Virus record (IMG/VR): IMGVR_UViG_3300008258_000016
Coordinates: 1-36,622 of that record
Reading direction: 5' to 3' (one strand)
DNA: 36,622 bases
From: a virus
Positions 1 to 36,622 of this stretch are shown one piece after another. Made by a program: the position numbers and the translations under genes. Within the stretch, counting starts at the first letter, position 1, and each line of letters starts with the position of its first letter. A model generated the notes under the pieces. It saw only the letters and a list, made by a program, of their open reading frames with translations. It had not been told where the DNA came from and did no database searches.

Positions 1-62
1 TGCGGGCGGGCAAGCAGTTCTTCGCCCAGCCCAAGAAGATCGCCAAGAAGACCGCTAGGTTC
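1..62. repeat. Terminal overlap, left copy
   Basis: The first 62 bases match the last 62 bases of the window (36561-36622) except at two positions: base 21 (T here, G at 36581) and base 47 (G here, T at 36607). The reading frame of the gene ending at 36622 continues through this copy to a stop at 66-68. The simplest reading is a circular or circularly permuted genome with an assembly overlap rather than a true 62-base packaged end. Seen directly; the circularity is inference. Confidence 0.9.
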
Positions 63-68
63 CGTTAG
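1..68 (+). CDS. C-terminal end of the junction-spanning small phage protein (partial)
   Basis: This is the carboxyl end of the gene that starts at 36395; codons begin at base 3 and the stop TAG is at 66-68. It encodes a basic tail rich in lysine (GKQF..QPKKIA.KTARFR). The left copy reads FF where the right copy reads FV, and KK where the right copy reads NK. Each copy has one residue that looks unusual for this kind of lysine-rich protein, so the complete gene is probably FV...KK. See the entry at 36395 for the family. Confidence 0.8.
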   Translation, partial: RAGKQFFAQPKKIAKKTARFR

Positions 69-103
69 CTGGATCTGTAAGCCAACCGTTAGAGATCACC
101 AAC

Positions 104-409
104 ATGACACACACACAATCAGGTCAGGAACTGAAAGATGCAGGCTGCGCCCTAGTTCTGGAACACACTCCAGAACGCTGGGTGGCAGACTTTGAACAGC
201 AGGCAGCCGCCCTACTGAAGGCCAACGGTTCGTTCACGGCGGAAGAGGTCGTCACGCTGATCGGCCAGCCCCCGAACCACACCAATGCCATCGGGGCCGT
301 TTGTCGGACCTTCGTAAAACGGAACGGGCTTACCGGCTCTTACGAGCCAGCCAAGTCCCCTACCGCCCACGGACGCATCATAACCCGCTGGAGCATGACC
401 ACCTTTTGA
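104..409 (+). CDS. Conserved phage protein, winged-helix-like
   Basis: A 101-residue soluble protein, first after the junction gene. Residues about 25-60 look like an acidic helix followed by a helix-turn-helix-like stretch (FTAEEVVTLIG...NHTNAIGAV), and the end (TAHGRIITRW) resembles the wing region of small phage proteins found in replication modules. The ATG has an A/C-rich leader (ATCACCAAC) and no Shine-Dalgarno site. It lies in a rightward chain leading to the initiator-like gene and RusA. A DNA-binding role is inference; no catalytic motif is visible. Confidence 0.7.
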   Translation: MTHTQSGQELKDAGCALVLEHTPERWVADFEQQAAALLKANGSFTAEEVVTLIGQPPNHTNAIGAVCRTFVKRNGLTGSYEPAKSPTAHGRIITRWSMTTF

Positions 410-411
410 CC

Positions 412-516
412 ATGAGCATCTATGCCTACCTCACCACGGTTGCTTGCACTTTGGTTATTGGTATCTGCATCGGCTACATGCTTGCCCGTGACAACAAGCC
501 ATGGAGCGACGATTGA
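412..516 (+). CDS. Small single-pass membrane protein (34 aa)
   Basis: The predicted product is MSIYAYLTTVACTL... followed by a hydrophobic stretch (residues about 4-24) and a short charged tail ending NKPWSDD. That is one transmembrane helix with a hydrophilic C-terminus. It begins two bases after the stop of the preceding gene, and almost all of it overlaps the signal-peptide part of the next gene in another frame. It could be a small holin-like or antiholin-like partner of the muramidase, or a chance hydrophobic reading of the signal peptide. There is no Shine-Dalgarno site for either start. Confidence 0.4.
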   Translation: MSIYAYLTTVACTLVIGICIGYMLARDNKPWSDD

Positions 517-847
517 CCTCGATCGCCTGATCCGGTGCATCGAGGCTAGGGAAGGCGCCCGCTGGGCCAGCCCCGGCGGCGCCCTCCAGTTCACTCGGGC
601 CACTTGGAGCGAATTCTCCAGCGACCCCTACCTCCGAGCCTCCCAGCCCGACAAAGCCCGCCAAATCGCAAGGAAAGCCCTATTCCAAGCCATCCAGCGG
701 ATGGAACGGGATGGGATCAGACCCAGCGTCTGGCTCTTGGCCCTGCGGTGGAACTGTGGCTATGAGGGCATGAAGCGGCGGATGAGGGAGCCTTGGAGCT
801 ACGCCGAGCACGTCCACAACCTGTACTACGACAATGACTTTCGCTGA
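422..847 (+). CDS. Lysozyme-like / transglycosylase-fold protein with N-terminal signal sequence
   Basis: A 141-residue protein. Residues 1-30 form a hydrophobic secretion or signal-anchor segment (PRLLALWLLVSASA). Residues 31-115 resemble the compact lysozyme-like fold of phage muralytic enzymes: IDLDRLIRCIEAREG provides the putative catalytic Glu in the first helix, followed by GGALQFTRATW and a later WNCGYEG. It would act on peptidoglycan and is the only lysin candidate in the genome. It lies far from the holin-like genes (2873-3779), but on a circular map only about 2 kb away and on the other strand. The stop overlaps the next start (834). A GTG at 488 would remove the signal, so the start is not certain. 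Confidence 0.6.
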   Translation: MPTSPRLLALWLLVSASATCLPVTTSHGATIDLDRLIRCIEAREGARWASPGGALQFTRATWSEFSSDPYLRASQPDKARQIARKALFQAIQRMERDGIRPSVWLLALRWNCGYEGMKRRMREPWSYAEHVHNLYYDNDFR

Positions 848-1493
848 ACATGCCTTTGCTGCCTGCTGCCATAAGGCCAAGCAGGTGGGCAGGAGGCTGA
901 ACAAGGACGAATGGCTGGCTACCATGCAGGCGGCCTACGACTCCTACCCCCACGGTGGCTTGCTGGTATCGGACAAACCGAAACCCAAGAAGGCAGCCCC
1001 CAAGGTGGTCGAGGAGGGCTGGCTGGAGGAGTTGGAAGCCAACCCCGCCTATGCCGGCATCGACATCCGCCGTGAGTTGGGGAAGGCCCAAGCATGGGCA
1101 TCCGTCCGTGGCGTCGGGGTATCCCAGCGTCGCTTCATCAACTGGCTCAACAAGGCTATGGCTGACCGCCCCATCCAGTACTCCGGGGCGGGCAAGACAT
1201 CCTTTGCCCCCGTCCAGCCCCAAGGCCCGGCAGAACCAGCCGGCTGGAGGGACTGGGTGAGGGAGAATAGCGCCGATCCCTCCCATGCGGACAAGCCGTG
1301 GTCTGCGCTGGACGCCTCCGCCCAGAGGTACATCATAGCCAAGCTCAATGAGCCGCCCGCCGTACATCCCGCCAGACCCAGCCCCAGTCCGGTATTGGAC
1401 CGGGAGGAAGTATCGGACGAGGACGTCCCCATGGCACGTCAAGCGAATGCGGGAGCTTTACTGGTCGGGAGTCTCCTGCGTCAGTATCGCTAG
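834..1493 (+). CDS. Replication-initiator-like phage protein
   Basis: A 219-residue soluble protein. Residues about 60-105 (ANPAYAGIDIRRELGKAQAW followed by SQRRFINWLNKA) match the pattern common in phage replication proteins and helicase-loader-like C-terminal domains: Y.GIDV..E..K...W, then RRF.NWLNR. Residues 1-50 are a separate helical region and 115-219 are proline-rich and low in recognisable structure. The start overlaps the previous gene by 14 bases. The last 146 bases overlap an HTH gene in another frame, which is long even for a phage and may mean this reading frame is artificially extended. The function is inferred from that motif and from the neighbouring RusA and SSB-like genes. 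Confidence 0.65.
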   Translation: MTFAEHAFAACCHKAKQVGRRLNKDEWLATMQAAYDSYPHGGLLVSDKPKPKKAAPKVVEEGWLEELEANPAYAGIDIRRELGKAQAWASVRGVGVSQRRFINWLNKAMADRPIQYSGAGKTSFAPVQPQGPAEPAGWRDWVRENSADPSHADKPWSALDASAQRYIIAKLNEPPAVHPARPSPSPVLDREEVSDEDVPMARQANAGALLVGSLLRQYR

Positions 1494-1584
1494 GCTCTTC
1501 GACATCTCCCATTGTTATGCGTGGCAAATCTGCAACTTCTACCGAGTCCGCAAAGCGGCGAACGAAGCCCAAGCCCGCCAATAA
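1348..1584 (+). CDS. Small helix-turn-helix protein
   Basis: A 78-residue basic protein. Residues about 28-68 (WHVKRMRELYWSGVSCVSIA, then RLFDISHCYAWQICN) have the spacing of a resolvase or sigma-type helix-turn-helix: a helix, VSIARLF as the first HTH helix, a turn at DIS, and HCYAWQI as the recognition helix. It overlaps the initiator-like gene by 146 bases and the start of the RusA reading frame by 68 bases. It is probably a small DNA-binding protein of the replication module. Confidence that it is expressed comes from the good HTH pattern. Confidence 0.6.
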   Translation: MSRPPYIPPDPAPVRYWTGRKYRTRTSPWHVKRMRELYWSGVSCVSIARLFDISHCYAWQICNFYRVRKAANEAQARQ

Positions 1585-1923
1585 ACCATGGAATCCCCAG
1601 ACCCAGTATCCGATAAGTTTGACCCTGCCCGCTTACACAACCCCATCGCTCAACACGATGCTGGGCAGAAACCATTGGATTCTGACCAAGCTCAAGAAGG
1701 AGGCTCGGGACGCGCTCGTTTCCGCGTTGTCATCACGCGCTACGGTTCCCGCCCCCTCGACGTCGATAACGGCGCCGGAGGCTGCAAACCGCTCATAGAC
1801 GCCATCCGCTACGAGGGTCTGATACCGGACGACGATCCGACGACCATCGACTTCATTTTCCGCCAGTACCAGGTCAAGAAGCCGTACCGGAACACCCACG
1901 TTTTGATCGAACGGGTTGAATGA
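1517..1923 (+). CDS. rusA: RusA-family Holliday junction resolvase, coding split over two frames
   Basis: RusA-type endonucleases resolve Holliday junctions. The N-terminal half (ISLTLPAYTTPSLN...NHWILTKLKKEARDALVSAL) reads in the frame starting at 1517, while the catalytic half (RVVITRYGSRPLDVDNGAGG, KPLIDAIRYEGLIPDDD) reads in the frame of 1588-1923. The visible acidic residues D.DN, K..IDA and DDD are those expected for the active site. The switch needs a -1 (or +2) shift at about 1711-1731. Typical family members have roughly eight more residues there, so a small frame-changing deletion, a sequencing error or a recoding event are all possible. No classic X.XXY.YYZ slippery heptamer is visible. 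The end overlaps a convergent gene by 50 bases. Confidence 0.65.
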
Positions 1924-2176
1924 GCCGGTAATGCGGTATGGGGCGCTTCCACCGGCCAACCTGCACCTTGTACATCCGCATCTCCGCCGCTCCATCCCTG
2001 ATGGCGTTCCGCAAGAGCCGAGATGCCTGCGGGGTGCTCCGGTGGATCTTCTCCGCCCATTCCGCCGTGGTGTAGAAGCCCTCCTCCGGCCTACCCGTTT
2101 GTTCCTCCTGCATCTCCGCAAACTTTGCGGCCCAACTAATAGCTTTTGAACGCCGTCGGTGCGGTGAATGTGTCAT
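1874..2176 (-). CDS. Winged-helix-type DNA-binding protein (late operon end)
   Basis: A 100-residue protein starting MTHSPHRRRSKAI. Residues about 36-85 (EGFYTTAEWAEKIHRSTPQA, SRLLRNAIRDG) form a clear helix-turn-helix, followed by a basic beta-rich end (VGRWKRPIPHYRLI) resembling a wing. The chosen start at 2176 overlaps the phosphoesterase gene by 41 bases; an alternative ATG is at 2113 (MQEEQTG). A longer open frame upstream to 2437 is antisense-like and was not used. It is the last gene of the leftward late operon and overlaps rusA tail to tail. A regulatory or packaging-linked role is inference. Confidence 0.65.
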   Translation of the reverse strand: MTHSPHRRRSKAISWAAKFAEMQEEQTGRPEEGFYTTAEWAEKIHRSTPQASRLLRNAIRDGAAEMRMYKVQVGRWKRPIPHYRLIQPVRSKRGCSGTAS

Positions 2177-2876
2177 TGATACGCCTGATCTGTGTGAGTG
2201 TGTAGCTTCCGTCACCGTGGAGGATGCCAGCCGCCCAGCCATGGCCCCACCGCAACTTCCCCGTTTTAGCCGCCACATAGTCCATGTCACGCTTACAAAG
2301 GCAACCGATGCTCCTAGCCTCCGCCGGCTGGAAGGATGCCACCGCAGCCACCTCAATGCTGTGGACGTGGCCGAACAGGCAGTTCCCGTAGACGTTCGCA
2401 TGGGACCGGCAGGCAGCGGTACCCGTGTGGTATCCATGCAGCACCCGCAGCTTGCCTAGATCCAACACCCCTAGGGCGGAATCATAAGGCAACATCTTTG
2501 CATGGGACTTCCGCATTAAACCTTCAACACGCTTGATCCCATCCGTGGCGTAGTCCCGCAGGAGCCCAGTGGCGCTGTGGGCGAACATCCACAGCCGCTC
2601 GTCATGGTTGCCCCGCAGGAACCAGTTCTCCTTCCCGCCGGCAAACAACTGGGCAAGGAACTCCGTCCCAGCCTCCCAGTCATCCACTAGGCTGGCTGCC
2701 CGCTCGTCATCCGTAGCTCCCCGCCTCAAATTGCGGAAGTCCCAGTTATCCCCTGCGTGGACCCTGACCTCTGGCTTAAAGTCGCTTAAAAACGATTCCA
2801 GCGCCCTTCCAGCCACCTCGTCCAGCATGTCCCCGTGGTTGTCGGAGACGACGACAAACCTGCGGTCACCCTTCAC
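2136..2876 (-). CDS. Calcineurin-like metallophosphoesterase
   Basis: A 246-residue enzyme with the complete metallophosphoesterase motif series: SDNH (D12, H14), HAGDNWD (G42-D43), RGNHDE (N90-E93), LHGYH (H147) and FGHVH (H170, H172). These bind two divalent metals and hydrolyse phosphomonoesters or diesters. The start is GTG, overlapping the stop of the preceding membrane-protein gene as GTGA. Similar enzymes are common in phages, and their substrates (nucleotides, nucleic acid ends) are usually unknown. Its position next to the lysis-type membrane proteins suggests a late or auxiliary role. Confidence 0.85.
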   Translation of the reverse strand: MKGDRRFVVVSDNHGDMLDEVAGRALESFLSDFKPEVRVHAGDNWDFRNLRRGATDDERAASLVDDWEAGTEFLAQLFAGGKENWFLRGNHDERLWMFAHSATGLLRDYATDGIKRVEGLMRKSHAKMLPYDSALGVLDLGKLRVLHGYHTGTAACRSHANVYGNCLFGHVHSIEVAAVASFQPAEARSIGCLCKRDMDYVAAKTGKLRWGHGWAAGILHGDGSYTLTQIRRINDTFTAPTAFKSY

Positions 2877-3031
2877 TTTTCAGCGGCTTCCCGCCTCCAG
2901 CGCCATAACAGGTAGGCGATGCCCACAAGAGACCCAATGAGGCCCGCCCATTGGTTAGCCTGGGCCACTACGGTGGCGGATACGGTCGGCATGGAGGCCG
3001 CTATGACGTCGGTTGGGCGCAGGCTGTTCAT
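2873..3031 (-). CDS. Small single-pass membrane protein (52 aa), lysis-cassette candidate
   Basis: The product begins MNSLRPTDVIAAS and has one hydrophobic helix (WAGLIGSLVGIAYLLW, residues about 28-43) followed by a very basic and acidic tail (RWRREAAEK). The arrangement, a short N-terminus outside and a charged C-terminus, fits a small class II/III-type holin or spanin-like accessory. It starts inside the stop region of the 3028-3384 gene (four-base ATGA overlap) and its own stop overlaps the GTG of the phosphoesterase. Tight coupling to two other membrane proteins supports a role in lysis. Confidence 0.65.
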   Translation of the reverse strand: MNSLRPTDVIAASMPTVSATVVAQANQWAGLIGSLVGIAYLLWRWRREAAEK

Positions 3032-3384
3032 TGTTTATTGGCCTTAAACGTAGATCCGCCCTTCTGGACGATCACTTTGTGTCCATCTACGGTGACTGAC
3101 ATGGGCTCATTGCTCGACTCCAAGCGTTCAATGAGTTCCCCGATGATCTTGTACTCGGGCTTTTCCTCCTTGTCCCGCGTACCCGTGATGCCCTGCATCA
3201 TGTTGATCAAGGCCACCAGCGCCCCGCCGATCATGGTCATCACCGCAGTAATGGCGGCTTCGGGCAGGAAAGCGGACGCCCCCACGCCAATCAGCACAAT
3301 CCCGGTGATGTATCCCAGCCCATACCGGCCAATCGACTTACCGGCCACCTCCTTGGCCGTCTCGATGTGGGTGTCGATGCTCAT
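3028..3384 (-). CDS. Membrane protein with two helices, holin-like
   Basis: A 118-residue protein starting MSIDTHIETAKEV at 3384, overlapping the previous stop as ATGA. Residues about 20-70 contain two hydrophobic segments (YGLGYITGIVLIGVGASAF and AAITAVMTMIGGALVALINM). The C-terminal 45 residues are charged and cytoplasmic-looking (EYKIIGELIERLESS). It sits between two other small membrane proteins, forming a three-gene membrane cassette. The holin-type assignment is from topology and neighbourhood rather than from a recognised family signature. Confidence 0.6.
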   Translation of the reverse strand: MSIDTHIETAKEVAGKSIGRYGLGYITGIVLIGVGASAFLPEAAITAVMTMIGGALVALINMMQGITGTRDKEEKPEYKIIGELIERLESSNEPMSVTVDGHKVIVQKGGSTFKANKQ

Positions 3385-3779
3385 TTCTTCCTCACCATTC
3401 GGTCGCCGAACCACCAGCCGATGCAGTTCATGGCGGCGAACTGGAACTCATCGACCATATCCGCCTGTTCCTGCCCCGTTACGTTGAAGAAGATCACTGC
3501 TGTGATGATGAGCAGCAACAGGGTGATGAAGGGCCGGAAAAGCGTCAGGATGGCGGCTGCCCAGCCGGGCGTGTTGGAGGGCGGAGTCGCCTGTGCTTGG
3601 GAAGCAGTGAAAGCATCCCAAGCCGCCTTGTCCGCTGCGATGGCTGCCATGGCCTTCGCCTCCTCGATCTTCAGCTTGCTCTCCTTGTCCGCCCGCCATG
3701 TCTCGAAAAAGCCATTGCCGATGCGGAGCAGGACGCCCAGCGCACCACCACCCAAGGCATTGGTCAGTAGATCGAGCAT
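3381..3779 (-). CDS. 3TM-holin-like protein
   Basis: A 132-residue protein with an amphipathic N-terminus (LTNALGGGALGVLLRIGNGF), a charged alanine-rich helix (ESKLKIEEAKAMAAIAADKA), a strong hydrophobic segment (FITLLLLIITAVIFF) and a C-terminal NCIGWWFGDRMVRKK. The WWFGDR end is characteristic of the phage 3TM-holin superfamily. Holins permeabilise the inner membrane at the end of infection and release or activate the muramidase. The muramidase candidate lies at 422-847 on the other strand. This is the best-supported member of the lysis cluster. Confidence 0.75.
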   Translation of the reverse strand: MLDLLTNALGGGALGVLLRIGNGFFETWRADKESKLKIEEAKAMAAIAADKAAWDAFTASQAQATPPSNTPGWAAAILTLFRPFITLLLLIITAVIFFNVTGQEQADMVDEFQFAAMNCIGWWFGDRMVRKK

Positions 3780-3792
3780 GGCAGGCTAGGGA

Positions 3793-4053
3793 TCAATCCT
3801 CGTCGTCTTCGTAGTCCATCTCCCGCTTCCGCATCTTCCGGCCCTCTCCCATCCCCACCGGCTCACCACCGGAGCGGACTTCGACGACCTTGTAGCCGCC
3901 GTTGGACAGTTTCATGTTGGGGCCGATGGCTTTGACGCTCACTTCCTTGCGGGCGGGCCGCTGAACGTGATCGGGAATGCCCTGGAGGCTATCACCCTTC
4001 TGGGGTGAGCACTGGCAGGGACCGTTGTTGGACCTAGGTAGACCGTTTTTCAT
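3793..4053 (-). CDS. Hypothetical small late protein with acidic tail
   Basis: An 86-residue hydrophilic protein of unknown function. The central part (SVKAIGPNMKLSNGGYKVVEV) looks like a short beta structure and the last residues are strongly acidic (MDYEDDED). The ATG follows ATCTCCTACC, a pyrimidine-rich leader like several other late genes here. It lies between the lysis membrane proteins and a tiny basic gene, in the same direction with short gaps, so it is probably co-transcribed. Confidence 0.6.
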   Translation of the reverse strand: MKNGLPRSNNGPCQCSPQKGDSLQGIPDHVQRPARKEVSVKAIGPNMKLSNGGYKVVEVRSGGEPVGMGEGRKMRKREMDYEDDED

Positions 4054-4062
4054 GGTAGGAGA

Positions 4063-4203
4063 TTATTTCTTCTTTGGCTTCTTCACGCGGGCAGGCAACT
4101 TCTTGTATTGGGTGGACTTCGCCCACTTCATGCAATCGACGGAGCCGTCGAAGCCACCGGAAGCGAAGCAGGCTCGGGACTGGGCTTTTGAGCGAAAGGG
4201 CAT
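4063..4203 (-). CDS. Tiny conserved basic phage protein (46 aa)
   Basis: The product is MPFRSKAQSRACFASGGFDG followed by SVDCMKWAKSTQYKKLPARV and a run of lysines. The PFRSKAQ.RACFA...F.G.VDC..WAK.T.YKKLP pattern is shared by many very small proteins in tailed-phage structural modules, function unknown. The ATG at 4203 is five bases after the stop of the large virion gene; a longer open frame to 4275 would overlap that gene and lacks support. Two cysteines and the basic end are the visible features. Confidence 0.7.
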   Translation of the reverse strand: MPFRSKAQSRACFASGGFDGSVDCMKWAKSTQYKKLPARVKKPKKK

Positions 4204-4207
4204 GGTA

Positions 4208-5821
4208 TTATTGGGAAGCTGCGCGGATACCCGCAAAACGGGCCAACGAGGACGCAAAGGCTGGATCTTCAGCACCGTAGCGAGGAGCCGCCATCGCCCG
4301 CTGATAGAAGGGATTCATGGCAATCTTGCGGGCGATTTCCGGTGAGGCTGCGCCGAGCATACCAATTCCAGCGGTCGCCAATGGACTGGCGCCGAGTTGA
4401 GCAGCGCCGGTTATGGCTGCGGTAGCTGCCGCTCCACGTTGCAGCATTTGCGGGATGTTTTGCTCAACGACTTGGACGTCGGTGATGTCCCGCATAACTT
4501 TAGGCATCGTATCGTGGAATCGGGCAATTAGGTCAAAGTTGCCGTCAACGTAACGACGCTGGATGGACTTCTGGTCGGAGATGATGCCAGGGGAAATGTT
4601 TCCCTCAATCAGCGCATCGCGGTAGCCGTAAATCTTGGCCAGAATCTTACGGTCTGACTTCCACTGGGACAGTAGGTCTTTTTCACCGGCCTTCAAAAGC
4701 ATCTGCTCAAGATTGCCCTCTTCTTGAACAGCCTTTGCGGTGAGTTGTTTAGCCTCCTCACGGGCGGCGGTGTCGGGTTTGCCTTTGGCAGCCGATGCTG
4801 TGTAGCCCTTCCAAGCGTTGCTGGACTCCTCGCGGGCCATGCGAACAACATTCACTTGGTCCTTGAAGTTGCTACCGAGCGATTCCACATCACGCAGCGA
4901 CTGGGACTTCTTCACGATCAGATCCGTGAAGTTGATGGGTGCCAACGATTGTGTCTCGGGGAATCCCATCTCCTCGCGGGCAAGGCGATTAACGACCCGT
5001 GCGTTCTCGGCATTAGCCTCACGCTGAACGGAACTAGGTCCGGCCACAGTAGAGACGCCCCGATTAACCGCTGAATCGCGGTAACTCAAAGTCGGGTCAA
5101 TTTTCCCTCCCTTGGACAGCCATTCCTTTACGTTAGTATTCGTGACCGCATCATCAACAGCCCGTTTGGCTTGTTCGATCTGGCCTTTAGTTGGCGGAAC
5201 TACCGAGGTCTTTCCAGCAACGGCTGCACCTCCTACAACCAAAGCCGCTTCTCCCATGGTGGGAACACGACCTTCCTCGGTCATCGTTTTGGCTGTTTTT
5301 CCAGCCATCAACGTCCCCAAAGTGCGAAAGCCTTGGGGTGAGGCAAAGTACTCCAAAACCTTGGGAGCAGCTTGAATGGCGCTTCTGGCCGTAGCCATTC
5401 CTGCTGGGGTCGCGGATATGCCCGGAAGCGTTCCAATAGCAGCCTCCTCAATAGTCTGACCCAAGCTGTAGGGCTTTCCGCTCATGCGCTGCAAGGCAAC
5501 ATCGGTCATTGCAGCCGAAATCGCTCCGCCAGCCGGAACGCCAATAGCCTTCATTGCACCAGGAAGACGAAGGCCCGCCCCTTGACCAGCGGCAATAGCA
5601 GCTCCTCGGGCGGCCATCTCTCCACCCGTCTTGCCTAGGTATCCCACATCGGCCTTTAGTTGATCGGAAGTAGAAGGCCCGGATTGAGCAGCAACTTTTG
5701 GCGCCGACGAGTCCCGCTCTTTGCGAGCAACATCAATCCACGCTTCGATGTCGCTTTGAGCAACGCCAGCCTTTGCCAATTCCAACGCCTTACTCTCAAT
5801 GTCGTCTTCCATTGGGTTCAT
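4208..5821 (-). CDS. Large virion protein, glycine/alanine-rich (unknown, possible internal or ejection protein)
   Basis: A 537-residue protein. Residues 1-45 form an acidic helical segment; about 60-215 is rich in Gly/Ala with amphipathic hydrophobic stretches (AARGAAIAAGQGAGLRLPGA, AALVVGGAAVAG); about 260-430 is a long helical region; about 440-500 again has Ala/Gly-rich segments (AAATAAITGAAQLGASPLA). Ala/Gly-rich amphipathic segments in a large protein at the distal end of a podovirus tail operon resemble internal virion or DNA-ejection proteins. That is inference; no enzymatic motif was seen. Four-base overlap with the preceding gene. Confidence 0.65.
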   Translation of the reverse strand: MNPMEDDIESKALELAKAGVAQSDIEAWIDVARKERDSSAPKVAAQSGPSTSDQLKADVGYLGKTGGEMAARGAAIAAGQGAGLRLPGAMKAIGVPAGGAISAAMTDVALQRMSGKPYSLGQTIEEAAIGTLPGISATPAGMATARSAIQAAPKVLEYFASPQGFRTLGTLMAGKTAKTMTEEGRVPTMGEAALVVGGAAVAGKTSVVPPTKGQIEQAKRAVDDAVTNTNVKEWLSKGGKIDPTLSYRDSAVNRGVSTVAGPSSVQREANAENARVVNRLAREEMGFPETQSLAPINFTDLIVKKSQSLRDVESLGSNFKDQVNVVRMAREESSNAWKGYTASAAKGKPDTAAREEAKQLTAKAVQEEGNLEQMLLKAGEKDLLSQWKSDRKILAKIYGYRDALIEGNISPGIISDQKSIQRRYVDGNFDLIARFHDTMPKVMRDITDVQVVEQNIPQMLQRGAAATAAITGAAQLGASPLATAGIGMLGAASPEIARKIAMNPFYQRAMAAPRYGAEDPAFASSLARFAGIRAASQ

Positions 5822-7458
5822 TGTGTCTGCCCTTTCTTGGCCTTTTGCAGAAGCGTATTGAACATTGAGCTGGCATTGGTCACGGGCTGCGTGGTGGCAG
5901 CGGGTTCACCGCTGGTCCCAACTCCAAGACCTTCAGCGATTGGCTGATCGCGCACGCCAGAGCGTTCCCGCAGTTCGTTGGCGGACGGGATCGAATCGTC
6001 GTAGGCCTTAATCAGCTTGTTACGACGGTTCATGTAATCCTTCTCGCTGATCTCTTGAGCATCAACCTTGTTAGCCAACGACTCCATCTCTCGGTTCAAA
6101 TTGATGCGTTTTTGAAGCACACCAAGAAGCTCAAGATTAGCCTTGTTGCTTAAACCAAGTTGCGGATTCCAAGACCTAAACAACTCCGTTTCCTTATCGG
6201 AAATGCTTCCCTTGGTGGCGGCAAACGTGGGAAGAACGATCTGGCCGAAGTAAGCCAAAGCCTGCTGGGTGTCTGACAGCTTTCGTTCATCAATCGGGAA
6301 GTTTAGTGCTTTCCCGAAATTCATGATGTTGGCTTTTACGGTAGCAAAAGCGCCTTCATCAAGGCTTCCTTCCCTAATGATACGCTCAAGGTTGGCTACT
6401 GCTGGAGCAATCAAACGGTCGGCTTGAGCGGTTGCTATGTCTGCCTTTATGCGATCATTAATGCGAGCGAGTCGAAACTCCTCTTGCTTTGTTTCCGCTT
6501 CAAGTTGCTTTTTTTCCAGAGGAGTTAGCTCGGCAATGCCGATGTTTAGGACATAATAACCACTAGTTCCCGACTCCTTGACAGTAGCGGCTCGTCGCTG
6601 TCCTGGCGGAAGACCCTTCTGGCTTTCATTAAACGCCTCTTGTTGCTGCTTTGCTTCATCAAGCGTCATCTGACGCTCTTCAGCCGATTGCTTCCGTTTT
6701 TCCGCTACTAGGCGTTGAGCAATCAGCGTAGGATCGGAGTATTGCCCAGAGGACAGGAACTTCAACGCAGCCTCACGTTGCGCCTGTTGAGCAATGTCAG
6801 GGGCGAAGGCTTCAAGACCGCGAATGGCAGCTTGAACCGACGGAGGGGCTTCTGCTGGAGCACGCGGTGGAGCTACAGGGGTAGGTTCTTGAGGCGCTGC
6901 TGGTGCTTCAGCAGCAACCGGAGGAGCACCAGCGGGAAGAGCAGGCGCAGGAGGCATTGCTGGACGCCCAGAAACGGTGGGCTCAACCGGAAGCTCTCCA
7001 GTAGGAAGTCCCAGCATCCGTGCAACAGCTTGCCGACGGCCCATCTCCGCACGCATCTCATCGACTTGCGCTTGAACCAAAGCGGTCTGCGCCACCCGTG
7101 CTTTGTTCTGTTGATACCCTTCAGCCGCCGTCCCAAGCAAAGCAGCATCGTAAATGTCGGGCTTGCCGGCCGCCGCGTTTTTGAACGCCTTCTTCAGCGC
7201 ATCTGGCACCTGCGGGGCATTGGGATCGTCGTTTACGATTTGATTGACGTACTTTTGGAACGTGGGATCCATCAGCCCCTGACCAAACTTGCCCAGAGCT
7301 TGCTGGGTAAATAGTTGGTTCTGCTGGTACTGCCTGATGCCACCGGAGATGCTCTCCCCTAGGCTCTCAATCGCCCGCGCACGGGCTGCCCCGGCTTGGG
7401 ACATGCCCTGCGCTATGAGCTGACCGCTGATGTCTTGGATTCCAGGTGCGTAGGGCAT
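5818..7458 (-). CDS. Large virion-associated protein, helical with Pro/Ala linker (unknown)
   Basis: A 546-residue protein. The N-terminus (IQDISGQLIAQGMSQAGAAR) and first 150 residues are helical and glutamine-rich. About 155-210 is a proline/alanine-rich linker (PPAPALPAGAPPVAAEAPAA). The remaining 330 residues are charged and coiled-coil-like (EKRKQSAEERQMTLDEAKQQ) with a globular end. It lies between two other large late genes with minimal spacing. The architecture suits a structural or internal virion protein. I do not recognise a family. Confidence 0.65.
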   Translation of the reverse strand: MPYAPGIQDISGQLIAQGMSQAGAARARAIESLGESISGGIRQYQQNQLFTQQALGKFGQGLMDPTFQKYVNQIVNDDPNAPQVPDALKKAFKNAAAGKPDIYDAALLGTAAEGYQQNKARVAQTALVQAQVDEMRAEMGRRQAVARMLGLPTGELPVEPTVSGRPAMPPAPALPAGAPPVAAEAPAAPQEPTPVAPPRAPAEAPPSVQAAIRGLEAFAPDIAQQAQREAALKFLSSGQYSDPTLIAQRLVAEKRKQSAEERQMTLDEAKQQQEAFNESQKGLPPGQRRAATVKESGTSGYYVLNIGIAELTPLEKKQLEAETKQEEFRLARINDRIKADIATAQADRLIAPAVANLERIIREGSLDEGAFATVKANIMNFGKALNFPIDERKLSDTQQALAYFGQIVLPTFAATKGSISDKETELFRSWNPQLGLSNKANLELLGVLQKRINLNREMESLANKVDAQEISEKDYMNRRNKLIKAYDDSIPSANELRERSGVRDQPIAEGLGVGTSGEPAATTQPVTNASSMFNTLLQKAKKGQTQ

Positions 7459-7459
7459 C

Positions 7460-9607
7460 TTAAACGGCCTCCTTCAGTGCCAGTTCACGTTTTTCCATCG
7501 AACGGATACGGCTGTCCATCCACATGCGGATCGGACGTTTCGCCCACGGATGGCGCTTTAACCAAGCAGCGATCTTCTCGCCATTCTCTAGGTAGAAGTT
7601 GAAGAACCAAGCGGGCGCATGGCGGAACATCCAATCGCGGAACTGCATCCACTTCGGGTTGTCTTCGCCGTAAACCTCGCGGGCGACCCAACAGAAGATG
7701 CTGGAAAGCAGGTAGGGAAGAGCAGCAGCACCGATCTGACCCGCTGCGGATGTAGTGGAAGCCGAACGACCAGCTGCACCAGACAAACGAGCAGATTCAA
7801 TCGCAGCTTCGTAGTTCTTCTGGGCAATCTCGCGGGCAAGCTGGGCGTTGACGTTTGTTCCGTAGACGTCAGCCGGGTAGGCACCGAGCGGGTTGAACGT
7901 GGATCCCATTAGGCTGGCAATCGGGCTGAACAAGTTGCCCGTCTGGATGTTGGACATGTTCAGTATGTTGCCGTAGCTCTGCTGGAGAGCAGCACGGGCT
8001 TGATCCTCCCGTTGCTGGCGGATGGCCTCACGGTTAAGGATCTCGGCTCCAATCGCTCCCGGACCCATTACCTGACCACGGGCGCCATAAGCCTCACGGG
8101 CTGACTGCTGGGCCTGACGAACGTCCTCGGGGGACAGCATACCAGCCTGCCGTTGCTGCAAGCGGGCAAGATCGCTCTGGTACTGGTTAATCAGCCCCTG
8201 CTCCGTCTGGCTAATGCCTTTGGGCAGGAACTGGCTGTACAGGTCGCCATACATCTTCTGGATGGCGCCTTGGTACTGCTGGAGAGCGGGCATCGTCTTC
8301 GCCAGCTCTGCGGCAATGTCACGTTGAGTCATGGCGGAAGAGGTTGTTGTGGTGGTTGGCGTCGTTGTGCCACCAGTCACCGTGGTTGGTGCAGGCGTTG
8401 ACGGCAGCGGCGTCGGAACAGTGGGCGTTGGGGTGGTCGTCGTCGGCACGGACACAGCCGGCGGAATGATCGGAGCTATCGGAGGAGGCGTAACGGGAGG
8501 AATCGTCGTCGTTACGGGTTCCGGTGTCACCGTGCCACCAGTTCCGACCGTTACCGGGGGAAGTGTCAGCGTTTGGCCCCAAGCCTGCGTCGCTTGATTC
8601 AGCAAGTCGCGCATCTGCTCTGGGGTAGCCGTAGGCGTCGTCTGGCGGGTTTCCGACACTACCATCGTCGGCAACGTCTGAACGCCAGCATCGGTGCCTC
8701 CAGCAGTTGGCTGGGTGGTCCCGGGGGCCAAATTGAGCGTGAATTGAGCAGGTTCCCGTGTTCCCGTAACTTGGAACGGGTCCATGACCACGGTAGCACC
8801 GGGGGCAGATGTACTAACGCCTCCAAGCAATGCACTACCGCCGGTCGGCCCCGGCGTGTAAATGTCACTCAAGTTTATTGTGCCGCCGGGAGGTTTTGTT
8901 CCAGAAACAACAAATGGATCAAGGCGTGTAACGCCACCGCCTTCAGCCCCCGTAGTCACAACATCACTGCCAGCCGTGACGGTCGGCGTTTGGGCGCCGG
9001 TCGTGGTTAAAACATCGGAACCGGCTGCTCCCGCAGGAACAACAGTTTGGTCAATCCCGACATTGCGATAAGGCGTGCCTTGCAAGGTAACGCCGGTCAT
9101 GTCGGCACCACCAGTTTCTCCGAGGTCAATCCGTTCCAGCGGAGCAGTGCCGAATGTGGCGAACGGATTACCGCCTCCCACGGCAAAATCAGCCGGAGCG
9201 ATGTAGGTGCTGCCGGGTGCGATCTGACCGCTGGGCTGGAAGAACGACATCTCGCCCGGCCCCAAGCCGGCACCAGCCAGAGTGCTCCCAGTAAACGGAA
9301 CGCTAAACGTCGGCCCAGCACCGCCAAGGAAGGTTGGCGTACCAAAACCCGTGACGTCGGAACCACCAAGGATGCTGCTTGGGACGCTGAAGATGCTGCC
9401 GCCAGAGCTGAAGTCGAACATGCTGCCGAGGCCGCCGCCTTGGCTGATAGCTTCGTTTTCGACTAGGAATTTTGTTGGTTCAGCCATGGCTTCTCCCTCT
9501 TGTTCTTGAATCTCGTTTTGAGTAATGTCTTCTCCAGCGGGGTTTGTCCCGTAGGACTCATCGTCCATTACGTCTTCAAACCCGTAAGCTGGAAGTTTGA
9601 TAGCCAT
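7460..9607 (-). CDS. Large tail/virion protein with Thr/Pro-rich linker and conserved C-terminal phage domain
   Basis: A 715-residue protein. Residues 1-45 are acidic; about 50-340 are Gly/Thr-rich and repetitive, with recurring MVVSETR/FVVSGTK/FQVTGTRE-type segments; about 350-430 is almost entirely Pro/Thr/Val; about 430-620 is a helical domain rich in Gln. The last 75 residues (CWVAREVYG, NPKWMQFRDWMF, APAWFFNFYLENG) match a C-terminal domain often found at the end of phage tail-associated proteins. The Pro/Thr stretch probably works as an extended stalk. It follows the fibre-like gene in the late operon. Confidence 0.7.
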   Translation of the reverse strand: MAIKLPAYGFEDVMDDESYGTNPAGEDITQNEIQEQEGEAMAEPTKFLVENEAISQGGGLGSMFDFSSGGSIFSVPSSILGGSDVTGFGTPTFLGGAGPTFSVPFTGSTLAGAGLGPGEMSFFQPSGQIAPGSTYIAPADFAVGGGNPFATFGTAPLERIDLGETGGADMTGVTLQGTPYRNVGIDQTVVPAGAAGSDVLTTTGAQTPTVTAGSDVVTTGAEGGGVTRLDPFVVSGTKPPGGTINLSDIYTPGPTGGSALLGGVSTSAPGATVVMDPFQVTGTREPAQFTLNLAPGTTQPTAGGTDAGVQTLPTMVVSETRQTTPTATPEQMRDLLNQATQAWGQTLTLPPVTVGTGGTVTPEPVTTTIPPVTPPPIAPIIPPAVSVPTTTTPTPTVPTPLPSTPAPTTVTGGTTTPTTTTTSSAMTQRDIAAELAKTMPALQQYQGAIQKMYGDLYSQFLPKGISQTEQGLINQYQSDLARLQQRQAGMLSPEDVRQAQQSAREAYGARGQVMGPGAIGAEILNREAIRQQREDQARAALQQSYGNILNMSNIQTGNLFSPIASLMGSTFNPLGAYPADVYGTNVNAQLAREIAQKNYEAAIESARLSGAAGRSASTTSAAGQIGAAALPYLLSSIFCWVAREVYGEDNPKWMQFRDWMFRHAPAWFFNFYLENGEKIAAWLKRHPWAKRPIRMWMDSRIRSMEKRELALKEAV

Positions 9608-10212
9608 TATCCGACAGCAGCGGTACGGCTGACCTCCAAGAGATTGGTTCCGTCAGAGATGAACGTGATTTGGAAGTACTTGCTCGCTCCAGTCAGCGTG
9701 TACGTTCCCGTGGTCTTAAAGTTTGTTCCAAACGTGATGACGTTGCCACCCGTGGCATCCGTGGTGAATGAAAGCTGAAGCGCGTATCCAGCACGGGGAA
9801 CCGTAGCGGCGTTGATGGTAGCCGCCGTGCTGCTACTGCAAGCAATGCGGCGAGTGTTTCCGTCCGTAGCCGTAAACGTCAGGCTGATCGGAGAGCCAAA
9901 GCTAACCGTGCTGTATGTCTCGTAAAGGGGCGTTCCTTGCGTGATGGTCGTGCCGCCCGACAGCGTGGCGGCATCGTAGGTGTTCCCCGAAGCGATCTGG
10001 TCCGTCGTCACCGCATCATCGGCAATCTTTGCCGTGGTCACAGCATCGTCGGCGATCTTTGCCGTAGTCACCGCCAGATTAGCGATAGTCGTGGTCGTAA
10101 CGTCGTTCGGCCCCACCGCCGCCACCGTCGGCTGACCCAACAGGTTTAGCTTGGTGTAGGTGATCGGGTCGTTTGTGCCGGTGAAAGTGTAGCCTGGACT
10201 AACAGTTGGCAT
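9607..10212 (-). CDS. Tail-fibre-like protein with AKIADDAVTT repeats
   Basis: A 201-residue beta-rich protein. Residues about 36-75 carry tandem VTTAKIADDA repeats, typical of phage fibre shafts, encoded by two neighbouring 30-base units at 10010-10039 and 10040-10069. The C-terminal 120 residues (SPISLTFTATDGNTRRIACS, GNVITFGTNFKTTGTYT, KYFQITFISDGTNLLEVSRT) look like a compact receptor-binding head. It follows the nozzle gene. The ATG is preceded by CCTTCACTACC with no Shine-Dalgarno site. Confidence 0.7.
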   Translation of the reverse strand: MPTVSPGYTFTGTNDPITYTKLNLLGQPTVAAVGPNDVTTTTIANLAVTTAKIADDAVTTAKIADDAVTTDQIASGNTYDAATLSGGTTITQGTPLYETYSTVSFGSPISLTFTATDGNTRRIACSSSTAATINAATVPRAGYALQLSFTTDATGGNVITFGTNFKTTGTYTLTGASKYFQITFISDGTNLLEVSRTAAVG

Positions 10213-10226
10213 GGTAGTGAAGGTCG

Positions 10227-12794
10227 TTAGACTTGTACAAGGTTGGCTCGCTGACCGGCTCGGGTCTCGTAGCCGAGCGACATGACGCTGATAAAGCCTT
10301 GGGTGTTCGTCACTTCAATCCAGCTTAACCGGCCCTGACGGCGGGTCATCAGCGGGAGCCGCAGTTCCTGCGTCATCTCGGGCTCAAAGCCGGTGCCGCA
10401 TTGCAGGCCATCGGAAGGAAGTCCAGGCGTTTGCCCAGCGTTCGGTAAGGTTCCAACCGCATAATCCTTCCGGTACGCCCGATTGTAGTCGTTGTTAGCG
10501 TTGGTTAGGTCGTAAGCGGAATCCGCAAACTTCCAAGTCTCTGACCGGCTATACGTCTGGTCCGTCAACAGCACGCTTTCCTCGTTCGCGCCCTCCGTTA
10601 ACGAAGACACGGAGAACTTGGGGCGGTTGGTAGCCACATCTAGGTAGATCCGCCGCTGGAAGTGGTTCAGGTTGTCCGTGTCGTAGGCACGGGTGACAAG
10701 CTGGGTGCTGATCTCGGCTACCGTCGTCCCGCTGATGTCGTTTTGCCCCTCATCCGTGACGAAAATCCGCCCATCCTCCGTGATGGCGTGCATCCGTTGC
10801 AGCCCAAAGTAGTTCACTACCTGCCAGCCTTGGATGCACATGTTGAGCGTGTCCGCGAACGCCCACTCACCGTACCAGTTCTCCGTGGTGAAGTTGTAGA
10901 CCACCACGGCATTGCAGACCAAGCTGTTGTCCAGCGGGAGGGCGACGTACAGCTTGTTGTTCCAGTACCCCAAGCTGATCTTGTAGCCCACCTCCCAGTT
11001 GACCCGATCCATGATCTTACGGATGCGGGTCGAAAGGGGCAGGATCTTGTGCTGGAGGGCGTTGTTGGTGGACGTCAGCGTCAGCAGGTTGATGTTCCGG
11101 TTGCTGACGTAGGCCAAGTCCGGGCCGATTGACGTAACCCCGTTAATGCCTACTACACCCACTTGGCGGGTGATCTCGGTGACCGTTACGTCGGACAGGC
11201 TGCCCTCGACGTTCTGGAGCAGGAGGATCGACTTGTTCTTGAAGGCGACTAGGCTGTTCTGGCCGAAAGGGTAGGTGGCTACGATGTAGTCCGAGTTGCC
11301 CGTGTTAAGGTTAAACTCATTCGCCAGCGGGTCGTAGTCCGTGAACTCCAGCACGTCCGACGCAGCCAGCCCGTCCTTGCCTTTTACGACCCAAAGCCGG
11401 TTCTGGTAGTAGGTGGCTTGGTTGCTGTTCGGAATCGACTCAAATGAGTCAGGAAGGTTGGTATCGGGGACAAGGGCGAACGTCCCGTTCCAGTTACCAT
11501 CCCAGTACAGCGGGGTCTGGTCCGGCCCCCGGAAGATGTAGACGTAGTTGTTGGCCTGAACAATCGTGGATTCTTCCGTGACCGTGTAGCTTCCCAAACT
11601 GATTGTCTTCTGGGTACGACCGTTGGCGAAGAAGCCAACCTCGTCGTAACCCACCATCATCATCCACGTTTCCCCGACGTTGTTGGGGTCGGAATAGATG
11701 CCAGAGGCAAAAATGGAAGACGTGGCGTTCTTGGAGGTCATTATCGCTCCGCCCAGCCCTACGGCCACGCAAATGTCGCCTCCACAGATGATATCCTGCC
11801 AATCCTGTTGCGGTATCGTTGGCGCAAAAGTCCATCCCGATCCAGAGATGGAACTCATTACCCGCGCAGGAGCGCTAATGTACGCTTCGGAAACGGCCAA
11901 AAACCTTCCATTATCAAATAAGATCGAAGTCCAAAATGCCGTAGGATTGTCAGCGTCTCGCGTTTTCGTCCAAGTATCCAAATCGGAGGATATGTAAACT
12001 ACTCCGGCATTTCCAAGTAGGACAAAGAGTTGATTACCAAACGCACAATCTGTGAATAACTCTACAGGAACACTTGTTATGCGAGTCCATGTTATGCCGT
12101 CGTAGCTCTTGTACACCCGCCCAAGAACAACGGCCAAAATAAATGCACCATTACCGTATGCCAATCCTGTGGCATTGGTCGTTCCGCTAATGAAAGTTGC
12201 CGTGCTCCATGTCAGACCGTCGTCCGTACTGTAAACCAAATAGCCACTGGTGCTAAAGGAAACCCAGGTTCCATCTCCATACTGAACTACTGCGTAGTTA
12301 CGATTATCAGCAGGAGCTGTTGCCACCGCCGTCCATGTTATCCCATCTGTGGAACGAAGTATGCAAGCATTGTTGGCAACGCCCTGCCCTGTTGCAATAA
12401 AGACTCCATTGCCAAAACCAATGGATGCGATTGAAATATTGGAAGGTGTGGCTGATGTCGTCCAAGTGATGCCATCTGTGGACTTAATCACCTCGCCAAA
12501 GCCAGCCGCCAAAAAGAACCCGTTGCCGTAAGCAACAGCCTTGAAATCCGTGGTGGTTCCACCTGCCCGTTCCGTCCAAATCTGGCCAAACGGATTTGCG
12601 CCCAGTTCTGGCATACACACGAATCCGCCCCGCGTATTCCCATCCTGCGACGTGAAGTCGTGGTTTACCGCTTTCTGGACGTTACCCGGCTTGATGTTCT
12701 CGGGCGCGTTGTACTCGTCCACGCCAATGAACGAGTTATCGCCCACCGACAGCGGTTGGTCGTCCAGATTACCGTATGAGCGGTAGCGGTTCAT
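10227..12794 (-). CDS. Tail nozzle/tubular-B-like protein with inserted BNR-type seven-repeat propeller
   Basis: An 855-residue protein. Residues 1-70 (DNSFIGVDEYNAPENIKPGN) and about 363-855 (SGIYSDPN, then YQNRLWVVKGKDGLAASDVL, QRRIYLDV) resemble the nozzle or stabilisation proteins that close podovirus tails. Between them, residues about 72-362 hold seven repeats of the form AYGNGFF.A.G....KSTDGITW, a BNR/sialidase-like beta-propeller. Known nozzle proteins of this kind run straight from the N-terminal segment to the SGIYSDPN-like segment, so the propeller looks like a precise insertion, perhaps for glycan recognition. The inserted DNA at about 11710-12580 looks more AT-rich than its flanks. 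Confidence 0.75.
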   Translation of the reverse strand: MNRYRSYGNLDDQPLSVGDNSFIGVDEYNAPENIKPGNVQKAVNHDFTSQDGNTRGGFVCMPELGANPFGQIWTERAGGTTTDFKAVAYGNGFFLAAGFGEVIKSTDGITWTTSATPSNISIASIGFGNGVFIATGQGVANNACILRSTDGITWTAVATAPADNRNYAVVQYGDGTWVSFSTSGYLVYSTDDGLTWSTATFISGTTNATGLAYGNGAFILAVVLGRVYKSYDGITWTRITSVPVELFTDCAFGNQLFVLLGNAGVVYISSDLDTWTKTRDADNPTAFWTSILFDNGRFLAVSEAYISAPARVMSSISGSGWTFAPTIPQQDWQDIICGGDICVAVGLGGAIMTSKNATSSIFASGIYSDPNNVGETWMMMVGYDEVGFFANGRTQKTISLGSYTVTEESTIVQANNYVYIFRGPDQTPLYWDGNWNGTFALVPDTNLPDSFESIPNSNQATYYQNRLWVVKGKDGLAASDVLEFTDYDPLANEFNLNTGNSDYIVATYPFGQNSLVAFKNKSILLLQNVEGSLSDVTVTEITRQVGVVGINGVTSIGPDLAYVSNRNINLLTLTSTNNALQHKILPLSTRIRKIMDRVNWEVGYKISLGYWNNKLYVALPLDNSLVCNAVVVYNFTTENWYGEWAFADTLNMCIQGWQVVNYFGLQRMHAITEDGRIFVTDEGQNDISGTTVAEISTQLVTRAYDTDNLNHFQRRIYLDVATNRPKFSVSSLTEGANEESVLLTDQTYSRSETWKFADSAYDLTNANNDYNRAYRKDYAVGTLPNAGQTPGLPSDGLQCGTGFEPEMTQELRLPLMTRRQGRLSWIEVTNTQGFISVMSLGYETRAGQRANLVQV

Positions 12795-12809
12795 GCCAGA
12801 GCAAGCGCA

Positions 12810-13247
12810 CTAACCGTTGGTTGATGGAAACGGTTGCTGAACGAGCTGAAGGTTCAGTCTGGCAAACGCCACAAATGGGTCTTGCTCGGTAACATCGCTG
12901 GCGTTGAAGAGGTTGGTGACTTGCTGCACGGTAACGGGCAGACCGGCCTGATTCGCCGCGGCAGCGACGGCAGCGGGATTGCCGTCCTTGTGCGTGTGGA
13001 TAACGACTGGCTGACCCGTCTGCGGGTCAATCTCCGTTGTGTAGGTGTCCAGCGGAAGCAATGCGGCAAAGTCGGATCCAATGTAGCCCGAAGAGACGTA
13101 GTTGGTCGCGGGCTCCGATCCGTCTACCGACAGCCCGACGATGAACATTCCCTCGCCAGCTAGGCCGCCGACAGCGGACGCAAGCGTGCTGGCGAACTGC
13201 TGGTAGTCGGAGGGAACGATCATCGTCCGAAATGCCCAAGTGTCCAT
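12810..13247 (-). CDS. Conserved phage tail-region protein (unknown)
   Basis: A 145-residue protein starting MDTWAFRTMIVPSDYQQFA. The pattern WAF.T..VP......A..LA...G..G.GM....LS.DG..PATHYVSSG.I...FA.LLP is shared by small proteins in tail modules of many environmental phages. The C-terminal third contains NLFNASDVTEQDPFVAFARL. It lies between the jelly-roll protein and the nozzle, in the same operon. It is probably a minor virion or assembly component; no biochemical role is known to me. Confidence 0.7.
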   Translation of the reverse strand: MDTWAFRTMIVPSDYQQFASTLASAVGGLAGEGMFIVGLSVDGSEPATNYVSSGYIGSDFAALLPLDTYTTEIDPQTGQPVVIHTHKDGNPAAVAAAANQAGLPVTVQQVTNLFNASDVTEQDPFVAFARLNLQLVQQPFPSTNG

Positions 13248-13248
13248 G

Positions 13249-15249
13249 TTAATAGGCTTTCGTCTTAGTGTTCACCCAAGTTTCAGCATTGATGACTTCC
13301 GTAGCCGTACTGGAAGCACCACGAACAATCATGCTAAACGTGCGTCCGTTAAACGGAGCCGAAGCATTGTTACGACGCATCAAGTAAAGTGCGCTATTGC
13401 TGTAGTTGCCCGTGCCTTGCGAACTGGTTGACGTTCCAGCTACCGCACCATTGACGCGGATCTGATTGTTTGGAGCCGAAATGTCACCAATGCCGGTAAT
13501 GACGTTGGTGATTGGCGAAGTGTACGTCGTAACGGTGTTGTCCACCGTGGTCGTGCCGCGAGACGAGAAGTTAAGGTTAGCGGCGGCGGAGTTTGGAGCC
13601 GTCAACGCAAACGTGCCATTAGTGCTGGCTACTGTTGCGCCAAGCTCGGTGACAACGGACAATGAAGCGTCGCTCAATTTGCGAATGCCGCCAAATACCG
13701 TGACCTTATTTGTTCCAGTGAAGTCAATGCTGCCGGTCAGCAAGCAATCATCCACGCCATCGCTTTTCAAGTAATACGGGAACCCAACGCTGTCGTAGGT
13801 GTTTGCATCCACCACACGTTGGTAGGAGGGCAGGTTTACGCCGTCATTGGTTACGCGCAGATCGGCGCCCCAAAGATAAACTGCTTCGGTGCCAGTTGCA
13901 GTAAACGTATCCGACAATGTATCCGACTGTCTTAAATGAACGCTTAAATAAGCATTTGCCGCTACAGACGTATATGTAATTGAACAACGATACCAGCCGT
14001 TTCCTAGGCTTGTTATTGAACGACTTACTCCAGCAGAAACGGCTGTTCCCAATACGCCGTTTTGCACATCAAATAATGCAGATTTCCACGCTGAATCGTA
14101 TGTGGAAACAGCAATCCATTGATTATTATTGTATTTACACGCAATGGAAATCGTAAGTTGCGTGTTACTAGGACTAGTTACCTGCTGTTGTACATTATGC
14201 GCCCCAGAACCGGCTGATGCTGTAAGTGTATCGGCTGTCAGTAACCCGTTTGGATCGGTTGTAGTATTTCCCGTTACAGTTGCAGTGTATTTTTGCCATG
14301 GACTTAAATCTTCCGTAGCGATCAACAAATTATACCTTGCCGATAAAGAAGGCCGCGCCGTGCTAGTTGATTGAGTAGCATGATTTCCTGCAATAGTAGC
14401 AACCCAGTTTGATGTAATTTTCTGATATGTTGACGGCGCGGACGTTAAAGCTATTTGCGCTCCCCAAATAAAAAGGTTTGAGGATCCATTGCCTTGGTAT
14501 GTTGGCGTGTCATAAACCCACGATGTTGGGGTTCCTGTATCTGATAAACAAATAACACAATCAGGATTTGATGTGATATCTCGACGAACAGAACAGCGAT
14601 ACCAGCCGTTTCCTAGATCTGTAATACTTGCTCCTGTTCCTGTGGCTAAGTTATTTCTCGTTGTTGTAACGGTTCCGTTAGTTAAATCGAATATTGCCGT
14701 AAATGCAGGCCCTCCAGTATTAAGACTAAGCGCTAGAAATGATCTCGTATTGGCCTTTGCGGCCACGGAAAACGTGTTATTGCCTGAAGACACTGTGGCA
14801 TTTCGATAAACAATATGGCGCGAATTTGTAACGCTTTCTTGCAAGCTGTCGGCGGTCAGCGTGTCATTGGGAGCCAACGTTTGATTAACACCGATAGATG
14901 CTTGTTCCGTTGTCCAATAGGCGTTGTTAAATTCTTCCGTATACAATAGTTTATTATAACTATATGCGCCATTGGTTCCAACCGCACCCGAATGCTTGTC
15001 AAATAACAAGCCTACCGGACTATCAGCAACGCCATTGCCGGGGGTATGAACCGCCGTCGTACCAGCCGAGTCCTCAAACATGGTCGTCAGGTCCGACGGA
15101 TCGTACCATGCACCTTGCTCGCCGGAGGCGAACAAAGACAGCGGAGTAAAAGGAACGACGGGCGTTACGGACCTTCCACTCGTCAACATGCAATCGTTGA
15201 CGCCGATAGCCAATCGCTTGTTGATTGGACTGAGGTACGATCCAAACAT
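13249..15249 (-). CDS. Receptor-binding-like virion protein with two jelly-roll modules and lectin-like C-terminus
   Basis: A 666-residue protein starting MFGSYLSPINKRLAIG; a longer open frame to 15342 overlaps the upstream gene and looks spurious. Residues about 38-90 contain the phage motif LFASGEQGAWYDPSDLTTMF. About 99-278 and 307-500 are two copies of a carbohydrate-binding-like jelly roll, each with GNGWYRCS and an IWGA/LWGA strand and ending with PS.YQ. About 500-666 resembles a concanavalin/LamG-type domain (YLKSDGVDDCLLT). A third related module is in the gene at 15594. The role is probably host-surface glycan binding. The second module region is visibly AT-rich. Confidence 0.75.
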   Translation of the reverse strand: MFGSYLSPINKRLAIGVNDCMLTSGRSVTPVVPFTPLSLFASGEQGAWYDPSDLTTMFEDSAGTTAVHTPGNGVADSPVGLLFDKHSGAVGTNGAYSYNKLLYTEEFNNAYWTTEQASIGVNQTLAPNDTLTADSLQESVTNSRHIVYRNATVSSGNNTFSVAAKANTRSFLALSLNTGGPAFTAIFDLTNGTVTTTRNNLATGTGASITDLGNGWYRCSVRRDITSNPDCVICLSDTGTPTSWVYDTPTYQGNGSSNLFIWGAQIALTSAPSTYQKITSNWVATIAGNHATQSTSTARPSLSARYNLLIATEDLSPWQKYTATVTGNTTTDPNGLLTADTLTASAGSGAHNVQQQVTSPSNTQLTISIACKYNNNQWIAVSTYDSAWKSALFDVQNGVLGTAVSAGVSRSITSLGNGWYRCSITYTSVAANAYLSVHLRQSDTLSDTFTATGTEAVYLWGADLRVTNDGVNLPSYQRVVDANTYDSVGFPYYLKSDGVDDCLLTGSIDFTGTNKVTVFGGIRKLSDASLSVVTELGATVASTNGTFALTAPNSAAANLNFSSRGTTTVDNTVTTYTSPITNVITGIGDISAPNNQIRVNGAVAGTSTSSQGTGNYSNSALYLMRRNNASAPFNGRTFSMIVRGASSTATEVINAETWVNTKTKAY

Positions 15250-15254
15250 GATCG

Positions 15255-15581
15255 TCAGAGCTGAAACTCGCTGGCGTGGATGGCGGCGTTGGTCGTGCCC
15301 TGACGAATAAACTTGGCGGCGGCAGCGGCAGCGGTTGACCAAGTGTACTGCGTACCGCTAGCGAGACGGTGACCGTTGGTAGTCGTCGGGGCAGACCCGT
15401 CAAAAGTGCACATCACATCGGCATCTTGCACGTCCAGTACCACCATGTTGGTTGTTTCGTTGAAGGCGCTGAACTGCACGCCACCTGCTGTGTTATCCAC
15501 AGTCAGACGCTGGTCGGCAACCGCACTATTGCGATAATAGGCCGGTTTCGGGAAGATGTTGTTAAGATTGAATGAGGACAT
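15255..15581 (-). CDS. Small conserved tail-region structural protein
   Basis: A 108-residue beta-rich protein. Its core AVADQRLTVDNTAGGVQFSA followed by VMCTFDGSAPTTTNGHRLAS is a conserved pattern in small phage proteins near the tail adaptor, where it probably forms a beta-sandwich. It is preceded by TAACCTTTTACTGCC and an ATG, without a Shine-Dalgarno site. It lies five bases before the start of the jelly-roll protein gene. Role in the virion is inferred from neighbourhood. Confidence 0.7.
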   Translation of the reverse strand: MSSFNLNNIFPKPAYYRNSAVADQRLTVDNTAGGVQFSAFNETTNMVVLDVQDADVMCTFDGSAPTTTNGHRLASGTQYTWSTAAAAAAKFIRQGTTNAAIHASEFQL

Positions 15582-15593
15582 GGCAGTAAAAGG

Positions 15594-16910
15594 TTACCAA
15601 GAGCGATTCTGGCTGGTGACGTGGGTGTAGACGTTGACTTGGAAGTTATCGGGCATCTGCCGCTCGATGCGGTCCCATTCGTTGAGCTTCTTCAGTTCTG
15701 CGGTCTGGTAGGCGGACGCCGCCTTCTCCATCTGTCCATCCTGCGTCAGCCAGTCTCCGAATGTCTGCCAGACCAAGATACCGGACAACGCCTCGGGCAG
15801 CTCTTGCAGTTCCCACTTGGACGGAGTGTCCTCGGGATCTTGGCCGGCCGTGGTGGCGCTTAAGCACTTCCAGTAATCGGATGTACCCGCCTGCGCCCCC
15901 GTGGTCCGGGTGTAGTAGACGTACTGACCGGCAACGTAGGTGGCGGTGGCGCTGAACGTGTCCCCAGCGTAGGTGTAAGGAGCACGGCGGTAGAACAGGT
16001 AGACCGGGTTGGCAGGATTGGTGTTGTACGAGACGTAGCCATTCGTCCCCATGAAGCCACCAGCCGTGGAAATCATCTGGAACCCCTCGGTCGTTACCAC
16101 AAAGCCTTGGGGACGGGGGTAGGTAACCATCGCGGGATTGTCGATCCACGCTTGGAAGAGGACATCAATCACCTTCTCGCCAGTCTGGTCGTACGGGACG
16201 ATGAACTGGTTGGGGCTGACATTCGTCTGCTGCACTATCAGGTTGCCCCAGAGGTAAACGCCCTTGGTCACGTCGCCCGCGTAGGACACCGTGCTGCCAT
16301 CCGTGGAAATACCCACGGAGTAGGCGAGGCTGGTGCAAGCGGTGCCGGTCGTAAACGTGATCGTGCAGAGGAAGAACCCGTTCGGGCATTGCTGGATGTT
16401 GGCGGACGTCACGTTGGCCTGCGTGCCAATCGTGCCAGCCTGCACGTCAAAGAACGTGCTGAAGCTGGTCGTGCCGTCATTTACCACCATCTGGATGTAA
16501 TTACGTCCATTGGGACGGGCATACACCGACGCCTGGTAGTCCGTGCTCGGGAAGCCAGTAACCGTCTGGGCTACCTTGTGCTGCCCGTTCGTGACCGTCT
16601 CCAGCAGTTTGCTGGCCGTAACCCGGTTATCAGCGGGGTTATTGATGGAGTTGGCCGTAACCGTAACATTCGTAGCCGTCCAGTTGGACGTCTGGGCCAC
16701 ATCGTTCGGGTACGTCAGCAGGTTACCCGCAAACCGTGCCTCACCCCAGATGGACAGATCGGGCCAGTTACCGGCGCCCCAGACCTGCCGTACATTCGCG
16801 TTAAACAGCGTGTTGAGGCTGGAGGCGAGTTCCGTCGTCAGACGGCTTGTCGGCACGCCAATCAGGCCGCAAAGCTGCGACAAAGCCGTGCTGTACGGGG
16901 TCGTCCTCAA
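15594..16910 (-). CDS. Tail adaptor/tubular-A-like protein with inserted jelly-roll module
   Basis: A 438-residue protein with a TTG start overlapping the previous stop (TTGA). Residues 1-60 (LTTELASSLNTLFNANVRQV, WPDLSIWGEARF) and about 230-438 (DQTGEKVIDVLFQAW, GDWLTQDGQMEKAASAYQTA) match a conserved phage adaptor-like protein. Residues about 63-230 (nt 16221-16724) are an extra jelly roll related to the two modules in the next gene (NLLTYPND..., CPNGFFLCTI, VYLWGNLIVQ). The conserved protein appears interrupted between WGEARF and SPNQFIVPYDQTGE. The role is joining portal to tail; the inserted module may display a glycan-binding surface. Confidence 0.7.
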   Translation of the reverse strand: MRTTPYSTALSQLCGLIGVPTSRLTTELASSLNTLFNANVRQVWGAGNWPDLSIWGEARFAGNLLTYPNDVAQTSNWTATNVTVTANSINNPADNRVTASKLLETVTNGQHKVAQTVTGFPSTDYQASVYARPNGRNYIQMVVNDGTTSFSTFFDVQAGTIGTQANVTSANIQQCPNGFFLCTITFTTGTACTSLAYSVGISTDGSTVSYAGDVTKGVYLWGNLIVQQTNVSPNQFIVPYDQTGEKVIDVLFQAWIDNPAMVTYPRPQGFVVTTEGFQMISTAGGFMGTNGYVSYNTNPANPVYLFYRRAPYTYAGDTFSATATYVAGQYVYYTRTTGAQAGTSDYWKCLSATTAGQDPEDTPSKWELQELPEALSGILVWQTFGDWLTQDGQMEKAASAYQTAELKKLNEWDRIERQMPDNFQVNVYTHVTSQNRSW

Positions 16911-17269
16911 GCGTCTTTCTGCTTACCCATCCAGCCACCCGTCAGCCCATGCCGGGCGGGGTTGACCTTCGGGCGGTAGCCAACCGCGCACAGATGCGGG
17001 TTGTCCTTCAAATACTCCGGCATCCACTCATGGACATTATTGCCATGCTGCGCTTGTAGCCGGAAAAACAAGCGACTGTTGATGCGGGCGGCCATCTGTC
17101 CCAACCCATCCATGCGGACGGAGCCTTGTTCGCGCATCTTGGCGGCCAGACGGGCTTGGTCTTCATGGACCTTGGCCTTCTCGTCTGGGAGACCGTTCAC
17201 GATCTCGCCCCACCACTTGCGGACGAACTCCTTGGGAACTTGGGTGACTATGCCGCTCTCGCTCACCAT
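16907..17269 (-). CDS. Conserved phage protein (unknown), 120 aa
   Basis: A charged, helical protein beginning MVSESGIVTQVPKEFVRKWW and ending LTGGWMGKQKDA. It has FVRKWWGEIVNGLPDEKAKV in the N-terminal half and RINSRLFFRLQAQHGNNVHE in the C-terminal half. The same order (small charged protein before an adaptor-like gene) is familiar in environmental podovirus-like genomes, which suggests a head-completion or connector-associated role. That is inference. The ATG follows CCTCCCTCTTTT, a pyrimidine-rich leader that cannot pair with the ribosomal anti-Shine-Dalgarno sequence. Confidence 0.65.
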   Translation of the reverse strand: MVSESGIVTQVPKEFVRKWWGEIVNGLPDEKAKVHEDQARLAAKMREQGSVRMDGLGQMAARINSRLFFRLQAQHGNNVHEWMPEYLKDNPHLCAVGYRPKVNPARHGLTGGWMGKQKDA

Positions 17270-17279
17270 AAAAGAGGGA

Positions 17280-17305
17280 GGGGCAGAGCCCTTTCGGGAT
17301 GCCCC
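17280..17305 (-). terminator. Intra-operon hairpin
   Basis: A nested inverted repeat lies between two late genes: GGGGC at 17280-17284 pairs with GCCCC at 17301-17305, enclosing CCC-TTTC-GGG. On the coding (minus) strand the downstream sequence is pyrimidine-rich but has only a short T run (CTCTTTT) before the next ATG. It may be a leaky terminator or an RNA processing/stability element after the abundant capsid and decoration-type genes. Confidence 0.4.
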
Positions 17306-17320
17306 CAGTAGTATCTCGGG

Positions 17321-17794
17321 TTATCCGAGCTTATCGGGAGTCGTGAGATCCACGATGTTCAGGTAGATGTCCAACTCGCCAGCCGTCAGGGCGGACGGGG
17401 AACCACCGGTGGCGTTCGTGAAGACCGCAACGAGGTTCGCAGACGCCGTAGCGGTGCGGATCGTGGCAGTCGTCGGAACGCCGGCCAGAACACCAGCCGT
17501 CAGCACGGATTGCGACGTGACGAGGCTGTTGGTCGTGGTGGTGGTGCCAACGACAACCGTCAGGGCAGTCGTACCCGCAAACGCCGTGGTGATGTTCACC
17601 AGAGCGTTATTGAGGACGTACTTCGAGGGCAGGGAGCCCAGCGTGACGGTCACCGTGTCAGACGAACCGGTAGCCGTGGCAACGGCGATGTCGGCAGCCT
17701 TGACGTTGAACTTGTGCGAGAAACCGCGAGCCTGCTCCTGGAGGGACAGGCTGTTGGTGCGGTTGCGGGCGATGGTAATCGGGAAATCAGCCAT
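17321..17794 (-). CDS. Head protein, possible decoration/head-stabilising protein
   Basis: A 157-residue beta-rich Thr/Ala/Val protein directly after the capsid gene. Its regular strands (SDTVTVTLGSLPSKYVLNNA, NLVAVFTNATGGSPSALTAG, ELDIYLNIVDLT) suggest a beta-sandwich of the decoration or head-fibre kind. Uniquely among the late genes, it has a good Shine-Dalgarno-like AGGAG nine bases before the ATG, in keeping with high expression. The function is from position and composition only. Confidence 0.6.
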   Translation of the reverse strand: MADFPITIARNRTNSLSLQEQARGFSHKFNVKAADIAVATATGSSDTVTVTLGSLPSKYVLNNALVNITTAFAGTTALTVVVGTTTTTNSLVTSQSVLTAGVLAGVPTTATIRTATASANLVAVFTNATGGSPSALTAGELDIYLNIVDLTTPDKLG

Positions 17795-17829
17795 GGTAGT
17801 AGTCTCCTATGTTAATGTTGGCTGGATGA

Positions 17830-18831
17830 TCAGGACGAGCCGGCGAACTTGCCGAGGCCGAGCGGGTTCTTGACCATGAGGGTCAGGGCCGCGAGGATGA
17901 AGCCACGACGGCCACCGCCGAGGTCGGGCAGCTCGTTGGACTCGATACCGAGCATATAGCCGATGCCGACCAGCTCGGGGTCGATAACGTAGCCACGGGC
18001 CTTCTGCACATCGCTGGTGCTCGACGGATCAGCTCCATCGAGGATACCGTTGAAGAGGTCAGGCACGATGGTGACGGTATGGAAGTCACCGACGTACATC
18101 GTGACATCGAGGTCGATCTGGTGCTCGGAGGCATCCTGCGTGACCTGATAGGTCTTCGTGGTGCCGGACGAACCCTCGGAACGCTGGAACTTGGAAATCG
18201 CACGCTTGAGCGACGGACCAGCGAACAGGGTGTAGGAGCGACGGCCGCCGACCTGTTGGAAGATCGACTGGAAGACGTCGTTGAAGGCAGACTCCGACAG
18301 CGAACCGGTGGCGGTGCTGTTGATGTTGCCCGTGGGGGTGCGGAAAGCGGCAGGCACGTCCGAACCGGGCGTGTTGCTGATCCACTTGCCGAGAGCGCGC
18401 AGCTTGTAAGGCGCCGGAGGAGCCTCTTGCTGGCGATCATTGTCGGAGCCGATGCAGGCTTCGATGTCGCGCTTGATCTCGCGCATCGCCTTCATCTTGG
18501 CGTTCGCAACCTCGCTGGACACGCCAGCGACGTCGGAAGCCTCTTGGAGGCGGGAGACCATCCATTGCTCGCGGAACTGCTGGACGTAATTGCCCAGACG
18601 AGCGCGATTAACGGCTTGGTTGGAGAAGGCCAGGACGTCCTGACCTTCGAGCACGCCGCCGAACGAGACGGGGCTCAAGGTGTCAACCTGCCACTCCTGA
18701 TACGCATTCGTCATGCGCTTGGTCTTGGCGAAGGTCGAGATCTTCGGAGTATCCTCGGGGGCGAGGATGGTGAGGAAGTCGGTAAGATCTTCACGATCTC
18801 CCGCTACGTTGTAAGTGGTTGATAGGGCCAT
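17830..18831 (-). CDS. Major capsid protein (SU10-like / DUF5309-type)
   Basis: A 333-residue protein, the usual length for this HK97-fold capsid family. The N-terminus (AGDREDLTDFLTILAPEDTP KISTF), then HK97-type helices (VANAKMKAMREIKRDIEACI), the central AFNDVFQSIFQQVGG and SYTLFAGPSLKRAISKF, and C-terminal VTMYVGDFHTVTIVPDLF with the final ESNELPDLGGGRRGFILAAL match the SU10 major-capsid-like pattern. It follows the scaffold gene and precedes a decoration-type gene, the standard order. It assembles into the icosahedral head. Confidence 0.85.
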   Translation of the reverse strand: MALSTTYNVAGDREDLTDFLTILAPEDTPKISTFAKTKRMTNAYQEWQVDTLSPVSFGGVLEGQDVLAFSNQAVNRARLGNYVQQFREQWMVSRLQEASDVAGVSSEVANAKMKAMREIKRDIEACIGSDNDRQQEAPPAPYKLRALGKWISNTPGSDVPAAFRTPTGNINSTATGSLSESAFNDVFQSIFQQVGGRRSYTLFAGPSLKRAISKFQRSEGSSGTTKTYQVTQDASEHQIDLDVTMYVGDFHTVTIVPDLFNGILDGADPSSTSDVQKARGYVIDPELVGIGYMLGIESNELPDLGGGRRGFILAALTLMVKNPLGLGKFAGSS

Positions 18832-18843
18832 GACTAACGAAGG

Positions 18844-19944
18844 TTATCGGTTGAGTTTAGCTTTTTCACGGGCCAGAAGAAACGCTGCTGCTTCATTTGC
18901 CGTGACGCCGCCTTTCTTGGACAACTGCATCCGAAGAGCTTCGATCTGATTGGCTGCTTTGGTCGCGCTTGGAGCACGAACATCGCCGCCGGCTGAAGAT
19001 ACGACTGACTGACTCGCGGGGGGCTTGCTGCTCATGGCGGGCTTTGGCTTGGATTCTGGTTTCGCCTTCTGCTTCGCCTCTAGGGCTTTCAACCCCTCTA
19101 TCTGCACCCCGATGATCCAGTCGGCATTGGGCAAGTTCCGCATCCAGGGCATCTGTGACAATGCTTGCTGGGCGAGGACGTACTCGGGCGTTTCCTTGTT
19201 CTTCAGATATGGAAACATCTGATGAGCAAGTTTTTGTGCCTCCTGCTTCTGCGTCAGGAACTGCGCTCGGGCGGGAATATCATCATCAAGGGTCTTCTCC
19301 GCGTTACGGAGGATCGCCTTGAGTTCGGGTCTGCCTAGCACGGTATCACCCACGCGGACAGGCTCGAAATCATCCCGGTCAAGTTGCTCTTGGGCAAAGC
19401 GTTTCGCCTCCTTCGCTTGATCTCTCAAGGTCTGGAGCGACTGGAAGTCCTCAATCTGCGCCAACGGCACATTGCTGGGCAACGGCTGGGTGGGTGCAGG
19501 TTGGGCGGCTTGCTCGGGTTGGCTGGCCTTTTGGGTCAGTTGCGCCTGCAATTCCGCCACTTGGGCTTCCAAAGCCCTGCGCTTGGCAATCTCTTTCCCG
19601 ATACGCTTCTCTATCTTCTTCTCGGTCTTGGCGTCTTCGGTGGAATCGTCTTGAGAAGGAACGTCGGCCTCACCTTCGGGCGTTTCCGCCTGCTGGCTTG
19701 GCTCGGCAGACTCGGCGGTAGCCTCATCTGGGTTGGCTGAATCGTTTGGCGCTTGGTCCCGCGCCGGAGCAGCTTGTTCAGCCTGTCGTTGGGCCTTCGC
19801 GTTTTCCGCCTCCATGTTGAGGAGGCGTTGCGCGGCTTGCGCGACACTCAAGTTGCTCTTTTTCGGGGCATCATTTTTTGCCTCCGTGGCCGGAGCCACA
19901 TCAGCGGGCTGTGAAGGAGCCGTTTCAACTGTTTCGTTAGGCAT
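18844..19944 (-). CDS. Scaffolding-like protein
   Basis: A 366-residue, highly charged, low-complexity protein starting MPNETVETAPSQPAD. Residues 1-120 are acidic, Ala/Gln/Glu-rich; about 105-145 is a coiled coil (EKRIGKEIAKRRALEAQVAE); residues about 150-290 are helical; the end is basic (TANEAAAFLLAREKAKLNR), as expected for a scaffold that binds the capsid protein. It lies just upstream of the capsid gene. The upstream open frame to 20046 runs through a duplicated leader and was not used. The start is the second of two ATGs in that duplication. Confidence 0.75.
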   Translation of the reverse strand: MPNETVETAPSQPADVAPATEAKNDAPKKSNLSVAQAAQRLLNMEAENAKAQRQAEQAAPARDQAPNDSANPDEATAESAEPSQQAETPEGEADVPSQDDSTEDAKTEKKIEKRIGKEIAKRRALEAQVAELQAQLTQKASQPEQAAQPAPTQPLPSNVPLAQIEDFQSLQTLRDQAKEAKRFAQEQLDRDDFEPVRVGDTVLGRPELKAILRNAEKTLDDDIPARAQFLTQKQEAQKLAHQMFPYLKNKETPEYVLAQQALSQMPWMRNLPNADWIIGVQIEGLKALEAKQKAKPESKPKPAMSSKPPASQSVVSSAGGDVRAPSATKAANQIEALRMQLSKKGGVTANEAAAFLLAREKAKLNR

Positions 19945-19992
19945 GGGTTTAAGTCCCAAGAACTTTGGGCATGGGTTTGAGTCCCAAGAACT
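19941..19992 (-). repeat. Duplicated 24-base leader with two start codons
   Basis: Two direct copies of a 24-base sequence (19941-19964 and 19969-19992, one mismatch) precede the scaffold start. On the minus strand each copy reads AGTTCTTGGGACT(T/C)AAACCCATGC. The upstream copy's ATG opens a seven-codon frame (MPKVLGT) that stops within the downstream copy; the downstream copy's ATG is the scaffold start. The duplication could form a leader-peptide arrangement that tunes scaffold translation. Confidence 0.7.
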
Positions 19993-20018
19993 ACCTAGCG
20001 GATGCCAAGTGACGCTAC

Positions 20019-20083
20019 GGGTGCGATTCACGCACCCATCTGTCAACAGGAATTATTAGCGGCGCTACTTGCCGCAGTAACAA
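20019..20083 (-). promoter_or_regulatory. Possible internal late promoter and hairpin before scaffold/capsid
   Basis: In the 142-base gap before the scaffold gene, the minus strand has TTGTTA (20078-20083) and, 19 bases on, TAATAAT (20052-20058), a weak sigma70-like pair. Further downstream is TTGACA (20041-20046) without a clear -10 box. A perfect 7-bp hairpin GGGTGCG-ATTCA-CGCACCC occupies 20019-20037. An extra promoter for scaffold and capsid would make sense, but the match is modest. Confidence 0.35.
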
Positions 20084-20086
20084 CGC

Positions 20087-20383
20087 TTATCCAGCACGCT
20101 GCTCGGCGTCGATTTCCGCCTGCTGCATCTGCTGCTGCACGAAGTCATCGTACAGGCCGATGATCTGCGAGTACGCCCGCAGTTCACCCGTGGCGGCGAG
20201 CGTCATCCGCTCATCCTTCACCACGGCGTCAGCGCAGAGGTCGATCATCGTGGAGTGCTGCATCTCGCGCAGCTCCTCCACGAAATCTTGGAAAGCATCG
20301 TTACCAACGAGACGGAACATCGCCTGACGCAGCCGGCCAAACTTCTCGGCTGACGTCAGATTCGGGTCGCGGCGTTTCTTCAT
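20087..20383 (-). CDS. Small helical protein between portal and scaffold
   Basis: A 98-residue charged, helical protein starting MKKRRDPNLTSAEKFGRLRQ and ending QMQQAEIDAEQRAG. It overlaps the portal stop by four bases (ATGA), so translation is probably coupled. Helices include DAFQDFVEELREMQHSTMID and YSQIIGLYDDFVQQQMQQAE. Similar-sized helical proteins at this position in other phages are unnamed head-module proteins. I cannot assign a function. Confidence 0.65.
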   Translation of the reverse strand: MKKRRDPNLTSAEKFGRLRQAMFRLVGNDAFQDFVEELREMQHSTMIDLCADAVVKDERMTLAATGELRAYSQIIGLYDDFVQQQMQQAEIDAEQRAG

Positions 20384-22527
20384 GTGCTAGTGGTGGCGGA
20401 CATCGGCCCTGGCATCTGCGCTCCGAGGCGTCCAATGACAGCGTTCTGCTGCTGCTGGAGCTGGAACTGGTACTGCTTGGCCCTCGCCTCCAGACGCTCG
20501 CGGAACGGCTGATCCTGTTGAAACCTCTGCTGAACATCGGGCTGTTGCAGGTATTGCTGGATGACTTGGAGGCCGATCTGCGGCGGAGTGCCGGGCTTGA
20601 TGTTCTTCGGGATGCCAGCGAAAATCTGCGCCAGATCCTGCTGCTCGTCCTGCACGATCTGCTGCTGGCCTTGCTGCGCGGGACGGATGATGCGCTCGGC
20701 AATGTTCGGGTCGATGGTGGACACGAACGCGGTGCAGAGGGCGGACCAGTCGATGACGCCTTCGCGGTCGAGGGACTGCGCGGCTTGGATGATCGCCGTC
20801 CACTTCTCGCTCATGCGCTTGAAGTCCGGCGACTGCACATCCCACGCGAGGTAGAAGTCAAACTCCTCGTTCACGTCGCCCTTGTTGAAGAGCTGGAAGT
20901 TGGGGTCTTTGACGCCCATCACGCGGAACGTGACCTGATCCATGCCGTACTGCTTGTAGAGCTTCCAGACTTGGCGGAAACTCTTGGCTAGGCAGCCCAA
21001 GAACTTATCGACCTCAAACTGGTTGTAGATCGGGTCGATGGCGGGATCGCCTTCGCGGCTGGCAAAGCCGTTGTACTCCTTGAACGAAGTCTCCAGCAGT
21101 TGCTCGGACTTGTCCGTATTCATGTCCGGTATCGGACGGTCGGCGTAGTGGTACTCGTTCGGACGCCGCTCCGAAATCATCGCACCTGGACCCCAACGGC
21201 CCGGCGGGCGGCCCTGCGGGTAGCAGATGGGAGGGAGGATGCCGAGGGAGGCGGCGTCAATGCGGGAGTCCTTGTGCGCCTTGATCTGATCCTGCCACGG
21301 CTTGCCCGGCTCGGGCAGACCACGGGAATCATGGAGCTTACGGCTCAAGTACTCGCGCCTGTACAGAACAAATGGATACTCACCGTGGGCGTAGCCAAGA
21401 AGGCCGGTCTTCGCGCAACCATCGTGGTTCTGGTCGGGCGGCAGCATCGGGTTGAACACCGTGCAGTAGATGCCCGGCGTGCCGTCCTCATCGGACAACC
21501 GCTGATAAGCGTAGACGACACCGATGCGATCCGTGAACCGCTGCTGCGTGTAGACAAACGAGCGGGAAATCGGCTGCATGTACTCGCTGGGAGACATGCT
21601 GATCAGTTTGCCGCGCACCTTCTGGATCGCGGCCTCCACCCACTGCTCGTCCCAGCCGTCCGTGTTGACCATCGCCCGCAGTTGCTCGGCGGTGAAGTAC
21701 TCCACGCGGTAGATGCCGGGCGCACGCTCCAGATCCGTCGAGAACGACGGGATGAAGACATGCTCGTCCAGATTGAACGCACGGATAACGGGATACGAAC
21801 GCTCGGGACCGTCCATCGGCACGCTGGTCTCACCCTTGTCGCGCAGTTCGCGCAGCATACGGGCGGCCTTGTCCTTGGAGGCGCCGTACTGCTCTTGGAA
21901 GATCGCCTTCAGGTCATCCGCCGCGCTCTTGTCCTCGATCAGCGCCACGATGTCGATGTTCGGGAACTGCTGCTGCAAATCCTGCACACGGACGTTGACC
22001 AGAACTTTCTCTCGACGTTTCTCCCAGAACTGGCCCATGACGGCCACGCCCTTCTCGTTCATGTAGTTGGAGCACATCTCCACTTCGCGCTCCACCTCCG
22101 GGATCTGCGTCTGGATCAGCCAGCGCATGAAGTTACTGACCAACTGGCTACGAGCACCGTCCTCCGCGCCCACGGGGACGGCGGTCAGGTTCGCCCGCTT
22201 GAACGCCATGCACTCCATGGCGACCTTCTTGTTGATGATGTTATCGACAAGGAAAACGCGGAGGTCACTCGCACCATCCCACGGCGTCGGGCTGACCTTG
22301 CTGCCCTCACGGGCGTGCTTCTTGCCGTCAGCGGACTGCCCGTTCCAGATCGCGTAGCGCGTCTCGTAATTCAGCCGGCATTGGTCGATGAACGGCTGGT
22401 TATCACGCACACAGTCCTCAAACGCCTTCTTGAGAAGGTTGAAGTCCGGCCCCTTGTTCTCGGGAGGAGCTAACTGGAGACCGGGATCAGGGGGAACGGA
22501 AGTGGCGTTGCCGTCGATGGAACTCAT
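20380..22527 (-). CDS. Portal protein
   Basis: A 715-residue protein following the large terminase, start MSSIDGNATSVPPDP at 22527 (an upstream TTG at 22557 is less likely). Portal-like features: an N-terminal entry domain with YETRYAIWNGQ and TPWDGASDLRVFLVDNIINK, a central alpha/beta region with YPFVLYRREYLSRKLHDSRG and the tunnel-like KAHKDSRIDAASLGILPPI, and a C-terminal helical, glutamine-rich crown (QQGQQQIVQDEQQDL). Twelve copies normally form the ring through which DNA is packaged and ejected. Length is typical of large podovirus portals. Confidence 0.8.
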   Translation of the reverse strand: MSSIDGNATSVPPDPGLQLAPPENKGPDFNLLKKAFEDCVRDNQPFIDQCRLNYETRYAIWNGQSADGKKHAREGSKVSPTPWDGASDLRVFLVDNIINKKVAMECMAFKRANLTAVPVGAEDGARSQLVSNFMRWLIQTQIPEVEREVEMCSNYMNEKGVAVMGQFWEKRREKVLVNVRVQDLQQQFPNIDIVALIEDKSAADDLKAIFQEQYGASKDKAARMLRELRDKGETSVPMDGPERSYPVIRAFNLDEHVFIPSFSTDLERAPGIYRVEYFTAEQLRAMVNTDGWDEQWVEAAIQKVRGKLISMSPSEYMQPISRSFVYTQQRFTDRIGVVYAYQRLSDEDGTPGIYCTVFNPMLPPDQNHDGCAKTGLLGYAHGEYPFVLYRREYLSRKLHDSRGLPEPGKPWQDQIKAHKDSRIDAASLGILPPICYPQGRPPGRWGPGAMISERRPNEYHYADRPIPDMNTDKSEQLLETSFKEYNGFASREGDPAIDPIYNQFEVDKFLGCLAKSFRQVWKLYKQYGMDQVTFRVMGVKDPNFQLFNKGDVNEEFDFYLAWDVQSPDFKRMSEKWTAIIQAAQSLDREGVIDWSALCTAFVSTIDPNIAERIIRPAQQGQQQIVQDEQQDLAQIFAGIPKNIKPGTPPQIGLQVIQQYLQQPDVQQRFQQDQPFRERLEARAKQYQFQLQQQQNAVIGRLGAQMPGPMSATTST

Positions 22528-22577
22528 GGGCTTGATGAGCGCACCTAATGGGCGCAATCACAAAGACGCGCAAGCAA

Positions 22578-24218
22578 TCAATAGCTCCAAGTCCGGTCGT
22601 CCACCTGTTCGGAGGCGTGGGGGTCCACAAACTCGCAGTTGGAGACGCAAAGGTAACGTAGGCAGTCGATTGGGTCTTTGGTCGCCTCGTCCTTACCGCC
22701 CTTGGCCGTGTACTCCTGCAACGAGTAGATCAGGTTCTGGCAGCGGTCGCTGATGTACAGCTTTGGGGCGTTCAGCGCCGATAACGGGCGCTTCTCGTCG
22801 TAGGACAAGAGTCCATTGATAAGTTGGATGCCGTTCTCGATCTCCACACCGGGTGCGGGCTGGAAGACCATGCCGGCGTCATCCAACTCGCTTATGATGG
22901 TGGTGGCGCCTTCGGCTGACTGCTTTTCCGCCGCTCCAAGACGCGGGTCGATGAACCGCTCAAAGATCGTTTCCCCCTGCTCGCAGTGCTTGATGAGTTC
23001 AACGTAGTCGTTGATGCCTTTCTTGCTGCCCTTCTGCGCGGGGCCGGGCTTTCCTTCGACTCCGCTGCCGGGCAAGGCCCAATCGTCGTAGTCGGGCCAC
23101 TCTCGGTAGACCCACCATGTGCCGGCGGCGTCGATGGCGACCCAGAGCATGAACCAGTTTTTGGAGCCTGCTGGGTCCAGCGCCATGTAACGTGTGACAT
23201 TGTAGTCCACGTTGTTGAGCCACGGCATTTTTTCGTGAGGTATGACATTAACGTCCTTATTGAAGCCAGGAAAGACGCTAGTGATGCTTTTGGTAGGTAC
23301 GCCATATGCACGGGCCAAGACTTCATCCTTGGAGCGCCCGAGCAACTTGTTTCGGAAGTCGGAGGTATCGATGAAGCTGTTGTCTTCAGTCCAGAAATAG
23401 TAGATAACAGTTCCCGGTCGGGAAAGGGACTCTTGGACGACTGGTAGGTCTCGACCCACCAGCGGGGCAAATCGCTTTTCAATGGTACGAGTCTTCCCGA
23501 GGATGTCCTGAACCAGAGGTGTCCAGCCTGTGAGAGTAGTAAACGTGAGGATAATCCGTCCATGGTAGTCGGTCGTCCGGTACTGGAGCGTTTCAAACAT
23601 CTTCTGGGGGCACTCCTCGTCGCACCAGATCAAGTGGGCGCGGTAACCCTCCGCTACCTGTGCATCAGCTTGGTAACTGCGGTAGTTACTAAACTTAATA
23701 CTGCCACCACGGCGGAAACCATTAACAGGAGGCAGGATACAGATGTTATCAGTAAAACCGTTCTTCTGCGAGTACTGGACACTGTGGTTCAACCCTTTCT
23801 TGGTCGGTAGGTTGCGGATGCCGAGCGGCAAAGCGTCCCAGACCATTCGCTGCTGGTCTTCAATGCTGCGATCCTCGTTGACGTGGTAGGCGCGGACCTC
23901 CGCACCGGGGATCGTACCCGCCGCCCACACGCAAAGGCGGCTGGCGATCATGGATTTCGACGAGCGGTTGCCGCCTAGAATGATGTGGTTCGTGTACTTG
24001 CCCCAGTTGTTCATCACCGTCTGCCAAGACGGGAGAATCCAGCCTGCACCGACGGGGTTTTCCAACGCCTCCTTGTTCCGCTGCTCCCGAAATGCTAGAT
24101 ACGAGGCGAGTTTGTCATGCGGCCAGCTTAACAACTCCGCATCGGGCGGGTTGGCGATCCACGGGATGCCAAAATCGGGCTTGAAATCGTCTGCGTAGTA
24201 GCGGTCAGCGAGCTGCAT
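22578..24218 (-). CDS. terL: Terminase large subunit
   Basis: A 546-residue packaging motor. Visible: Walker A GGNRSSKSM (residues about 82-90), Walker B HLIWCDEE (about 195-202), coupling motif LTFTTLTG (about 224-231) and the nuclease-domain acidic start YMALDPAGSKNW (D348). It translocates DNA into the capsid by ATP hydrolysis and cuts concatemers. Its start overlaps the end of the small upstream gene by 14 bases. It heads the uninterrupted leftward structural operon. Confidence 0.9.
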   Translation of the reverse strand: MQLADRYYADDFKPDFGIPWIANPPDAELLSWPHDKLASYLAFREQRNKEALENPVGAGWILPSWQTVMNNWGKYTNHIILGGNRSSKSMIASRLCVWAAGTIPGAEVRAYHVNEDRSIEDQQRMVWDALPLGIRNLPTKKGLNHSVQYSQKNGFTDNICILPPVNGFRRGGSIKFSNYRSYQADAQVAEGYRAHLIWCDEECPQKMFETLQYRTTDYHGRIILTFTTLTGWTPLVQDILGKTRTIEKRFAPLVGRDLPVVQESLSRPGTVIYYFWTEDNSFIDTSDFRNKLLGRSKDEVLARAYGVPTKSITSVFPGFNKDVNVIPHEKMPWLNNVDYNVTRYMALDPAGSKNWFMLWVAIDAAGTWWVYREWPDYDDWALPGSGVEGKPGPAQKGSKKGINDYVELIKHCEQGETIFERFIDPRLGAAEKQSAEGATTIISELDDAGMVFQPAPGVEIENGIQLINGLLSYDEKRPLSALNAPKLYISDRCQNLIYSLQEYTAKGGKDEATKDPIDCLRYLCVSNCEFVDPHASEQVDDRTWSY

Positions 24219-24402
24219 GGCGCTTTTTCATCCTGACTGCGTAGGTGAGGCGGCTGGACTCCAACTGGGACCACGGAATCAGCCCCTGGCCGTCAATGTT
24301 CAGCCCTTCCGGCTCGGCGTAGATGCTCAAGCGTGCGTATTCCCGTACGCCTTCCACGTCCGGCTCGATCAACCACTCATCCACCGCTCGTTTTGTGACC
24401 AT
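24205..24402 (-). CDS. Small protein upstream of terL (unknown)
   Basis: A 65-residue protein starting MVTKRAVDEWLIEPDVEGVR (ATG at 24402; a GTG at 24411 would add three residues). It ends with a basic segment (SSRLTYAVRMKKRHAAR) and overlaps terL by 14 bases in another frame. It is the first gene of the leftward late operon, facing the rightward glycosyltransferase gene across an AT-rich gap. Too short for a complete small terminase; possibly a packaging accessory. Function unknown. Confidence 0.55.
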   Translation of the reverse strand: MVTKRAVDEWLIEPDVEGVREYARLSIYAEPEGLNIDGQGLIPWSQLESSRLTYAVRMKKRHAAR

Positions 24403-24411
24403 AACGCACAC

Positions 24412-24539
24412 TTAATTGTTCCATAACGCCAGACAACACGCTTAACGACCAATATATCAGGTATTAACGGATCTAATAACCTATAGATAGGGCAGATTTG
24501 GTGTTTCACGCGCTGCAACTGTGGTTTTCATACCCGCCC
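24412..24539. promoter_or_regulatory. Divergent AT-rich promoter region
   Basis: A 128-base AT-rich gap separates the leftward packaging operon from the rightward glycosyltransferase island. Candidate -10 boxes are TATAGA at 24482-24487 on the plus strand and TATATT (read on the minus strand from 24457-24452), with a weak TTATTA 17 bases before the latter. Neither has a strong -35. Divergent transcription makes promoters here very likely, but the exact elements are unsure. Confidence 0.45.
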
Positions 24540-25412
24540 ATGGCCCAAAAACGTATCCTCATCGGCACACCACTCAAGGGAGACATCCCCAAGTCCTATT
24601 TCCGCACCAGTCTGCAAATGGTAACAGCGGAAATACCTGACGTGAAGCTGGACTGGATCCTGTTGGACGGGCCGGCGGTGCAGATTGCCCGCAACGAAAT
24701 CGCCCACTACGCGGTGGAGCAGAAGTTCGATGAGCTGATTTTCTGGGACAAGGACGTGCTGGCCCAGCGTAATGGTGAGGATGTGACCGCCAGTGCGCTC
24801 ATGCGGCTGATCAGCCATGATCGCGACATCGTGACGGCAGTCTACTCGTCGCGTTCCCTCAACACGCATTGGCACGTCCATCCGATCAAGGGCGAGGAAC
24901 CGGATGAGGCGGGCTTGCAGCGCGTCGAGCGGGCCAGCATCGGCTTCTCCAAGATCAAAGTACCCGTCTTCAAGAAGATCGCCCTAGCGAATGTGGACCG
25001 AGTTGCCATGCTGGTGGATCCGAACAAGGCGCCCAAGCTCGTACCGGAATTGTTCCCGATGGAGCTGAAGGGCAGGAACACGCCAGAGCATCGGATGAAG
25101 CAGATCTGGGCGGCGCTGTCCGAGGTGAAGAACGATGAGGCGCTACGCGCACGCATCGAGCGGGAACTGACGATCCGTTACGACGAGCCCAATGCGTTCA
25201 TCTCGGAGGACTTTGGCTTCTGCGACCTAGCACGGGCGGCGGGATACGACATCTGGATGGATACGCTGATGGTGCTGGGCCACCAAGCATCCGTGGTGGT
25301 GCCGGTCGAGACCGCCAAGCTACTGGAGATGTTGTCCGAGCCGTGGCGCAAAGAGGAGTTGGCTGTAATCAAGCAGCAGATGCTAGAGGCGCAGGCCGCC
25401 AAGAAGAAATGA
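24540..25412 (+). CDS. GT-A-type glycosyltransferase-like protein
   Basis: A 290-residue protein starting MAQKRILIGTPLKGD (ATG at 24540; an upstream TTG at 24498 gives an unlikely extension). The order of a beta strand with ILIGTP, a segment IARNEIAHYAVEQKFDELIF, and then the DxD-like FWDKDV resembles phage GT-A glycosyltransferases; a later FISEDFGFCDLARAAGYDIW resembles their acceptor/metal region (EDFGFC). It would transfer a sugar from a nucleotide-sugar to DNA, a virion protein or a host glycan. It leads a rightward island that interrupts leftward packaging genes. Confidence 0.7.
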   Translation: MAQKRILIGTPLKGDIPKSYFRTSLQMVTAEIPDVKLDWILLDGPAVQIARNEIAHYAVEQKFDELIFWDKDVLAQRNGEDVTASALMRLISHDRDIVTAVYSSRSLNTHWHVHPIKGEEPDEAGLQRVERASIGFSKIKVPVFKKIALANVDRVAMLVDPNKAPKLVPELFPMELKGRNTPEHRMKQIWAALSEVKNDEALRARIERELTIRYDEPNAFISEDFGFCDLARAAGYDIWMDTLMVLGHQASVVVPVETAKLLEMLSEPWRKEELAVIKQQMLEAQAAKKK

Positions 25413-25543
25413 CATTCATCAAGTTCCCGTGCGGTGACTTGGAGCCGGTGATCATCCTCAAGTACGAGGGCAACCAAGTATGCGTGAAGATGGAGTTCGG
25501 CCTGTTCTGGACGGACAGGGATCGCGTGTGGAGGTTCGGATGA
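25409..25543 (+). CDS. Tiny hypothetical protein (44 aa)
   Basis: The product, MTFIKFPCGDLEPVIILKYE and then VKMEFGLFWTDRDRVWRFG, is compact and beta-rich with one cysteine. It overlaps the glycosyltransferase stop by four bases (ATGA) and the next start by four bases, strong evidence of coupled translation in this island. Nothing in the sequence indicates a function. Confidence 0.6.
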   Translation: MTFIKFPCGDLEPVIILKYEGNQVCVKMEFGLFWTDRDRVWRFG

Positions 25544-25701
25544 AAGTAGGCAGGCTCACCAATACGGAAGAGGCGCAGCGGCTGGGTAATCGCGTGCGCC
25601 GTTTGTACTTTGAACTAGGATGGCTGGAGCGGGAGATAGCTTCCGAGCTGGGCATCAGCCGCAACAGGGTCCAGTACTTCAAGAACAGACAGAAGCGATG
25701 A
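25540..25701 (+). CDS. Small helix-turn-helix protein (53 aa)
   Basis: The product starts MKVGRLTNTEEAQRLGNRVR and contains LEREIASELGISRNRVQYFK (residues about 30-50), a typical helix-turn-helix: EIASELG, a turn at IS, and RNRVQYF as the recognition helix. It is likely a DNA-binding regulator in the glycosyltransferase island. Both ends overlap neighbours by four bases. Its target is unknown; the AT-rich divergent region upstream of the island is a candidate. Confidence 0.65.
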   Translation: MKVGRLTNTEEAQRLGNRVRRLYFELGWLEREIASELGISRNRVQYFKNRQKR

Positions 25702-25907
25702 ACGCCTCGATGAAGGTAATGACACCGGAGCAGAAGTGGCACGCGGGCCGCCAAGCCGATGCGTTCTTTGGGCTGCTCGACCAGTATAACCAGCTCCTAG
25801 AGGAGCACAACAAACTGAAAGAAGAACATGTGCGCGTTTGCAACAGTCCACACCGTGGAAAGCCCGCAAGAGTGGTGGAGTCGACAGCTAAAGCTCAAAC
25901 TGGCTGA
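25698..25907 (+). CDS. Small coiled-coil protein (69 aa)
   Basis: The product starts MNASMKVMTPEQKWHAGRQA and has a heptad-like helix FGLLDQYNQLLEEHNKLKEE (residues about 23-42), then a basic tail. It overlaps the HTH gene by four bases and the next gene by 80 bases in another frame. Coiled coils of this size are common among phage accessory proteins. No function can be given. Confidence 0.5.
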   Translation: MNASMKVMTPEQKWHAGRQADAFFGLLDQYNQLLEEHNKLKEEHVRVCNSPHRGKPARVVESTAKAQTG

Positions 25908-26127
25908 AGCCAAGACCGAGCAAGAGCAGATCGCTGCGCTACACGCGCATATCGACGAATTGACCAAGTACCTGGACCGTCAGGATCAAAATCACTTCCG
26001 CATCGTTAACTTGATGTCCAAAAGGGAGCTGGATGCCTACGATATGATTGCAGCCAAACTTAAGCCGCACGCCAGCAACATGGAATGGATGATTGAAATC
26101 CGTGAGTGGAAGAAGAACAACCCATGA
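25828..26127 (+). CDS. Helical hypothetical protein (99 aa)
   Basis: The product starts MCAFATVHTVESPQEWWSRQ and is mostly alpha-helical (LKLAEAKTEQEQIAALHAHI, YDMIAAKLKPHASNMEWMIE). It overlaps the preceding coiled-coil gene by 80 bases and the next by four (ATGA). The long overlap leaves the start slightly uncertain. Function unknown. Confidence 0.5.
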   Translation: MCAFATVHTVESPQEWWSRQLKLKLAEAKTEQEQIAALHAHIDELTKYLDRQDQNHFRIVNLMSKRELDAYDMIAAKLKPHASNMEWMIEIREWKKNNP

Positions 26128-26282
26128 GCGACACACCAAGAACGGACGCGGCAATAAGGCAGCTACTGCAAGTTAGCCGGCCTGACCGCGTGTCAGCCGA
26201 CTTTGCCCGTGAGTTGGAGCGGGAGATCGCCCGTCTGACAGCCGAGCTTAACCAGTTACGTTCACAGGAACGGGTTTCTTAA
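26124..26282 (+). CDS. SDTPRTD-family small protein (52 aa), short paralogue
   Basis: The product starts MSDTPRTDAAIRQLLQ and continues FARELEREIARLTAELNQLR. The MSDTPRTD start and the (A/F)(A/R)ELERE helix are repeated in the 74-residue gene at 33946, and the DNA of the two starts is also nearly identical (GAGCGACACACC). It is the last gene of the rightward island and overlaps the convergent gene at 26248 by 35 bases. Function unknown; the helical region may oligomerise. Confidence 0.6.
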   Translation: MSDTPRTDAAIRQLLQVSRPDRVSADFARELEREIARLTAELNQLRSQERVS

Positions 26283-26772
26283 CGTCGATGTCGTTGGGGT
26301 TGGGCAGTTCCACGGGGGCGGCCTGTATCGTCGGCACGGGGGCTTTCCCGCTTAACCGTGCGACGATCTCCTCCTTGCTCAAGCTCCCGTAGTTGTTGAC
26401 CTGGATGTTGACGTTCGCGCCCTGCGTCGCGTTCAGCCCGGCCAGCCGTTGCCGCTTATCAATCGCCACGGCCAAGTTGAACCCAAGGCTGTTAAGTGGG
26501 GTGTCCTCCACAGTATCGAGCATCCGGTCCACGATCCGGTCAGCCAAGTTGTCCAGTTTGCCGATGAGTCTTTGGTTGAATTCTTCCACGGTGATTCCCA
26601 CGATTCGTTGAAATAGTCGTTTGTCTTCCTCGGTCACATACCCGAGCCGAGGGTGCTTCTTCAGCCCCAGCCCCCGTCCCTCCAACGTAGCCACCGCCAA
26701 GTCATTGACGAGCTTTTGCGGTGAGTACGTCGTCCGGCCATGGCTGCCATCCGTTTTGATTCCTTCGGGCAT
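26248..26772 (-). CDS. Possible terminase small subunit-like protein
   Basis: A 174-residue protein starting MPEGIKTDGSHGRTTYS. Residues about 55-120 are helical with an HTH-like segment (TVEEFNQRLIGKLDNLADRI, then VDRMLDTVEDTP), followed by RQRLAGLNATQGANVNIQVN and LSKEEIVARLSG, a pattern seen at the end of small terminase-like proteins. A small terminase would recognise packaging DNA and recruit the large subunit. If right, it is separated from terL by the inserted rightward island. The assignment is tentative; an unrelated DNA-binding protein is possible. Confidence 0.45.
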   Translation of the reverse strand: MPEGIKTDGSHGRTTYSPQKLVNDLAVATLEGRGLGLKKHPRLGYVTEEDKRLFQRIVGITVEEFNQRLIGKLDNLADRIVDRMLDTVEDTPLNSLGFNLAVAIDKRQRLAGLNATQGANVNIQVNNYGSLSKEEIVARLSGKAPVPTIQAAPVELPNPNDIDVKKPVPVNVTG

Positions 26773-26777
26773 GGCGC

Positions 26778-27425
26778 CTACCGTCCCTGCCCATTGGCCC
26801 ACATGGCCGCCTCCGCCCTGATCCGGGCAATGTAATCCTCCGCTGACTCCTGCTTACGCGGGTAGTCCGGCTCCTCCCGTTGGAACTGCGGCAGGATCGC
26901 CACGGGCGTTTGTTGTGCATCCAATGATGCTTCGGGCGTTTGCTGTTCACGAACAGCGGATTCGTCAGCAACAACAGGTGCCACGGACTCTGACCCCGAG
27001 TCTGACCCTGACTCTGCCCTCCGTTCCTCCGCTGGCTCATTCACATCCAGCCTCTTAACCACTTCATACTCCGCATCCGTGTCATCCCCACTTCCCCAGA
27101 TCTTTCGCACCAGCACCCGTTCTCCCCGGATCAGCCCGCTCGTAAACAGCCAGTTACCCACCTTGGTCCACATCTCCCGTCCATCCTCCCCCACCACCCT
27201 AAGCTCATTGTACTGCCGATTCCGACACATCCTCCCCACAATCCCCTCCGCAACCTTCGGCCACATTGAAGCCAATCTACTAGCCTCATTACGAATAGTG
27301 TTGACTTTTTCGCTATCCCCCTCCGACTCCCCCGCAGGGGGAGTGACAGTGGGAGTGTAGTCAGCTTTAGCTGCCAGACGAGTGAGGTCAGCTTCCACTG
27401 CCAGCGGCACAGCACCGCCCACCAA
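26778..27425 (-). CDS. Hypothetical protein with conserved core (unknown)
   Basis: About 215 residues; the furthest start is a TTG at 27425 and a GTG at 27398 is also possible. Residues about 50-110 (SMWPKVAEGIVGRMCRNRQY followed by EMWTKVGNWLFTSGLIRGER) look like a folded nucleic-acid-binding type domain. Residues 135-180 are acidic and Ser/Glu-rich (SGSDSGSESVAPVVADESAV) and probably disordered. It ends five bases before the terminase-like gene, so the two are probably co-transcribed. Function unknown. Confidence 0.55.
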   Translation of the reverse strand: MVGGAVPLAVEADLTRLAAKADYTPTVTPPAGESEGDSEKVNTIRNEASRLASMWPKVAEGIVGRMCRNRQYNELRVVGEDGREMWTKVGNWLFTSGLIRGERVLVRKIWGSGDDTDAEYEVVKRLDVNEPAEERRAESGSDSGSESVAPVVADESAVREQQTPEASLDAQQTPVAILPQFQREEPDYPRKQESAEDYIARIRAEAAMWANGQGR

Positions 27426-27661
27426 TCACGGCGCGGGACGGACGGCCTGTAACTGATCGGCACCGCCTCTTTTTGGTGGGAGTGATGGGCAGGGCTTCTA
27501 AGGGCGGGGAAGGTAGAGCGGAAGAGGACACGGGCGGAGGAATTGCAAATGCCAGGTCAATGGCAAGGGAAACTTATCGGGTGATTAGGGAAGCTAATAG
27601 GTGACCAGGTGGCCACAATGTAGCTTGTAAGGGGAAGGGCAAAGGTTCACGGTGGGCGGCG
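27426..27661. other. Intergenic region between divergent genes, 236 bases
   Basis: This gap precedes the rightward clamp-gene operon and the leftward 26778 gene. It is purine-rich on the plus strand with several GGGAAGG-like runs and a CTCTTTTTGGTGGG element at about 27464-27480. It holds one weak small reading frame (27485-27604) but no clear promoter consensus or hairpin. Promoters for both directions are expected here. Confidence 0.3.
27485..27604 (+). CDS. Possible 39-aa basic protein
   Basis: The reading frame gives MGRASKGGEGRAEEDTGGGI, then ANARSMARETYRVIREANR. GGTGGGAG lies close upstream of the ATG and resembles a Shine-Dalgarno site. The C-terminal helix (MARETYRVIREANR) is plausible, but the N-terminus is low-complexity, so this may be chance. 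Confidence 0.25.
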   Translation: MGRASKGGEGRAEEDTGGGIANARSMARETYRVIREANR

Positions 27662-27766
27662 ATGAAAAACAAAACGATTGAAACCGTAGCTGCACTAGCC
27701 GTGTGGCTCTCCCTTTGCGTGCTGTTCGCCACCGTGGCGCTCGGCTTTGTCGGATACTTTGACTGA
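27662..27766 (+). CDS. Small single-pass membrane protein (34 aa)
   Basis: The product begins MKNKTIETVA and continues with one hydrophobic helix (ALAVWLSLCVLFATVALGFV), ending GYFD: a basic start, one transmembrane segment and a short acidic end. It opens the rightward operon that leads to the clamp-like gene, 42 bases before the next start. There is no function to assign. Confidence 0.5.
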   Translation: MKNKTIETVAALAVWLSLCVLFATVALGFVGYFD

Positions 27767-27807
27767 GCAACCCAACCAACCCAACCCGTAAACCAACCCG
27801 TTAAAAC

Positions 27808-28320
27808 ATGAACACAAATACCGACACACAAAAGCAGGAAATCCTCAATCAGCTGCGCGCTTTCATCGCGCAACGCTCAGGAATGGAATGGAGAAACTAT
27901 ATGAGCCACGGAGGAGACGTTGAAGGCAGGCGAGCTTTGAACGCTGACCGGCGTAGGATTGCCAGGGACGGAGAGCACGCTCGCAGTATGCTGCGCTACG
28001 TTGAATTTTCCTCAATTACTGCCGGGGAAATCTTGGAAGCAATTCGGGGCGACCGTCTGAAATGGAATGGCAAAGGGTTCGACTACGTGACGGGGCAATA
28101 CTTCGCCACGGAGTACCGCTTGGCAGCGTGTTCCGCTCTTGCTTCCGTCCTGTGGTCACGTTTCCGCGCTGATTTTCCGCAGGACAAAGCGGAAATGATG
28201 CACAATCAGGAAACGGGCGAGATTGTCTACCGATACAACGGCATGCGTCCGTATCAGTTCATACGGAAGCAAGCGGAAAACGCTCTCGGACGTTCCATCG
28301 CTCGACGTTGGTTCAACTGA
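27808..28320 (+). CDS. Conserved hypothetical protein (170 aa)
   Basis: The product starts MNTNTDTQKQEILNQLRAFI, then ITAGEILEAIRG, GFDYVTGQYFATEYR and ALGRSIARRWFN at the end. The combination LRAFIAQR, DYVTGQYFATEYR.AAC and a closing SRWFN is shared by a family of bacterial and phage proteins of unknown function. The ATG has an A/C-rich leader (CCGTTAAAAC) and no Shine-Dalgarno site. It precedes a strong hairpin and the clamp-like gene. Confidence 0.65.
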   Translation: MNTNTDTQKQEILNQLRAFIAQRSGMEWRNYMSHGGDVEGRRALNADRRRIARDGEHARSMLRYVEFSSITAGEILEAIRGDRLKWNGKGFDYVTGQYFATEYRLAACSALASVLWSRFRADFPQDKAEMMHNQETGEIVYRYNGMRPYQFIRKQAENALGRSIARRWFN

Positions 28321-28321
28321 C

Positions 28322-28374
28322 GCGCCGTTGCGCGTTGCCCTTGCGCTAGTGGCGAGGGCATAGCGGAACGGCGC
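28322..28374 (+). other. Intergenic two-tier hairpin
   Basis: GCGCCGTT (28322-28329) pairs with AACGGCGC (28367-28374), and inside it TGCCCT (28336-28341) pairs with AGGGCA (28355-28360), with six-base internal loops on each side and a further CGC/GCG pair near the tip. No T run follows, so it is probably an RNA structure (stability, processing or translation control of the clamp-like gene) rather than a terminator. Confidence 0.55.
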
Positions 28375-28420
28375 TCACGTTGGGCGCAATTCCAACCAGT
28401 AAACGAAACCAGTACTAAGC

Positions 28421-28963
28421 ATGAAACTACACAGAGACCTAAAGGTTGAGAAAGTAGCATCCACGGACAAGACGCGCCAAGTTATTGGGGAACCTTATTT
28501 GCGCGGAAACGTGCTTTGGTCAACGGACGGAAGGGCGATGGTTCGGATCCCCGTAGAACTTGGCGAGCATGACGTTGACGGATTCGTGACAGGGAACGCG
28601 CTTCAAGCTGCGAGGAAAGTCGACAAACGCTGCGAGCTAATACAATTAACGGCGAACGGGTGTCTTTCTCTGAAAGACGGACAATCGTTTCCCCGTCCGT
28701 CAGAAAAAAACGGGGAAATGCCTCCGTATCCTAATTGCGACCAGGTATGGGAACCCATGTGGAAAGGAGAAACGGACGGGCCTGAAATCGCCTTTGACGT
28801 TCGCAAGCTCGCAGCGATTGCCGACGCTCTCGGAGTTGACGCGGTAAAGATTCAAGCGGTGAAAGGTCAAAACGCTTTGCGCGTGTCGCCGTGTGGAACG
28901 AGAAAAACACGGATTTGCGAGCCAAACGCCCGCGCTGTCCTGATTAGGATTTGCACCACATGA
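28421..28963 (+). CDS. Sliding-clamp-like protein (DNA polymerase III beta-related, short)
   Basis: A 180-residue protein. Residues about 28-45 (LRGNVLWSTDGRAMVRIPVE) match the ATDG.R...V.V motif of beta-clamp domains; GFVTGNALQAARKVDKRCEL, then DGQSFPRPSEKNGEMPPYPN and VWEP mirror the clamp strand near F/Y-P; the second half (IAFDVRKLAAIADALGVDAV ... NARAVLIRIC) resembles the final clamp domain and its C-terminal strand (AVLMPMR). Full bacterial clamps have about 370 residues and three domains per chain; this has about two. It could load onto DNA alone, or intercept host polymerase or recombination factors. Confidence 0.6.
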   Translation: MKLHRDLKVEKVASTDKTRQVIGEPYLRGNVLWSTDGRAMVRIPVELGEHDVDGFVTGNALQAARKVDKRCELIQLTANGCLSLKDGQSFPRPSEKNGEMPPYPNCDQVWEPMWKGETDGPEIAFDVRKLAAIADALGVDAVKIQAVKGQNALRVSPCGTRKTRICEPNARAVLIRICTT

Positions 28964-29097
28964 AACGCTACGTCATCCATCGCAACGGAACCAAAGTGGG
29001 CGTCTGCATCGTGGCTCGGTCGCCTGAAGACGCTTTGCGCTTTGCGCGCATCCGAAACCTTGAAGGCATTACCATAACAGAAACTTGCTGGAGCTGA
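28960..29097 (+). CDS. Small hypothetical protein (45 aa) after the clamp-like gene
   Basis: The product starts MKRYVIHRNGTKVGVCIVAR and continues SPEDALRFARIRNLEGITIT, ending ETCWS. It is a small alpha/beta pattern. It overlaps the clamp-like stop by four bases (ATGA), so translation is probably coupled, and it is followed directly by a terminator. Function unknown. Confidence 0.6.
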   Translation: MKRYVIHRNGTKVGVCIVARSPEDALRFARIRNLEGITITETCWS

Positions 29098-29105
29098 ACT
29101 AACTA

Positions 29106-29134
29106 GGGGCGACCTTCGCGGGCCGCCCTTTTTT
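29106..29134 (+). terminator. Rho-independent-type terminator
   Basis: GGGCG (29107-29111) and CGCCC (29124-29128) form a 5-bp stem with a GC-rich interior, followed directly by TTTTTT (29129-29134). It lies nine bases after the stop of the 45-residue gene and closes the clamp-gene operon. Confidence 0.65.
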
Positions 29135-29140
29135 GTTCAC

Positions 29141-29500
29141 AAAATACGCGCAACCAAGCGCGGCCCTTTAGCGTTTGACGCCTAGGCAATAGGCGCGGGC
29201 TTGCGCTTGCGCGGTCGCCTCGCGGTCGGTCGTCGTTGCCTTGTGGGGCGCGCCCTGACGCGACGTGCGCAGCGTCAGCCTGCAACCCTCGCGGGCCGCC
29301 GTGGCCAACCCTGGCCGCAAACGCTAGCAGCCGCCTATGCGTAATCTTTAGGAAATTCCGAAGTTGAATTTTGAAAATCGTTTTTTACCCGGAAATTCTG
29401 CCCCGAAAACCATTTGGCCTGCGGGAAAACGGCCAAACCAATTTCGGGAACCCGTTTTAACCGGAAAAAATACCAGCCAAAACAATTTGGCCTTGTAAGT
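29141..29500. other. Repeat-rich intergenic block, candidate replication origin
   Basis: About 430 bases without a convincing gene. The left half is very GC-rich, with TTGCGC repeated in tandem (29201-29212), CGCGGTCG twice, 11 bases apart (29210, 29221), a hairpin CTGACGC/GCGTCAG (29255-29278) and GCCTA/TAGGC. The right half (about 29341-29500) turns AT-rich and contains a hairpin of two stacked 7-bp stems: CCCGAAA (29402-29408) with TTTCGGG (29442-29448), and TTTGGCC (29413-29419) with GGCCAAA (29431-29437). Iteron-like repeats beside an AT-rich, palindromic stretch is an origin-like layout. This is inference. Confidence 0.45.
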
Positions 29501-29527
29501 GGGGCTACGTTGTGGCCCACAAAGCAG

Positions 29528-29989
29528 ATGCACACACTGATCGGCAGTCTGCCGAAGCACCAATACGTCTGGGTAGACTCATCCTTCACCCATCGGGCCG
29601 CCATCGTATTCATTCCTGCCGTGTGGTTCGGGCTAGTGAGTCACCCAGGACGGATGTGGGGCTGCAACGTGATGCTGGAGAGCGGTGCAGTCTACCGAGG
29701 GCTGCCGCTCCATGCATTGGCGCATGACCGGTACCCCGAAGACGGATGGCAGCCAGAGCACGCGCAGAAATGGGACTGCTACGGGTACGGCTGGAGTGCC
29801 ACCGAGTACATGTTCCTGCGGTCGCTTCGGTGCAAAGCGAAGTGCTACGACCGCGAGGTGATGGGTGAATATCTTTTCACTGTCGCTCCCGTTGGGGACG
29901 GATTCTCGGAAGTACCGGAGCAGGCGAAAGAGTTTATGTTCATTCGAACGATGAATGGCCGCTTCACGTACAGTCGACTGATCGAGTGA
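29528..29989 (+). CDS. Conserved phage protein (153 aa, unknown)
   Basis: The product starts MHTLIGSLPKHQYVWVDSSF. A longer open frame from 29414 runs into the palindromic block and looks spurious. It contains WFGLVSHPGRMWGCNVMLES, GAVYRGLPLHALAH, WDCYGYGWSATEYMFLRSLR, and GEYLFTVAPVGDGFSEVPEQ, AKEFMFIRTMNGRFTYS. This series, with a conserved (S.PGR.WGC.V.LE.GA.YR.LP.HALA) core, is seen in small phage proteins of unknown function, often near tail or accessory genes. Confidence 0.65.
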   Translation: MHTLIGSLPKHQYVWVDSSFTHRAAIVFIPAVWFGLVSHPGRMWGCNVMLESGAVYRGLPLHALAHDRYPEDGWQPEHAQKWDCYGYGWSATEYMFLRSLRCKAKCYDREVMGEYLFTVAPVGDGFSEVPEQAKEFMFIRTMNGRFTYSRLIE

Positions 29990-30072
29990 TCTTTGAAGAC
30001 AAGAGCTTTACCACTGGCATGGCTTGGCCCGTTGGGCTCAAGCGTGCTGATCAAATTTACTCCTGCGAATAA
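29986..30072 (+). CDS. Very small possible gene (28 aa)
   Basis: A GTG at 29986 overlaps the previous stop as GTGA and opens VIFEDKSFTTGMAWPVGLKR ADQIYSCE, ending two bases before the next ATG. The tight fit between two genes favours a real, coupled small gene, but at 28 residues chance is possible. No family recognised. Confidence 0.4.
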   Translation: MIFEDKSFTTGMAWPVGLKRADQIYSCE

Positions 30073-30074
30073 CC

Positions 30075-30353
30075 ATGAACATCATCAACAAACTCCGCGT
30101 GCGGTTAAGCACGCTTCTCATCCGCTCCGGCGCCCGCTTGTCCGAAAGTAGCGCCGAGTTCCAAATTGGATCGCTCCAACGTCAACTGACTGAAATGGAA
30201 GGTCAGTTGTGCGATTACTCCGAGAAGAAATTGGAGCTTGAAGCCGAGCTTGTTGACCTCCGCGAGGAAATCAAGGAACTGAAGCGTAAGCTAGCGTGCA
30301 AGACCGCGAGCGAGTACTACTGGCGCAAGCAAGCGAAGGAGGCACGCGGATGA
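30075..30353 (+). CDS. Coiled-coil protein (92 aa)
   Basis: The product begins MNIINKLRVRLSTLLIRSGA with a basic amphipathic N-terminus, then a long coiled coil (LQRQLTEMEGQLCDYSEKKL, ELEAELVDLREEIKELKRKL). It ends CKTASEYYWRKQAKEARG. The four-base overlap with the next gene indicates coupling. It may be a small structural or scaffolding helper; function unknown. Confidence 0.6.
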   Translation: MNIINKLRVRLSTLLIRSGARLSESSAEFQIGSLQRQLTEMEGQLCDYSEKKLELEAELVDLREEIKELKRKLACKTASEYYWRKQAKEARG

Positions 30354-30559
30354 GAACGACCCTAGAGTTCAACGACGACGAGGACAAACTGGCTTTGCGG
30401 TCGTTTCACGGCCCAGATGCTTTTTGCGCCTTATGGGATCTTGACGTGATGCTGCGGAATTTTCTCAAACATGGCGACGAGCGGTTCAACAATGCTCAAG
30501 AGTTGGCCGAGTATCTTCGTGGCGAAATCCGCGAGACATTAGCAAAGGTGGGCGATTGA
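30350..30559 (+). CDS. Small hypothetical protein (69 aa)
   Basis: The product starts MRTTLEFNDDEDKLALRSFH and is acidic and helical, with AFCALWDLDVMLRNFLKHGD and AQELAEYLRGEIRETLAKVG. ATGA overlap with the preceding gene, and its stop overlaps a TTG start (TTGA) of the next. Likely part of one co-translated series. Similar small phage proteins with an LDE.LR..LKH pattern exist, function unknown. Confidence 0.6.
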   Translation: MRTTLEFNDDEDKLALRSFHGPDAFCALWDLDVMLRNFLKHGDERFNNAQELAEYLRGEIRETLAKVGD

Positions 30560-30801
30560 AAAAGCAGAAACGGTATCCTCGGAACTGGAATCTGGAGCAC
30601 CGGCCAAGCAACAAATGGCAGCAAGTGCTGGTCGCCCGGAAGGACAAGAACGATCGGAACGTGAAACGGAACGCCAAGACTCTCCCAGATCTTTCTCCCA
30701 CAGAGCTTTACGAAGCTATTGACGAAGGGTATCATTACTTCTGGAACAAGCGCGGCCGCATCCCACCCAACTACAACGCCATCCGATGGGCCAAAGCATG
30801 A
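30556..30801 (+). CDS. Small basic hypothetical protein (81 aa, TTG start)
   Basis: The product begins with a TTG codon, (M)KKQKRYPRNWNLEHRPSNKW, and contains LSPTELYEAIDEGYHYFWNK. It is basic at the N-terminus and helical later. The stop overlaps the XRE gene start by four bases. The TTG start follows from the tight overlap with the previous stop; no better ATG is available. Confidence 0.5.
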   Translation: MKKQKRYPRNWNLEHRPSNKWQQVLVARKDKNDRNVKRNAKTLPDLSPTELYEAIDEGYHYFWNKRGRIPPNYNAIRWAKA

Positions 30802-31046
30802 CCACCGAGACACCAGAACAGGCGTTTCCTGCCGTTTTACGGGCATTCCGCGCCAAGTACGGGGTAAGCCAGCAACGGCTCGCCGAAAGGCTCCAAATCG
30901 CACGGAATACCGTCAAGGCATGGGAACACGGCGATCCTCGCCGGCAGCCCCATATCTTGACCAAGGAAGGGGTGCTTGCCCGCTTGACAGTCTACGAGCG
31001 CGAGCTACATGGTAGCCGCGTTGCCAACAGCCCCGACTCGCAATAG
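30798..31046 (+). CDS. XRE-family helix-turn-helix regulator
   Basis: An 82-residue protein starting MTTETPEQAFPAVLRAFRAK. Residues about 15-50 form a Cro/C1-type HTH: FRAKYGVSQQRLAERLQIAR (helix, then QQRLAER as helix 2), NTVKAWEHG as recognition helix with the usual W.HG. It overlaps the previous stop as ATGA. It would bind DNA as a dimer; the inverted repeat at 31083-31113 just downstream is a candidate operator. Its role as repressor or activator is unknown. Confidence 0.75.
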   Translation: MTTETPEQAFPAVLRAFRAKYGVSQQRLAERLQIARNTVKAWEHGDPRRQPHILTKEGVLARLTVYERELHGSRVANSPDSQ

Positions 31047-31082
31047 GGGAGAACCAACCGAGGCGAGCGGGGCCACCTATTT

Positions 31083-31113
31083 ACTCGTCAACTGCATGAG
31101 TCGGGTGACGAGT
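31083..31113. promoter_or_regulatory. Perfect inverted repeat, candidate operator
   Basis: ACTCGTCA (31083-31090) is exactly mirrored by TGACGAGT (31106-31113) with a 15-base spacer. It lies 36 bases after the stop of the XRE gene and 72 bases before tRNA-Gln. No T run follows, so a terminator is unlikely. An operator for the neighbouring XRE protein is the natural guess. Confidence 0.4.
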
Positions 31114-31184
31114 GGCAGGCAGAAAGCGTGTCCAACGCTTTTTGAGAAGGTTGGGGTGTTTTCCCAGCCGTCCCTGCCTTAAAC

Positions 31185-31258
31185 TGGCCCGTGGTGTAAT
31201 GGCAGCACCAGCGACTTTGACTCGCTTGGTCTAGGTTCGAGTCCTAGCGGGCCAGCCA
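31185..31258 (+). tRNA. tRNA-Gln (UUG anticodon), CCA encoded
   Basis: A complete cloverleaf can be drawn: acceptor TGGCCCG (31185-31191) with CGGGCCA (31248-31254), D arm GTG/CAC, anticodon stem AGCGA/TCGCT with loop CTTTGAC (anticodon TTG at 31216-31218), T arm CTAGG/CCTAG with loop TTCGAGT, discriminator G and an encoded CCA (31256-31258). It reads CAA glutamine codons and may supplement the host pool. Its end lies two bases from the convergent gene at 31260. Confidence 0.9.
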
Positions 31259-31259
31259 A

Positions 31260-31517
31260 TCAGCAAGACCATGCGCGTCTGCTCCAATGGTTCGGGGAAA
31301 AGATGTTGGTCGTATTTCCCTGGCCGGCAGATCTAGCGCAGTACGACCGTTTGCGGGCCGGCTGATCCTTTTTAATGCTCATCGACGGATCTCCGAACCG
31401 CACCAGCTTCACTTTGTTGCCCTTCTTCGCCAGTACGGCGGACTTCTTTTTCCCGCCGGGGGTGCGCTTGGGTTTGTTGTAGCCGGAAAAGGTTTCGCCG
31501 CGATAGGTGACGCTCAT
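31260..31517 (-). CDS. Conserved phage protein with IKKDQPARKRS motif
   Basis: An 85-residue basic protein starting MSVTYRGETFSGYNKPKRTP. It has the order GYNKPKRTP, KSAVLAKKGNKVKLVRFGDP and SMSIKKDQPARKRSYCARSA, ending in NHWSRRAWSC. This order (RFGD...M.IKKDQPARR.S...RH...YWSC..W) is a recurring small protein of environmental podovirus-like phages. Its expected RARH looks replaced by CARSA, which may be a variant. It is the last gene of a leftward four-gene set and ends two bases from the tRNA. Confidence 0.7.
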   Translation of the reverse strand: MSVTYRGETFSGYNKPKRTPGGKKKSAVLAKKGNKVKLVRFGDPSMSIKKDQPARKRSYCARSAGQGNTTNIFSPNHWSRRAWSC

Positions 31518-31690
31518 ACCTTTTTCTTCCGCTTGACTGGCTCGGTGTCAACCACGGTACGCCAGCGGACGACATGCCGCCAATCTCCCGTCACGCCGTC
31601 CCGCCGTTCCGTCCCGCCGCCTGCCAATTCCACCTCCACGGGCATGTTCGCTGCGACAGGCAGGCGGAAGGTTGCATCAACCCATCGCAT
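31514..31690 (-). CDS. Small beta-rich hypothetical protein (58 aa)
   Basis: The product starts MRWVDATFRLPVAANMPVEV and continues DWRHVVRWRTVVDTEPVKRK. The start at 31690 overlaps the preceding gene's stop (TGATG). A longer open frame to 31795 would overlap that gene extensively. It has a basic end (KRKKKV) and overlaps the next gene by four bases. Function unknown. Confidence 0.5.
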   Translation of the reverse strand: MRWVDATFRLPVAANMPVEVELAGGGTERRDGVTGDWRHVVRWRTVVDTEPVKRKKKV

Positions 31691-32343
31691 CAGATCTGGA
31701 CCACGGAGCAGATCACGCTGGGACTGACAGGGGAGGGGGCAATGGTCCCTGCTGGGATCGTCTCCAAGGACAAGGCGGTGTTGGTCGCACTCCAAGCAAG
31801 CTGCACATAGTCCGAGGGCTCCAGACGGAAAACGATGTCCACGTAAAAGATGATCCGTCCGTTCACGGACCCATGCTTGTTGGGTATGGACAGGATGGAA
31901 GCCGAATACGGCACATCCACCCCGTTCTTCCGATACCAGAAGCTCGCATCGTGCAACTGGCTGTCCGTGTTCGATACCTGCACGGAAAAGCTGATGTTGT
32001 ACACGCCCGGCGTCGTCGGGTAGATCTTGTTTCCCTCGGTCACCACCACCCCGTCATTCTGGGGGTCAGCCGAGTTGAGGTTGATTACATATGCCTCGGT
32101 CGTGCTGGTTACTGTCTGGGTGGTGGTGTCGTAGAAGTTGCCCCAGTACCCCAAGACCCCGTTCTTCCCAGCGGTCACCGTCACGGTGGACAGATCTTTG
32201 GTGTCGGTCTGGCTGAACGTGATGTTCCGCCCGCTCTGGATGTTGAGGTTGCTCTGGGTCTTGAACAATACTCCGTCCAGTTTCAGCTTAAGGATGTCTG
32301 CCACCCTCTGGAGGGACATGGTACGCAGGAACTGTTTCATCAC
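31690..32343 (-). CDS. Virion protein with C1q/TNF-like jelly-roll C-terminus
   Basis: A 217-residue protein. The N-terminus (LRTMSLQRVADILKLKLDGV) is helical; residues about 60-217 show the pattern of phage collar/fibre C1q-like domains: YWGNFYDTTTQTVTSTTEAY, IYPTTPGVYNISFSVQVSNT, ASFWYRKNGVDVPYSASIL and YVQLAWSATNTALSLETIPA. Such domains trimerise and bind receptors or stabilise fibres. It is set apart from the main tail operon, in its own leftward unit upstream of three small genes. Confidence 0.7.
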   Translation of the reverse strand: MMKQFLRTMSLQRVADILKLKLDGVLFKTQSNLNIQSGRNITFSQTDTKDLSTVTVTAGKNGVLGYWGNFYDTTTQTVTSTTEAYVINLNSADPQNDGVVVTEGNKIYPTTPGVYNISFSVQVSNTDSQLHDASFWYRKNGVDVPYSASILSIPNKHGSVNGRIIFYVDIVFRLEPSDYVQLAWSATNTALSLETIPAGTIAPSPVSPSVICSVVQI

Positions 32344-32376
32344 TGGCTAGGTAGCGACTGGGCCGCTCGGGGCAAG

Positions 32377-32568
32377 CTAACCGTAATGATGAAGGCGGCG
32401 CGTCCCATCCCACATCTTCCAGTCCTTCGGGGCCGCCCGCAGCGGCTTCTCCGACTTGTGGTACAACCCGTAAAGGCTTTCCACGAACTTATGATCTCCG
32501 GTACGGGCTGATTCGTACCCCTTGGCTATCAGCCATTGCCGCTTTTGATAGGTGTTTAACTTATTCAT
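32377..32568 (-). CDS. Small hypothetical protein (63 aa), first of the leftward unit
   Basis: The product starts MNKLNTYQKRQWLIAKGYES and continues FVESLYGLYHKSEKPLRAAP, then DWKMWDGTRRLHHYG. It is basic and compact. Its ATG at 32568 is the upstream end of the leftward operon and follows directly after the structured intergenic block, preceded by AACGGGAAATCCCG, an 8-to-10-base palindrome-like leader. Function unknown. Confidence 0.6.
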   Translation of the reverse strand: MNKLNTYQKRQWLIAKGYESARTGDHKFVESLYGLYHKSEKPLRAAPKDWKMWDGTRRLHHYG

Positions 32569-32860
32569 CGGGATTTCCCGTTAGTACGTTCTTCCAAGTC
32601 TGCCCTTCGGGCCGAGCGAGGCTTTCTGGGGAGTAACCCCAGTTAGTCTCTCTTTGGCCCCTTCCGTCAGCCGTCTGCCCTTGCGGTCCTTCGCGGAGTG
32701 TTTCTGACCTGGGTCGTCAAAGCCTCGCCGAAGACGTAGCCCAGGATTTTGTGCTGATGGACGGGAATCCAAAGCCGACCTTTTCTGTGGGTTCGGCCCC
32801 CACGGTCCGCCTTCGCCCGTCCTTCTTCTCTCCGTTCGTCCGTAACCGCGACGTGAAAGA
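32569..32860. ncRNA. Structured gene-free block, candidate non-coding RNA or 5' leader
   Basis: This block has no convincing reading frame but many hairpins: GCCC-TTC-GGGC (32602-32612), CTGGGG-AGTAA-CCCCAG (32626-32642), a two-part stem CCTGGG/CCCAGG plus CGTC/GACG (32708-32745), and GCCGACC/GG..TCGGC (32774-32797). The series leads, on the plus strand, straight into the perfect terminator at 32861. It could be a plus-strand RNA gene of about 300 bases, or the minus-strand leader of the 32568 operon. I could not match it to RNase P, tmRNA, SRP RNA or a group I intron. Confidence 0.45.
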
Positions 32861-32900
32861 AAAAGCCCGAGCTGTGGTAAGAGGCACAACTCGGGCTTTT
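32861..32900. terminator. Bidirectional rho-independent terminator
   Basis: AAAAGCCCGAG (32861-32871) pairs perfectly with CTCGGGCTTTT (32890-32900), extended by TGTG/CACA towards the loop. The A run on one side and T run on the other make it function in both directions. It separates the rightward early operon from the leftward unit, but no annotated gene transcribes into it from either side, which supports an unannotated RNA in the block upstream. Confidence 0.75.
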
Positions 32901-32902
32901 CC

Positions 32903-32998
32903 TTGAACCTGACAGGAAAGTCTTCGTCGCGCTGCTCTTACCCAGCGAACGTCCCGTATGACGGGACGACTTGGGGTTGGGTTCAATCTTTTTTTTTG
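32903..32998 (+). ncRNA. Three-way-junction RNA fold ending in a T run, before the RHH gene
   Basis: Nested pairings: TTGAACC (32903-32909) with GGTTCAA (32980-32986); AAGTC (32918-32922) with GACTT (32968-32972); CGCTG (32930-32934) with CAGCG (32943-32947); GTCCCGT (32951-32957) with ACGGGAC (32961-32967). Two bases after the outer stem come nine T. All four helices are compatible, giving a compact multi-branch RNA with an intrinsic-terminator tail, 43 bases before the ATG of the ribbon-helix-helix gene. It could be a small RNA, an attenuator or a riboswitch-like element. Confidence 0.5.
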
Positions 32999-33019
32999 GA
33001 AAAGTGAAAATAGTGCTTG

Positions 33020-33037
33020 CAATGCACGCAATGCACG
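33020..33037 (+). promoter_or_regulatory. Tandem CAATGCACG repeat before the RHH start
   Basis: CAATGCACG occurs twice in direct tandem immediately before the ATG at 33041, in the place where a Shine-Dalgarno site would be. Ribbon-helix-helix proteins typically bind short tandem sites, so this is a plausible autoregulatory operator. No Shine-Dalgarno-like sequence is present. Confidence 0.45.
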
Positions 33038-33040
33038 CAC

Positions 33041-33205
33041 ATGGGTAGTGACGTGAAGCACAAGAAGCCAGCCCGCCGCACCGTAACGATTGACCTCCCC
33101 GCGCATCTGTGGGAGAAGTTGTCCAAGGTCACGGACGCCCAGCTTATCCCGAAAGCCGTGTTCGTGCGCTCGGTGCTCGTCACCCATCTGTCAGCGATCA
33201 AGTAA
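33041..33205 (+). CDS. Ribbon-helix-helix regulator (54 aa)
   Basis: The product starts MGSDVKHKKPARRTVTIDLP. ARRTVTIDLPAHLWEKLSKV is the usual RHH pattern (a basic beta strand followed by a helix), and AVFVRSVLVTHLSAIK forms the second helix. It would bind DNA as a dimer and is the first gene of the rightward early/recombination operon, right after the structured RNA and the tandem CAATGCACG. An upstream ATG at 33017 adds eight residues overlapping the repeat and is less likely. It probably controls this operon. Confidence 0.7.
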   Translation: MGSDVKHKKPARRTVTIDLPAHLWEKLSKVTDAQLIPKAVFVRSVLVTHLSAIK

Positions 33206-33221
33206 CCAAACCAGTACCAAC

Positions 33222-33425
33222 ATGACCGACACACACGACAGTCACATCAAGGACTACTACGAGTATCACGCCGAGCAGTCCGCGTTCTTCGACCATCTGG
33301 CCGAAGTGAACAATCCGGTTGACGCCGGCCTCGATGAAGCCGCCGCCCTCAACTGGTGCGAGCAGATGCACGAGCTGACCGGCACATGGAATGCCGACGT
33401 CTGGTCGGAGAAAGGATGGTGGTGA
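33222..33425 (+). CDS. Acidic small protein (67 aa)
   Basis: The product starts MTDTHDSHIKDYYEYHAEQS and continues AFFDHLAEVNNPVDAGLDEA, ending WSEKGWW. It is acidic and helical with several Trp/Tyr. The leader CCAAACCAGTACCAAC has no Shine-Dalgarno site but contains AACCAGTA, also present before the genes at 28421 and 35563. It is second in the early operon. Acidic small early phage proteins often mimic DNA or inhibit host proteins, but nothing specific shows that here. Confidence 0.55.
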   Translation: MTDTHDSHIKDYYEYHAEQSAFFDHLAEVNNPVDAGLDEAAALNWCEQMHELTGTWNADVWSEKGWW

Positions 33426-33428
33426 GCC

Positions 33429-33665
33429 ATGGTCATCAATAACGAGTTCCGCCCCGTGACCGGTGACGAGCTGCTGGCCCGCGCCAAGTTGTGCGCCAAA
33501 CTGCTGGAAGTCATCGATGAGGTGACCCAAGCCTCCGAGCTAATCAAGGACGGCAAGTACTGGGATGCGTACAGGGTCACCAACAAGATCGAGCTGATGG
33601 CATCCGAGATCAGTCTCGACCTGCACGGCATCGACATCGCGCTGGGCGAGGAGGGTAAGCCATGA
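33429..33665 (+). CDS. Small helical protein (78 aa)
   Basis: The product starts MVINNEFRPVTGDELLARAK and is almost wholly helical (LEVIDEVTQASELIKDGKYW, MASEISLDLHGIDIALGEEG). It overlaps the following gene by four bases (ATGA). Function unknown. Confidence 0.55.
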   Translation: MVINNEFRPVTGDELLARAKLCAKLLEVIDEVTQASELIKDGKYWDAYRVTNKIELMASEISLDLHGIDIALGEEGKP

Positions 33666-33949
33666 GCAAGGAATGCACCACGCATCATCATGCCTGCGAC
33701 TGCCGGGAGGAGAAGTTCAAGCAGCTTGAGCAGGAGAACGCCGCGCTGCGGGAACTGACGAGCACGCTGGGCGCGCCTAACCATATAAACGTGCCGGTTG
33801 AACAATGGCGTGAACTCCGAGCGGACAAGGAGCGACTGGACTACATGGAAAAAAACGTTGATTTCGTTTCATGGATTTTCGGCTGGAAGCCTCACTCGTG
33901 GGACTTTCGCGGAAAGATTGATCGCAAGAGAAAGGAGGCGCAGCCGTGA
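33662..33949 (+). CDS. Small coiled-coil protein with cysteine/histidine cluster (95 aa)
   Basis: The product starts MSKECTTHHHACDCREEKFK; the HHHACDC run looks metal-binding. A coiled coil (QLEQENAALRELTSTLG) follows, then ERLDYMEKNVDFVSWIFGWK and an end KRKEAQP. The ERLDYME...AQP arrangement echoes ARLDWLS...KP in the next gene, suggesting related cassettes. The start has GGAGG 7 bases upstream, at the junction GGAGGGTAAGCCATGAGC. Confidence 0.55.
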   Translation: MSKECTTHHHACDCREEKFKQLEQENAALRELTSTLGAPNHINVPVEQWRELRADKERLDYMEKNVDFVSWIFGWKPHSWDFRGKIDRKRKEAQP

Positions 33950-34170
33950 GCGACACACCGAGAACAGACGAACTTGCAAAGCGTGAGTTCGTAACCGACG
34001 GCCTTTGGATTAAACACGCCCGTGAGCTAGAGCGCGAACTCGCCGTCGAGCGGGCGCGGTTGGATTGGCTCTCAACGGAGAGTGGGAGCAAATGGGCGCA
34101 CCATGAGTCCGAGCAATGCAACATCACTCGCCGCGCAATCGACGCCGCAATGAAGGAGGTGAAGCCGTGA
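33946..34170 (+). CDS. SDTPRTD-family small protein (74 aa), long paralogue
   Basis: The product begins with GTG, (M)[20 protein letters not shown], and continues [20 protein letters not shown], ending [15 protein letters not shown]. It shares its first 8 residues and the (A/F)ARELERE helix with the 52-residue gene at 26124, with nearly identical starting DNA. The junction before it is GGAGGCGCAGCCGTGAGC, a Shine-Dalgarno-like GGAGG seven bases from the GTG. Unknown function; helical and probably oligomeric. Confidence 0.65.
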
Positions 34171-34700
34171 GCCCTGACGAACTAAAACGCATCCTGGACG
34201 ACCACGCATTGTGGCTCTTTGGGAATCGGGGCAGATGCGCTAACCTGCGCGGGGCCAACCTGCGCGAGGCCGACCTGAGCGAGGCCAACCTGCGCGGGGC
34301 CAACCTGCGCGAGGCCAACCTGAGCTGGGCCAACCTGAGCGGGGCCGACCTGCGCAATGCCAACCTGAGCGAGGCCAACCTGAGCTGGGCCGAGCTGCGC
34401 GGGGCCGACCTCAGCGAGGCCAACTTGCGCGGGGCCAACCTGCGCGAGGCCGACCTGCGCGGGGCTTACGCGCTGAAGTACGCCCAATGCTCGTTTGACG
34501 CGCACGGAGAAAGCGGGCGCCAGTTGTCTGCCGTAGTGATCGCTGGAGAGCTGCGGCTATTCTGCGGCTGCTTTGCTGGCACGCTGGCAGAGTTGGATGC
34601 CTACATCGACAACGGCGACGAACGCTACAAAGCAACTCGCAAACTGGCACGCGACTTCATCGTCGCCGCCATCGACGCCGCGAGAAAGGCGCAGCCGTGA
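34167..34700 (+). CDS. Pentapeptide-repeat protein with distinct C-terminal domain
   Basis: A 177-residue protein starting GTG (M)[18 protein letters not shown]; the GTG at 34167 overlaps the previous stop. Residues about 25-101 are A(N/D)LxxANL-type pentapeptide repeats ([20 protein letters not shown]...), about fifteen units, forming a right-handed quadrilateral helix. Residues about 105-177 ([40 protein letters not shown]) are a separate domain seen with such repeats in phages. Some pentapeptide-repeat proteins mimic DNA and inhibit gyrase; that role here is only a possibility. The repeat also shows up in DNA at 34238-34466. Confidence 0.7.
34238..34466 (+). repeat. Tandem 15-base repeat array in the pentapeptide-repeat gene
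   Basis: About fifteen units of a 15-base repeat, each like AACCTGCGCGGGGCC or GACCTGAGCGAGGCC, encode the A(N/D)L(R/S)(G/E/W) series. Units are nearly identical, so copy number could change by slippage or recombination. Codon usage is unusually uniform (CTG, GCC, GAC/AAC) within the array. Confidence 0.8.
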
Positions 34701-35464
34701 GCAAGTCCCAGCATTGGTACGACAAGGACGGCAACGCGGTCTTCGAGGTGCCGAAGGCCAAAGGTGGTGGGATGCGTGCGACCACCATCGCCGACGCCCG
34801 CAAGCTGAACCTGTACCCAAGCGTGACCACGGTGCTCTCCGTGCTCGCCAAGCCGTCTCTGGACGACTGGAAGCTCCAGCAGGTGGCCGAGCGGGCCTAC
34901 TCCAACCCGCCGCAGGACAACGAGGACGTAGGCACCTACTCCCGCAGGATAATCGACGGAGCGTTTGAGCAAGTCTCCGACGCTGCCGACCTTGGCACCA
35001 AGATCCACGCTGCCATCGAAGCCCACTTCAAAGGCCAGCCCGTTCCAGATGCCATGCAAGTGTACGTCAAGCCCGTCGTCGGGGCGCTGGAGCGGACTGG
35101 CATCAAGCTCCTCCAGCATGAACTACGGCTGGTTAATGCCGTCGATGGCTACGCAGGTACCACCGACGCAGTAATGGTTCTAAACGGTAAGCAAGGCATA
35201 TTGGACTTTAAGTCCCGCAAGACCAAACCGACATACCTCTGCGAGCCATGGGAAACCGAGCCCATGCAGATCGCCGCCTACTGCATGGCGAAGTTCAACA
35301 GCATCCAGTACGGCGCCTGCGGGGCCAACGTGTACATCTCGACGACCGAGCCGGGGCGGGTGGAGATCGTGACCTACGATGACATCACGCTCGACAAGGC
35401 ATGGGGTGCGTTCCGAAGCGCCCTCCATCTCTGGCAGTATCTCAAGAACTACCGACCCAAGTAA
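34697..35464 (+). CDS. PD-(D/E)XK exonuclease (RecB/Cas4-like)
   Basis: A 255-residue protein starting with GTG, (M)[19 protein letters not shown]. Nuclease motifs: [12 protein letters not shown] (about 42-53), [12 protein letters not shown] (99-110) with the RecB-type [17 protein letters not shown] (D157), then ILDFKSRK (D170, K172) and [10 protein letters not shown] (Q191, Y195), the QhxxY motif of RecB-type enzymes. It probably digests DNA ends for recombination, together with the SSB-like protein next door and RusA across the junction. The start overlaps the preceding stop as GTGA. Confidence 0.8.
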
Positions 35465-35470
35465 GTGAAA

Positions 35471-35502
35471 ACCCCTGCCGACGACACACAGCCGGCAGGG
35501 GT
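35471..35502 (+). terminator. Strong hairpin after the exonuclease gene
   Basis: ACCCCTGCCG (35471-35480) pairs perfectly over ten bases with CGGCAGGGGT (35493-35502), loop 12 bases. No T run follows, so it is a weak or factor-dependent terminator, or an RNA stability/attenuation element between the exonuclease and the SSB-like gene. Confidence 0.5.
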
Positions 35503-35562
35503 GTGACACACACAGCGTCCCTTTGTTAGTAACCCAAACCAGTAAGTCCAACCAAAACAACC

Positions 35563-36213
35563 ATGCCCATAAACGTATCAGCCAGTTCAGGCTCCAAGTC
35601 CGATCCGGTTCCCGCAGGAACCCATCATGCAGTGTGCTACGGCGTCGTAGCCGTCGGCACCCAGCCCAGCCAACAGTACACGCCGCGCCCCAAGGTGGTC
35701 GTAGCGTTTGAGATCCCCGGTGAGCGGATCGAAATCAAAGGCAAGGATCTGCCGCGAGGCATCTCCAAGCGGTACACGCTCTCGCTCAACGAGAAGGCAA
35801 GTCTACGCAAAGACCTGCAATCGTGGAGGGGGCGCCCGTTCACGCCAGCAGAGCTTGCCGGCTTCGATGTCAGCAAGCTGATCGGTGCCAACTGCCTCCT
35901 GTCCGTGCTCCATCAGGACCGCGCCGGGGCCACATACGCCAACATCAGCAGCATTTCCGCGCTGCCGAAGTCGATGAAGTCGCTGCCGCCCGAAAACCCC
36001 GCGTTGTACTTCAACATCATCGAAGCAATCGCCAACGCGAAGAAGATGGGCCACAATGACATCAAGTGGCCCGAGGATCTTCCGCCGTGGATCGAGAAGC
36101 TCTGCTGCGAGTCCGAGGAGTACAAAGCGTTCGTCATGGGTACGCCCAACGCCGAGCCGCCCGACGCTCCCGCCGAGGAAGACTTGCAGCCCGCTGAAGA
36201 AGTCCCGTTCTGA
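35563..36213 (+). CDS. SSB-like phage recombination/replication protein
   Basis: A 216-residue protein starting MPINVSASSGSKSDPVPAGT. The series YGVVAVGTQ, KVVVAFEIP.ERIEIKG..LPRGISKRYTLSL followed by KASLRKDLQSWRGRPFTPAE and GATYANISSISALPKSMKSL matches a conserved phage protein in recombination modules. The end (DAPAEEDLQPAEEVPF) is acidic and closes with a -PF tip like the partner-binding tail of bacterial SSBs. It would bind single-stranded DNA with the nearby exonuclease. The family identity is fairly clear; the SSB role is inference from the tail and context. Confidence 0.65.
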   Translation: MPINVSASSGSKSDPVPAGTHHAVCYGVVAVGTQPSQQYTPRPKVVVAFEIPGERIEIKGKDLPRGISKRYTLSLNEKASLRKDLQSWRGRPFTPAELAGFDVSKLIGANCLLSVLHQDRAGATYANISSISALPKSMKSLPPENPALYFNIIEAIANAKKMGHNDIKWPEDLPPWIEKLCCESEEYKAFVMGTPNAEPPDAPAEEDLQPAEEVPF

Positions 36214-36218
36214 TCGCC

Positions 36219-36398
36219 ATGCCAACCAAATCAAGAGTCAACGAGGCAGGCGTCTACACCAAGCCGGGGATGCGTAAGCAGCTCTTTGAGCGCATCAAAG
36301 CCGGTGGTAAGGGTGGCCGGCCAGGGCAATGGTCCGCGAGGAAGGCACAGTTCCTCGCCGCCGAGTACAAGCGGCAGGGAGGAGGGTACAAATCGTGA
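36219..36398 (+). CDS. Small conserved phage/virus protein (59 aa), GGRPGQWSARKAQ type
   Basis: The product starts MPTKSRVNEAGVYTKPGMRK and continues IKAGGKGGRPGQWSARKAQF, ending LAAEYKRQGGGYKS. The KGGKPGQWSARKAQ.LA..YK pattern is found in small proteins of phages and large DNA viruses, perhaps the DUF5872 type; I am recalling that name and cannot confirm it. The stop overlaps the next GTG. Conserved Gly and Trp suggest a fold; function unknown. Confidence 0.7.
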   Translation: MPTKSRVNEAGVYTKPGMRKQLFERIKAGGKGGRPGQWSARKAQFLAAEYKRQGGGYKS

Positions 36399-36622
36399 AG
36401 GCCACCCAGAAGTCCCTCCGCGATTGGACGAACCAGAACTGGCGCACCAGCAGCGGGAAACCGTCGCTGGAGACTGGTGAACGGTATCTACCCGCCGCCG
36501 CTTGGAAGTCGCTCTCTCCCGCAGAGAAGGCGGCGACCAACCGGGCGAAGAAGAAGGGAATGCGGGCGGGCAAGCAGTTCGTCGCCCAGCCCAAGAAGAT
36601 CGCCAATAAGACCGCTAGGTTC
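36395..36622 (+). CDS. Small basic phage protein spanning the circular junction (77 aa)
   Basis: GTG at 36395, (M)KATQKSLRDWTNQNWRTSSG, then KPSLETGERYLPAAAWKSLS and KKKGMRAGKQFVAQPKKIAN, running to the end and, on a circle, through bases 1-68 to TAG after a final R. The complete protein is 77 residues. KSL..W..Q.WRT.SGKPS...GERYLP....SL...E and GKQF..QPKKIA.KTARFR match a widely found small phage/virus protein (perhaps DUF6321 type; name recalled, not checked). It overlaps the preceding gene by four bases. Function unknown; highly basic, probably nucleic-acid associated. Confidence 0.75.
   Translation, partial: MKATQKSLRDWTNQNWRTSSGKPSLETGERYLPAAAWKSLSPAEKAATNRAKKKGMRAGKQFVAQPKKIANKTARF
36561..36622. 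repeat. Terminal overlap, right copy
   Basis: The last 62 bases repeat the first 62 with two differences, both G/T: G at 36581 against T at 21, and T at 36607 against G at 47. The shared region is inside a coding gene. See the left copy and the finding on circularity. Confidence 0.9.

Follow-up and report, generated by a model that had tools for sequence, protein, structure and literature searches.

Gene neighbourhood and the fold at 32903–32998

The window, i.e., the whole 36,622-nt stretch of viral DNA analyzed here (IMG/VR record IMGVR_UViG_3300008258_000016), carries a structured region between divergent gene sets, with small leftward genes to its left and rightward genes, including an exonuclease gene, to its right. 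The neighbouring gene at 33041–33205 had been taken, from the letters alone, to encode an RHH regulator. This identity is weak: the match to Pfam CopG_antitoxin (E = 0.083; 14.1 bits) stays below the cut-off of 28, and the predicted structure, two helices modeled at low confidence (pLDDT 67), is compatible with an RHH protein but no proof of it. Tandem CAATGCACG copies precede this RHH-like gene (33017–33040), and the related phage locus L007 carries other tandem repeats (CCGCAACATT; L007:3065–3104) in the same place, its homolog of the gene being 37% identical. Such differing repeats would be expected of an operator that changes with its repressor. The neighbourhood further comprises a plus-strand ORF (34116–34700) that encodes pentapeptide-like repeats and directly precedes the exonuclease gene and a tRNA-Gln gene (anticodon ttg; 31185–31258) about 1.6 kb from the structured region, which is also found nearby in L003 and L007.

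Folding of the plus strand at 32903–32998 (−35.9 kcal/mol) yielded four compatible helices round a three-way junction, made up of an outer helix, a second helix, and two hairpins, and followed by the T9 tract. The fold had a z-score of −3.62 and was matched by none of 200 dinucleotide shuffles; the T tract ends at 32997, and the ATG at 33041 lies 43 bases on. The four-helix fold with a nine-T run, as described in the sequence-only reading, is thus confirmed. The minus strand of the same span folds almost equally well (−32.1 kcal/mol, z = −3.34), so this fold does not tell the strand. Adding the adjoining hairpin H1, which lies immediately to the left of the span and mostly outside it, gave z-scores of −7.2 on the minus and −4.6 on the plus strand. 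The features of the region are as follows.

32857–32904, minus strand: hairpin H1, a perfect 19-pair hairpin with an 8-nt loop (32877–32884) and a U-rich tail, terminator-like
32857–32864, minus strand: U-rich tail TTTTTCTT past the G+C-rich core of H1 in the minus reading, found in all members on the minus strand and not in all on the plus strand
32877–32883, minus strand: H1 loop heptamer of the kissing contact (GTAAGAG on the plus strand, CTCTTAC on the minus strand), a perfect complement of 32935–32941
32905–32929, minus strand: H1–H2 linker with partial sequence conservation (GACTTTC..GTNAG in alignments of the window's subgroup, read on the minus strand)
32930–32947, minus strand: hairpin H2 (CGCTG/CAGCG) with the partner loop; of the helices in the reported junction, the family as a whole retains this one alone
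32935–32941, minus strand: H2 loop heptamer of the kissing contact (CTCTTAC on the plus strand, GTAAGAG on the minus strand), complementary to the H1 loop heptamer
32948–32987, no strand assigned: an additional hairpin (GTCCCGT/ACGGGAC) together with the outer helix's 3' arm, both limited to the window and L003/L004
32989–32997, plus strand: T9 tract (A9 on the minus strand), T8 in L003/L004 and absent from the other aligned members
32783–32818, no strand assigned: remnant recalling the junction of H1 and the element LE in L003 (BLAST segment)

The H1 loop sequence GGTAAGAG (32876–32883) is the exact complement of CTCTTACC (32935–32942) in the loop of H2. H2 lies within the span originally reported, but this strongest conserved contact lies partly outside it and had been missed. 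On the minus strand, a G+C-rich hairpin followed by a U-rich tract, the sequence criterion for an intrinsic terminator, was found for H1 in 12 of 12 members, with five to seven T in the first eight bases. The covariance model R1 matches the window at 32855–32957, also on the minus strand.

Covariation between the H1 and H2 loops

Related uncultured phages were recovered via the neighbouring PD-(D/E)XK-type exonuclease gene, and pattern and descriptor scans identified H1–H2 in the window, L003/L004, L005, L006, L008, L010, L012, L011/L013, L018, L161, and L218. The statistics of the kissing helix are based on 12 sequences. In all of them, seven of seven loop–loop pairs were standard and 100% Watson–Crick, while the heptamers themselves occurred in six kinds of pairs, i.e., GTAAGAG/CTCTTAC, GTAGAAG/CTTCTAC, GTAGTAG/CTACTAC, GTTGCAG/CTGCAAC, ATACGAG/CTCGTAT, and GTAGTGG/CCACTAC. 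Double compensatory changes were seen at five of the seven kissing pairs, one position showing all four Watson–Crick pairs. The covariation score was reached by none of 500 shuffles, and the signal was gone when the partners were slid against each other. The last of the six heptamer pairs, a perfect new one, is that of L266. As this locus was found with the LE pattern and aligned by a covariance model blind to loop pairing, it represents an independent test. The closing stem also compensates, from GTG/CAC to GAG/CTC in L006/L008. The covariation of the H1–H2 loop pairing is well supported. The bare descriptor (two hairpins with a 7-nt loop match) recurs about once per 90 kb when the two strands of the fetched loci are counted together, chiefly where the DNA is GC-rich, so the argument rests on conserved position and covariation and not on the motif alone.

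To date, the element has been found in 18 metagenomic phage contigs; its members are contigs of one phage group, representing at most about eight independent lineages, and counts of changes in the H1 stem vary with the alignment because H1 differs in length among members. The region does hold a real structured RNA element that exceeds an ordinary terminator in complexity, as had been suggested, and its structure is backed by covariation. Regarding the four helices of the plus-strand fold, H2 is kept family-wide and the other three are not; the outer helix and the T9 tract, limited to the window and its nearest relatives L003/L004, were ruled out as a conserved unit.

Searches of isolated phages revealed no relative of the DNA of the element, and the isolated-phage relatives of terminase and exonuclease were all below 60% identity. 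Two bacterial pattern matches, in Pontibacter and a Myxococcales MAG, were rejected since the loops match in neither. Among distant exonuclease relatives (L219–L260 and L262), neither H1–H2 (by model) nor LE (by profile) was detected, and a relaxed kissing scan of the four loci that carry LE without H1–H2 (L007, L009, L261, and L268) gave nothing convincing. Rfam 15, which includes GOLLD and ROOL, returned only tRNA at gathering score in the window and eight related loci; relaxed searches gave sub-threshold matches at chance level, and neither H1–H2 nor LE matches. One loop, GGUAAGAG, presumably resembles an RNase P hairpin loop; this likeness was dropped because the loops differ between phages.

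The adjoining element LE and the probable strand of the RNA

Most relatives carry a further structured element, LE, a noncoding stretch of about 235–262 nt (around 245 nt) located to the left of H1 or at the same place. LE is complete in L003, L007, L009, L010, L011/L013, L018, L161, L261, and L268, and partial or interrupted in L005, L008, L012, L218, and L266. Its minus-strand consensus comprises 58 pairs, and at 15 of these both partners have changed. LE would add another structured RNA, one for which relatives have not been described. H1 and LE are separated by a constant 28–29 nt in five lineages (L010, L013, L018, L161, and L266), and in these a purine stretch immediately preceding LE offers a possible pairing partner for the pyrimidine-rich H1 tail (UUCCUU/AAGGAA in L266, CUCUUU/AAAGAG in L018), a pairing read by eye in the junctions of some members and without statistics. 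The fixed spacing and this possible pairing suggest that H1 and LE may belong to one RNA. The two parts are nevertheless separable, as each is kept without the other in several phages: the window and L006 have H1–H2 without LE, and L007, L009, L261, and L268 have LE without a recognizable H1–H2.

No LE match was obtained in the window by nhmmer. Its positions from about 32377 to 32782 are unrelated to LE, and only 32783–32818 recalls the L003 junction, so the window has lost LE. Where relatives have LE, the window (32377–32850) contains a small leftward ORF (32377–32568) and possibly a second one within 32581–32889, neither with a convincing family match, and L006 also bears an ORF there. At this place, RNA and small genes seem to replace one another. 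In L266 (1889–2333, minus match), about 197 nt are inserted into LE at profile position 206–209, the very point at which an unrelated segment (GATCAGAGGCTGATTCC...) takes over in L005, L008, L012, and L218; this position is a recurrent insertion or exchange site inside a putative structured RNA.

Several lines of evidence bear on the strand. Against dinucleotide shuffles, LE reached z-scores of −1.8 to −3.4 on the minus strand in eight of nine sequences and about 0 on the plus strand; alignment shuffles gave −7.75 (minus) and −4.63 (plus). For the whole stretch from H2 to LE, the minus strand scored better in five of five sequences, and a U-rich tail follows H1 in every member when the minus strand is read, and in only some when the plus strand is read. 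Raw energies of LE are lower on the plus strand, but the resulting assignment as a plus-strand RNA was reversed by both the dinucleotide and the alignment shuffles. Counts of G–U versus A–C in LE did not decide the strand, individual wobble pairs in H1/H2 speak for either strand, and the strands were not separated by the alignment of H1/H2 on its own (plus z = −4.59, minus z = −4.14). We conclude with moderate confidence that the element is probably read from the minus strand. A sigma70-like promoter was not recognized on either strand of the window stretch, and no convincing leftward promoter was found in the relatives.

On the minus strand, H2, H1, and LE are followed within a few tens of nucleotides by the start codon of a leftward gene, which differs among phages. 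Because the tails and the folding statistics favour this strand, a leftward leader or a small RNA with an internal terminator is the likeliest reading, rather than a plus-strand attenuator of the RHH operon.

A putative leftward leader and its alternatives

Taken together, the data point to a so far undescribed gene-control RNA, probably read from the strand opposite to that first proposed. Our leading model, held with somewhat less than even confidence, is that the element would be the surviving 5' part of a minus-strand leader RNA between the divergent gene sets and would work as an attenuator. It builds on what the computation yielded, i.e., the two hairpins, their 7-bp covarying loop helix, the structure and covariation of LE, the fixed spacing, and the U-rich tail on the minus strand. 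The order in most relatives would be a divergent promoter region, H2, the linker, H1 with its U-rich tail, the 28–29 nt junction, LE, and the leftward gene. Transcription would start near 33000 and run leftward; the loop of H2, made first, would pair with the emerging loop of H1, and this contact may set how often the polymerase stops at H1, as a putative intrinsic terminator with its U tail, or proceeds into LE and the leftward genes. If LE is transcribed leftward, read-through is needed, since a separate promoter that keeps clear of H1 would not fit into 28–29 nt; the stop at H1 would then be regulated or leaky. The U-rich tail could also pair with the purine stretch before LE instead of acting as a terminator. 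For the window, from which LE is missing, the model predicts termination to yield a compact RNA of about 145 nt, with the hairpin as an insulating stop. A terminator-like loop that co-evolves in cis with a neighbouring hairpin suggests that termination may be set by a loop–loop contact, involving neither ligand nor antisense RNA, and the variable heptamers represent a natural series of compensatory mutants. More tentatively still, H2–H1–LE may form a new phage RNA class of about 350–410 nt, in which a co-evolving kissing helix links the loop of an intrinsic terminator to a hairpin upstream of it, as a self-contained switch (or an oligomerizing RNA) choosing between a short RNA and leftward read-through.

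The leader model has to be weighed against a stable noncoding RNA, composed of H2–H1 and, where present, LE, which acts in trans or as a homo-oligomer. This is rather unlikely in our view, yet it is the most probable of the alternatives. The loops might then pair between two copies in the manner of the phage RNAs GOLLD and ROOL, which kiss between copies (PMC12286853), and loop–loop covariation fits intra- and intermolecular pairing equally. One continuous RNA would also be expected to show the constant H1–LE spacing and the possible pairing of the H1 tail before LE. Less expected are a terminator-like tail in the middle of such an RNA, the separate retention of H1 and LE in several phages, a size below that of GOLLD and ROOL, and the lack of an Rfam match. 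H1 might instead be a plain intrinsic terminator that insulates the divergent units; the kissing helix would then only stabilize a short leftward transcript at its 3' end and play no part in regulation. The strong hairpin with its U-rich tail, its placement before unrelated leftward genes, and the retention of H1–H2 in the window and L006 despite the missing LE agree with this; the perfectly co-evolving 7-bp contact and the fixed spacing of LE, however, are left unexplained, and we regard it as unlikely.

Less probable again is the original proposal that a plus-strand three-way junction with the T9 tract terminates or attenuates transcription upstream of the RHH operon. The window does have both the fold and the T9 tract, and L003 keeps an outer helix and T8, but the other members are without the outer helix and T run, and the folding statistics and tails favour the minus strand. 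As the terminator-like tail is kept on the minus strand in all members and LE scores best there, attenuation of the RHH operon from the plus strand is unlikely. The link to this operon does not hold in L005, L008, L010, and L012 either, in which H1–H2 precedes a different gene, the exonuclease gene, with no RHH gene between. The small separate RNA offered as the other option for 32903–32998 is possible. Least probable of all is that the complementary heptamers are simply an inverted repeat in DNA (a protein site, a recombination site, or a cruciform) without any RNA contact. They do form such a repeat, and recombination could keep the copies identical; each copy, however, sits in a hairpin loop in every member, and the closing stem in L006/L008 compensates too.

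Some known systems share traits with the proposed leader. In pT181-type attenuators, an antisense RNA exerts control by kissing with a 5' hairpin of the leader, and an intrinsic terminator precedes the genes (PMC4878617). The likeness lies in a leader-type RNA with a terminator-like hairpin before genes and in kissing between hairpin loops (PMC4878617); the pT181-type partner, however, is a separate antisense RNA contacting a 5' hairpin, whereas here both loops lie on the same strand and one belongs to the terminator-like hairpin itself. Neither an antisense partner nor an antiterminator was identified for H1–H2. GOLLD and ROOL are large ornate phage RNAs with kissing loops between copies, and resemble the element as structured phage RNAs of not yet established function, often near tRNA genes and with covarying kissing loops (PMC12286853). 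The stretch from H2 to LE differs in being shorter (347–409 nt in the members folded), in having no Rfam match, and in its terminator-like hairpin, pairing in cis and between copies not being separable by covariation. Phage lambda produces a short 6S transcript. In lambda-type late control, Q acts at a promoter-proximal terminator (PMC6606751). The proposed model is similar in that a short promoter-proximal transcript would end at an intrinsic terminator before phage genes, with read-through controlled; the kissing loop and LE are without counterpart in lambda. We found no natural terminator whose loop pairs in cis with an upstream hairpin in the open-access literature, which is weak evidence of novelty.

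Further loop complements were noted in the fetched loci. In L049, a contig of another phage, two co-directional genes are separated by a terminator-like hairpin (933–1034, minus strand), the loop of which shows a 7-nt complement (CTCACAC/GTGTGAG) in a hairpin lying directly upstream. This pair may be due to chance and is kept as a lead only, because we estimate that 65 hits would contain about 0.3 such matches by chance. The complement GCGATTT/AAATCGC, about 54 nt apart, recurs in L006, L008, L010, and L012 (e.g., at 3698 on the minus strand of L008); it lies about 2 kb downstream of the exonuclease start, and its recurrence could reflect coding conservation.
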